This document shows, one piece after another, positions 1 through 64,000 of a stretch of DNA of 64,000 bases. The position numbers and the translations under genes were made by a program. The DNA is taken from positions 2,914,001 through 2,978,000 of the forward strand of contig NC_092812.1 in the NCBI RefSeq assembly GCF_040954645.1. The letters run 5' to 3'. Every line of letters starts with the position of its first letter. The first letter of the stretch is position 1. The notes beneath the pieces were generated by a model. It worked only from the letters and a program-made list of their open reading frames with translations. It made no database searches and was not told where the DNA came from. The stretch comes from Diabrotica undecimpunctata. Taxonomy: Eukaryota > Arthropoda > Insecta > Coleoptera > Chrysomelidae.

Positions 1-333
1 CGTATTTGTAAGAATTGACATAAACTGTCAATATCTTTGCAGTTTTGTAGAGTTATGTGATCTTCTAAGGTATCTTCAAAATGTCTGGCTATTAGTTCCA
101 CTAGCTGTTCGGACGAATAGTTGTAATGTAAGTGTCTTGCATTGTTGTATAGTTGTAGGGCATATGTTTTTTCTGATATACCTATACTATCCTGGTATCT
201 CCCATTTTGTAATTCCTTGTTTATCTCTATCTGTTGTATTTTCCCCCAGAAATAATTCAGAAAGTTTTGTTCAAATGTTTGCCAATTTTGCAATTCTTCT
301 TCTTTGCTATTAAACCATAAACTTGCCTCATCT
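1..333 (-). pseudogene. Gag capsid region of Ty3-like LTR element 1 (distal part)
   Basis: Read on the minus strand, this stretch is open throughout and continues the Gag frame that starts at 3732; the two parts are separated by the piggyBac insertion at 338-3088. Visible residues include EASLWFNSKEE and NFLNYFWGK, which correspond to ATWFASIEND and FLNYYWGE in the Gag at 48589-50241, so the two elements belong to one family. This is the capsid-like part that packages element RNA. It runs off the window edge, so its C-terminus and any pol cannot be seen. Removing the insertion and one TTAA copy would restore the frame at the junction, but the gene also has a nonsense codon upstream (3337-3339), so it is a pseudogene. 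Confidence 0.75.
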
Positions 334-1049
334 TTAACCCATTAAGCGCCGTTGATGCGAAAACGCAACATTTTAAAAGGAATTTTTTTTATACAACTAA
401 ATATTTTGTTTTTAGAAAATTCTTTATATGTTTTAATTTCTAAAGGCTTGATGATATTGAGATATATTTTATAGAACAAATATAAGTAATTGTTTATCTA
501 TTATAAATTAATTTCTTCAGCAGTTTTTTACATGATTCGTCATGACTATATAATCTTCTTGTAGAATTTTCACTTTGCTTATAATATAATGGTTTATATG
601 ATTTTTATAAAGCATAAACTACAGATTTAGCAATAACCATACAAAAAATTAAATAATTTTATCAAGAAAAAGTTACATGCATTCAAACTTATTGTTGCGT
701 TTTCGCATCAACGGCGGAATGTGCTGTCTCTAGGTAATACCGCCTACGCTACGTGACAAATCGAGTGTAACCGTATTTGACTAGTTCAGTCTTGTCTAGA
801 GCGTTTTAGTATAAGCATATACAGCAATAATTGTGTTTCTCTGTATTGTTGCGGATAAAACATATATAATGAGTTCTGGCAAAAATAAGTGGAAAGATAA
901 TTATGATCGGAATAGACCTCTTACTATTCAAGAATTGGAAGCTGCTATTGAAGAAATTCAAAATGAGACCGAAATTGATGCTGTTATAATACCACCAGAT
1001 GTCGATGAGCTTACTGATGAAGAGGAAATAGATGACGATTTATTGGAAG

Positions 1050-1112
1050 GTATTATACGGTATAATTATATAAGATACTGTTATGTAACTTTTATTTTTT
1101 TATTACTTATAG
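1050..1112 (+). other. Probable 63-nt intron in the piggyBac transposase
   Basis: GTATTATACG at the 5' side and TTACTTATAG at the 3' side fit splice signals. Splicing joins LLEG to HDKPQD in frame. The retained version is also open but would insert a hydrophobic stretch (RYCYVTFIFLLLI) into an otherwise acidic hydrophilic region. This is inferred from sequence only. Confidence 0.6.
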
Positions 1113-2671
1113 GCCATGATAAGCCTCAAGACACTGCTGGGACATTCGAATTGATGGCTGAGGACAACACAAATGAATTTGAAGATAATTATAATAAACC
1201 TTCTACAAGCCAGACTACTTCAAAGAGGGCAAAATCTGTTCAATATAATCCAAACTGGATCAAAAGGGACCCCGTATATAGTAATTTTCCGGAATCGCAG
1301 GAGCACATTCAAAAACAACGTATAAAGGGTTTACGGTAAATCACCAGTTGAAGTATTTTATAATTTTTTTGACGAGGAATTATTAGACATGATTTTAAAA
1401 TACACTTTAAAATATGCCAAGGACAACAATCGACATGATTTTTCAATGACAGTATCTGATTTAAAGAAATTTATTGCTATTTTGATCTTGTCAGGATATC
1501 ACACGTTGCCACAAATGGAGATGTATTGGAGCAGAGATGAGGACAAGGGAGTACCATTAATTAAAAATTGCATGAGTCGAAATAAGTTTCGCAATATAAA
1601 AAAATATATACATGTATGTGATAATGCTCAACTTGACAAGCAAGATAAGTTTGCTAAATTGCGCCCATTATTTGACAAAATAAACAAAAGAAATCTGCAG
1701 TTTGGTGTATTTTCACAAAATTTATCAGTCGATGAGGAAATGGTTCCTTATTTTGGTAGACACTCCGCTAAAATGTTCATCAAAGGGAAGCCTGTTCGCT
1801 TCGGTTTTAAAATTTGGTGCCTTTGTTCTCAAGATGGATATTTGTTTCAGTTTAGTCCATACGCTGGAGCACGAGAACATAAAAGTGATATGGGACTGGG
1901 AGCAGATGTTGTTATAGATCTAATAAAAGTTCTTGAATTTCCTTCTCAACACAGAATATTTTTTGACAATTTTTTTTCGTCTTTTAAACTATTTCAATAT
2001 CTTACTGAAAATAATATATACGCCACAGGAACTGTGCGGAAAAACAGAATCCAAAAGTGTCCTTTAGATAGCTCAAATGATTTAAAAAAAGGGGGCAGAG
2101 GTGCTTTCGATTTTAGATATGATTTAAAATCCAAAATTTGTGTAGTTAAATGAAATGATAATTCAATCGTTATTATGATGTCAAATAATATACCAATAAA
2201 TCCTATTCAGCAAGTAAAACGGTATGATAGAAAACAACGAAAAGAAGTAAGTGTAGACCAGCCATTTCTAATAAAAGAATACAACAAAAATATGGGGGGT
2301 GTTGATTTACACGATAACGGCATAGCCAATTATCGTATAAGAGTAAGAGGAAAGAAATGGTGGTGGCCTCTTTTTATAAATACTATAGAGAGTACAATCG
2401 TCAATGCATGGAAAATTTATAAATTGGCAAATGACTCTACAATATCGCAATTAGAGTTTCGCTCTTATATTGTTATGGCGCTAATAAAATCAGAAGAAAG
2501 TAATTCATTATCAGGCAGCGACGATGAGGGTATATCAGCTCCTAAATACAAAGGACGAGGAAGGCCAACAAAGTCAGAAATACCGAAAGAAATGAGAACT
2601 GACAAAGTGAACCACATCGTAATACGCCACCCTGAAAAGTCAAGAAAAAGATGCAGACAATGTAAAAGCCA

Positions 2672-2674
<3 letters not shown>

Positions 2675-2754
<80 letters not shown>
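2675..2754. repeat. (TA)n/(TG)n microsatellite inside the transposase
   Basis: About 36 TA units followed by four TG units. It lies between the two halves of the piggyBac cysteine-rich domain and puts the second half out of frame. Confidence 0.95.
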
Positions 2755-2755
<1 letters not shown>

Positions 2756-3092
2756 CAGAAATGCAATGTACATTTACACTCTACATGTTTTGACAGCTTC
2801 CATAAATTGTACTATTAGGTTTTATAGTTTTTTTACAAATATTTTATTTAGTTTTACTACTTTTGTATCTTTAATTTTGAAATAAATCTCATAATCCATA
2901 AAAGTGTATTTCATTAATTTCTTAACAGATTCCGCCATTGATGCGAAAACGCAACATTATTTTTTTAGAACACCCTGTAACCTAAAAAAAAATTATATCC
3001 AGTTTTGTCTTTAAAATACCATAAATAACTAACCCTTATATTATTTTTATAAAAAATTTACATATTTCATACCTTGGCGGTTAATGGGTTAA

Positions 3093-3732
3093 GATGTTTC
3101 CTTATCGTTTCCTTTGCTGTTTCGAAATTACCGATATGTCGTACTTTCTTTTTTAAATTGTTGATGAAAATTACTGGGTGTAATTTTTTTACGTCCCCGC
3201 CAAAATGTATTTTTATGTCACCCGGACTTTGGATGAGTACTTCTCTCCTGTCTCCCGTCTCTCGTGGTTTTCTGATATCCTCAATTTGTTTTTCTATTTC
3301 TTTCTTGTCTTCTTTCATTACATTTTCAAATTTGCTTTATAATTCCTCCAAATTATCTTTAATTCTCATTTCTTGTTCTTTCATATCATTTTTAATTTCA
3401 TTGATCTCTTCTATTTGTTGTATCAGTTCTTTCTTTATCCCCTCAACACATCTTTTAATTTCCTGTTCATAGTTTTCCAGACGCTGCTCTATATTGCTCA
3501 TTGTTTGTTTTGTTTCTTGTTGATTTCTATCCATTTTCTTTGATGTTTCATTCATTGTTTGTGTCTGTATTTGCATCATTACTAATAATTTTTCTAACAT
3601 CCCTGTTTCTTTTCTTTCCTCCATTATTGTAGCATTTCCTTCATTATCCGATCCTTCTTCAACAATTGTTTCTTCTAATCTGTTATCCTCGTTTCTTTCT
3701 TGCATTTTGCTTTGACTCTTTGTGGTCGACAT
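3093..3732 (-). pseudogene. Gag N-terminal part of Ty3-like LTR element 1
   Basis: The minus-strand frame starts at the ATG at 3732-3730 (MSTTKSQSK). It begins with an acidic, Gln/Glu/Lys-rich segment with heptad spacing, predicted coiled coil, then GGDVKKLHPVIFINNLKKKV, matching GNIKNLHPRVYINSLKHKL in the Gag at 48589-50241. A TAA at 3337-3339 interrupts the frame, so even without the piggyBac insertion the protein would be cut short. The frame ends at the TTAA used by piggyBac and resumes at 333. No pol is visible, because the element continues left of the window. Confidence 0.75.
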
Positions 3733-4041
3733 GTTGTTTCTTTTTGTTACCGTTTTTTTTTGTCCCCGCCAAATGTGAAATTTTACAACACTCTCTATGT
3801 TGCAGAACACGACAAATATTTCTCCCCAAATATTATCAATTTATCACATAAATTTTAAATTCATCAAAAAATTAAATCAATCAAAAATAGAATAAATGTA
3901 AAATTGTACCTAGATAAAATAACTCAAATAATATTTTATAAATTTTTAAATAAATATATCAAATTCTTTCCGACGGGCAAATAAATTCTCTCAATCACCT
4001 GTTTTCCGTTTCTGATCCTTCAAATTCACAACTAGAGATAC

Positions 4042-4065
4042 TTTTAAGCCCCACGTTGTGCGCCA
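4042..4065 (-). promoter_or_regulatory. Primer-binding site of LTR element 1 (tRNA-Lys type)
   Basis: On the minus strand, TGGCGCACAACGTGGGGCT lies three bases inside the LTR. It is complementary, with one mismatch, to the 3' end of eukaryotic tRNA-Lys(CUU) including CCA. The tRNA identity is from general knowledge of that tRNA; its position beside the LTR is seen directly. Confidence 0.7.
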
Positions 4066-4068
4066 TGT

Positions 4069-5250
4069 TGTTGTGATCTGCTTTATGATGTTTTATTATT
4101 AATTAACACTAATTTAATTAATCCAATTATTTATTTATTAATTCACTAATTTATGCAGAGTCATACAAATCAATTACCATTAAAATTTCTCAGGGTGCCT
4201 TTTTAATTTTACTTTAAATTTAATTTTAATTACAAACTATATATTGATCTGTTTTATAATAATATCTACTAAAAAAAATGACCATATTAAAATATAATTT
4301 GTTCACAAAAAAAATAACTCTTTGAAACTTGGAATCTTAGTTCGTATGCTTATATTTGATTTTATCTTTAGAATATCTTAGATTTTTCTTTCATTCAAAT
4401 TATTTGACTGACCTTTATTTTTTTACACCAATGATGTCTCCTCTCGATCAAACCACAGTTCTTTCCTTGATTGATTATGTCCGGCTACCATAAAATCTTT
4501 CCCGTTCTCAGCATCGATCCAAACCGCATACCAGCAAACTACTCCTCCGAAAAAACACAAGCCCAATCCTCTTTTGACCGGTACTCTTTACTCACAAATT
4601 CTCCTTTCTTTCTCAATTATATCTCGTGGACTATGCAGACTCAAAAGAGGTATTAATCTTCTCGATTTTGATCTGCTCTCAGCTTCCACCTTTTTCACTA
4701 ACAAACGAAAACACTGGCACTCAGATTGACTACACGAAAACACGTCTTCTCTTCTGGTCTGCCGGTAACATAATAATCTTTTCAATCTCTCCAGACAACC
4801 TTCTCAACTCTCTCATTTCCACCATTCCTTTTTAACCAATCATAAGCATTCATCTTTCCCACTTACTTTCGATTTAGAAAATTTCCAACATGATATTTAA
4901 AACAAATAAACTACTTTCACTCAAATTACTTTTCAGAAACCATTAACAATTTTACCTTTTTCAACAGAAATAAGTTTCCAAATTCTTGTTATCTCATATC
5001 TAAATCTAATTCTTATTTACTTTCGAAAAATGTCCACCGCAAAATACAATTACAAAGTTTATTCCTTAAATCTATAATTATACGGGTTCCATTGTCCTTT
5101 CACTATTCACTTAGTCTTTCACGGAACAATGTTTTCTCTTATGGTCTATTACAAATAAGTACAGGGTTGTATTTTAACTTATATGCCCGCGGTATATTAA
5201 AATAATAAAAAAAACTCTTTATTCTATTTCTGATCGATAAACTGATCCAT

Positions 5251-5254
<4 letters not shown>
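4069..5254 (-). mobile_element. 5' LTR of element 1
   Basis: In + orientation this 1,186-bp AT-rich block starts TGTTGTGATC beside the primer site and ends CCATAACA against an (AT)n run. The TG...CA ends and the three-base spacer to the primer site match the layout of the LTR at 50382-51744. The partner LTR is outside the window, so the outer border is inferred by analogy. Short ORFs here are not genes. Confidence 0.6.

Positions 5255-5285
<31 letters not shown>
5255..5285. repeat. (AT)n microsatellite
   Basis: About 15 AT units directly abut the outer end of the LTR; Penelope-derived DNA begins just beyond. Confidence 0.95.
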
Positions 5286-5288
<3 letters not shown>

Positions 5289-5318
5289 AAGAAATTTAAT
5301 CTTTGCAGATTAGTTAAA

Positions 5319-5449
5319 TAGTAAACTCTTAAATATTGGGGAAATCTGCAAGAAATACTCTAATGTGTATCAATTGTTTCGCCGAACGTTTTCGCCAAAG
5401 AGAATTAATTTGGCTTCTTCAGGGCTGAAAGAGAATAAATTATAATTAG
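5319..5449 (-). repeat. Penelope pseudo-LTR, inverted copy
   Basis: Reverse complement of 6366-6496, equal length of 131 bp. Confidence 0.85.
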
Positions 5450-5834
5450 GCTTAGTAATATTGTCTACAACATTCCATGTCTCTCTTGCAACAATTCCTA
5501 CATCGGTCAAACATCTCAATTATTGAAATCACGTATTACACTACACAAAAGTGATTCTCGACTTCACCCTGACCGTTGTGCATTAGCCAAACATGTCCAT
5601 TCCACTGGTCATCTCATGGACTATACCAACACCACAATTCTCCACCGTGAGAACAATAAATCTAAAAGAGAGTTCATTGAAATGTCTTATATTTTTCTTA
5701 ACGATTTCTCCATTAATGTTAAGAGTGACATCAAGAATCTAAGCGATATATACCACCTGTTACTTAAATCAGATACCAAGAACAATACTATATCACAGAT
5801 TACTAACTTGACTGATATATCCATTAACAACTAA
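5450..5834 (+). pseudogene. GIY-YIG endonuclease domain of a Penelope-like element (C-terminal fragment)
   Basis: The open frame includes NIPCLSCNNSYIGQTSQ, with the YIG half of the GIY-YIG motif and the cysteine pair typical of Penelope endonucleases. It continues with CALAKHVHSTGHLMDY and KREFIEMSYI, the usual catalytic-helix region with its acidic residue, and stops at 5832-5834. In the family this domain nicks target DNA during retrotransposition and sits C-terminal to reverse transcriptase. Here the reverse transcriptase is absent, replaced by the inverted pseudo-LTR, so the fragment has no start of its own. The ATG at 5523 falls inside the domain and is not meaningful. Confidence 0.8.
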
Positions 5835-6365
5835 CATACCTTTATAATTAATTTTCATTAACAAAAAATATATAACATTCCCTTGCTTTTCTTAGATACG
5901 TCTCAATAAGATTCAATAATACATGAACAATATAATATAATTAAATAAAGAAAATCAAAATAATATTTCCCTTTACTGGGATTTAAATTCATTCGTTTTT
6001 TACCAATGAACCTTAACGACATAAAGATTCATACCAACGATAATGAAGTTGTCAGCGCTTGCGTTCTGGCTTAAACAGAACCTCACTTTTAACTATCTAA
6101 AAATCAAAAATTTAGTTATTGCCGACATTTCAAAGAATTACCTCCTTTTAAATGTAGTTGCATTGGGTTTTTCGATTAACCTTGGGTAAGCCTTTACGTG
6201 TCAAGTTCGAAGCTACCATACATTTCAATTCTTATAAAAAAACTTTTTTTGCACATAGTAACAAAAAAACACCACTATGTTACTAGCAAAGTTTTTTAAT
6301 ATTCTAACTCTACAATTCTAAGTTACGGTAAGATCAATAATGTTTTAATAGATAATATATGGTAG

Positions 6366-6491
6366 CTAATTATAATTTATTCTCTTTCAGCCCTGAAGAA
6401 GCCAAATTAATTCTCTTTGGCGAAAACGTTCGGCGAAACAATTGATACACATTAGAGTATTTCTTGCAGATTTCCCCAATATTTAAGAGTT

Positions 6492-6496
<5 letters not shown>
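6366..6496 (+). repeat. Penelope pseudo-LTR, direct copy
   Basis: 131 bp downstream of the endonuclease frame, containing CCTGAAGAAG...GGCGAAAACG...GGCGAAAC; it runs into (TA)n. Confidence 0.85.

Positions 6497-6540
<44 letters not shown>
6495..6540. repeat. (TA)n microsatellite
   Basis: About 22 TA units at the right end of the Penelope fragment. Confidence 0.95.
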
Positions 6541-6545
<5 letters not shown>

Positions 6546-7386
6546 TGAAATCCTCAAAATATAATTTATAATTCGTATGTATTATTTTTTCTTCTATAGA
6601 AATTAGTCTCCTCATTAGCCCTTTCAACATCAGTTCTTCGTTTTATGAGATTTCTCACCAGTGAATACAGCGTGATGAATATAAAAAATTAAATATTCGA
6701 TTAATCCAATCTGCTGGATTCAACATAATACATTTTGAAGGACCATCAGTAATAATAATTATTTGGGAAACTATTGATAAATTGTCGAGAGCTTCGTAAA
6801 CGGTAAATTTAGGAAAGTTTTCATTATTCCGCAAATCTAATTGTAGGTCGCCACGAGTCACAGATTTCCTATCTATTTTCTAGCAGTGTATTAAAAATTA
6901 TATTGAGCAGTGTAACAAACGCTGAGTGAACCTACTGATTATTTAGCAATATACTGTGGTCTGGGTATGGCTCAGTTCGTTAAATGATTTCAGAACACAA
7001 TTTTATCAACTATACAATAACGTGTTTTAGTTATACAGATAACGACATTGTTTTGTTGACCATAGGAATTAAGATTTATTGCAATCCCATCTCTAGAGTA
7101 TATTTATTATAATGCTTTGAAACTAATTTTTTGGTTATTTTTTAGCCTTAATAGCAATACAAATAAATAAGTAAGTAAATCAGTAATATACTTTATTTTC
7201 TCTGAAAATTGTACAAATTTTTAATTTTATGGACAAAGCTTATAACAATAAGACAAGAAATAAGAAAAAAAAACAGAATAAGAATCGTTTGTACGTTTAA
7301 ATAAAAAAAAAAACAATAAAATTCTTCCAAACATAAACATAAAAAATACTACCTAATTAAGAACCTACAAACTTCGTAAAATGTAC
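6541..7386. other. Unassigned AT-rich stretch
   Basis: No gene or element was recognised. A minus-strand open stretch at 6655-6861 (contains KFTVYEALDNLSIV) has a protein-like composition but no family could be named; it may be a decayed coding fragment. Oligo-A/T tracts are common at 7200-7420. Confidence 0.4.
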
Positions 7387-8500
7387 CTAACAAAAAATAA
7401 AAATTAGAAAAGCAGATAAATGAATTAAGGGCTCAATTATTCCACCTCCTTGTGCTAAACAGTAACAAAATCTGTCATACAGATTTCTCCTCACATTTTG
7501 GAGTAGGTTGGAGTAGGGCTGGTGTAATGCTTGCAGAGAAATAATATTTTTGCCCTAAATTTGACTAGATTTGTGGCCCTTTCAAACTGATTCCTATAAA
7601 TATTTTCTTTGAAAAAAACCCAAAAAAAGAAAAAAGAAATCGTTGGGCGCTAAGTCATAGTATCTAGCGGGCCATTTAATTGTACCACGTGTACTTATCA
7701 GTCGATCAGGAAACGTTTAATTGAGGAAGTCAATAGTTGCTCTAGAGTTGTGAGACGAACACCCATCCTGTTGGAAATAAACCTCCTGAAAATGAACGGG
7801 AAGGCGTCGAACTGCCGGAATGATCTCATTTTGTAAAAGTTGTAAATATTTGGGCCCGTTTAGGTTTCCATCGATAAAAAATGGACCGACAATATGGTCG
7901 CCTAGCATCCCAGTCCAAACATTTAAATTTTGCGGATGCTGCGTTCGCACTGCAACACTGAGGTGCTTATTTTTCCGAGAATAATACCTTGCAACGGATG
8001 TTTTATGTAATGAACATAAAGATTCGTCAGAAAATAAAATATTTTTTAAAAAGTGTACATTTTCATTCTGTTTATCTAACATAATTTCACAAAACTCCAT
8101 CGGCCTAATGTTATCTTCCGGAAACAGTTCTTGTGTTGGTTGTATCTTAAAACAGTAATACCCATTCCTTTTGAGAACTCGCTGGACAGTTCGAGCAGTT
8201 ACGTTAACTTCCCTAGCAATTTGTACACTATTGTAGGGTTTACTAGCTTCCACAAAAGCACAAATATCAATATTCCTCATAGACACGTGTTTCATTACCT
8301 TCATGACCCTTTTTAAAACTGTTTACACATCCCGAAGTTTGACAATGTTTAATGGTATTTTTAACTGTTGTAACACTTGGTGGGGGTCTATCTTCGAAGG
8401 CAACAATAAATAAATCAATTATTTCGAGTATCAAATGACCCTGAAAGTACCATGTTACAAGTTGCACTTTTTCTTGGACGGTATACAACGTAATAGGCAT
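7387..8500 (-). pseudogene. Mariner-like transposase, decayed
   Basis: DDE transposase of the Tc1/mariner superfamily. From the ATG at 8500 it shows an N-terminal helix-turn-helix region (TVQEKVQLVTWYF) and a second one with NVTARTVQRVLKRNGYY. The catalytic core follows: LFSDES (first Asp), NVWTGMLGDHIVGPFFIDGN, FQQDGCSSHNS (second Asp) and KWPARYYDLAPNDFF (third Asp, about 36 residues after the second). Breaks: a frameshift between 8267 and 8304, a TAA at 7717-7719 between the last two catalytic residues, and further frameshifts around 7600-7640. The C-terminal part (NVRRNLYDRF) can be followed to about 7387. No convincing inverted repeats were found. Confidence 0.85.
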
Positions 8501-9640
8501 TTTATTAATAATTTGTTTATCCTTTCAGAACTTCGTTTGAAATTTTTAATGTCAATGTGACAATTACGACAATTCGTACCTACTGTGAAATGAATATAGA
8601 GGTGGAAACGTCTAACATGTCACAGCGATTGCCGTTGTGTTGTATGGTCAATAAAACAATGTCGTGATCTGTATGTGATATTCTTAAGAATTTTTTTCAA
8701 TCGCTCAACAAAATGTGTAAAGTTTTATAGATCATTCAGGTGACTAAATTGTGCTTCTGTTAACAACTCAAAATTGAATTTATTCTATGGTTTACTAGTA
8801 TTTAGGAATCGAAAGGTATATTATCTTTATATTTAAACAATGAATCATTGAGGCAAACATACAAACTTTTTAGTTTTGATATAATTTCATTGTATTTTAA
8901 TGTCCTATTATATCCTACATAATGTATGAAATTAAATTATTTCTGTTGCTAAATATGACATGTTTACAACTTTTTTATACGCTTATGTACTTTACGGCCA
9001 TTTTACGTACATTAAAATTATCCTTATTCTGTTCCTCACTAATCTATACTTGAAAATAAAAATAAATGATGCGCCCATGTCTCGTAATATAATAATATTC
9101 TTTGTTTGCCGGCAACCAGTTTTTTGGGTGTTTTAACTGACTTTATAAATACTACACCAATATTTTTGTACGGGAATAGGTCGCAGGTCATTATTTTTGT
9201 ATTACCTATATAAGTTATAAATTCCGTACAAAATATGTTTGGCCAAAAAGTTCCCTCCCCATTAAGCTGTAAGTTTATCTTACATAATAAACTTGTACCT
9301 GAATAAACCTGGACTGACTTGTACCGATAAGAATTGACGGCATTGTTTCTAAACTGGATACTACATAATATTGTATTAGTATTTTATATATGATTTATGC
9401 TAAGTCAAAAAGAATTTTTGACATTTTGAACTAGAAGTAGTGGGATTTATTTATATCTTTGCTTATATTATAACATATAACTTTTACCATTATAAAGGAT
9501 TTATGTATACAGGGTTTTCAAAAATTAAACACGAGGAAACGTACTATTAATTATATTATATATGTTAAAATCAAAAGTATTCTGATAAATATAATCGCAT
9601 TATAGGGACTAAATATTTAAGGACAAAAATATAACCGGTA
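8501..9640. other. No recognisable gene
   Basis: AT-rich sequence with no convincing coding frame, repeat or structural RNA that could be seen by eye. Confidence 0.5.
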
Positions 9641-9869
9641 GAATACTAAGTGAAACGAGACAAGTTGCTGGACAAGACAATTGCGTCTCGGGGGAATAAG
9701 TAAGGATCTATACACCTTCTGAAATCCTTGGACGTTCTGTAGAGGGCTTCGAATATAACATTCGAATTCTGCTCTACCCAAGTCCATTTACTGGATATGG
9801 ACTGGTAAAAGTTTTCTTCTGATATCTTGTCTTGAAAAAGACAAGATATTTCTTGCATGACAAATATTA

Positions 9870-10150
9870 AGTCTAAATAAAAATACCAGGTTCAGTAGAA
9901 TAAACTCTCAGCCACAGAGTATGGCAAAAACTGCGGGAAGCAGCGCCCCAAGAGCACCAAGCTCTCGGAGAGCCCGTGAGGAACTGACCTGGCACCTGGC
10001 TGACCTGAAAATTGCCCATATTTATATGTGCTATTCGAGCGATAAATAGGGATTTCCAGGTCAATAGCCAATGGGAAAATTCGAGGCGGGGCGATGGACA
10101 TCAGAGTGCGTACTAGTCCACAGAATATGGCACTTGATGAGAACAAGACG
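9870..10150 (-). promoter_or_regulatory. Promoter-like, GC-richer island (possible LTR remnant)
   Basis: On the minus strand an ATTGG (inverted CCAAT) lies near 10068, a TATAAATA box at 10026-10019, and a GC-richer leader follows. This order resembles an LTR or pol II promoter. No matching second copy or coding region was found, so identity is open. Confidence 0.3.
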
Positions 10151-10510
10151 ATATGTTACTGATAAAGCAGAATGGAGAAAAGTCTCCTGAGAAAAACTAG
10201 CCTCTGAAGGGTTGACTTAGGCAAAACTTTTAACGCTGAAACTTTACTAAGTGATAATAATTGTGGATAATATTCTGGAAATGTTTTAAGTGAAACAAAA
10301 ATATATTTTTAGGGCTTTATTTTGATAAAACCAAATTTATTAGAGGGAATTATTAGAATAGGACTTTTAGTCTACAAAGCAAACAACAATACAAATAAAT
10401 AAACAACGAACAAAATAAACACGGAGAAAAAAAAGACACAAACCGGAACACGACAATTCGATTAAAGAAGACAAAGAAGAGCAACATAAAAGTAACAAAG
10501 CTTCAGACAA

Positions 10511-11117
10511 GTGACTTCTGACATGGAAGAGGTTAAGAAATTGCTGAGCCAGATGAGGCAAGAAATTAAAAAAGATATGCTAAAGAGCGAAACAAAAATT
10601 AATGCTGAAATCAAGGATATGAAAAACGAACTCAAAGATATAAAGCAGAGACTTAAGCAAAACAAAGTAGAAACAGAAAGATTAAAAAGAGAAATAGAAA
10701 ACAAAGAAAAAAATGGGAGAAAGAAATCGAAGATCTCAAAAAAACAATAATACTCATGGAAAATAGATTAGAGAAGATAGATAAAGAAAAAATACGCATT
10801 AAATTAACCACAACAGGAATTGAGGTATACCTAGATTATAGATGAAAAGAGACTAAGAGAAGACATACAAAAAAATATGGAAAAAGAGCTTAAACTGAAA
10901 ATTGAAATTAAAAGTGTGTTTAAGATGGGATACAAGAAATGAATAATAGAAACAAAGAGCTGAAAAGACAAGTAGAACATACTGAAAGAAAAAGGTTAAC
11001 TCAGATATACAAGAGACGGTATAGAAATATGTATAAATGCAGCGCTAACGTCCACGGAAGCAAAGATACAAAAAGAAATTAGATACATAGCAAAACAAGA
11101 GAGAAGAAAAGGAACAA
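10511..11117 (+). pseudogene. Coiled-coil ORF1-like fragment of a LINE
   Basis: From the ATG at 10523 (MEEVKKLLSQMRQEI), in a frame already open from 10511, the peptide is almost pure Lys/Glu heptads (coiled coil). It resembles the N-terminal part of LINE ORF1 proteins that trimerise and bind element RNA. After a stop near 10748 the same protein can be followed in shifting frames (MENRLEKIDKEK, GIEICINA, RYIAKQERRKG) to about 11117, where an I-type LINE begins abruptly. At least four frameshifts or stops are present. The ORF1 assignment rests on composition and context. Confidence 0.5.
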
Positions 11118-12439
11118 TCATCAATTTGTCATCTAGATTATCTCATAATAGAATCTGCATGTATTTGGCAAACAAAACCGTAGTAGATAACTTCATGACA
11201 CAACATGGCTCTATAGAAGTACTCGGCGAAGTTGTAACAGCACGAAGATTTGTCTCTCTAGTAGAAAGACTAGTCTTTCCTGGAGTCTGCCCGTCAATTC
11301 CTCATCAAGTATTAGTTAAAGAATTACAGAATATCAGAATAATAGAATATATTAAAGCTTATTTTCCCAATAAAATTTCTGAAAATTAACTCGACTCTTC
11401 TCGAATATAATCACATATTGAGTTTTTGGAGGCAAGTTTATATAAGCCCTATTATAACATCACCAATTCCAGATCCTATTTTAATAAATTTCGACCAAAC
11501 ACCTTACCGCATATTTTTGTCAAAAGGTACACTCACCTGCTTTATTTGCTAAAATACAGGACACATATCATCCCAATGCAATAACAGTTCAGTAACGGAA
11601 TCAACTCATATTGAGTCAAACAATGAAGTACCAAATCAAACAGCTTCAACAAGTATACTACACAAGGTACCAAACACCCAGCAGTCATGTCACCTACACC
11701 TACAAATCTCCATGACAAGGAAATTACTAATACTCCTACTCATAGCAACACTTTCTATCAACCTCATTCAGCGGCAATACCGTTTTCACAAACTTCGGAA
11801 GCAATATCCTCCAATCTATCAGCTCCTTTTCCATTAGATACAACTGCAGAAAATTCTAATAAAAATGATACATCACCACAATTTTCTGAAACAACCATTT
11901 TAACCAATCCTACAAATAAAACATTAAGCTCGACTTCTGGCACTACCAATAAGTTTGCTCCAGTATTTCCAAATGTAATAAAGCCACAGCATCCTCCTTT
12001 ATACTTAGCAATTTCATCAGAAAATCTGTTTACAAAACCCAAACCCTCTAAACCAAAAAAACCGCGCTCAGCTAAAGTCTTATCTACACGGGAAACTCTA
12101 GAAAATTTCATTGATAATCATACCCCACCATTCGTTTCAAAAAACCACCAATAGTCCTTACTGATTGATAATGTCCAAGGCTCTCCCGACACTATTAGCG
12201 TCGTTTAAGAATTAACAACTGATATGGCTGGTTTACTCCATCTTTTACAAAGCAGCTATCAATATGCAAATGATAGATCTACAAAAAGCAAGTTTACAAA
12301 ACTTCAAAAGAAACTACACAACCGTTTAGGGAAAGAGATTTCTGACTTAGATAGTGACTCTTCTGTAGACAATCGTTCAGTATCATCCAGCTCCGAATCT
12401 GTTAACAACATTCAACGCGATACTTCAATGGAACATTGA
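11118..12439 (+). pseudogene. I-type LINE ORF1 (Gag-like), copy A
   Basis: The protein that coats LINE RNA. SSRLSHNRICMYL and FPGVCPSIPH at 11120-11320 match the same blocks of copy C (16670-16860). The CCHC-knuckle region cannot be read, being lost around 11400-11680. A Ser/Thr/Pro-rich tail follows (11687-12154, ending TPPFVSKNHQ), then a last segment at 12224-12439 with SSYQYANDRSTKSKFTKLQ. Several stops separate the pieces. Confidence 0.6.
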
Positions 12440-12603
12440 TAAATTTTTCCATCGTCCCCCCATGCTACAACTTCTTTTATCTGAATATTCTCCTGATATT
12501 ATTTGTCTACAGGAGACAAACTTAAAGACCAATCAGTTGTACAATTCAAACAATTTCACTTGTTTCCGCAAAGACCATACAAATGCAAGTCGTGCAAACG
12601 GTG
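12424..12603 (+). pseudogene. Start of LINE ORF2 endonuclease, copy A
   Basis: The frame overlapping the ORF1 end reads LQWNIDKFF ... SPDIICLQETN, the first blocks of an AP-endonuclease domain (the Asn and Glu that bind metal). It stops after ANGGV, where an internal deletion joins it to the RNase H region. Confidence 0.7.
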
Positions 12604-12633
12604 GTGTAAAACCTAAACAATAATTTTCCGGAG

Positions 12634-13566
12634 GTTTTCTCCTCGGATATTAAATACCCCGAGCCTTGTCTGATCGATATACTAACTTGTGATGCATCTC
12701 TAGAGTATTTAGATAAATCTAATACACACCATTCTCTGATTCGGTCCAAGTTTGAGGCCCTCATAAATAAGTACTCCGACTACCATAAAATCTACACAGC
12801 TGCATCTAAATCCGAAGACGGAGTGGAGGCATCAATCGTTTCTTTAGAAAACAGTCTTCTTTTACGTTTGCCCCCAGCATGTAGCATATATTCAGCTGAA
12901 CTCTACGCCATATACCGTACTGTAAAACTTCTTAACGAGCTTACACTCACAAAAGCCCTGATCATAACAGATTCTATTAGCTCTTTAAACTCATTGAAAC
13001 ACATTTTTCCGAAACGTTCTTTTGAAAAGTTGTTAAAATACCAGCTTTCCCAAGCTTATGAACATGGAAGAAGCGTCCAATTTTTATGGGTTCCCCCACA
13101 CGTCGGAATAACAGGAAATGAAGAAGCTAACAGGACTGCACGAGAGGCAATTTTAAGTGATTTGTCGGAGCCGATAGACAAGTGTAATTCCAGTGACTTA
13201 AAAGCTTATTTTAAAAATAAAGTGTTGTGTTTGTAGCGAAATGAGTGGTCTCAAACTAATTCCAATCGAAATAAAATAAAAAATAATGTGTCTCAGTGGT
13301 TTCCATCGTCGCGCAATAGACGAGAACAAATTGCGGTTACGCGTTTACGTCTAGGACATACCAGATTAACGCACTCCTACCTTTTCACAATGACAAATCC
13401 ACCTATATGTGATCAGTGTAACGTCCGATTAACAGTCGAACATTTTTTAACAATTTGTAGTAAATATGACCAAGAAAGACAGCGCTACAAGATCCCAAAC
13501 GCTCTACCACAGGCTCTAAGTCAAAATTGTTCCTGTGACAATATAGTCAATTATCTCAATCCATAA
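12634..13566 (+). pseudogene. LINE RNase H and C-terminal cysteine domain, copy A
   Basis: RNase H signature pieces are YTAASKSEDGV, YSAELYAIY (catalytic Glu), LIITDSISSLNSL (catalytic Asp) and FLWVPPHVGITGNEEAN (final His/Asn/Glu region). The first Asp of the usual D-G-S block is replaced (TAASKSEDG). A TAG at 13234-13236 precedes the tail domain VTRLRLGHTRLTHSYLF, CDQCNVRLTVEHFLTIC. This domain is typical of the extreme C-terminus of I/R1-type ORF2. Confidence 0.75.
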
Positions 13567-13699
13567 ACATTTTGTATAATCTGTAGGTGTTTAACTTAGT
13601 TATTTATATTTTGTTCCGTCGCTAATAACTTTTTGGTGGATGCGACATCTTTTTATAATAAAAAAAATTATTTTGTTGAAAAGGATATTCAGTTCACTG

Positions 13700-14796
13700 A
13701 TGTTCAATAATCTAGCCATCAATTATTTGTTTACAAAAAACAAACTTTAAAGGACAGCATAGTTATGATATGAGAAATTATTTTTGTTCCCATAAAAACC
13801 GAAACGACGCAAATATTGCTAGTGGAGGAGTTGTTACATATGTTAACCAAAAATAAGAATCGGAAGCATTATTAATCAATAGTCACAGTATCAGTGTCCT
13901 TTCCACAAAAAATCAATATCTGTAATATATATATTTCATCTGAAATACCAATCACAGAAGCAGATATTTAATTTAAGATAATATGTCTTAAATCAAATAC
14001 CTACTCCCAGAATAATTGTTGGAGATTTTAATAGTCACAATCCAATCCAATCCAATATGGGGATCTCTCGAAATAAATTCGAAAGGAAAAATTTTAGAAA
14101 ACATTTAAAAACTTTAAAAAACCTAAACCTGCTAAATGATGGACAATCAAAACGATATAATACTCATACAGGTACCTCATCAGCTATCGACTTGTCAATA
14201 TGTGATCATGTACTCTCACCAAAGTTTTCATGGGATGTAATCCAATTTTTATATGGAAGTGATCATTATCCTATCAAAATCTCTTTTAATAATAATTATG
14301 AAGATATTAATACAACCCCAATTAAAAAATGAAATCTAAAGAAAGCCGATTGGTATTTGTTCAAAAAGTGTATCCAACAGAACTGCCATACCTTAAAAAA
14401 GTCACCGGAAATCATCACATAGATGAACTTCTAAATTCGTTTATATCACTAATCCATCTTGCTGGTGAAAGACATATAGGTAAAACACAAACTCTACATA
14501 AAAGAAATTCATTGCCATGGTGGAACGCTGAGTGTACGGACATAATAAAAAAATATAAAAAATCCTTTAACAAATTAAAACGTCACAAGACATCTGAAAA
14601 TACCATAAAATATAAGAAATTAGGGGCTCAAGCTAGATATATAACTAAAAAGAACAGAACCCAATCTTGGCAAGAGTTTATGTCTTCTATTAATACCCAT
14701 ATGCCTATAAGCACCGTATGGGAAAATGTTAGAAAAATATCTGGAGCAATACACATGAAAGGATTGCATTCCTATGCAAAAATAAACAGAAAGTAA
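13700..14796 (+). pseudogene. LINE ORF2 endonuclease and linker, copy B
   Basis: A heavily broken endonuclease (13700-14332) ends with SAIDLSICDHVL and YGSDHYPIKIS, the catalytic S-D-H block. The linker to RT (14329-14796) reads LPWWNAECTDIIKKYKKSFN and TVWENVRKISG. The two pieces overlap in different frames, marking a frameshift near 14330. Upstream of 14057 stops are frequent. Confidence 0.7.
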
Positions 14797-14929
14797 CATC
14801 TAATAACAACACAGCAGAACTAGTAGTAAAACAATTTGAACTGAACTCAAGCAATAACAACTTTTCTAAAGATTTGATCAATACTAAGATGATTTCGGAA
14901 AATCAATTAATAGATTTTGATTGCATTGA

Positions 14930-16230
14930 AGATAATCCTCTTAATATAACATTTACCTTATACCTTAAAATCTATCAGAAAATGAAAAATATTTCTTCTT
15001 AACCTATACAACAGAATTTATACAAATAATGAGTTTCCCACAAAATGGACGCAGGCGATAATAATTCCATTACTTAAACCAAATGAATTACGAACTGATC
15101 CTAATTTATATAGGCTACTTTCCCTTACCAATACAAGGTGCAAAATCTTAGAAAAAATGGTGAATTATAGACTAGGATGGTTTTTATAAAATAATAAATT
15201 AATAATCAATGAACAAAGCGGCTTTCGCAGGAACAGATCCACCATAGATAATTTAATAGACCTGGAGCCCGAAATACATTAATCATTTGCAATTGGACAG
15301 GAATGTCTTGCTGTCTTTTTCGATATAACAAAAGCGTTTGACATAGCTTGGAGATAGGATATTCTTAGAACACTTAGTCATTGGGGTGTCAAAGGTAACA
15401 TGCTATATTTTATTCATAATTTTCTTAACAAGAGACAATGTAAAGTTAAGATAAATGGTACAATATCCAGCACTAAAGATCAAACAAATTGAACACCTCA
15501 AGGATCCATTATTAGTTCAACACTATTCTTAGTAGCGATAAACAAAATCGAAAAATAAAAAAAAAGGAAACTTTCCAAAACTTGTTAAGGCGAAATTATA
15601 CGCTGATGATTTGGTTATATATTCAAGAGAAAAAGATATTTTTCTATACAGAAAAACTTACAATGTGCAATTAATCGCCTTGAAAAGTGGTGAAAAGCTG
15701 TGGGATTGCAATTTTCTACAATCAAAACTAAATGTATTTTATTTTCAAAAAAACGGCACTCTACTAATCCAGATCTTCAGTTATATGGGAACAATTTAAC
15801 TTATATGGGACACTTAAAATTTTTAGGAATGATCTTTGATAATAAACTATCTTGGAAATACCATATTATGCAAATTAAGCAATCTTGTCATTCTGGTCTT
15901 AATTTAATACAAACACTGTGCAATCGTAATTGGGGCTCAGGTTTTAAAAGTTTGATTTATATTTACAAATCACTAGTACGATTAAAACTCGATTATGGAT
16001 CAGTTGTATACTCATCTGCAAAGAACACTCTTCTTGCGCAACTCAAAGTCATACAAAATACAGCATTAAGAATAGCTACAAGAGCATTTTCTACTAGCCC
16101 CATTAAAAGTCTACAATGTTTAACCGCGGAGCCACCTTTAAATTTTAGAAGAATGTACTTATCATTAACATACGCATCATTCATATGTGCGATAAAATCG
16201 CATTCCACTTTCCATCATACTATCGCTTAA
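14930..16230 (+). pseudogene. LINE reverse transcriptase, copy B
   Basis: Fingers and palm can be followed through stops: NEQSGFRRNRST (15206-15240), FFDITKAFDIAW (15316-15350) and KLYADDLVIYSR (15593-15630), with the catalytic YADD intact. The thumb side is open at 15700-16230 (LKFLGMIFDNKLSWKYHI, YGSVVYSSA). At least six stops or frameshifts lie between 14930 and 15700. Confidence 0.75.
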
Positions 16231-16279
16231 CTTTTTAAAGAAACTTATATAAATAAAAAAAGGACGGAAAATTTAACTA

Positions 16280-17500
16280 CGCTTTGTGAAGTTATTACTG
16301 GTCAACTGAACTCACTTCTGCTAGTCTGTAAGTACAGTTTTACTGTAAATTTCACCGAAAATATATAATTAGTACGTATTTAACATCATTGAAAATTTTC
16401 ATTTGCTTGACGATAAACAAAAACATTTAATTACCATTGACCTGTATCTCCGGCCGGTTTTTTTCTGGCGGCTGACAGGTCCGTCTTTAGGAATGTTTAA
16501 ACATCAACGAATATGTCGCAAATCAAAGAATCAAAGAAGTTACTCTACCGCACAAACACAACAAAAATTTCCGTCAAAACGGCAACCTATCATTTTTAAT
16601 TCCATTAAAGATGCGAAAATACAAGATTACCTCCTTCCCCTGGGAGAAATCATCCATCCAAAAAATATACTATTCTGCTCTAGATTATCAAACAGTAGAA
16701 TATGTTTATATTTATCATCTGATAATATCGTAGAAAAATTCATGAATGAAAATAAAGGCAACATTGAAGTTAATAACCAGATTATACAAGCTCGACGGTA
16801 TATAACTCCCTCCGAAAGAATCATTCTCTCTAATGTTTGCCCATCCATTCCTCATGATGTATTAATTAAAGAACTTGAATCCATGGGGCTTGTTATTCTA
16901 TCTACAATGTCCTTTTTAAAAATTGGTGCACCGTTACCCGAATTTAATCATATAATCAGCTTTAGGAGACAAATCTTTATCAGCCCAACAGATCTCTCAA
17001 TTCCAGAATCGTTTTAAAATAATTACGATAATACTTCATATAGAATCTTTTTATCAAGCGGCAACCTAACGTGTTACAACTGTAAACAAAATGGGCATAT
17101 GGCAACTAACTGCAAAAACCCTATCAATCCAAATCCAAATCCTACTTCTCCAACCACAGCAGAAGAAATCTCAACATGTAGCCCTTCAGAAATATCAACC
17201 ATCACACCGACATCTACTTCAAGTTAAACAGACACCCGAACTGCAGAAAATCAACTAAATATAAAACAAACTGCGAACGAAACAACTACCTTACATATGA
17301 AAATTGAATCTCCACAGAACAGATCAAAAAGAACTATTGACGATACCTTAAGTCCTTCTCCGCCTTCCAATGATACCACTAATAAACCGAAGTTTACCAG
17401 TCCAGCAGAAATACCATTTAATCCTAAGAAACAACAAAATAAAGGTAAATCTCTAGAAGCATTCATAAACCAGCAGCCACCACCATTTATTTTAAGCTAT
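16280..17500 (+). pseudogene. I-type LINE copy C, 5' leader and ORF1
   Basis: A leader (16280-16400) precedes ORF1: CSRLSNSRICLYLSS, LSNVCPSIPHDVLIKELESMG and a zinc knuckle CYNCKQNGHMATNC at 17072-17113 (C-X2-C-X4-H-X4-C) that binds nucleic acid. A TAA at 17016-17018 and a frameshift separate the first block from the knuckle; a TAA at 17225-17227 follows. The frame KSLEAFINQQPPPFILSY is cut at 17500 by the Ty3 element and resumes at 23561. Compare the PPFVSKNHQ end of copy A. Confidence 0.75.
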
Positions 17501-17822
17501 TGTTACGATAAATATACTGGCCTAACTTTTATGACTAATTATTCTGTTTTATTGTAGAAATTTCGGTGGAAGTCTAGAACCAAAATTATGGTGAATGAGC
17601 CGGCCAAGCTTCTCGATCTTTCGATGCTGTTCTAGTATATCAGGATTTCGTATATAAATACAACATTTTTATATGGAGAGACAGTCAATTCTCAAGACCC
17701 GCGCACGCGAATTTGTTACGTACGGATATAATAAATTATTGTAAGATAAGTTAAAATAAATAAAGAAATAAATTAAATCCGTAAGTGTTATAAATATTGA
17801 ACCTTTTAATAAATTCACAACA
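17501..17822 (+). repeat. 5' LTR of the intact Ty3 element
   Basis: Starts TGTTACGATAA, ends TTCACAACA. Contains TATATAAATA at 17651-17660 (likely promoter) and AATAAA at 17730-17735 and 17755-17760 (possible poly-A signals). No difference from the 3' LTR was found on base-by-base reading. Confidence 0.97.
17651..17660 (+). promoter_or_regulatory. TATA box in LTR
   Basis: TATATAAATA, 150 bp into the LTR; the same site is at 23385-23394 in the 3' LTR. The transcription start would lie about 30 bp downstream (inferred). Confidence 0.6.
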
Positions 17823-17824
17823 AA

Positions 17825-17842
17825 TGGTGTCAGAACAGTGGA
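17825..17842 (+). promoter_or_regulatory. Primer-binding site (tRNA-Leu-like)
   Basis: TGGTGTCAGAACAGTGGA starts two bases after the LTR. The first 11 bases complement the 3' end (with CCA) of tRNA-Leu ending TTCTGACA; the rest matches only with a 2-base offset, so the tRNA identity is tentative. Confidence 0.65.
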
Positions 17843-17899
17843 ATACTTAAGATAAATTGCGAAAATAAATTACAAGTGAATATAAAATAAATTGTGAAA

Positions 17900-20800
17900 A
17901 TGACGACGATTTATGAGCTGACAGTGACTACTTTAAGAAGACATCTAGAAGACAGAGAATTAGCTTCTACCGGAAAAAAGGCTGAGTTAGTCCAACGACT
18001 AAAGAACGCTTTGCTAGAAGAAGGACTAGATCCAGAGACTTATATATTTGAAGACAAACATGATGCTGTCATCTCGTCGATTTCGAAATTAGAGAACAAA
18101 GTCTCTGGCGATATTTCGAAAGTTTCCGGCGACATCGCTTCTTTAGAAAGCAAAGTCACTTCTGAGATGTCTGCCCTGGACGATAGAATATCTTCGTTAA
18201 AAAACCAAGTTGCTGCCGATATGTTAGCCTTCGAAGAAAAGATTAAAGAGATGGAAAGGAAGATGGAAGAAACAGGGACAGCAGAGAGAGGTAACAATCC
18301 GATTACAGTGGAGATAAAAGAAGACGAGACGAAATTTAAGTTGGAGACACGGCCGAAATTTGAAGGAAGTGGAGGTTCTATTCATGTTAAAGTCCCAACT
18401 TTCGACGGAAAATCATCATGGAACAACTACATGAAACAGTTCGAATCAGCCGCAAGAGCAAATGGATGGTCTGAAAAAGAAAAGGCTGTAAACCTGACTA
18501 TCGCTCTTCGAGGAGATGCCTTAGATGTGCTTCAGACCATAGCCGTAGAGGAGACCGATGATTTCGAACAACTGAAGAAGAGGTTAAATATGCGATATGG
18601 CCACGAACATTTGGAACATGTATATCAGTCGCAGCTTAAAAATCGTAGACAGAAGAAAGATGAGGCTCTTCAAGAATATGAGGTAGATATTGCCAGATTA
18701 GTACGATATGCTTATCCAACAGCTCCCGAAGACATGATGGAAAAATTGGCCGTTCAAACGTTTATTGATGGTCTTCGTGATCATGAAATGCAGAGAACAC
18801 TACGATTAGCTCGTCACAAGACGCTGGTTGATGTTTTATCCGCCGCCCTCGAATACGAGTCAGCTACGCAGGCCTCTGGCGGTTACAGTAAAGTTAGGAC
18901 TGTAAAAGAGGAAGGGGATGAAGATAAACTTGACCAGCTCTTTAATTTGATGAAAAGCATGACATGCAAGAAAAAGAAGACCATAAAATCAAGAAACTCA
19001 CCATCAGGAAAACCAGAACGAGTCAACCTTAGGGGGGCAGCTTCGACCCGGAACTCTTCCAAAGACCCTCTTATACTAATAGCTTCTTTGAAATGTCGTG
19101 AAGATAGTGTATATGTAGATGGAGACATAAATGGTAAAAAGCATACGTTGTTGGTGGATACCGGAGCGACCAGAACCATTATACGCCCGACAGTTATAAA
19201 CAGCCGAAAGAAACTGTTACCAACGAGGTTGCGACTTCGGACCGCTACAGGTGAAAATGCCAACATTCATGGAGAAATCCAGGTACAATTGGGGATTGGA
19301 GCAGAAAAGTTTGTCCATACTGTTATAGTTGCTGACATCGAAGAGGATGTTATATTAGGAATGGACGTAATGAATATGCATGGATTCCAATTGGATTTTA
19401 AGAATAAGGTAATCAAAGTTGGCAACGAGGAAGTATTTCTCCATCCACATAATGACAACACTGTGCAAGCAGCCATTACAGAAGATACAGTCGTGCCTGC
19501 GAGAAGCGAAACGATCATAGTAGCGCGACTACAGGGAATTGTAGACGAAGGGAGACCTGTTATGATGGAGCCTTGGAACCACGACGATGAGGTTGGTCGT
19601 GGAATCATAATTGGAAAGGAATTGGTGACTTCGGCTAAAGAAATTCCTGTGAGACTTATCAATGTCAACGACTACCCAGTGACCATAAAGAAAGAGACAA
19701 AAGTAGGAACTTGTGTACCTGTGACATCCATAATCCGTCAGGCGACAACATCTGATAATTCCAACGACAAATTCGACCAAATGGTTGCAGTTGCAGGACA
19801 GTCTCTAAATCAGATGGAGAAAAGAAAATTAAGGGAATTTCTGCGGCAGTATCGTGATATTTTCGTACCGAAAGGAGGAAAGACGGGAAGAACTACCGTT
19901 GTTAAGCATAAAATTGATACTGGTAATGCTAAGCCAATTCGTCAAACAGCTCGACGATTACCACAGGCGAAGAGAGAGGAAGCTGAAACGATTGTTCAGG
20001 AAATGAAGAAAGACGGGGTGATAGAACCTTCTACGAGTCCATGGGTCTCTCCGGTGGTCCTGGTTAAGAAGAAAGACGGAACGACGAGGTTCTGTGTGGA
20101 TTACCGTTTGCTGAACAACGTTACCAAGAAAGATAGTTATCCTCTGCCTCGGATCGATGACACATTGGACACATTGGCTGGAAGTAAATTGTTTTCTACT
20201 TTAGATTTGAAGTCTGGATACTGGCAGGTAGAAATGGACCCAGTCGATAAAGAAAAGACAGCCTTCACCACAGGATCTGGATTGTGGCAATTCAACGTTA
20301 TGCCATTTGGACTTTGTAATGCTCCTGCGACATTTGAGAGGCTTATGGAAAATGTGTTGAGAGGGTTATCTTGGAAAACATGCCTGGTTTATTTAGATGA
20401 CATAATCGTCTTGGGGGAGACATTCGAAGATCATTTGAGGAATTTAGAAAACGTTTTTAATCGACTTAAAGCTGCCCAATTGATGCTAAACCCCAAGAAG
20501 TGCCAGCTATTTCAAGGTAAAGTCAATTATCTGGGTCATATAGTCAGTAAAGAAGGAGTGGCCGTGGATAAAGGAAAAATCGATTCCATTAAGGAATGGC
20601 CAAAACCAACTGACAAACATCAAGTGAGAAGTTTTCTTGGACTATGTACTTACTACCGGAGGTTTATTAAGAAGTTTGCAGATATCGCTAAGCCATTAAC
20701 GCGACTTACGGAGGAAGCAAGAGATTACCGCTGGGATACAGACTGCCAAAATGCCTTTGAGACCTTGAAAAAGCATTTAATAACAGCACCAATTTTAGGG

Positions 20801-23245
20801 TATCCACTGCCAGAAGGAGAGTTCATCTTAGATACAGATGCAAGTAATGTGGGAATTGGAGGAGTGCTGTCTCAGATTCAAGGAGGACAGGAACGAGTCC
20901 TCGGATATTTTAGTAAAGTTCTTTCAAAACCTGAGCGGAATTATTGCGTCACGAGGAGAGAACTTCTAGCAGTAGTTAAATCAGTAGAGCACTTCTATCA
21001 ATACCTCTATGGCAGAAAGTTTCTAATCCGAACCGACCATGCCGCCCTTAAGTGGTTGATGCAGTTTAAGAATCCAGAGGGTCAGATAGCCAGGTGGATC
21101 GAACGACTCCAAGAATACGATTTTAAGATTGAGCACCGAGCCGGAGTTAGCCACAGAAACGCTGATTCTCTTTCCAGAAGGCCATGCCCAGCAGAGTGTC
21201 CCCACTGCAACAAAACGGAATCCAAGGAAGCAGCGGTGCTAAGAACGACGATTGTCAACGACGACTGGACGCCTACTAAGATAAGGGAAGAACAAGAGAG
21301 AGATCCAGTTATACAGAAAATCCGAAAATGGAAAGAGGAAAACCGTCGACCACCTTGGCAGGAAATATCAAACCTATGCTCAGTAGTTAAGACGTATTGG
21401 GCCCAGTGGGACTCATTTATCATCGAAGATGGCTTGCTCAAACGAGTCCTGGAAAATGATGACGGTGCAGAGAAAAGAAGACAGTTGGTGATCCCAAAGA
21501 GCAGAATAGCCGAAGTACTTCGTCAGTTACACGACAGTCCATCGGGAGGGCATTTTGGTGTAAGGAAAACCCTTCAGCGAATTCGGGAACGGTTTTATTG
21601 GATGAACAGTTCCGACGACGTAAAAGACTGGTGTAAGAAATGTACTATTTGTGCTACGAGTAACGGGCCTCACCGGAAAAGGAGAGCTCCTATGAGACAA
21701 TATAATGTTGGAAGCCCGTTTGAAAGAATAGCTTTGGACATTGCAGGGCCATTTCCAGAAAGTGAAAATGGGGGCAAGTACATGTTGGTAGTAATGGATT
21801 ACTTCACTAAGTGGGTCGAGATTTATGCACTTCCAGACCAGAAGGCCGCCACCGTTGCAGATAAGTTGATCCAAGAATATATCAGCCGATTTGGAGTGCC
21901 TTTGGAGATCCATAGTGACCAAGGCAGGAACTTCGAAAGCGATCTATTCCAAGGAATATGTGATAGACTAGGCATGAAGAAAACAAGAACTACAGCATAT
22001 CATCCGCAATCTGATGGTATGGTAGAACGGATGAATAGGACAGTTGGCAAATATTTGACAAAGATGGTGTCCGATCATCAGCGAGACTGGGACCAATACC
22101 TTCCGTTCTTCACAATGGCCTACAGATCTGCTGTTAACGAATCAACAGGCCAGACACCAGCGAAAGTCCTATTCGGACGCGAAATGCGACTACCTTGTGA
22201 TCTAGAGTTTGGGTGTCGACCTGGAGAAGATGTAGCAGGTGAAGATTATGTGATCGAATTACGAAGAAGAATGGACGATGTACATGAGTTGGTCCGTTCC
22301 CACCTTCAGATCGCTAGCGACCGAATGAAGAAACGGTACGATACACAAGCCGAAAAGGGTTGCTTTAAGAAGAACGACAAAGTATGGCTGTATAATCCCA
22401 AGAAGCGAAAAGGTTGTTCTCCCAAATTGCAGCAGTTTTGGGAAGGTCCATACCTCATCATGGAGAAGATCAACGATGTCATCTACCGAATAAGCAAGAT
22501 TCCGAGGGGAAAGCCGATGATAGTACACCATAACCGGTTGGCATCTTTCGAAGGTGACCACGACGTAGATGAAGAAGTGGAAGTAAACCAAGTCCAAGAT
22601 GTGTCTGACCTCACGTTTGAGGAATTCATGGGTGCCTATGGAGGTACCGGTAAAGCGAGACATGGTGTTACCACTGAAGAAAAGCAAGATCTACTCGCGC
22701 TCCCCGATGACTACTCGCTGGCCCTTACCATCCCGGCCAGTATCAAAGACGCACCAGGGTTGGCATCCGTCTTTCGAAGGAAGTTTGGTCGAATTGCAGA
22801 ACTTCAATGCCAAGTGCCAGCGTCCGGTAAAACCTTGAAACTCCAAGATGCATCACGTTACCTTTTCTACCTGGTAACAAAAGACACTGCCCGTGACCAA
22901 CCTACCTACCGAGATGTATGGGAAGCCTTACTTCAATTGAGAGGGCACGTACTAGAGTCCGACGTGCAAAAGTTAGCCATGCCAAAGTTGGAGTGCCGCC
23001 AATTAGATTGGAGGGTTATCCGAAATATGGTGGAGGAGATCTTTAAAGACACCGAAGTCCAGGTGTTAGTCTGTTGCAATCCGCATAGTTACTGGTGCGG
23101 AGAGAAAACCGTCCCTTGTCATTTTTATACAACTGGAAGTTGTAAAAGAGGGTCCAGTTGCCGATACCAGCATACAGTTCCGGTTCCAGTCCCGACAAGG
23201 TTCCAGGAGGAACCATCTTTTAAGAGGGGGGCAATGTTACGATAA
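17900..23245 (+). CDS. Gag-Pol polyprotein with SAP, macro and CCCH domains
   Basis: A 1,781-residue polyprotein that would make particles, copy element RNA into DNA and integrate it. ATG at 17900 is chosen over an upstream in-frame GTG. Order: SAP-type DNA-binding motif (5-42); coiled coil (57-122); capsid (163-322, VPTFDGKSSW); a basic stretch with no CCHC knuckle; aspartic protease (DTG 420-422, LGMD 486-489); RT with YLDD (831-834); RNase H (D978, D980); integrase HHCC zinc finger, then D1280, D1340, E1376 (D-D-35-E) and a GPY/F-like FWEGPY; macro domain (about 1594-1730); CCCH finger C1740-X7-C1748-X5-C1754-X3-H1758. The macro domain keeps GLASVFRRKFG, YLVTKDTARDQPTY (K1661) and LAMPKLEC, but the Gly-rich loop and Asp seen in active TARG1-type enzymes look altered (ECRQLDW). 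All retroelement catalytic residues are intact. Gag and Pol share one frame. The stop lies inside the 3' LTR. Confidence 0.95.
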   Translation: MTTIYELTVTTLRRHLEDRELASTGKKAELVQRLKNALLEEGLDPETYIFEDKHDAVISSISKLENKVSGDISKVSGDIASLESKVTSEMSALDDRISSLKNQVAADMLAFEEKIKEMERKMEETGTAERGNNPITVEIKEDETKFKLETRPKFEGSGGSIHVKVPTFDGKSSWNNYMKQFESAARANGWSEKEKAVNLTIALRGDALDVLQTIAVEETDDFEQLKKRLNMRYGHEHLEHVYQSQLKNRRQKKDEALQEYEVDIARLVRYAYPTAPEDMMEKLAVQTFIDGLRDHEMQRTLRLARHKTLVDVLSAALEYESATQASGGYSKVRTVKEEGDEDKLDQLFNLMKSMTCKKKKTIKSRNSPSGKPERVNLRGAASTRNSSKDPLILIASLKCREDSVYVDGDINGKKHTLLVDTGATRTIIRPTVINSRKKLLPTRLRLRTATGENANIHGEIQVQLGIGAEKFVHTVIVADIEEDVILGMDVMNMHGFQLDFKNKVIKVGNEEVFLHPHNDNTVQAAITEDTVVPARSETIIVARLQGIVDEGRPVMMEPWNHDDEVGRGIIIGKELVTSAKEIPVRLINVNDYPVTIKKETKVGTCVPVTSIIRQATTSDNSNDKFDQMVAVAGQSLNQMEKRKLREFLRQYRDIFVPKGGKTGRTTVVKHKIDTGNAKPIRQTARRLPQAKREEAETIVQEMKKDGVIEPSTSPWVSPVVLVKKKDGTTRFCVDYRLLNNVTKKDSYPLPRIDDTLDTLAGSKLFSTLDLKSGYWQVEMDPVDKEKTAFTTGSGLWQFNVMPFGLCNAPATFERLMENVLRGLSWKTCLVYLDDIIVLGETFEDHLRNLENVFNRLKAAQLMLNPKKCQLFQGKVNYLGHIVSKEGVAVDKGKIDSIKEWPKPTDKHQVRSFLGLCTYYRRFIKKFADIAKPLTRLTEEARDYRWDTDCQNAFETLKKHLITAPILGYPLPEGEFILDTDASNVGIGGVLSQIQGGQERVLGYFSKVLSKPERNYCVTRRELLAVVKSVEHFYQYLYGRKFLIRTDHAALKWLMQFKNPEGQIARWIERLQEYDFKIEHRAGVSHRNADSLSRRPCPAECPHCNKTESKEAAVLRTTIVNDDWTPTKIREEQERDPVIQKIRKWKEENRRPPWQEISNLCSVVKTYWAQWDSFIIEDGLLKRVLENDDGAEKRRQLVIPKSRIAEVLRQLHDSPSGGHFGVRKTLQRIRERFYWMNSSDDVKDWCKKCTICATSNGPHRKRRAPMRQYNVGSPFERIALDIAGPFPESENGGKYMLVVMDYFTKWVEIYALPDQKAATVADKLIQEYISRFGVPLEIHSDQGRNFESDLFQGICDRLGMKKTRTTAYHPQSDGMVERMNRTVGKYLTKMVSDHQRDWDQYLPFFTMAYRSAVNESTGQTPAKVLFGREMRLPCDLEFGCRPGEDVAGEDYVIELRRRMDDVHELVRSHLQIASDRMKKRYDTQAEKGCFKKNDKVWLYNPKKRKGCSPKLQQFWEGPYLIMEKINDVIYRISKIPRGKPMIVHHNRLASFEGDHDVDEEVEVNQVQDVSDLTFEEFMGAYGGTGKARHGVTTEEKQDLLALPDDYSLALTIPASIKDAPGLASVFRRKFGRIAELQCQVPASGKTLKLQDASRYLFYLVTKDTARDQPTYRDVWEALLQLRGHVLESDVQKLAMPKLECRQLDWRVIRNMVEEIFKDTEVQVLVCCNPHSYWCGEKTVPCHFYTTGSCKRGSSCRYQHTVPVPVPTRFQEEPSFKRGAMLR
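22688..23080 (+). other. Macro (ADP-ribose) domain within the polyprotein
   Basis: Residues about 1597-1727. Blocks in order: QDLLALPDDYSLALTI, APGLASVFRRKFG, ASRYLFYLVTKDTA, QPTYRDVWEALLQL, VQKLAMPKLEC, and NMVEEIFKDTEVQVLVC. Spacing and motifs follow the TARG1/OARD1 group of macro domains, which bind ADP-ribose and remove it from acidic residues. K1661 sits where that group has its catalytic lysine. The catalytic Asp loop is two residues shorter and lacks glycines, so binding is more likely than hydrolysis (inference). Confidence 0.85.
23117..23173 (+). other. CCCH zinc finger at the polyprotein C-terminus
   Basis: C-X7-C-X5-C-X3-H (residues 1740-1758) with the aromatic and basic residues usual in RNA-binding CCCH fingers (CHFYTTGSC, CRYQH). 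Confidence 0.85.
23222..23231 (+). promoter_or_regulatory. Polypurine tract
   Basis: AAGAGGGGGG three bases before the 3' LTR; it primes plus-strand DNA in this class. Here it also encodes the KRG near the polyprotein end. Confidence 0.85.
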
Positions 23246-23556
23246 ATATACTGGCCTAACTTTTATGACTAATTATTCTGTTTTATTGTAGAAATTTCGG
23301 TGGAAGTCTAGAACCAAAATTATGGTGAATGAGCCGGCCAAGCTTCTCGATCTTTCGATGCTGTTCTAGTATATCAGGATTTCGTATATAAATACAACAT
23401 TTTTATATGGAGAGACAGTCAATTCTCAAGACCCGCGCACGCGAATTTGTTACGTACGGATATAATAAATTATTGTAAGATAAGTTAAAATAAATAAAGA
23501 AATAAATTAAATCCGTAAGTGTTATAAATATTGAACCTTTTAATAAATTCACAACA
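23235..23556 (+). repeat. 3' LTR of the intact Ty3 element
   Basis: 322 bp identical to 17501-17822. Its first 11 bases encode the last codons and stop (TAA 23243-23245) of the polyprotein. Followed by CTAT. Confidence 0.97.
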
Positions 23557-23560
23557 CTAT

Positions 23561-24545
23561 GTTCAGATAAAAGACCTATTCGACAACATAAAGAATTCAC
23601 CCGATCCACTTACTACCGTTGAAAATTAAACAAAAAACTTTACAGCTCTCATCGATATGTTAAGCAAAATATATCCCTATACTCAAGACAGATCTACAAA
23701 GACACGAAATACCAAATTAAGAAAAATTCTTCTAAAACACTTACAGATGCAAATCCCACACGACCTACATAGTATCCGATACAGACAGTGACTGCTCACA
23801 AACCAATCATTAAATAAATTTATTTAATAAAATAGAGTTCAATAAATTAATACAGTGGAATATTAACGCATCAGTTATATCCTCTAATATGTGTCAAAAA
23901 TATGCATATGTCAAGTTGCCAATTCACTATAGTACTCTTAATGCAGAATTATATGCTATATACGAGGCACTCACATATATTATATCCTCACCAAATCAGA
24001 AATATATAATTTTGACTGATTCATAAACTCACTACAATCTATAGGAAGAATATACCCAATCATATTCTTGAAAAAAATAAAACAAAATCTGATAGAGATA
24101 GAAAATTGTAATAAGGAGGTAATCTTTATTTGGATCCCATCACATAATGGTATAAGAGGTAATGAAGAAGCAGATAAGTGTGCGCGTGAAGCCATCAATT
24201 CAGCTGGCTTTATTACTGTGAAATACGTGATAGCTAGTGATGTTTCAAGTGTTATCAAATCGCGGATCCTAATTGGGTGGCAAAACCGGTGGGATTTTTC
24301 AGTGTCCAATTTTCGGAATATTAAACCGGACATTAAACCATGCAGATGTTTCCCCACTAAAAAAAGGGATTAAGTGACAATAACTCGTCTTAGATTAGGT
24401 CATACCAGTGCCACGCAGAAGTTCTTAATTACTAAAGAATCCGAACCAAAATGTGAGCAGTGTAACGCTAAACTCTCGGTGAAACATGTTGTTGTAGACT
24501 CTCCAGTTTTCTCTATAGCAAGAATCAATTGTGGTATCTCAATAA
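23561..24545 (+). pseudogene. I-type LINE copy C, continuation (ORF1 end, RNase H, tail)
   Basis: The ORF1 frame cut at 17500 resumes here: VQIKDLFDNIKNS, then a TAA, then YPYTQDRSTKTRNTKLRK, matching the end of ORF1 in copy A. ORF2 begins near 23846 (IQWNINAS) and jumps at once into RNase H: STLNAELYAIYEALTYI, KYIILTDS (24000), IWIPSHNGIRGNEEAD (24128-24177). The cysteine tail TRLRLGHTSATQKFL, CEQCNAKLSVKHVV follows to about 24500. Endonuclease and RT are deleted, and stops and frameshifts are frequent. Confidence 0.75.
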
Positions 24546-24589
24546 AGTGAGACCCCCATGCAACAATTTAATCATCTTACAACATACTT

Positions 24590-25430
24590 GCTTCTTTCCC
24601 AGATCATTGTCATATCAATACAGATTCATCAAAAACTATTGATGGTGTGGGATCAGCAGTTATAACTCCGAAAATTGTATTACAGTTTAAATTATCTTCC
24701 TGTTGCAGTATTTACTTTGGAGAACTATAGTCAATTCTGCAAGCCCTCATTTATATATATACCCAAAAAATTTCAAATTCTGTCATAATTACCGACTCTC
24801 TCAGTGCATTACATACGATAGAATAGTTATATACAAGTAATCCCATAGGTATTTTAATAAAAGAACAATTACATTGGCTAAACAACGCAAGGCATCAAGT
24901 ACGGTTTATATGGGTTCCATCACATATTGGTCTACAAGGAAACGAACAAACAGATTTTCATGCCAGGGAAGCAATACACAGTGCCTCTTCAGTGAACTTA
25001 GTGTCTGTTTCCGATTACAAATCGTTCCTTAAAGAAAAAGTACCAAATGAATGAAAAAACGAATGGAATCTTTCACAATCGACTCTACACATCGTAAAGC
25101 CCTCAACCGAATCTTGGTGCGAGATAAATTTAAATCGCCAGCTGTTTGTTAAGCTAACCCGTTTACGTATAGGTAATAGCAGACTATCTCACAGTTACCT
25201 AATCTTCAAATCAAATTGCCCTATTTGTGGCTTATGTAACTGCGACAATAACGTAGAACATATTTTAACAGTGTCTTAAATTTATCAGTAAAAGACAAAA
25301 ACACTCACTATCTAACAATATAAAAAGCAGTCTTAGAAGCACATTGTAAATTAACAAATATGTTTAACTATCTGAAAGATATAACCCAAAGTGGTTGATG
25401 CTGTTATCAATAAAATAAAAAAAAATTGTT
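24590..25430 (+). pseudogene. I-type LINE copy D, RNase H and C-terminal domain
   Basis: A second RNase H unit follows directly: NTDSSKTIDGVGSAV (first Asp block), SVIITDSLSALHTIE and RFIWVPSHIGLQGNEQTD, then TRLRIGNSRLSHSYLIF and CPICGLCNCDNNVEHIL. Three or more stops interrupt it. The sequence is clearly different from that of copy C, so this is not a recent tandem duplication but a separate truncated insertion. Confidence 0.75.
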
Positions 25431-25439
25431 ACAATATTA

Positions 25440-26640
25440 TCAATTTCACATTAACTCTTTGCTGTAATTCTGGAATATTCTGTTATTTTGTATAATTAGT
25501 TATAAGAAATAATTAATACAAATAAAAATGGTCCTTAAACTTTACACATATGTGAATATTAAAATGTTCTCCGATAATTAACTACAATATACTACGGCAA
25601 AAATATTATATAATCTCCAATATTCATCAATACGCATCGATTTTGTTGAAATTTTGGAATTATTCTCTATACTGCCTTTCTACTCTACTCACTTTTAAAA
25701 TCTATCATATGCCGGAGTGTGCTTTTACCATGGAGGTGGAATCCACCGCAACTGGGGGGTTGGAACCGTTATATTAAAAATTACCTTTGCACGTGTGTGA
25801 CATCATCATTTTCCTTTAGCTCGCCAAGTTCATGACTGTAAATATCTTCTTTCTTAGCTATAGAAGTTTACACTAAAAACTTTTCACTTTATCTTTGTCA
25901 GCTGTTTGTTTTACTCATTAATCTATAACCAGAATCTTTTTCAAGACCTACAACCTATTATCTTTTCCATTTTCCTTATTTTGGCAGTATCTGCGTTTTT
26001 TTTTTGGTTTTAACTACAATAAATTAATTGTCTGTGCCCTTTACCATAGGAACTTTCAAAATTTTTGTCATACTTTTGTAAGCTTTAGGCATTTTCATCA
26101 TTGTTTGCTTCACCATTTTCTGATGACACAGGCTTGATTGATACACTGCTGACATATTTGCCAGTCATAGTGTCTTCCTGTTACTTTCTGTATGCTTTAT
26201 GAACATTTGCTAAAATTTCTTTATTCTGTTGATTCGCCCGTAACTTTTTTAGAAAGAGAATATTTTAGATGTGTTTTGTTTATATTTAGTTCATTTTGGA
26301 CGTTTTTGTTGGACTTGTTGCCATTGTTTTTTTTACATATTTCAGTCATAAGATTATTTTCTTTTTTAAGGTATTGTTTTTGTCTTTTAACTCCTCTATA
26401 AGTTCTTTAACTAATTTAAATTTCATCAATAAGTTTTTCTCTCGCATAGACTCTTACAACACTAAATAAGATGATCTCTAATGATTTATATCTCTGGATA
26501 TCGTTAGGCACAGGCTGCTAGTTTTGTCCATTCTATCCATACAAAGTTAATATTTTCATGCTAATTCTAAGTTGATGTAATGCTGATTTAAAAGTAGTAC
26601 ACTTGGATTAGCAGGATATGTAGTAATTAAGGCACTAATT
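25440..26640. other. Unassigned stretch
   Basis: No gene recognised. A GC-richer patch at 25715-25770 (ACCATGGAGGTGGAATCCACC) stands out from the AT-rich surroundings but carries no readable domain. T-rich open stretches on the + strand at 26190-26400 encode only low-complexity hydrophobic peptide. Confidence 0.4.
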
Positions 26641-27095
26641 AATAGAATTATCTAAGAGGGATAAATTCCAGACGAATGGAGAGCAATGCACAAACTGCAG
26701 CGCCGTGAACAGGATAATATTTTTCTTCTTCCGTCTCCCGTCAGAGGTTGAAAATCGTAATGAATTTTTAGTTTTTAAATTGCTTCTCTAAACAAGAATA
26801 AGATTAAGCATGAGTATATTAAGGGAAGTATAGGTATAGCAACAATTGGTGCCAAAATAAGAGAGCATAGCTCAAAGTAGTTTGGGCGAGTTCAGTGTCA
26901 AGCTATTAATCACCTTATATGTAGAATGGCTGATTAGCAAGTTCCTGGGAGGAGTTACAGAGGACGACTAAAGAAGAGTTGATGGATACGCTTAGGCAAA
27001 ATATGTCAGTAAAAGAAATTAATATTGGTGTAACCCAAAATAGAAATTTCTGGAGAAATCTAATAAGGGAAGCCGACCCCGTTTAGGGACAAAAA
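26640..27095 (+). pseudogene. RTE-type LINE remnant
   Basis: Only scraps are readable. An RT-thumb-like phrase resembling IPDEWRAM lies at 26668. The C-terminal tail at 26860-27090 includes IREHS, WFGRVQCQAI, a GRLKKS patch and NRNFWRNLIREADPV, typical of the end of RTE-type polyproteins. Between them lies unrelated sequence. The usual stop follows and no tail repeat is clear. Confidence 0.6.
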
Positions 27096-28215
27096 TAAAG
27101 AGAATGATGATAATAATGCTGTTAATTACGGTACTCACTTAATTTAGGGTAATCCGTAATATTGAAACGTATTTGATATTATTTTCTACCACAATATTTA
27201 TGTGTTGAGAATAACAGTTAATTTGCCTGTGTAAATGTATGCAAATTTGGGGAGTTTAATTAATATCTTTGTTTCTTTTAAAATAAAACTTGCTTACACT
27301 TGCTTTATAGCTTTTAAGCAATGATATATACAGAATTGTGGTTAATTAAGAACTGGAGTTTTTGGAGAACATTATACTGGGTGGTCCTTAAATAATTGTA
27401 CAAAAAGAAACAGTAGATTTTATACTTTAAAATATTACTATTTAAGCCAAACTGCTTTAATAAAATGTTGATATTAAGAAAGATACAGTGTGTTAAAGTG
27501 CAAATTTAAAATTGTATTTTTCGCTATAACTTTTATGTGTGTAAACATTTATGTACAAAAATTTACAACTAGGTACTTTTAAATATGCAAAATTATAATT
27601 TGATGCACTCTTTGATGCAGCTAATAGAGGGCGCCACATATGCCACATATATGGTATAAATTTACACTTAACCTTTTTGCTCTTTAAGTTACCTGTATTT
27701 GTGACAAAAAATATTAAAGATACATTATTTTAACAAAAAAAAAAGGTATAATTGTTAATAACTTCAAAACTCAACAGTTTTCGAGATAATCTCATTTTAC
27801 AAATCAGCTGCATAATTCTGATTTAACGCAATTACTCCAGGCAACGAAGGAAAAATAGACAAAAACATTAATATTTCTGAATTTTGGTATAAAATACCTT
27901 TAACTTAAGTTAATAGTTAACGAACTATTAAATAAAATAAATATATCAGCAGGATAATTAATAATAGGATTTGAAAAAATAACAGAATAAAAAGATTTTA
28001 CACCAATCATTTTACGTTTTATGTTAAATTAAACTCATAATCAAAACATTTTGTTTAAAAACCAAATTAAGAAATGGTCAAACTAAATAACATAACTTTT
28101 TGTCAAAGTAAGTGTTCGATATGTCCACCAGTTTCTTTAATTCATTTGTCAATATATTCCATAAAAGATCGTCTCATATTAAATAGCTATTATTATAGCC
28201 TATATTAAATAGGTT

Positions 28216-28348
28216 CTAAAAAACTGCTGCAGTAATTATTTCGTCCCATAGATGGTTGCGAATGTTTATGGGATTCTTAAAAACACGTTGATTTAATGCG
28301 TCCCATACACAAAAATCAAGCGGATTAAATTCTGGGCTACGTGGTGGC
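28216..28348 (-). pseudogene. Mariner transposase, C-terminal fragment
   Basis: Reads PPRSPEFNPLDFCVWDALNQ and NIRNHLWDEIITAAVF, the region around the third catalytic acidic residue (in the P-E-F-N-P-L-D-F block) and the C-terminus. It ends at TAG 28218-28216. It is separated from the preceding transposase piece by inserted DNA. Confidence 0.8.
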
Positions 28349-28349
28349 T

Positions 28350-28905
28350 ATAATGTATAATGAATGAATATATTCTTTTGGCTACGTATCCAAATCTTAT
28401 GGTATATTGTGGAACTACATTTTATTTGTCGCAGAGTTACCAGCTGAAGTCCGTTTGAAGAGGTTTACTCTCCGGACGCTGGAACTCACTTAAAGCATGG
28501 GTGTATGTTACCTGAAGTAAAATTTAATTAAAATATTAAACATCAAATAATAATAATAACATTATGTACAATCTTTGGTAACTTTATATATTTTAAAGGG
28601 TTTTTACCCTAATATTTTGATGGCTCAGGCATGTTAACCTGTATTTTTAACCTGATGATGGAACTGTTGTTCCAAAAACGTTCATGTTTTTGATGTTGCC
28701 CTTTTAAGGGTTTTTTAAATATACCCATTTACAAAGATTTAACCTCTTTTTTTTAACTATAATTACATCTTGAACAAATGGACTATTGTGATTTACTAAC
28801 GAACTAATATTATGCTAAACTAAATTGTTTGTGTGTTTACTGTGTAATGAATAATAAGTATTCTTTTGGGATTTTTTATGAATTAAATAATTATATCAAT
28901 ATCTC
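28350..28905. mobile_element. Inserted repeat with Penelope-like motif
   Basis: This block splits the mariner transposase. It holds CCTGATGATGG ... GTTCCAAAAACG at 28658-28692, a short hairpin flanked by core motifs that resembles Penelope pseudo-LTRs, and paired short inverted stretches around AAAGGGTTTTTACCC and CCCTTTTAAGGG. There is no coding capacity. The assignment is tentative. Confidence 0.4.
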
Positions 28906-28909
28906 ACCA

Positions 28910-29037
28910 CATTGCCAAGTAATATAACCACCACGACCAATTCAACGTTCAGAAAAGTTGTATTTAATTTTTTTTTTCACTGCCTTATCTCTAGAATGTG
29001 GAAGTATACTATCTTGCATAAAAAAGTAATACAACGC
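28910..29037 (-). pseudogene. Mariner transposase, central fragment
   Basis: Reads FMQDSILPHSRDKAVK (second catalytic Asp block) and RIGRGGYITWQ with a stop before IGRGG. This is the segment that normally directly precedes the PPRSPEFNPLDF piece, now 560 bp away. Confidence 0.75.
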
Positions 29038-29959
29038 TAGGTATAGAAACTTAAGAAGCGATAGAAAAGGGAAATTGTTAACATAATGACGGCCAACGTC
29101 TGAATATGGACACGGCACCTAAAGAAGAAGATGAAGAATATTTTCTCCAATAAGACATTTAGCAGCCATAACACAGCATTTTGTGATGTAACATTATCAT
29201 CTTTCGAGTTGTTTTAATAAGAATAAACTATCAATTGTGCGTATCTACATATATTCAGTGTTTTACCGTACAAATATTATTATGCAGCTGACTTATAAAA
29301 TGCGATTATCTCGAAAACGGTTGAATTTTCAGGTTACTAACAAGAATACCTTTTCTTTGTAAAAATAATGAATCTTTAATATTTTTTAAAACATATAGAG
29401 CTAACTTAAAGAGCAAAAAAGTTAAGCGCAAATTTATGCCACAAATGTGACATAAATGTGGCGCCCTCTATCAAATACATTAAAGTATGTATAAAATTAT
29501 AATTTATCCTACTCAAAAGCATCCAATTGTAAACTTTTGTCTGAAAATATTTACAAACGTAAAAGGTATAGCGAAAAATAAAATTTTAAATTTCTACTTT
29601 AACACCCTGTATCTTTCTTAATATCAACATTTTATTAAAGCAAGTTGGCTTAAATCGTAATATTTTAAAGTGCAGAATCTACGGTTTCTGTTTGTACAAT
29701 TACTTAAGGACCACCCTGTATAGAAACCAATTTTTTTATATACAATGGGTTTGATATTTATAATTGGCAATTAAGTATTTGGAAATTTAAATTTGTTGAA
29801 GTACCTACTAACCCTTTCATAAAAAGAAAAGTTATGCCTAGAATGTCATCTTTAAGTTGACTGAGCCACTATATATAAATAATTTGAAGTTTATAAATTA
29901 ATATAAAAGCAACTTAATATTAGAATTGTTCTTCTTTTAATTGTAAAGAATATTTTTAG

Positions 29960-30089
29960 GAAATTCCAGAAATAAAAAGGATTTTCGATATTCAGAGCTA
30001 CTTAGAAGAAACTGAACTGTCATTTTGGAACTTGTACTACGATTATAAACCATATACCGACCCTAACGATTGGCTGCCACCATTTAAAG
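29960..30089 (+). CDS. apolpp: Apolipophorin (large lipid-transfer protein), internal exon A
   Basis: Acceptor TATTTTTAG/G and donor AAAG/GTAAGT bound 130 nt coding for 43 residues plus one base (phase 1 exit). It includes FWNLYYDYKPYTDPNDWLPP, which I recognise as the segment just before the von Willebrand D domain of insect apolipophorins, haemolymph proteins that carry lipid between tissues. No stop occurs in this frame and no defect is visible, unlike everything around it. It joins in frame to the exon at 56305, 26,215 bp away. Upstream exons are not seen in the window. The identification is from remembered family features, and another large lipid-transfer protein is possible. Confidence 0.8.
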
Positions 30090-30545
30090 GTAAGTTAGTT
30101 AGTTTGATTGTACTAAAATATACAATTTTATCATTTATTGATAAAATTTCTGAATTATTAAGTCAATGCATAATCACAAATTTAGCTAGTGAGCGGTTTC
30201 CGAGATAATCAAAAAAAAGCACCAAGGTTACTTACCACCCAAAAGTCGAAATATACATTGTGGATTAACACGTCGCATGCTTAAAGCCTAACGATATGCT
30301 ATTGATAGGTGCTGAGAGTATTTTTTTGTAAATCGTTATAACTGTGATTGGTTTCTTGTTGGCAGAATACATCTACAAGTTTTTTGCTAAATTTTGTCTT
30401 TTTTAACACGTGACGCTCATAGGCGTCGTCAGCAATAGATCATTAATGTTTCATCCATATGTTAAGAAACTCACATGTGCGTCATTATTGTCAAAAGAAT
30501 AATTTACTGGAAATTTTAATAGAAAACATTTTACAATAATAATAT

Positions 30546-31172
30546 CAATAATTACAAAATATTATCATTATGAAACTGTACAAAACAATTTCCAACACAA
30601 AGGCCAGGTTTTTCAGGACAGAAGCTGCAAATCTGCTGCTTTGAACATATCTTACATCTTTTTTTTTATCCGACCTTTACTATCAACAATTAAAATTTGT
30701 GAAATGTTGTGCTTGTCTGTTGTTTGTTGTTGTTTGTATGCTGGAGTAACCAATACTATTTCAGAATTTTTTAAAAGATGTCTGATAATTTCTAAACGAT
30801 ATTCATATAAATTCATTTTTATACCAGTGTATGGAGTATAACTTTTGTATAAATAATAGGAATTTATTAACAAATCTTGAAATATGTGAATACCTATTTT
30901 TTTTATACCATCTGAGCGTCTTTCGCTCACATGGTTAGTATGCGAGTATTTAATCTTTGCGATCAAAACCACTCATAAAATCGTTATACATGGATACGTA
31001 GGGGTTTTATTTTTATTTGGTTTCTTTTGTTTTCAGTTTCGATAAGATCATTTTTAAATTCCGTGGATATGTACATAACTTCTCTTTTATTTCTCCACTT
31101 TCCTACCAAAATGCCATCTTTGTATTGCCCTACTGTCTGTCCATGTGCTAGTTTAGCTTGTAAGAAAAACAA
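30546..31172 (-). pseudogene. piggyBac 2 transposase, C-terminal half
   Basis: From 31172: AHGQTVGQYKDGILVGKWRN and REVMYISTEF. In another frame YNDFMSGFDRKD (third catalytic Asp, about 30965-31000) follows, then IGIHIFQDLLINSYYLYKS (30860-30900). It ends in a cysteine-rich CSFCPEKPGLCVGNCF (about 30570-30640). Two or more frameshifts separate these blocks. The order and motifs are those of the piggyBac catalytic core and C-terminal zinc-binding domain. Confidence 0.8.
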
Positions 31173-31174
31173 AT

Positions 31175-33110
31175 GAGGAATGATGTAACAAAAACAAATA
31201 AATTAAAGCTGGCTAGCAGAATGTGCCGGAGAGTGACTACTTGACACTCAAAAGAGGATTCGGCCAATTTGCATGCCCTATCGAGACCGTAAAGTGCAAA
31301 TAAGAATGACAGGATACTTAAAAAAAAAAAATAACGTAAATGAAAGTGGTAAATTATGGAAGTTGCTCTAAGATATGATTGGGCCCCAGGAAAGTATTAA
31401 CATATACCTTCCAAGGTATCTTGTAAAGCTGTTTGCTACAATAAACGGGAAACAGGTATTCATTAAAAAATTTAGTTTTCACCACAAATTTTTTTCCCTA
31501 TCCAAATATATACAATATAATTTTTTTATAGCTACCCACCACCAATTATGTACAGTTAATCTAGTTACTTATATACAAAGAAAAATAGCCTGGTTACACA
31601 CAACTGATCCTTGATAAACTGAATTTACAAATAATAAAATATAGGAACAAATTTAATGACTATACCTAAAAAGGTAATTTACTTGCCTACTAGAGATGTA
31701 ATTCTGTATTTCGGCTTTCAATTAAATGTCTTAACAAGTAATAAGCACACTATCCTGAAGGGAAAGATGTCCAAAGGTTTAAATATATAATAATAATAAA
31801 ATATCAAAAAATAACTCTCAGATTAAATGTGTACACAAGAAATCGTGCAAATGAGTTAAACGGGAGGATTTAAAACCTCAACCTACTTAGTCCTTAAATG
31901 TGATTAAATATTATTTTAGAAAAAAAAATGATGGTTTTTTATTATTATTTTAAAAAAGTATGATTTAAAGTTAAAAAAAAATATAGAAAAGATTAAAACT
32001 AATAAATAAACTTAATACAGGTTTACGAGATTTTATATTCTGAAGGAGGAAGATACTTCTCGCTGCTTTCTCAAATTGTCCGGGAATAACAAGGCCAGAT
32101 CTGGACCTCTGGGGAACAGCCACGCAAAAAAAATCAACTCTGGAACCAGGTGTAGTTCCGACCAGGTATTAACTTAAAAATTCTTCTTGAAAACATCCAA
32201 AAAAAAACAAAATCAAAAATTCTTCCCTCGACTTCTGCTTGACTCCCAGATGTAGGCTAAAAAAACATTTGTTTTAGAGTTCTTTCTTACTCTTGATACA
32301 GAGTAGGGAAAAAACACAAGGTTTATGAACCTTGAAAGGTTTTATAAAGTTTACTTATGAAGTGTGGAAGCAAAAACTTAATGGTTTTGTAAATGATGTG
32401 ACCTTCGTATGGTTTGACAGTATTTTAAGTAAAGTGGATTAATTATATCGACAATTTTAACGAAAAGCATGATATGGATAATAATATATTTTATAATATA
32501 ATGAACGGTATACGACAGAATATTTTTATCGATACTCTTAGTACATAATAAATTGTTTTAAAGATAGATAATTATCTTTTTTTAAGGCCGGGAAGTAAAA
32601 TTAAAATACATATGATTTTATATCAATAACACCTTCGATTTACATGTTGAATTTTCTTAATGAAATGATGGGAAGCATTTAAGATAAATATATCGAATCA
32701 AATGAAAAATGAGGATACTGTAGGATTTCAAAAATGGCTGATGGTTTTTATATTTTTATTTTATTGATAATTAGATAAACTTACCGGCTCAGAGTGGATA
32801 TAAACCAACAGGACACAAAAAAACCAAACCAAAACTTCCTGCAACTTCTTCTTAAAAAAAACTTTAATATTCTAAATAAAAACCTTTTATGCCTTCTCTG
32901 GCCCCTACCTCTAAACCCAAGTGTCTCTACCGAACGTTGAAGCAGAAGTGAGCAATCAGCACTTGTTTTGAGTTAGCTAAACTATGATTGCAAATATAGA
33001 CGCTTGGTGTCGCTGTTGAATACCAACTTAAAATTTAAGAATTAAGGAAATTATTAAGAGGATATGGATTTAAAATTTTTATTTAAAGTGAATAAAGAAT
33101 TATTGAAGTG
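31175..33110. mobile_element. Unidentified ~1.9-kb insertion in piggyBac 2
   Basis: This block separates NRKKGLGACNES (33140) from QAKLAHGQTVG (31160), which are nearly adjacent in intact piggyBac transposases. It contains no readable protein. Two GC-richer patches (32040-32190 and 32775-32960) may be leftovers of an LTR or other element, but no terminal repeats were identified. Confidence 0.5.
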
Positions 33111-34091
33111 ACGGACTCGTTACAAGCTCCTAAACCTTTTTTACGGTTACTTTTTCTCTTGGAAATTAAAGTTTCTGTGCAGAAGGTATTGTTTTGTAAA
33201 AGCGTTTTTGCTAAATCAACACTACCATAAAAATTATCTATAAAAAGAGAATGCCCAACGTTAAGTTTATCTCGCATTAGTTCTAAAACTACTTTTTCAG
33301 AGTGGCCCTTTCCACATGCAGAGCCATAACGTCCTGCATATACTTAATTTCACACAAAGCGCTAAGCCGTTGAGTTCTGCCAACACACATAATAATTTAA
33401 GTCCGTATTAGTGACGTTTGCTTTTCATATATATTCCAAATCTACCACGCCACAATACCATACTTCCATCAAGGGATAGATTTTTTCCTGGTTGATATAT
33501 TTCAGCCATTATATTATTGAAATAATTTAAAAGTGGTTTAATTTTATAGAGTTTATCTGATATTATACCCTCTTCTGGATATCTGGCAGAATGTAGACAT
33601 CTCAAAATAAGTAAGTAACGATCTCGGTTCATATTGTTATGGAAACATTTCAATTGAAAAAGAGGATCAGTATTCCAGTAGTACTGGATTCTATTGGTTT
33701 TCCATGTTCTCATATGCAATGTTATTGCAAAAAATGTTTTAAGTTCGTTCGTATTTTCATTTCTACCTGCGTTTTCATTCCTACCAACGCTTCAACCAAT
33801 CCAGAATAATCATTTTCTTCTTCAATATCTAAAAAAAAAAAAGAAAATTAAGCAATTGTACAAGAAAATCTAATGCTGTAAAATAATTCTGTTAATAATA
33901 TTCTAAAAGGTTGATATTAGAAATAAACATTTCAAAACATGTATACAAATGAAGTTATAATATAATTTTGAATTCATTTCTCTAATCTCATATTGGAATC
34001 ATATCTGTACTTTATAATAAACATATCTATATCTTCACCTGAAAGAACTACGCTATTATTGGATTCATTGAATTCATATTCACTATAGATG
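33083..34091 (-). pseudogene. piggyBac 2 transposase, N-terminal half
   Basis: An acidic start (EYEFNESNNSVVLSGED near 34050), a probable intron about 33840-34045, then EENDYSGLVEALVG. The catalytic region reads YYWNTDPLFQLKCF, DRYLLILRCLHSA, YQPGKNLSLDGSMVLWRGR (first catalytic Asp) and, after a break near 33400, GHSLFIDNFYGSVDLAKTLL (second Asp). The frame at 33277-33083 then runs into inserted DNA. Frameshifts occur near 33740 and 33300-33400. Confidence 0.8.
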
Positions 34092-34469
34092 AATTATTAT
34101 TTAATATATTATACCATGCGTTCCATATGTATGCAATAAATTCATTTTTAGCGTTATTATGTACTTTGTAAAAAAACCTGAAACAGATTGATTTTTATTC
34201 TTAAATTGACAATTTATAGCATAAAAATATTATACCCTTCCAGCACCCCCTTTGAATTATAAGCACCCCCTCGAAAATTTGAAATATCAAAGGGTGTCGT
34301 ATGGCACCTTGTTAGAAATGGATTTTAGTCCTCTGCTCAGCAATATAAAGTTTTTTAAGTTTGGTACAATCATAACTGAGAAAATTAATTTTTAAGATAT
34401 AAAATTTGTATAATGTCTCTATTACAAAACTTTAGGTTGACTGATAATAATAATGTCACATAAAATATT

Positions 34470-35640
34470 TAGAATGTATCTGACCACCATTCCCTTCTTG
34501 ACAATAACCAAGGCGATTTTGGAATTCTGGTACAACATTTTGTTCGACCTCGGGAATGATTTTGTTAATTTATTTTGTTATCATAACTTTTAAATCAGCA
34601 ATACTTTTTGGTCTATTAAATTATACTTTAGATTTTAAATAACCTCATAAGAAGTAATCAAGAGGAGTTAAATCGCGGGATCTAGTATCATATCAATCAG
34701 CAATACTTTTTGGTCTATTAAATTATACTTTAGATTTTAAATAACCTCATAAGAAGTAATCAAGAGGAGTTAAATCGCGGGATCTAGTCGGCTATTCGAT
34801 CGTTTCACGTCGTCCAATCCACCTACTGGGAAAAACGTTATTTAAATAATTTCTAACTATATGTGCAAAATGATTAACATCAGGAAAAAATCTTCATAGA
34901 GTAGGCACTAAAAAGAATAAAAAAATCTTGATAAACCTCACTATCAACTAAGCCCTCAAAAAAATAAGGACCAATAATTTTATTGTTAATGATACCAGCC
35001 AAACGTTCACTTTTTTAGGATATTTCGTGAGTCTCACACACTCAATAAGGATTTTATCTGCTACAATATCTACAGTTCTGTTTGTTAACCGTTCCGTTTA
35101 AATGAAACGTCGCTTCATCAGAAAAAACTATTTTGTTTATGAACTGCTAATCTGCGTTCATTCTGTCCATCATCATTTCACAGAATTCTTGCCTTATATC
35201 AGGATCATCTTCACTTAACTCCCGATCTAACTGAACTTTGTAAGGGTGGTATTTTTCTTTATGTAAAACTCTTAAAATAGATGATTTACTTACATCATTG
35301 ATGGCGGCAAGTTCTCGAGTTGTCTTATGTGGATTTTCCTCAATCTTTAGAAGTATATCTAAATTTGTTTAATCAATTAATTTAACATTTCTACCTGGTT
35401 TTTCAATATTCTTTACATGTCCAGTATAACGAAACTTCTATTCAATTTTGCTAACTGTAGACTGCGAAACTTATTGACCAGGGTATTTATTATTAAACAT
35501 TTTACAAACCTCCTTTTGAGTTCTGGTTTAATTAACACAACCAATCATAATTAAAATATTCATTGAGTCTCGGACAAATGAGCCATAATTAAATTCAATA
35601 CGCGCACCAATATTATACTGATGTCTTTTAGTAACTTTAA
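34470..35640 (-). pseudogene. Mariner-like transposase, decayed
   Basis: On the minus strand: an HTH region near 35330-35560; FHLNGTVNKQNCRY (about 35080-35110); GIINNKIIGPYFFEGLVDSEVYQDF (34920-35000); RSRDLTPLDYFL and GYLKSKVXFNRPKSIADLK (34600-34690), the last catalytic Asp block. Many stops and frameshifts are present, and the second catalytic Asp block is not readable. A 102-bp direct duplication repeats the PLDYFL segment. Confidence 0.75.
34594..34797. repeat. 102-bp tandem duplication in the mariner transposase
   Basis: ATCAGCAATACTTTTTGGTC starts at 34594 and again at 34696; each unit ends in GGGATCTAGT. The units look identical over about 93 bp, so the duplication is young relative to the element. 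Confidence 0.9.
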
Positions 35641-36239
35641 ATACCTAAATGACAGCAGCGTACTAGATTCATATCAATTGTTTATTTGGCTTTTTGACTA
35701 ATATTTTAATATCTTCAAAGTGTTTTCCCTAATGTTTAGCAGTACAGATAAGAAAATATCTGATCATTTCTAAAGTCAATTTTAGTAGACCAGGCAATAT
35801 TGCTGATTTAAAAGTCAGGATAACGGAATAAATTAACAAAATCACCTTCGAGGTCATACAAAATGTACGAGAATTACAAAATCGCCTAGGTTATTGTCAA
35901 GAAGTGATTAATGGTAGTCAAGTTGAACATTTAATTTAATTGTAAAAATAAATTTTCTCAGTTATGATTGCACAAACTCAAAAAACTTTATATTGCTGAA
36001 CAGAGAACTAAAATCCCTTTTTAACAAGGTGTCACACGACCCCCGTTGTTATTTAAAATTTTCGAGGGGGTGATTATAATTCAAAGGGGTTGCTGGAGGG
36101 GGATAATATTTCCATACTGTAAATTGTCAATTTAAGAATAAAAATCGACCTGTTTCAGGTTTTTTTCACATAGTACATAATAACGCTAAAAATAAATTTA
36201 TTCCATACATATGGACCGCATGGTATAATTGATCAGTAC

Positions 36240-36744
36240 TATAATAATTGATCTCTTACAATTTGAATTATTTGCATTCATTCTACCACACGAAGTACTA
36301 TATTTCAATCTTTTACAATGTGAATTATTATTTGCATTTATTTTAATAAACGTCATTAGTTTCATAGTTTGACAACTAAAAAGCATGACAACCTATTATG
36401 TATGTACGGAATTCTGTAATAGATACGGTTTTAATAAATAAATAAAATAATAGTAACAGATTATACGGATAGATAGATTTTTAATAATAAATTGTAACAG
36501 ATAGATACGGATTTCGGTTGTTGACTGTGATAATCAGCATTATCTTTTCTAATAATGTAATAATTATCCAAAATAAAAAAGTCTAATCGCAAAAAATAGA
36601 ATAAAGTTAATTTAAATTTAGAAAATATATTAATTTAATAAATTTGATATCGCAAAATAAAGATAATACAGAATCTAAATTTAAATAATGAATTAGTTTT
36701 TATACTTGAAGAAAAGATTTTCTTTTTTGATTACCGGTGTCTTT
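36240..36744. other. AT-rich stretch with short degenerate repeats
   Basis: Imperfect repeats of a TTGAATTATTTGCATT unit (36255-36350) and of AGATAGATACGGATT-like units (36415-36520). No gene seen. Confidence 0.5.
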
Positions 36745-37195
36745 TCTTTGTTTTTTATTTTTATAGTGTTGGTGCAAAACAGAATTATTGTGAGTCCATT
36801 TTTGGAAGGATAACTTGCAGTGATCATTTCTTCTCTTAAGGTATAAGTTATGTTAGATAATGCTTTCGTCGAAATAAAAATAGTCCCGACTCATCTGCGT
36901 TAAAATATCTAGCGTTGAGTATCGCTTCATAATTTAAGCAGTTTTTCCTTTCAATCAGAAACCACTAAGTAATTTTCCCCAGCTGTTTCGTCATATATAA
37001 ATTTGAAGCAACTATTTTGTTGCTTTCAAAATTTCTCAAGCCTAGAAGAACTAGAAGCTTTCATATCAATGCTTAGTTCAGTTGCAATTTCTACTGCTTT
37101 TCTTTGAATAATTTTACCAAAAACAATATTATTTTTTAACCCCAATTTACGAAGCAAATCGAAAATAATTTAATTTAATACAGCACCCGAGAAGA
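36745..37195 (-). pseudogene. pogo/Tigger-like transposase fragment
   Basis: Minus strand: DLLRKLGLKNNIVFGKIIQR and ELSIDMKASSSSRLEKF (37190-37020), the CENP-B-type HTH, then after a gap LNARYFNADESGLF (about 36900), the first catalytic Asp block of pogo-type DDE transposases, and TIILFCTNT (36770). The intervening residues are missing or out of frame, and the catalytic D-D pair cannot be completed. Confidence 0.65.
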
Positions 37196-37199
37196 AATT

Positions 37200-38000
37200 A
37201 CCGAAACACAAGTAAAATTGAAGAAGGCAATGGAAACATTCTAAAAGGATACAAAGAAATAATATTGACATAGACAAAGTATTTATCATTATGTATATAA
37301 AAATGCCGTGGCCGGTCTGGCAGGACCAACCTGTGATTTCTGGAACAGCTTCATATAAACGACAGGCTAATAAAAAAAGTAAACTGAGAATACCTGAATT
37401 ACTTTAACCATAATAACGGGAACTATGGAACTATTGGTAGTAGAAGGAAAGGTAGAAAACGTTTTTGAGAACCGCTTGATAAATAGGTTAACAGATTGTT
37501 TCCTCTACAAACTCTTCCAAAAAGTAAACTTTTATACACAAGGGTATTTATGCTAGACAATACAAAACATAAAGTAGAAACCCTCAATTTAGAAGAGTGA
37601 TATCATAGTTTAAACGCGGAATATCCTCAAATTTAAATGTACACAGCGGCCCTCGAAAACTGCCTGTTTTCTCGATTGCAATTTGCGTTTCAAAGTAGTA
37701 TATTTATTTGTGCTTCTCTATAGTAGACTTGACCAGAAGTTGTCGAACAGTGTAGCCAATTCTTGTTCTCAAGTAGTAATTATGGTCATACAAAACCTGT
37801 ATTCTCCCATGCAGAGATTATTACCGTCATAAAAATACAAAAAACCTGATCTTTTCAATAGTAAAAATTAAGCACACAATTGTAATGAAATAAATTTTAT
37901 TTATATGTTCCGTTTCGTTACATATTTAAATTTATAAAATAAAAATCGATATTTTAAAACAATATTGTTCAATCGTTTGGCAACTTTGGAATTAGCGACG
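37200..38000. other. Unassigned stretch
   Basis: No readable protein, tandem repeat or element end found. It presumably belongs to the nested piggyBac complex or to older insertions. Confidence 0.4.
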
Positions 38001-38225
38001 GAACCCCGTTTCAATTCAGATCCACAGAAAGCCGTCAAACTAGTTTTTGTCAAGCGAGTGCCCATCAACAATAGGTTATTTACATTGGCGTATCTGAGAG
38101 TAGGGTATTTTATGCGATAAGTTTGTGTTATTGATAAAACGTGTTATTGATAATACGAGTGTTATAGTTTGTCGTTTTATAGTAAATAATTAGTTATATT
38201 CTGTGATTATTTGGTTTGAGTTTTA

Positions 38226-39515
38226 TTGGAGTTGGACGAAAAACCGAGTTGTTCCAAGAGAAGACTGCAAAATTCTGATGTTGATTCCAAAAATGAAATG
38301 CCGCAAAAGAGACGGAAAATGTTAACGTCCGAAGAGAAGGTAATAATACGAAACGTTTATGAAGCAATTGTCGGCAGAAAAATGGAATTAAATGTTAGTC
38401 AAGCGGTCGACATTTGTAGCAGTTTAACAAAAGTATCCGTTAGCTGTATTTATCGTGTACTTAAAAATACATCGGAAAATAAAAAGCAAGAAAAAGGTAA
38501 AACTAGAGGTAGGAAAAGCATTGTTTTGGATGACGAGACAAGGAATATTATACGTCGAAAAATTCATTAATTTTATTTTCGGAATGAAATTCCAACACTG
38601 AAAAATATTTCTCAAGAGCTCGAAAACGATGACTCCTTACCCAAGATATCTCGTAGAGTCTTAACCAGGACCATGCGTGAAATGAACTTTCGATATGTAA
38701 AACTCAACAGAAAAAGTATGCTATTAGAAAAAAATAAAATTATTGTGCGGAGAAGAAAATATTTAGAAGAAATACGCAAAATTCGCAGCACTGGACGCAA
38801 AATATGTTATTTGGATGAAACCTGGATTAACCAAGGTTGGAAAAGGTCATACAGTTGGAAAAGTTTGGCAAGATTTAAATGTCAAAAGTAAACACGAAGC
38901 ATTTATAGAAGGCTGATATACAGGATTAAAAGCTCCATCAGGAAAGGGACGGCGTTTAATCGTCACCCATATAGGAAGTGATACAGGGTTTCTTGATGAT
39001 GGTTTTCTTCAATTTGAGTTGAAAAAAACAGGTGATTATTAAAGAAATTGAAAGGGAGGATTCAAGAATGGCTTACAGAAAAGGGGATTGTATACGAAGA
39101 ATCAATGCTTAAAATTTAGCTTCTTGACATTGCACGGTTAAGCAAAATTGAATATCTTAAATATGCTGTAGTTGAAACTGCAAAAGATTATGGTGTCAAA
39201 GTTCTGCGTCTACCACCTTATCATTGCGAACTTAATCCCATTGAACTTATCTGGGAGCAAGTGAAAGGAGATGTAGCACGCAATAACAAAACGTTCAAAT
39301 TAAACGAAATTAAGAAACTTTTGATTCAAGCAATCCTCCATGTAACTCCAGCGAAATGGGCTAAATGTATAGGCCACATAATTAAAGAAGAACATCGTAT
39401 GTGGGAACTTGACACTCATATCAAAGTTTTACTAGAGCCAATTATAATTACACCAGGTGGTGAAGATAATGACAGCGATAGCAGCACTGCATCTTCAGGT
39501 TTAGACAGCGAATAA
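38226..39515 (+). pseudogene. IS630/Tc1-like DDE transposase, internally deleted
   Basis: Begins without a clear ATG (TTG at 38226 in frame; SCSKRRLQNSDVDSKNE). A helix-turn-helix region follows (38300-38570, ending GRKSIVLDDETRNIIRRKIH, TAA at 38568-38570). ISRRVLTRTMREMNFRYVKL and ICYLDETWINQG (first catalytic Asp) lie at 38640-38840, then in other frames APSGKGRRLIVTHIGSDTGF. A deletion near 39035-39045 joins FELKKTGDY to IQEWLTEKG and removes the second catalytic Asp block. The end is intact: RLPPYHCELNPIELIWEQVK (catalytic Glu) and an acidic C-terminus to TAA at 39513. Confidence 0.8.
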
Positions 39516-39929
39516 TATTTTCTAATAGTTTAATAAGAACATCAGCATAAAAAAACCAAAAACAAAAAAAAACGAGAAGAACATAGTAAGTGTGTATAGT
39601 GTTTGTGTTTAAACACAACAAACATTATTTTTATTTTGTTTTTATAGAATTTTATTTTGTTTTATAGGATTTTATTTTGTTTTGTTTTATACTGTTTAAG
39701 TGTTTTGTTCATTTTATTTAATAAGACAATATGGCTCTTGGCGAACACCCATTTAAAAAAAGTATCGCGCCACAAGACATACCTCTGGGGTGGTGTGGAA
39801 ACTGTCTTAAAATTTGTTTTAAAAAAATTTCATTGTGTAACTGTTTAAGGACGGGTCACGTCAAAAGACGTTTTAGCGTAACTTCCGCGACAGCAGGTTG
39901 GCATCAGTAAACTTTCTGCAAAATTACTT

Positions 39930-40545
39930 CTTTTTTATAGCTTTTTGTTTGTGGCATTCTGTATTTTTAGGGGAATGAGGGAATGAGGAAAAATGAATGT
40001 AGGGAATGAGCCACAAAATATTTATTCATATGTTTATTTATTGACGTTTCGATCTCTATATCCAGAGACCGTTTTCAATTATACAAATGATAGTACTATT
40101 TATTTTCTATGGCTTTTCGCTTGTCGTTCTATATTTTTAGAAATGATGTTGGGAATAAGCCACAATATATTTATTCAAATGTTTAATTTACGGACCTTTC
40201 GATCTCTATAAAGAGACCGTTTTCAAACATACAAATGACAGATATATTTATTTTTCTATAGCTGCTTGTTTGTGGCATTCTGTATTTTTAGGGAGAAGGT
40301 TGGACATAAGCCACAATATATCTATTTACATGTTTAATACATTGACGTTTCGATCTCTATTCCGTTTTTAAAGATAGAAAAAAAAAGAAAATAAACAATA
40401 TAAGATTATAAAAATATATAATAATAAACAAATAAAATAAATATAACTACCATTTATAGCTTTGAAAGCGGTCTTTGGATATAGAGATCGAAACGTCAGT
40501 AAAAACTTGTAAATAAATATATTGTGGCCTATTTCGAACATTAAT
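39930..40545. repeat. ~151-bp tandem repeats with an inverted copy, Penelope-like
   Basis: CGATCTCTATA blocks recur at 40050, 40200 and 40351, each preceded by CAAAATATTTATTCATATG-like sequence and followed by ACCGTTTTCAA. An inverted copy lies at about 40455-40545 (GAGATCGAAACGTC). The inverse motif, a hairpin GGTCTCT...AGAGATC followed by GAAACG, is typical of Penelope pseudo-LTRs. No coding region accompanies them. Confidence 0.75.
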
Positions 40546-40814
40546 ATTTGAAAAATAAAATATAATTAACGTTAAAATAAAAATAAGTGTACGTCACTGG
40601 ATTTCCAAACAGCTTTCCGCATTTCTGGGCCTTTAAACGATGACTCACTCTCTCAAATAGTGAAATTATACCATAGGTATCTTAAAAACTCACATATACG
40701 TCATCAGCATATAATTGAAACGATATCCTGATGCTCATGTTCGTGATTAGCATGTAACGTGTTAATAGCTAGTTTCTTAACTCATATAATGCTGCTGCAT
40801 CACTGATATTGTAC

Positions 40815-42285
<1,471 letters not shown>

Positions 42286-42692
42286 ATACCCCAAAATAAT
42301 ATTTAAAATAAATAATTTACTTATTATTTTTTTAAATATTAATTTTCTATTAGTTTATTGTTCTATTAAATACATCCCTGTTCCCTGTCTATGTCAAACT
42401 GTCATGTCAAATGGAAGTTCTTGTGTTTATATTTTTCAATTACAATGAATAAAGATAATCTAAGTGTCCATATTGTGTTAAGTTTATTTATAGACAAAAT
42501 CTAGGAATTCCTTCAATTCAACAGGCTTTCATCCATATGAATTGGTAAGTTTTACACTTTATTATATTTTACACATTTTTAGCAAATCATTTATAAAATC
42601 TTTTTAGTATCTAACCCCAAATTATGATTTTTAGGGCACAAATAATTTCCATATGTACAAAATCATCAAGTATGATGTCAAATTGATTCATA
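42286..42692. other. Residual 3' interior of LTR element 2
   Basis: About 400 bp between the 3' LTR and the LINE, ending in the LINE target duplication TTGATTCATA (42683-42692). No RNase H or integrase can be read on either strand. A GAATTGGTAAGT splice-donor-like site (42539-42550, +) and TTTGACATGACAG-like motifs are present, with no known meaning. Confidence 0.5.
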
Positions 42693-42877
42693 GTTCACAT
42701 CGATACTCCAAACCGAGCGGACGTTAAGTGGTTCTCCGTTATCAACGTGCGACCGGTTTTATCGAATTGAACAGATAAGTAAATGTTAAGTGATTAAAAA
42801 GCAATCGATTAGTAATAGACTTAAAAACAATAAACTCATCAAATTAAATTTAAAAACAATTCAGTAATTTATTTATA

Positions 42878-44368
42878 ATGTTTCCAACGGGAAATGGACC
42901 AGGATTCGACAACTACATAGTTAGCCAACAAATGCAAAATGTAAACAGCCAGCCATTACCAATCCAGTATCCATCAAACCAAATGAATTGTTACCCATAA
43001 ATGCAGATTCCAAACAACACACAGGGTCAATCACAAATCAACAATATACAGGGTTATCCACAAATCTCATCACAAACACCAGGTATGTACAATATGCAAA
43101 TAAATTAACCAACCACCAATTCTTCGACGAATATGATATTTCCGCCCAATCAAGAACAATATATAAATCAACAAAACGCGCCACACAACAGCAATATAAA
43201 TAACAGAAATAGCCAGCAATACTACAGAATGTTATCAACAAGCGATGACGAACCAGAAAGTGCAAATGTGTCAACAAAAAACTCATGGCAAGTAGTTAAA
43301 ACTACAAAACGCAGAAAAATCAGATCAAATGTAGAAACAGACAAAGAAGATGATACCATTACACTATCGAACAAATATAATACACTAACGGATACCCAAG
43401 AAAATGAAACCAATCAAAATGAAACAGCGCCAAGAAAACCTAAACCACCACCAATATTTGTTTACGGTGTAAGCGACTTCCCAGAAATGAGGAAAAAATT
43501 TACAGAAATAGCTGAAGCTGAACAATACGAAACCAGGACTATGGCAAATAATACAGTCAAAATAATTTGTAGCGATCCAGAAATATACAGAAAATTATCA
43601 AGATATATGAGAGAGAACAACATTATTCATCACACATATCAACCAAAGGAAGAAAGGGCCTATAGAGTCGTAATTAAATACCTTCACTATTCACATGCAA
43701 CAGAAGATATCAAAGAAGAACTGACAAAACTGGGTCACAAGGTAAGAAACATCATTAATGCTAAACATAGAATTACAAAAGAGCCGGTAAATATGTTCTT
43801 TGTTGACCTTGAACCATCAGACAATAACCAAGATATTTATAAAATTCAGAAATTACAACACTGCAATATACAAATTGAACCACCCATAAAAAACAAAAAT
43901 ATCATCCAATGTATGAGATGTCAATTATATGGCCATTCAAAAACATATTGCAATAGACCATATGTCTGTGTGAAATGTGAAGGGCAGCACAGTACAAACA
44001 GCTGTAAAAAGAACAAGAACACGCCAGCTACGTGTGCTTTATGTGGAGGAGATCACCCAGCTAACTATAAAGGATGCGAATATTATCGTAATTTAAATAG
44101 AAATAAAAATATAGCACAAACTACATATAATCATCACCAAAATATGTCGCAAGCACGTAACAGAAACTTTATACCCAATACAGTAAGACCAAATGTAAGC
44201 TATGCTAATGCAGCGAGTAATAGACAACCTCCTGCTGCTCCTTCAGATAACCAAGATTCAAACACTATTCTTATGAAGTTTTTAGAAGAATTCAAAGCCA
44301 TGTTTAATCAAATCTTGCAACAAAACAGCATGGTAATAAACATGCTAAGTAAACTCGTATGCAAATAA
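42878..44368 (+). pseudogene. Jockey-type LINE ORF1 (Gag-like), two nonsense codons
   Basis: RNA-binding ORF1 protein. The true start is the ATG at 42878 (MFPTGNGPGF); the frame is kept to 44368 but has TAA at 42998-43000 and 43106-43108, both explicable as CAA to TAA in a Gln/Asn-rich region. The C-terminal 411 codons (from 43133) are open: a PRE_C2HC-type domain (YRVVIKYLHYSHATEDIKEE), then three zinc knuckles CMRCQLYGHSKTYC, CVKCEGQHSTNSC and CALCGGDHPANYKGC, as in jockey-clade ORF1. ORF2 overlaps the last 10 nt. Confidence 0.9.
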
Positions 44369-47033
44369 AGTTCTTTTTACGAATAGCTGAATGGAACGCC
44401 AATGGCCTGCTGAATCATAAGGACGAGGTGATAATATTTCTACAACAAAATTTTATAGATATATTATTAATAAGTGAGACACATTTTACTGACAAATCGT
44501 ATTTTAAAATACCTCATTATCTAACGTACCATACTAACCACCCAGACAAGACAGCCCATGGAGGTACAGCAATCTTGATCAAACAATCAATTAAACATTT
44601 CATGATGGAAAGTTATATAACAGACTGTATCCAAGCTACAGTAATTAAAGTGTGCTCATTACCTTACGAAATAACAATAGCAGCAGTATATTGCCCTCCA
44701 AAGCACAATATTAAAAAAAAAACGATTTCGTATCCTTCTTTAATACTCTAGGTCCAAAATTTATCGCAGCTGGTGACTTTAATAGTAAACACACTTACTG
44801 GGGATCAAGATTAATAACAACAAAGGGGAGAAAGCTCTATAGCTTAATGCAAGAAAATAAATACTCATATTTATCAACAGGAACACCAACGTACTGGCCA
44901 ACGGACCCCAAAAAAAGACCAGACCTCTTAGATTTTTGCATCATAAAAGGAATATCTAACACCTTTATGGATATAGTTTCAAGTTATGACCTATCTTCAG
45001 ATCATTCACCAATTATTGCAACAATTAGCACATGCGTTATTAACAAACAACCTACTCCAAAACTGCATGGACCTAGAACAGATTGGAACCTTTACCGAAA
45101 AATACTAGATGAAAACATTAAACTAAATGTAAGACTAAAAAGCCCTTCAGAAATAGAAGCAGCTACAAACAACCTTATAACTTTACTTCAAAACGCTGCA
45201 AAAGAAGCGACACCGAACGATGCAGATAAAAATAAAATCGAGAAAAGAATAAATATTCCATTAGAAATTAAAAAGCTCATTGCTGAAAAAAGAAGAGCAA
45301 GAGCCAAATGGCAACAAAGTCGGAACCCAGCGGATAAAACGTTTTACAATCGCTTAACAAATAAATTAAAAACACAACTAAAAATTTCAAGAGAAGAGTC
45401 AGTCAAAAAATATGTAACACAACTTAATAGATACGACCATTCAATATAAAAACCAATCAAATCATCCTTAAAACATCAAGCAATATCCCCACCAGTAAGA
45501 AAAACCACAGACACACAGGACCAATGGGCAAGAAGCGATAAAGAAAAATCAGAATTATTTGCTAAACATTTAGCAACAGTATTCCAACCACACAACAATG
45601 AAGAAGATCAAGAAATTATTAATTATCTAAACTCAGAACAACCATCAGTAAATCCAATAAAATTAACAACACCCAAAGAACTCAAAGAAGAAATCTTAAG
45701 ACTAAATATTAAAAAGTCACCAGGAATTGACCTAATAACACCAAAAATGCTAAAAGAATTACCAAAAAAGGGTATAGTAATCCTTACATATATATTTAAC
45801 GCAATATTAAGATGTAATTATTGGCCTAACAATCTAAAAATTGCAGAAATACTATTATTTCCAAAACCAGGAAAGGATCCAAGTGAAGTCTCATCCTATC
45901 GATCTATCAGTCTGTTATCGACAATCTCCAAATTACTAGAAAAACTTTTAATAAAAAGAATAGATCCAGACTTTACAGGCGCAGATTGGATACCAAATTA
46001 TCAGTTTGGATTTCGACGAGAACACTCAACTATCCAGCAATGCCACCGAATAACCCATAAAATCAATACCGCATTAGAAGAAAAGGAATATTGCCCAATG
46101 GTATCACTAGATGTACGTCAAGCTTTTGATAGGGTTTGGCATAAAGGACTTCTTTATAAAATTAAACAAATATTACCACCATTCTTTCGAATACTTACAT
46201 TGTACTTGGAAAACCGACAGTTTAGAACAAAAGTAAATGGAGAAATATCCAAAACGCATCCCATTAAGGCGGGAATTCCACAGGGAAGCGTCCTGGGACC
46301 TTTATTATATATATTATATACGTCTGATCTACCAACATCACATAACGTAACAATTGGCACATTTGCAGATGACACAGTAGCACTTACAAGTCACAAAAAC
46401 ATTAACATAGCTACACAACAACTCCAAGACTATTTGTATGAGCTTGAAAACTGGCTAAAACAATGGAAAATAAAAATAAATGAAAACAAGTCAACCCACG
46501 TAACTTTTACTTTACGACGAGAAACACCACCACCAATATATATCAACAATGAGGAAATACCCAGGACTAAAACAACCAAATATCTAGGGCTACACCTAGA
46601 CCAAACCCTGTGTTGGAAAGAACACATCAGCAAAAAAAGAAAACAAATACAACTAAGACAAAAAGAAATCAATTGGTTAATTGGAAAAAACTCCAAGCTG
46701 TCAATAAATAATAAAATTCTAATTTATAAAACAGTTATCAAACCAATATGGACATATGGCATAGAGCTATGGGGCTGTAGTAGTAAATCTAATATTGCTA
46801 TTATGGAAAGATGCCAATCAAAAATCTTAAGAGCAATTGTTGATGCACCCTGGTACGTAACCAACCAAAGAATCTATGAGGATCTCAATATCTCAACAGT
46901 GAAAGAAGTATACCAGCAAAAGAAATTACAATACATTCAAAAAGTGAACACACACTCCAATCCAATAATCTCCGCAATACCTCAACATCGAGTTATCAGA
47001 AGACTAAAGCGACGTTGGCCAACAGACCAGTAA
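44359..47033 (+). pseudogene. Jockey-type LINE ORF2 (endonuclease-RT), two lesions
   Basis: Makes the target nick and reverse-transcribes the RNA. The endonuclease starts AEWNANGLLNHKDEV with ISETHF; a one-base loss in an A-run near 44712-44722 shifts the frame, after which AAGDFNSKHTYWGS and SSDHSPIIA complete the domain. A TAA at 45447-45449 precedes the RT. RT: KSPGIDLITPKML, PGKDPSEVSSYRSISLL, FGFRREHST, SLDVRQAFDRVWHKGLL, AGIPQGSVLGPLLY and TFADDTVALTSH with catalytic FADD. The C-terminus shows GIELWGCSSKSN. There is no RNase H, as expected for jockey. Two simple changes account for the loss. Confidence 0.92.
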
Positions 47034-47161
47034 CATGGACCCGTGATTCTCTCACTGGAGGGGACCACATCACGCCAGAACCAAGGGACAGGACCTAAAC
47101 TCATCACATTAACTTATAGAATACATTGTTTTATTCTGATTGTTAATTTATTAGTTATAAT

Positions 47162-47188
<27 letters not shown>

Positions 47189-47193
<5 letters not shown>

Positions 47194-48588
47194 TCATAAT
47201 AATGAAATCTACCATCTATTTAACAAATCAAGTCTATTGAATAAAATGGATATATCAGTAAGCTGTTTTAGAAAAAGTTAATATATCATCAATGTAATGA
47301 ATTACAAAATGTTCATATTGATCCAAAATATCATGAAGACATCTACATAGAGCACTGCAAGATGATTGAAGTCCAAATGGTACTACTTTGAATTGATATA
47401 CTGCTCCATCTATCTGAAATCCTGTATACTGTCTACTTTTTCTTTCTAGAGGTATTAACCAAAAACTATGCTGTAAATCGATTTTAGTGAAAAAGGACAT
47501 TCCTGTAATTCTTCCTAGTATTCCATCTATACTCATTGGTGCTTCAAATTGCTTTTCAGTAATCTTGTTAATATTCCTTGCATCCAAACATAATCTGATT
47601 TCATCTGATCTTTTATGTACTACTACTAAAGGTTTTATGAAACGTGTAACTGCCTTCTCAATGATTCCATCTTCTAACATATTATTAATCGTTCTGTTTA
47701 CTTCTTCTCTGTATTTATATGGTATTGGGTATGATTTTGTTTTAAAATCTTTTTCTTCTTTAATTTTTATACTATGGATATAATTTTGTGCAATTCTATT
47801 TTCTTTATTGACAAGTCCCTTGTGTTGCTGCAATATGGAAACGACTATTGATTTATATTCTTCAGGGCATTTTAAAACTTTCATCATATCTTCTTCTTTA
47901 CAAATAACATTATTCTTCATTATGTACTTATTATTCCTTGCTTCCAATTTTACGCACTCCACCTCGTAGGCATCCATCTGCTTAAAATTTCCATTCCTTA
48001 AATATTCACTACAATTATTCTTTACATTCTTTTGGGACATTTCCCTATCATTAAAATACATTTCTTCTTCATAAATGTCATTATTTTCTTTTAATAATAT
48101 CCTATCAACTCTTATTCCTTCTTCCACCTCATCTTTCTGCATAAATTTAATTATTTGCCCTTCCAAAGTTACCATTTTTTCTTCAAAATCTATCTTTACT
48201 TTCTTCTTTTCCAATTCATCATTTCCCATTAATATATCAACACATAAATCCTTGACAATAAATCCTTGCATATTAATTTCTTTATTAAGAATATTAATTT
48301 TAAAATTGGCTAGTTTATCAATTTCACCCAACTTCTTATTATTTGCACCAATAATTTTAATTTTTGGAATCTTTATTATATCTGATAGTTTTAATGTATT
48401 AAAAATAAAATTCTCCGAGACTAAAGTACTTTCTGAACCAGTATCTATCATAACTTTAATCATTTTATTTTTGGCCAAAGCATTTATATAAATTAAATTA
48501 ATAGAGTCAATAATTTTATCTTCATCTAAAGAAATAAATTCAGAAGGTTTTTGATAATAGCAATGGCCTAACTTGTAATTCAGAAAGT
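47189..48588 (-). pseudogene. Pol fragment of LTR element 2 (protease and part of RT)
   Basis: The frame is open from upstream of the gag stop (VNFLNYKLGHCYY) and lies in the -1 frame relative to gag, suggesting frameshift expression. Protease: VMIDTGSESTLVSENF, with DILMGNDEL as the flap-end block. RT: SYPIPYKYREEVNRTINNML, EIRLCLDARNINKITEKQ, FFTKIDLQHSFWLIPL, VVPFGLQSSCSAL and VIHYIDDILTFSK (catalytic YIDD). After SKTAY a stop occurs at 47255-47257, and only about 60 further bases remain before the LINE. RNase H and integrase are gone, so the element could not integrate by itself. Confidence 0.88.
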
Positions 48589-50241
48589 TTACTGAACAAA
48601 AATTTGATTATTAGAATTGTCAGATTGTATCTGACCACTTGGATCTGATGTCCTATGTCTTTCCCTACTATGACTTCTACTCACATTTTCTGGCCTTGTA
48701 CTATTTCGTTCCCTGTCTTCGCAGCTTCTATTCCTTCGAACACAATTTACCTGTCTGTTATAGTTAGGTCGCTCTGTATTTCTTCTATTGTTAAAATCTT
48801 GTCTATTATTATTAGTACTGTTATTAAAATGTTGTCTATTATAACTAGTATTATTATTAAAATTCTGTCTATTTTGATTATTGTTATTATTATTAAAATT
48901 TTGTAAACTATCACCATACCTAGTATTATTGTTATATGATTGTCTATATTGTTGATTATCATTTTTATTATATTGAAAGTTATTATTGTTTTTTCTGTTG
49001 TTGTTATTATTACTTGTCATATTACCTCTTTGTATTCTTTGAATAAAATTAATAAAACTATCTATTGTTTGAATATTTTGTACAGTTACTGTTTGCACAA
49101 CATCAGCATCAAAATGTCTAGATACATTTAAGACTGTTTTATCCTCTCTAAGTGGTGGTTCTAAATATTTTGCAACTGTTATCAGTGTCAATGCATAATC
49201 TACCATATTTGATTTTAAATTGTGATTATACTTTCCAAAATATAGAATTTCTCTAAACTTGGCTTGCTCTAGTTCACCCCAATAATAATTTAAAAATTTA
49301 TTTTCAAATGTTTGAAAATTATCTAAATCATTTTCAATACTAGCAAACCAAGTTGCTGCATTGTCATTTAATGTCATTCTAATATAATCTTTAATATCAT
49401 TAATATTATTCACGAATCTTAATTTATGTTTTAAACTATTTATGTATACTCTAGGATGCAAATTTTTTATATTACCAGTGAATTTAATCCCAGTCTCATT
49501 TGTTAAATTTAAGTAAGGTCTCCCTATGTCTCTCATTTGTGAAATATCATCTATTCTCTGTTCCACATTTCTTATTTGATTACTATTTATTTGGATATTT
49601 TGTTGTATATCGTCTAATTTTTCTTCTGCGTTTCTCCTGTCTTCGTTAATTTTTACTTCTAAGTTACATTTCTGCAACTCTATTTTCTGTTCTATATCTA
49701 TCTTATTATCTTGAATAATCCTCTTTACTTCTGTCCTCTCATTGTCTATCCTTTTCTTGTAGTCATTCCGTATACTTTTTATTTCATTTGCTACTTTTTT
49801 CTCTGCAGCTTCAAGTTTTTTATCCATTTGTTTTTCCATTTGTTTTACAATTTTATTATTATTATCTTCTATTTTCTTTTCTAATTTTCTATAATTCTCT
49901 TCCAATTTCTGTTCCAATTTTTTCATGTCTTCTTTGACTTCTTGTGAATTCTGTTCCATTTTTTGTTCTATTTTTTTCATGTCTTCTTTGACTTCTTTTG
50001 AATTCTCTTCCAATTTTTTTATGTCTTCTTTGATTTCTTTTGAATTCTCTTCCATTGTCTTATTCATCTGAATCATTAATGACATCAAAGCTGCCATATT
50101 GACATTTTCCTCTCTTTCTGGATTCATTTCTGCAGTATCTTGTGAAACTTGAACTAAACTCTCCTCTTGTATAGGTTGTGTTTCTACTTCCACATCTTCT
50201 TCATTCTTTTTGCTTCTTGTACCTTTCTTTCCTTGAGACAT
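48589..50241 (-). CDS. Gag of LTR element 2, intact
   Basis: A 550-residue open frame from the ATG at 50241 (MSQGKKGTRSKK). Residues 45-235 form a long coiled coil that includes near-tandem 14-residue units (EENSKEVKEDMKKLEQ-type). The capsid-like part follows (KFTGNIKNLHPRVYINSLKH, AATWFASIENDLDNF, FLNYYWGELEQAKF, FIQRIQRG). The C-terminus is an Asn/Arg/Gln-rich low-complexity tail (about 410-545) with NNNN runs and an RHRTSDPSG end; no CCHC zinc knuckle is present. It structures the particle and binds RNA in this class. The same family is represented by the broken gag at 1-333/3093-3732. Confidence 0.88.
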   Translation of the reverse strand: MSQGKKGTRSKKNEEDVEVETQPIQEESLVQVSQDTAEMNPEREENVNMAALMSLMIQMNKTMEENSKEIKEDIKKLEENSKEVKEDMKKIEQKMEQNSQEVKEDMKKLEQKLEENYRKLEKKIEDNNNKIVKQMEKQMDKKLEAAEKKVANEIKSIRNDYKKRIDNERTEVKRIIQDNKIDIEQKIELQKCNLEVKINEDRRNAEEKLDDIQQNIQINSNQIRNVEQRIDDISQMRDIGRPYLNLTNETGIKFTGNIKNLHPRVYINSLKHKLRFVNNINDIKDYIRMTLNDNAATWFASIENDLDNFQTFENKFLNYYWGELEQAKFREILYFGKYNHNLKSNMVDYALTLITVAKYLEPPLREDKTVLNVSRHFDADVVQTVTVQNIQTIDSFINFIQRIQRGNMTSNNNNNRKNNNNFQYNKNDNQQYRQSYNNNTRYGDSLQNFNNNNNNQNRQNFNNNTSYNRQHFNNSTNNNRQDFNNRRNTERPNYNRQVNCVRRNRSCEDRERNSTRPENVSRSHSRERHRTSDPSGQIQSDNSNNQIFVQ

Positions 50242-50359
50242 TTTGAGACTTTACTTGTTCAAATATAATTAAAAATAAAATCTATAATTTTTTTTTTATG
50301 AAAATTAATTTAATTATATGAGAGCACTTATCTTCCCAAACTAATTCTTTTAAATAGAG

Positions 50360-50378
50360 AGCCCCGCGGTGGGCGCCA
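50360..50378 (-). promoter_or_regulatory. Primer-binding site of LTR element 2 (tRNA-Lys type)
   Basis: TGGCGCCCACCGCGGGGCTC on the minus strand, three bases from the LTR, complementary to the tRNA-Lys(CUU) 3' end with two mismatches. Same position and spacing as in element 1. Confidence 0.8.
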
Positions 50379-50381
50379 AAT

Positions 50382-51742
50382 TGTTATGATGTATTGTTTG
50401 TTTGAATGATGAGCAATGAGTATTTTTAATAATATAGGGTTTTTATCCCGGTTCTCAAAGAACTAGTTTGTAAGTACTTTTTTAAATTATCTTTATTATA
50501 ACTATTATGAAACACACATATATATCTAACCTAGCCAATGTAAATTTAAAATAAACTATCTTTAAATTGATATTCTTATAAAACTAATTAAATTCTATAG
50601 ACAATGTAAAATTTAAACAAACTATCTTCAAAATTGAAATTGTTATGACACTAACTAAATTATATTAACAAAATTTTGTACCTTTCTTTCACTGAATGCC
50701 TAAATGAACTGTTTTGCACTATATAGATTCTAATCACCACTGAATGTCTTCGTACTTCGGTTATCCTTGTTTTTGTGAAATTACTTTTTCCAATTATCAG
50801 CTTCTAGCAATTTAAGATATATTTTTCTTCACCAGCATTTATAAACCACCAAGCAAACCAGCAAACAGCATTTATATTTATTCTTCTTTTCAATATACCA
50901 ATATCCAATTATTATAAGTTGATTTATACTAATCTCCAATCATAATATAATTTTAATTCCTTCCAATATCCATCCAATATTCTTCTAATATACTTTTATA
51001 ATCTTCAATAATTATTTGTGTATAATTATAAATGTGCATTAAAATATATGCATAATTTTTAATCTTCATTTAACTCACTATATTAAACAATTGGACTATT
51101 TGTAACTGATTGACTGACTCCAACTAACTTTCATATTTCTTACTAAACTTTCTGACTGACTGACTGACTGTCTGAATCCAAATCACCGGGTATTTATATC
51201 TTTTTGGATGTTCCAGAACCATCTGGTAAGAAATCATGTTCCATTTGTTCTATTAAATACATGTCTGAATTTTCTGGAACAAACCATTTCGCAAACAAGG
51301 CCATCTCCGGTGATCTAGAGAATTCCATACTTTTCTATTAATAATTTTGTTGACATTTAGGCTTTTCAGATCAGAATAAACACTTAAATCAGTAAATATA
51401 TATAAATTAAACATTTTAAACTAACATTATTATTATAACCCCACTTTATATTCCTAATTATTTAAAATGTCACTTGGAGAGTAAGTATATCTGTCTGTCA
51501 CTCACATATGTATAGTTGTTTGCCTAGTCACATGGCTCACTTAAATATATCTACCACATTATAATTACTAAAATACAACTTTTTACAATTATTATATGCT
51601 AATTTCTTAAAAATGCCCTCACATAAATAATTTTTATTAAATTCTCTAGTATATAACTTCTTAAAATAACCAAATACTTTTCTATATCTAATATTATCTA
51701 GTATATAATTTATAAATTATTTTCTTTAAACCCTAATCGTAT

Positions 51743-51744
<2 letters not shown>
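50382..51744 (-). repeat. 5' LTR of element 2
   Basis: 1,363 bp, partner of 40916-42285. It ends CGTATCA against an (AT)n run. Confidence 0.93.

Positions 51745-51810
<66 letters not shown>
51745..51810. repeat. (AT)n microsatellite, right side of LTR element 2
   Basis: About 33 AT units directly after the LTR. Confidence 0.95.
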
Positions 51811-51813
<3 letters not shown>

Positions 51814-52345
51814 CTATAGGTTACAAAACTAACTACTTTGAACTAGCAGCTAAAAGTGGTCTGCGTTGTCTAGGATGCTAATTTATAACCTGCTATAAAT
51901 GCAGAGTTGCTGTTCCCAGGGCTGTTGACTAACGGTCGGTCCAAGGGTCTTCTGCAAGTCACAATATTTTTAATATTGTAGTTCGTTTCTAAAATAGATA
52001 ATCAATAGTCTACTATAGCCAAAAATTTAACGGTTACTCATAAAATGCTTATTTTTTGCATTATAGAGATTTTTATAGAAAACGCTCATTTCCATCAAAG
52101 TAGCCATTGAATTTAATTGTATAATGTCAGTTTGACATTTTTATCAAGTAAACTCTTATTCCAAAGAAACAAGAATTAATATGATTTGTGTTTTTGATCA
52201 GTTTCACAAAAACTGCTTGTTGGCGGCTAGAGTTAATGGCCAAAAATTCCCAAATCGAGAGAAGCCTGATATACATACGTTTGAACAATTACTGCAACAG
52301 TTATAAGATACCGAAGGTATTATAAATATAAAAACATTGTCCAAG
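51811..52345 (+). pseudogene. Mostly unassigned; short transposase-HTH-like fragment
   Basis: Non-coding up to 52180. At about 52196-52300 the + strand reads NCLLAARVNGQKFPNREKPD followed by HTFEQLLQQL. This resembles the N-terminal HTH found in several insect transposon proteins (R-Y-P-x-R-x-x-P-x-x-x-T-F-x-x-L). It ends at TAA; no downstream catalytic domain follows. Confidence 0.4.
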
Positions 52346-52497
52346 CTCCACCAGTTACAGATGATTCTTCTTCTTCGCGTGCCATATCAGAATTATCCGA
52401 CGTTGGCGACCACCATTGCGAAGGCTTCTCGATCTTCTGCAATATGGAATAATTATCCTGCATTTGATATCTGTGTCCATTAACAAATGTTTTTTAA

Positions 52498-54780
52498 CTA
52501 AGAAACTTGTTTTCTTCCTACACCTCGACGGCTCTCTCTTTTGCCTTCAAGGATCAATGGTAATATTTTATATCGACTCCCCCTTACTATATGTCCCAGA
52601 TAAGACATTTTTCGATCTTTAACAGTTTTTAGCAGTTCTCTATCTTTGTTGACGCTCATTAGTACTTCTTCGTTAGTTTTTCTTGTTGTCCAAGGTATCT
52701 TTAGCATTCGTCTATAAGCTTACATTTCCAATGCTTTAATTTTGTTCATGATCGATACTTTTAACATCCACACTTCTGCACTATACAAAAGTACGGAATA
52801 AACATAGCACTTAACCATTCTTTGTCTTAGTTCTAAACTGAGACGATTATTGCAAAAAAATGACTTCATTTTTGTGAAAGTAGTTTTAGTTATTGCTATT
52901 TTACTTTTTATTTCTATGTCTGGATCTAGTTGCTCTGTTATCACAGTTCTCAAATATGTCATTTTGTGAACTTTCTCAACTTGGACTCCGTTTAATCGAA
53001 GCTTTGCATCGGGATGTGGGTGACGACTAAACACTAAAAATTTGGTTTTGTTTGAGTTTATTTTAATGCCCATTTCCTCTCCTACCTCGTGAATATGATC
53101 AAGCAGAATTTGGAGACCTTCAATAATATCTGACAGAATTACTGTATCGTTTGCATATCTAATTACATTAAGTAGTTCCCGGTTGATTTTTATTCCATAT
53201 GGTTGTCTCTCAAGTTTCTTTTTAAATATCTAGTCCGAGTAAACATTGAAAAATTTTGGCGACAAAATGCAATCTTGTCTGACTCCTCGTTGTATGGAGA
53301 TTTAATCGGTGTAGTTATCTCCAATTTTTACGATACCTGTTTGATTCCAGTGCAAATTTTTAATGACACGAATATCCTTGTCACCTATTCCGATATTTTT
53401 CAGTATTTTCATTAATTTTACATGCTGTACTTTATCGAATGCCTTTTTGAAGTCCACGAAACATGCAAATACATATTTTCTTAGATCACGGCATTTTTTT
53501 GAGATTTGAGACTGCTTTGAGATCTTCTTCGCATTTTCGTCTAATTATGTTGTGAAGTATTCTTAGGAAAATTTTAAGGGTGTGGCTCATTAGGCTAATT
53601 AATCGATATTCTGAGCATTTTCTCGCATTGTGTTTTTTAGGTATTGCGACAAAGATGGATTTCAGCCAATCTGTGGGAATCACTTCGGTGTAATATATTG
53701 AATTGAAAAGTCTTACTACTACTTTTATGTTATCATCCTCTATTAGTTTTAGCAACTCAGTTGGTGTATCATCTGGACCACAAGCTTTTCTAATTTTAGC
53801 ATTATTTATAGCGTGTTCTACCTCGCATTTCATAATTTCTGGGCCGTCAGTACAGTTTTGGTAGAATTCGGCAATAATGTTCGTGTTATCTTCAAACAAC
53901 TCTGATATATACAGCTGCCATTCTTTTCTTATTTCGTGCTCATTTACAATTATTTTGTTATTATTGTCAACAAGTACAAAGGAAACTCGTTTTTTAAATA
54001 TGTTACTCATTTCTTTTAGTTTTTTGTGCATATTAAATAAGTCGTGTTTAGATATTACATCCTCCATTGCGTCGCACCTTTCTCTCATCCATTTTTCTTT
54101 GACTAATTTGATCTCGTTTTTTATTCTTCTCTGCAGGTATCTATATTCTGTTTCATTAGATTTTATCAGTCGAAGTTGTTCCATTAATATCAAGACGATT
54201 TTCTTGATTAAGTTTTTTCTATAATCATTGTTTGTAGAGATTTCATTAACTTGGTTTTTAAATTCACTCCATAGTTCTACTGGATCTTCTAGTTGTTCTC
54301 CAATGTTTTTTATTTTATTGTTAAATTCTTTTTTAATGTTAAGTTTTATGTTTATATCGTCAAAGTTAAGTACATTGGTTTTTAGTTTCTGTCGCTGAAT
54401 TCGCTAATAAAACCTTAGTTTAATATCTGCTACAAGTGGTTGATGATCAGATCCAATATCTGCCCCAGGAAATATAGTGACTTTTTTGACGGCATTTCGG
54501 AAACGCTCATTTACAAGTATATAGTCTATTTGATTTCTTGACGACTCAGGGCTATTGCCATCATCAAATGGGGTTTTCCAAGTGTATAGTCGTCGCTTGG
54601 GTAGTTTATACCAGGTATTTGCAAGCGGGTCTTCTGTGCCGTTACCGGAATAATATAATACACTTCCGTCCTTTTTACATTATCCTGACTCTGGCCATCT
54701 CATTTCGCTGATTCCCAGTATGTCTATTTTCATTCTTTTCATTTCTTGAATTGCATTGTCAAGTTTTCCAGCCTTCTTCT
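52498..54780 (-). pseudogene. RTE-type endonuclease-RT polyprotein 1
   Basis: Endonuclease pieces MKRMKIDILGISEMRW, DGSVLYYSGNG, then after a deletion SSRNQIDYILVNERF and GADIGSDHQPLVADI. RT: KEKWMRERCDAMEDVI linker, ACGPDDTPTELLKLI, SEYRLISLMSHTLKI, VDFKKAFDKVQHVKL and GVRQDCILSPKFF. At the active site YAND (53156-53145) replaces the usual YADD, a loss of one catalytic Asp. NSNKTKFLVFSRHP, YSAEVWMLK and LGHIVRGSRYKILPLILEGK follow. Stops at 52720-52722 and elsewhere, and several frameshifts, break the gene. Confidence 0.75.
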
Positions 54781-54799
54781 TCTTCACGAGATTTTTGCA

Positions 54800-55310
54800 T
54801 GTTTACGATCTGAGAGGCCTCGTGGTATAAATATGTTTCTCCTCTCCTGCCGAATCTTGGCCTCCGCTTTCCAGGATTAGTAACGGTTTGCAATTGCAGT
54901 GTCAATTCTATGGTGATTTTCCTGGGGGTGCTCTATCAGCCGTTAATGCAGTGGTTCCCCTTTGCCTTCTGCATTCTTATGCCGTTGACCATTATTTGTT
55001 GATTCATCCGCCTTCGGGGCCGATTTCTCAACCCCAGGACAAAAGAATGCCCAAGCACTCACCAACTCATCCGCTCTAAGCCGTTGGTCAGTAAGTGGGG
55101 GAATGTTTATACCGGCAATCACTCGGACGTCAGAGCCTCATTTGTTTCCTAGCAGGATGCACCGGATAACCATAATCAAGATCATCACGCGGGCAGGTGA
55201 GGTTAACATTTGGATAGGAGAGGCTATACGTTGCGCATCACTATCCCTTGCATCCCTACAGATGATTATAATACCGAAATTAGGGTTATTGGCTCCCTAA
55301 TAAACATCCC
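54800..55310 (-). other. GC-richer 5' leader of RTE-type LINE 1
   Basis: About 500 bp, clearly richer in G+C than its surroundings, with no long frame. It ends just before the endonuclease start. Position and composition suggest a 5' UTR with promoter and RNA structure. Confidence 0.5.
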
Positions 55311-56047
<737 letters not shown>

Positions 56048-56304
56048 TTAGAAAAAAATTCAGAAAAAAAAATTTAGATTTCAGAAAAATTGAAATAAAT
56101 CAAGACAGCCTGTATTTTGTTATAGAGAACCCTGACCTGTATAATTCACATTATTATTAAATTGTAGTGATTATAACCCTGTATAATCAAACTATGTAAA
56201 AAAACTTTGAATATTTATTGCGAAAGAGCGTCTTGCCGCATATACATCATCCTCTGCAAATTCTCTATATTTATTTTGTTATAATATAACTTTGCATATT
56301 TCAG

Positions 56305-56510
56305 GTCATGCGATGATTGTAGGATCCAAGTACTACGTAACGTTTGACAAAAAGTACTATGAGTTTCGTGGAAAATGTACCTACTTGCTAGCAACCGATT
56401 TCATCGATAAGAACTTTACAGTTCTTGTATCTTATGATAACGTAGGAAGAAGTAATGAGTTGATATTACTAGTAGGAAAAGAAGTAGTCAGAATCAATAT
56501 GTCAACCCAA
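56305..56510 (+). CDS. apolpp: Apolipophorin exon B, start of von Willebrand D domain
   Basis: Acceptor TTGCATATTTCAG/GT and donor CCCAA/GTAAGTA bound 206 nt. Its first two bases complete the glycine codon split with exon A (PPFK-G-HAMIV). It encodes 68 residues including YYVTFDKKYYEFRGKCTYLL, the opening of a von Willebrand factor D domain in the form typical of apolipophorins (F-D-x-K-x-Y-x-F-x-G-x-C-x-Y-L-L). It exits in phase 0. The domain should continue in a further exon, which is not in the remaining 7.5 kb. Vitellogenin D domains differ in this opening motif. Confidence 0.82.
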
Positions 56511-57424
56511 GTAAGTATATCCAAAATATTTTATTTTCTCTATTTACCTAATTCCTATTCAGTTTTTGAATAATGTTTACAAAGTTTGTGTTAAAATTTA
56601 TTTTTCATCTTCTTTCTGATGTATGTGATGCCTGACTTAGGGATCTACTGACCGACATATTATTTAATAATACTCTTCTATTGATTTAATAAGTCGTCTA
56701 AAAACAAAAATATATGTGCTTTATTGTACAGACCATCCAAAGCCACTTAATTATTTTATATTGATTAGATAATCTTACGTAATATAAGTTTAAAATATCT
56801 AAATTTATAAAATATAATTTATAATATAATACACTTAATGATATATTAAATGACACATGTTAAATAAGTATTTTCTATCAACACCCTATTCAAACCAAAC
56901 TACTATGTGGAAAAACATTCTCCTAACCGTAACCAGTATCCAGTGTCACATCAAAGAAAATCCAACAATTCACCAGCACTAACTTCAACTTCTACAATCA
57001 AAAAGTTATAGTCCTTTTGTTCCCATAAAGTGTAAACAACTTGAGTGCTGACTTCGGTAACTTTATTGGTTAATAGGATATAAAATAGGATTATCTTTAA
57101 CAAAGTAGTTACTTGCAATACGAAGCTGAAGCAAATCTGCAGTTATGGAGTTAAAAGCTGAATATAAATGTATCCAATTATAGTTTATTCAAAAATTTTT
57201 TTTTCTTTTTTTTATTAAATAAATACCAATAAGATGCTTAAGAATATTATAATCTGATTAAACAATATGACCATTGAGCAACTTTTTTCTAGCTTAAATT
57301 ATTACTAAGAACTTAAGACAAAGGGCAAATTTACTAGTATACCTTAGATTCTATTAATTTAGTGCACAAATAATAACCTGTACTGTCACTATACTTTAAC
57401 TTCTTATCAAAGGGTTTGTTCCTT
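56511..57424. other. Intron following exon B, unassigned
   Basis: AT-rich sequence with no recognised exon, gene or repeat. Confidence 0.45.
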
Positions 57425-60345
57425 TTGAGCCTTCTAGCCAGAACCGTGTTACCAAGGAGCTAGATGGCCTCAACATTGAGGTGTTGAAGAAGTCGTTGTT
57501 TGTGACTATTAGCAAATTTTTCAATGGTCTTGTTAACAGTATCCATTTCTATGTCCGTATGGAGGTCACTATTCCTATAGTACCAAGGAGCGTTGCTCCA
57601 TCGGGTCTTCTTAACCTAAACCTTTCCCTTACAAGTCCTTTGTCACACAGTCCTTCCATATTCTCCTCGGTTTTCCTCTACCTCTTTTTCCATCAACTTC
57701 TTACAGCTCTATCCTTTGTCCCACATAGTTTTTATCTCTACGTCTGACATGACCAAATCATTGCAGTCTTTGTTCTGGAATCGTTTTTGAGATTGTAGTT
57801 ACCCCGGCCCTTTCCCTAAATAAGGCGTTTCTGATCTTGTCCCTTCTAGTCTTATCCAACACCCATCGTAACATTTTAATTTAAGCTACCTCCTTCGTTT
57901 CCTGGATTTTCTTTACAGGCCACACTTTATCGCCTTACACTAACGAAGGTCTCACCACACTCTTGTATATCTTTCCTTTCAGCCCTTCCGATTCGCTTCC
58001 GGTTAAGCCAACCAGCCTGTATCCTGTGAGCAATTTCTCGATCTAGTATCTCATTTTTCGTTATGTAGGAGTAAAGGTATTTAATTTCTCCTACTTGTCC
58101 TAGATTTTCTCCAAGCAATTATACATCTCGAACCATTACTCTTCCTCCCAACCACATATACTTCGTTTTCGACCTGCTAACCTCCTAAGTCCTCCCTCTT
58201 CAATGGCCCTTTTCCAGCACTCCAACTTCTGCTCAAATATTCCTTTGTTCTGCTTTACTAACACGATATGATCAGCAAAGAGCATTGGCCAAAGAGCCTC
58301 CTCCCCTACTTTCTCTGCCAGTGCATTCATGACAAGATTAAATAGGTAAGGACTCAGTGAAGAACATTGATGCAAACCAACCGTCACTCGTATACTTTCG
58401 ATCAATCCGACAGCAGTCCTCATTTCAGTGTACGCTCCTTTATACATCTCCTTTACGAGCTTTAAATACTTCTCAGGAACCTATTTCTCTCTCATACATC
58501 TCCGTAGCTCTTGTTTAGGAACTGTGTCGTACGCCTTCTTAAGATCTGTAAATATCAAATGTAGCTTTTTTTTTCGCTGTATCTCTCTATCAACTTTTTC
58601 AATGCAAACGAGGCATCTGTTGTCCTCCTTCCTGGCATAAACCCAAACTGTTCTTCTCATATCGATGTATCTCTCCTTAACCTTTACTCTACAGTTCTTT
58701 TCCAAAATTTTATTGTGTGCGACGTTAACTTTATCTCTCTATATTTTTTTCAATCCTGAATGTTCTCTTTATCCTTATAAAATGATATCACTACACTCTC
58801 TCTCCCTGCATTCGGCATCTTTTCTTTCTGTTAACTCATACTCATCATTTTCCACAAAATGTCAACCCTTTTATCTACTAGAGCCTTCCAAACCTTCACA
58901 GGTATTCTAGCAGGTTTTACTGAGATACCGTTCTTCGTCGTATTTAACGCCTCAACAACTTCATCTCTCGCTATCCTCGGTATTACATTCTCATTTAGGA
59001 TCCCGCATCCTCTGTCTCTCCCCTGGTGTTAATCATTCAGCAACTTACTAAAGTACTCATATCATCTTTGGTTTATTTCAACATCGGTTCTTAAGACTCT
59101 TCTATCCTCAACCTTAATGCACATGTCGCACATATGTCAAGTCCTTTGATGACTTGTCCCTTGCTTTAGCAATGCTGTATAACCTTTTTATCCTCTGGGG
59201 TGTTTCCAACTATTCATACAGCTATACAAACGATCTTTCCTTAGCAGTAGCTACAGCGCGCTTTGCTTTCCTCTTACTGATGGTTTTGTCCTCTTGTATA
59301 TATCCTTATCTTCCTCTCTTTTAGACCTCTCATACCTCTTTGTTGCTTCTTTCCTTTCTTTAACCTTCTGTTGCACCTCATCGTTCTACCACCAATTTTC
59401 TTTGCCACTAGGAGACTCTTTACCAGTTGTTTTTCCTAGTACTTCCTGTCTCACTCGCACCACAACTTCACTTTTAACTTCCCACTAGTCATTTACCGTA
59501 TCTTTTTTCTCAAGCTCTTTCAGTACTTTACTTTTAAAGACTATTACCAAATCCTTATCTTTTCACTTCCACCACTTTTCTTTCTGGTATTCTACTTGGT
59601 TTCCTTTCCGCCTCACCTTTATCTTTGTATCCACTATCACCGAACGGTGTTGACTAGGTACAAACTCACCCTTTATCACTTTATAGTTCGTAACCTCTTT
59701 TATCTGACTTCTTTTACACAGCACAAAATCTATCTGACTTTCCGTTACTATAAGTGGCATAGTGATTTTCAGTCTTTATAAATAACGTATTAATGACAGC
59801 CAAATCTCATGCCACTGCAAAGTCAATTCTCACAAAGTCACTATTTTCTTTATCATTTATTATTTCTATCTCCAAACTTCTATGAACTGTTTTTATTCCC
59901 GCTCTTACTGTACCAATGTGTCCATTCAAGTTACCTCCAATAAAACAATGTTTGTCTATAGGAATCTCGAGCATATCGCAATCAAGGGCCCTCCAAAATT
60001 TTTCCTTTTTCTGTTCTTTGTACCTTACTTGTGGGGCGTAGGCCAACATATGATGTTCACGTTGGCTGTGTTCAGTTGGACACTCAAAACTCTATCACTT
60101 CTTCTGGATATCCATACAAGATGTTCCTTCCATTTGATGTTTAAAATCCATCTCCAAGATGTCTTGACTTATTATCTTTCTAACGAGTTTCCTGCACACA
60201 AAGTACACCAATCCTTCTCCTCTGCATAAAATCGGCAAGCTCTTTTCCTTTTTACCTGTCATGCTTCCAACGGTAAGAGTTGCAACTCTCAGGACTAGCT
60301 TCTTTGGCCCCTTCCGTCCTCTAAGGGGTAACCGTAGCCTCTAAA
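57425..60345 (-). pseudogene. RTE-type endonuclease-RT polyprotein 2
   Basis: Endonuclease: VLRVATLTVGSMTGK (60290-60250), AYAPQVRYKEQKKEKFWRAL, CFIGGNLNGHIGTVRAG (metal-binding Asp replaced by Asn) and TESQIDFVLCKRSQIK. RT: RCLVCIEKVDREIQRK, LHLIFTDLKKAYDTVPKQEL, VTVGLHQCSSLSPYLFNLV and MLFADHIVLV, where the YADD-type motif has become FADH. The C-terminus, IYKSVVRPSL and RRDKIRNALF, leads to a tail with WFGHVRRR-like text near 57560. Stops and frameshifts occur about every 200-300 bp; catalytic residues are lost. Confidence 0.75.
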
Positions 60346-60500
60346 CTATTTTCCATATTCTTTCTTTTCATGGTTTTAACAAGGTATTTACTGATGTATG
60401 CTCTTCCTGACGCACACACTCCTTTTTATCCGGGTTTGGGACCGGCACTGACAGTTATAGAGCTACTCAATCCAGCAACTAAAAGAGGCGGAGTTAGAAA
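57425..60500 (-). mobile_element. RTE-type LINE 2, minus strand
   Basis: Leader at about 60500-60350 (contains CCGGTCCCAAACCCGGATAA), endonuclease 60340-59560, linker, RT 58750-58140, C-terminal part to about 57425. Same gene order as the flanking RTE-type copies but a clearly different sequence family. Confidence 0.7.
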
Positions 60501-60569
60501 AAAATGTATAAATGATTCCAATAATTCTGTGTCAAAAATTGTCAAAACTTGTCAAAATCCTGCTTAATT

Positions 60570-60765
60570 TATATTTAAAACCTTCGTGTCATACTTCATC
60601 AAAAGCTTGCGGCACGTCAAGGAAGGCAGCGGACAAACTTTCTTTTTTTCTAGTGACCTCTTTATTATATCCGTTATTCTATGGACTTGGTCGACAGTTA
60701 AAAGACTTTCTCGGAACCCAAATTGGTGTGATGGAATTAGAGCCTTAGCGTCTATGAGAGGATTG
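60570..60765 (-). pseudogene. Jockey-type RT fragment
   Basis: Minus strand: LIPSHQFGFRESLLTVDQVH and RITDIIKRSLEKKKVC, followed in another frame by the remains of an F-L-D-V-x-x-A-F-D block. These are fingers/palm motifs of jockey-clade RT. There is nothing else of that element nearby. Confidence 0.7.
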
Positions 60766-60801
60766 TGGAAAATGAAAATAAATCATATCCAAGCCAAGAA
60801 G

Positions 60802-60835
60802 ACATTCACGAGTTTTGAGGAAAACTCGTGAATGT
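60802..60835. repeat. Perfect 15-bp hairpin
   Basis: ACATTCACGAGTTTT at 60802-60816 and its exact inverse at 60821-60835, loop GAGG. Function unknown; it sits between two LINE fragments. Confidence 0.85.
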
Positions 60836-60944
60836 ACTCGTGTGAAACTACTTTCACAGTCAGCTACTCATAACGCCAATGCTGGATGGATCGAAGACAC
60901 AAAAAACAACTGTCAACATTACAATAGTATTCCTTCGAACCCTT

Positions 60945-63900
60945 TCTTCTTCTTATTCTTTTGGCATCATAACCCTGGATGGGTCTTTGCCAGTCTGGCT
61001 ATGTCCTTCCATTCAGATCTCTCTTGTGCCCTTCTTCTCCATTGTCTTATGTTCATTGTTTTCAGGTCGTCTTCCACGTCATCCAACCATCTCGTTCTGG
61101 GCCTTCCTTTTTTTCGCCTTCCTATGGGCTTCCATTGTAACATTTTCTTTGTTGTTTTTGCATCGTTTTGTCTCTGCACATGTCCCAGCCATGAAGTATT
61201 TGACTTTTCACAAATCTTACAATGTCATAACCTTCATTTAACTCATTAACCTCGTCGTTTCCTCTGATTCTCCATGTGCCATCTTCCTCTTGTACCGGGC
61301 CATATACTTTCCTCAGTATTTTTCTCTCGAATGTCCTGAGTTGGGCTTCATCTTTTTTCGTCATTACCCAAGTTTCACATCCATAGGTTACTACGGGTCT
61401 AATCAGTGTTCTGTAGATAGTCATTTTGGTTCTTTTGTCTAATAATTTCGATGTCATCAATCTTTTATTAGCATAGTATGTACGATTCCCGCTGGAAATA
61501 CGTGCATTAATTTCGCTACTTACGGAGTTCTTCTGATTGATTTCTGTGCCGAGATATGTAAAGGCATCCACTCGTTCGATAGTATAGTTGTCTAATGTGA
61601 TATTATTTTCATTGTCAGTTATTCTTTTGACTGTCATATACTTCGTTTTTGCTTCGTTTATTTTGAGACCTCTTTTTCTTGCTTCAGGATCAATTTGTTT
61701 GAACACTTCCATTAGTCGTGGCTTATTCCTACTGATGATGGCTACATCGTCTGCATATGCAGTAATTTGTACTGATTTGGTGTTTATATGGCCGGTTATA
61801 TTGGTTTTTATGATGACTGCCTCAAGAACTAGGTTGAATAGCATGGTTCATAGGGCATCTCCCTGTCTTACTCCCATGTTGATGTTAAACAGGGGAGTCA
61901 GTTCTCCATCTACTCTGACTGCGGCTTTTGAACCCTGCAACGTCATTTTTATGAGGCTGATGTATTTCTTAGGTATACCTAGATTACAAAGGTCTTCCAG
62001 CATTCTGTGTCTTTTCACACTATCAAAAGCTTGTTTAAAGTCTATATACATATTATATAGGTCTATGTCGTATTCATAAGCTTTTTCTTGTATCGTTCTT
62101 AGTATGAATATGTTATCTGTAGTGGCTCTATTTGGTCTGAATCCATTTTGATAATCACCAATTATATTTTCGGAGTATTCTAATAATCTATTGTAGATTA
62201 TACCAGAAAGAATTTTGTATATTACATTTAGCAATGTAATTGGCCTATAATTCTGGCATTCCCTCTTATCTCCTTTTTTATATATTGGCTGTATGAGGCC
62301 AAATGTCCATTCCTCTGGCATTTGCTCCTTCGTCCATATTAATGTTATTAGGTAATGGATTCTTTTCCAGAGTTCGGATCCTCCATGCTTTAATAATTCT
62401 GCCGAAATTCCGTCCGTTCCTGGTGCTTTATTGTTTTTTAGTTTATTTATTATCTGAACTACTTCTTTATAACTCGGATTTTCGATGTGCAGCTCCGCCG
62501 TATAATATATTGTCTCGTTCTGCTCATTTTCGTTGTCTGCATTTAGATTTTCTTCGAAATATTGTTTCCATCTCAATATAATTTTTTGCTTCTCTGTTAG
62601 TAGTTCTCCGTCCTTGTCTTTACATATCGTTAGTTTTGGTCTAAATGACTGTGTGCTTTCTTTTATGCATTTATAGAATTTTCTGCTTTCGCGTCTGTTG
62701 TTATGCTTTACGATTTCTTGTACTTGTTTTTTCGTAGCCTCTCTTTTCTTTCTTCTGCATATTCTAGTCGCTTGTATTCTTTTTTCGTTATAAATCTCAC
62801 TGCTATTTCTTGTGTTTCTTTGAAGTTGGTTAAGCCTAGCTTGCCTTTTTCCTCTACTGCAGTTCTGCATTCATCATCATACCATTCCGCATTTCTTTGC
62901 CTTTTGGCTTTTCCGACAGTTTCCTCTGCTGACTCCGTTATAATTGTTTTTAATTGTCTCCATTCCTCCTCTGCAGTATCTTCCTCTCTAGTTCGGTTGA
63001 GTTTTATTTGGAGAGCATTTCTTTAATCTTGTCTCTTTGTTGCGCTTTTGAATCCTTCGACATTCCATTTTTTGATTTGAATATGTTTTCCTTTTGCTAC
63101 TGTCGCTATTTTCTGCCGTAAATTTGCCCCTACAAGATAGTGATCTTAGTCAGAGTTCGCCCCGCGATACGTTGTGACATTAGTTATGTCTGTTGCCCAT
63201 CTTTTTGAGATGAGTATATGGTCAATTTGATTGGCTTCGTTAGCTCCTGGTATTTTCCATGTTCCTTTATGGATATCTTTTCTCTGGAAGTTAGTACTGA
63301 CAACTACGTAGTTATTTGCTGCTGCGAACTGTGCCACCCTGGGTCCATTTTGACTGGTTTTAGTGTGCAAACTGTGTTTCCCAAATATATGTGCAAACGT
63401 TTCTTCTTTCCCCAGTTTAGCATTAAAATCGCCTAACGTTATAACAGCATCGTGTCTTTGGATTTTATCACATACATCCTGTAGTTCTCCGTAGAATCTT
63501 TCAACGTCTTCTTCATCAGCCTCTTCCGTTGGTGCATATACATTAACCATTGTCACGTTATGAAATTTACCTTTAAATCTTATGGTGCAAATTTCCATCT
63601 GATATTAGTGTAAATGCGATAATGGCTTTCCGCAGTTTTTTGGTTACCATAAACCCTACTCCTCTTTCACCTTGTCTTATTTCATTTCCGGAGTAGTATA
63701 GTGAGAATTTATTCTTATGAATTTCTCCCTGGCTCTTCCATCTGATTTCCTGCTGTGCCAATATTTCAACTCCGTATTTTTCAAGTTCTTCTGCCATACT
63801 TATCATAGCTCCTGCCTTTAAGAAGGTTCGCACGTTCCAGGTTCCAAATTTTAAATCCATAATCATGTCCATTTTTGTGTGCTGAGTTCGTCGTTGTTAG

Positions 63901-64000
63901 ATCCGTCCGTTTGTTTTATTAGCCATTGTATTCGCAACAATTGAGTTCTACAAGGAAGGGTTGTTAACCCTTCGCTCAACCCCCTTTTCATCGGAGGACC
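60945..64000 (-). mobile_element. RTE-type LINE 3, minus strand, runs off the window
   Basis: 5' leader from the window end to about 63870, endonuclease, RT, C-terminal domain, and a 3' tail with AAGAAGAAGAAAG near 60950. The best preserved of the three RTE-type copies. The 5' end may lie outside the window. Confidence 0.8.
60967..63872 (-). pseudogene. RTE-type endonuclease-RT polyprotein 3
   Basis: Endonuclease: LKFGTWNVRTFLKAG, ILAQQEIRWKSQGEI, YYSGNEIRQGERGVGFMV, VNVYAPTEEADEED, ITLGDFNAKLG and ANQIDHILISKRW. RT (about 62660-61720): NNKAPGTDGISAELLKHG, CQNYRPITLLNVIYKILS, YQNGFRPNRATTDNIF, YIDFKQAFDSVKRHRM, GVRQGDAL and ITAYADDVAIIS (catalytic YADD intact). C-terminus: YGCETWVMTKKD, ILHGWDMCRDK and RRKKGRPRTRWLDDV. 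Lesions: frameshift near 63590, stop 63146-63148, frameshift near 63020, TGA 61848-61850, frameshift near 61150. About 960 residues if intact, the usual RTE length. 'RTE-type' is my best placement, not proven. Confidence 0.82.

Follow-up and report, generated by a model that had tools for sequence, protein, structure and literature searches.

Macro domains are used by RNA viruses as counter-defense enzymes, and in ZAP/PARP13, CCCH fingers occur together with an inactive PARP domain, an ADP-ribose-related fold. The described protein whose fold is closest to the domain reported here is human TARG1 (OARD1/C6orf130). According to excerpts of PMC8501950, this enzyme strips ADP-ribose from thymidine in DNA, its established catalytic lysine is K84, and a K84A mutant failed to protect cells against DarT, a toxin that modifies DNA; an excerpt of PMC11920425 names MARylated acidic residues and ADP-ribosylated RNA as substrates that are hydrolyzed. 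A known parallel is provided by fish epsilon-like endogenous retroviruses, which are likewise reverse-transcribing elements with an acquired macro-domain gene; however, an excerpt of PMC4977317, citing Basta et al. 2009, describes these domains as additional ORFs, whereas the macro domain described below is in frame with the Pol of a Ty3-type element and with a CCCH finger. Excerpts of three further papers state that ZAP restricts human retrotransposition (PMC4441479), have SIRT6 and L1 as their topic (PMC4695847), or mention macro domains with regard to bacterial systems and in a reference (PMC8195603). In the literature searched, which takes in few subscription papers, no description of a Ty3 element with a macro/OARD1 tail was found, and the fusion of a macro domain to the Pol of a Ty3-type retrotransposon is to that extent undescribed.

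The element lies in a 64,000-nucleotide stretch of Diabrotica undecimpunctata DNA (the window), and its features are compiled in Table 1. As the preliminary description had it, a single intact ORF runs between identical LTRs, the integrase triad D1280, D1340, and E1376 is followed by a GPY/F-like end (Pfam and residue check), and the integrase is followed in frame by a macro domain of the TARG1 type and then a CCCH finger (Pfam, fold, and relatives). The identical LTRs and the open ORF mark the element as a young member of a Ty3-type family of beetle LTR retrotransposons, the Ty3 assignment being made from domain order alone. It shares with Ty3 elements (Metaviridae) the identical TG...CA LTRs and target site duplication, primer binding site- and polypurine tract-like sites, the order Gag, protease, reverse transcriptase (RT), RNase H, and integrase (Pfam), the H2C2 domain, and the GPY/F-like end, but it differs from them in having about 240 additional residues beyond the integrase, comprising the macro domain and the CCCH finger, and a SAP domain in Gag. 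A SAP domain is also present at the Gag N terminus of Aromia relatives, e.g., P0008, and a role of Gag in DNA or chromatin binding is possible from this sequence feature. The putative primer binding site is presumably tRNA-Leu-like. No second copy of the LTR or of the tail was found within the 64-kb window.

Table 1. Features of the retrotransposon and their positions in the window
Feature	Position	Strand	Remarks
Target site duplication, left copy	17497..17500	n/a	CTAT
5' LTR	17501..17822	+	322 bp; TG...CA ends; TATATAA at about 17651; 100% identity with 3' LTR
Putative primer binding site	17825..17835	+	TGGTGTCAGAA; directly 3' of 5' LTR
Gag-Pol-tail ORF	17900..23245	+	Single, intact; 1,781 aa; ATG at 17900
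SAP domain	17918..18013	+	Gag N terminus; Pfam, 28.6 bits (cutoff, 23.9)
Retrotransposon Gag core	18497..18781	+	Pfam
Aspartic protease	19115..19375	+	Pfam
RT	20063..20545	+	Pfam; YLDD at codon 831
RNase H	20810..21118	+	Pfam
Integrase H2C2 zinc-binding domain	21491..21664	+	Pfam
Integrase core	21719..22006	+	Pfam match to rve; D1280 and D1340 fall within it, E1376 slightly past its end
Integrase p58 C-terminal (GPY/F-like) end	22445..22543	+	Pfam
Linker, integrase to macro domain	22544..22657	+	FEEFM..Y....KAR.GVT-type motif; present in relatives too
TARG1/OARD1-like macro domain	22658..23080	+	Fold and alignment
Lysine equivalent to TARG1 K84	22880-22882	+	Retained; alignment
Aspartate equivalent to D125, and HCVxxDxxM loop	Aspartate near 22997	+	Both missing in the macro domain; alignment
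CCCH zinc finger	23117..23173	+	C-X7-C-X5-C-X3-H; Pfam, 28.9 bits (cutoff, 20.5)
Putative polypurine tract	23222..23231	+	AAGAGGGGGG; translated within the last ORF residues (KRGAML)
3' LTR	23235..23556	+	Same sequence as 5' LTR; contains the ORF stop codon
Target site duplication, right copy	23557..23560	n/a	CTAT

A protein search with the C-terminal 240 residues of an ORF piece of 1,180 residues retrieved 11 proteins, namely, P0003, nine proteins of Aromia moschata (35 to 43% identity), and P0013, for which no Pfam domain is listed. P0003, from a 5,313-base Logan contig, contains protease, RT, RNase H, integrase, macro domain, and CCCH finger in one protein and is 67% identical over the tail. 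An Aromia tail as the query matched 172 proteins, the best 120 of which are listed and are all from Aromia, and a macro-domain profile search matched 667, the best 120 of which include sequences from Brassicogethes, Pyrocoelia, Callosobruchus, Aquatica, Leptinotarsa, and Diabrotica virgifera; non-beetle relatives may lie among the remainder of either set. Among the 120 listed Aromia sequences, YLVTK and GLDGLDW were present in 115 each, the loop 1 motif in 114, and the C-X7-C-X5-C-X3-H finger in 102; the three macro motifs occurred together in 107, and 92 of these had the finger too. The translated polypurine tract (LRRGQC/AM) was found in 86 of the same 120, indicating that the tail adjoins the 3' end of the element in many Aromia copies. 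Scans of viral contigs returned one stretch matching a pattern for the window tail and 24 stretches for six related tails, with no relative among them. The D. virgifera sequences P0130 and P0162 are 74 and 80% identical to the macro part of the window, and the macro domain of Leptinotarsa P0235 is carried together with an integrase p58 C-terminal end. These three proteins are named OARD1-like in the databases and, judged by their sequences, look like retrotransposon fragments, as we suggest for some of the beetle genes so named. The tail thus recurs behind the integrase in P0003, in many Aromia copies, and in Leptinotarsa, and its macro part recurs in several beetle families. Because of this recurrence, we reject the explanation that a host OARD1 gene beside a retrotransposon was joined to it by chance read-through in annotation or assembly. 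No point in favor of such an artifact was found, and the tail lies within identical LTRs, flush with the polypurine tract, so that its probability is practically negligible.

The tail is predicted to adopt a macro fold, with human TARG1 (PDB 4j5r and 4j5s) as the closest structure (rmsd of 1.4 Å over 139 residues; 34% identity), and TARG1 was recognized from the window tail at an E value of 5.9e-23. Of the two results that would have refuted the preliminary description, the lack of a structural match to a macro fold was thus not encountered, and the tail is carried by relatives as well. A structure predicted from five close relatives alone was of low confidence (mean pLDDT of 45), and the good fold model therefore leans on the OARD1 and intact-lineage rows of the alignment. 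The window domain has far less in common with alphavirus nsP3 macro domains (10 to 14% identity) than with TARG1. Among viral structures (BFVD), the tail matched the putative VP8 of Kadipiro virus best (32% identity; E value of 4.4e-16), and the TARG1-like domain of this protein looks closer than the alphavirus ones.

The active-site alignment led to three observations. (i) The catalytic lysine is retained in the motif YLVTK, at the position equivalent to TARG1 K84 (residue 78 in chain numbering, shifted by an inferred offset of 6). (ii) The catalytic aspartate, which we take to be D125 in TARG1 (the chain numbering agrees with K84 and D125), has no equivalent: loop 3 of the window domain is without GLD, and its QLDW corresponds to the second LDW of GLDGLDW in intact relatives, not to the catalytic one, a position occupied by K in P0003 and N in P0128. 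(iii) In place of the ADP-ribose loop HC(I/V)xxDxxMxxGIA, loop 1 of the window reads LTIPASIKDAPGLA. The same combination of a deleted or changed D125 equivalent, a replaced loop 1, and a retained lysine was seen in all four sequences of this lineage that cover the aspartate (window, P0003, P0128, and Diabrotica P0130), and the truncated P0162 shows the loss of loop 1 and ends before the aspartate. Residues A73, D77, and L81 of loop 1 are common to all five sequences, which, with n = 5, is a weak hint of a new constraint. The intact-motif lineages (Aromia, Brassicogethes, Pyrocoelia, P0129, and Leptinotarsa) retain HCVAxD..MS(R/K)GIA, the lysine in YLVTK, and a GLDxLDW-type loop 3, Aromia-type relatives having both the D125 equivalent and loop 1 (HCVAADLRMSRGIA). 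Variants among intact lineages include YLIPK and GWD in Callosobruchus P0137 and LDF in P0235; the sequence of Aquatica P0204 starts within loop 1.

The window domain hence shares with TARG1 the macro fold and the YLxTK lysine but differs in the missing aspartate and loop 1, in its fusion behind an integrase, and in the CCCH finger that follows. The preliminary description had suggested that the element reads or blunts ADP-ribosylation. As far as catalysis is concerned, this proposal is unsupported for the window copy, because the D125 equivalent and loop 1 have been lost, as in its nearest relatives, and we have rejected a catalytic role as the leading reading. Retention of ADP-ribose binding or removal by the window domain, in direct opposition to a PARP-type defense, would agree with its TARG1 fold, its retained lysine, and the existence of relatives with intact motifs, but the replacement of loop 1, the alignment of the QLDW aspartate with the second LDW, and the loss of the D125 equivalent in four of four sequences make it very unlikely; hydrolysis by domains of the window lineage appears unlikely on the same residues. 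Blunting of ADP-ribosylation would suit the intact relatives better than the window copy, and the motifs of the intact lineages are such that they could exert it.

We built a tree of 41 macro domains, consisting of 11 element domains (Aromia being represented by one of the 120, with the truncated P0162 left out) and 30 OARD1-type sequences, among them ones from flies, other animals, and protists (28 from the profile-search list, P0013, and human OARD1). The 11 element domains formed one side of a single branch (support, 100/99; 100% of 200 bootstrap trees), within which the inactive subgroup (window, P0003, P0128, and P0130) had a support of 100/100 and a stem of 0.91 changes per site. The single element group fits one capture by the ancestor of the family, and the topology suggests that the domain was probably captured once. 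Of the earlier proposal that the module is host derived, the separation of the element domains from the sampled OARD1 genes stands, and a host gene is the likely source of the module; the OARD1-type sequences of the tree include no confirmed beetle host OARD1.

The identity between the window and P0003 was 90% for RT, 93% for RNase H, 87% for the integrase core, 67% for the macro domain, and 61% for the finger region, and the tail is thus the fastest-changing portion in this comparison; faster change of the macro part would also be expected under relaxed constraint. A rival possibility is that the macro part, acquired in a single capture, is decaying as a passenger, unselected in the window lineage and kept in frame only because the downstream CCCH finger is needed. 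To this account, the main rival to a binding role, correspond the faster change than in RT and integrase, the lost active site, and the long stem. Neutral evolution was simulated by randomly mutating the codons of the window element itself to the observed identity in 400 runs per relative. The macro part aligned with P0003 and P0128 without a gap in 129 residues, and the replacements were more conservative than those of 400/400 simulations in each case (mean BLOSUM62 scores of 0.24 and 0.14, respectively). Simulations of the macro part were free of stops in 33/400 (P0003) and 10/400 (P0128) runs, figures to be read with the relatives coming from an ORF database, which favors stop-free copies. 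The two Diabrotica sequences P0130 and P0162, with scores of -0.07 and 0.05, fell within the simulated range (maxima of 0.22 and 0.61), as decay would predict. Protein-level constraint on the macro part was thus observed against two of the four relatives; this constraint and the continued recognition of TARG1 argue against the passenger account, which we regard as unlikely though a serious alternative.

The best-scoring solved relative of the window finger is CPSF4 (CPSF30). Because residues 1 to 520 of the ORF contain only two cysteines and no CCHC knuckle, no RNA-type finger other than the CCCH finger was seen in the window ORF. Complete fingers were found in the window, P0003, P0128, P0129, and most of the 120 listed Aromia sequences; Brassicogethes P0126 is without the first cysteine, the gene models of Pyrocoelia (P0127), Callosobruchus (P0137), and Aquatica (P0204) have no finger, and those of Diabrotica and Leptinotarsa end before its position. 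Finger replacements scored 0.83 against P0003 (simulation maximum of 1.00; 23/32 residues aligned) and 1.20 against P0128 (simulation maximum of 0.50; 27/32 residues aligned). The finger might accordingly be the working part of the tail, an RNA-packaging replacement for the missing Gag knuckle, with the macro domain as a spacer. The cysteine-poor Gag, the kinship with CPSF4, and the replacement scores are in line with this idea, as is the presence of CWNC, which resembles the start of a knuckle, in the Gag of 55 of the 120 listed Aromia sequences. However, CWNC and the CCCH finger coexist in 49 of these 120, the Aromia knuckle is itself putative, since a complete CCHC pattern was found in none of the 120 gene models, and the finger is defective or absent in the relatives named above; we consider this explanation rather doubtful.

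Kinship with PARP antiviral proteins, raised in the preliminary description, was rejected, since Pfam analysis of the ORF pieces listed no PARP/ART or WWE domain at E values up to 10, although most matches with values greater than about 0.1 are removed by the HMMER filters. The window ORF resembles ZAP/PARP13 in pairing CCCH with an ADP-ribose-related fold, but it has one finger, and a macro domain instead of a PARP domain.

With moderate confidence, we favor the following reading, for which timing, ligand, and function are what we infer. The ancestor of a beetle Ty3-type family probably captured a TARG1-type macro domain once, and in most of the lineages observed the domain has kept the motifs required for the TARG1 hydrolase. 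Made together with Gag-Pol, the tail should travel with the integrase. In the intact lineages, the macro domain probably enters the nucleus with it and removes PARP-placed ADP-ribose from the nucleic acid of the element, the integrase, or the target chromatin, while the CCCH finger may hold RNA or single-stranded DNA. In the window lineage, the catalytic aspartate and loop 1 have been lost and the predicted fold kept, most likely leaving a noncatalytic binding appendix of integrase/Pol in which the macro domain and the finger may hold element RNA or cDNA or tether the complex to chromatin. A wider version, put forward tentatively as possible, is that a Ty3 lineage has fixed an ADP-ribosylhydrolase in its Pol, that insects use ADP-ribosylation against retroelements, and that one sublineage turned the enzyme into a noncatalytic binding domain serving the integrase together with the CCCH finger, perhaps as a tether or decoy. 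The family offers a testable case for ADP-ribosylation mattering to insect retroelements and, with apparently intact and apparently inactive versions of one domain, a naturally occurring pair in which enzyme and pseudoenzyme can be compared.

The window contains other mobile elements. A second Ty3-like element on the minus strand (47255-50250) has two ORFs, with a coiled-coil Gag-like ORF ending in an asparagine-rich stretch, a protease, and a partial RT. On the plus strand, a non-LTR retrotransposon (43109-47033) comprises a PRE_C2HC ORF and an RT ORF, the intervening piece being endonuclease-like by eye, and two ORFs (1389-2885) match successive parts of the DDE_Tnp_1_7 transposase model, presumably of the piggyBac type.
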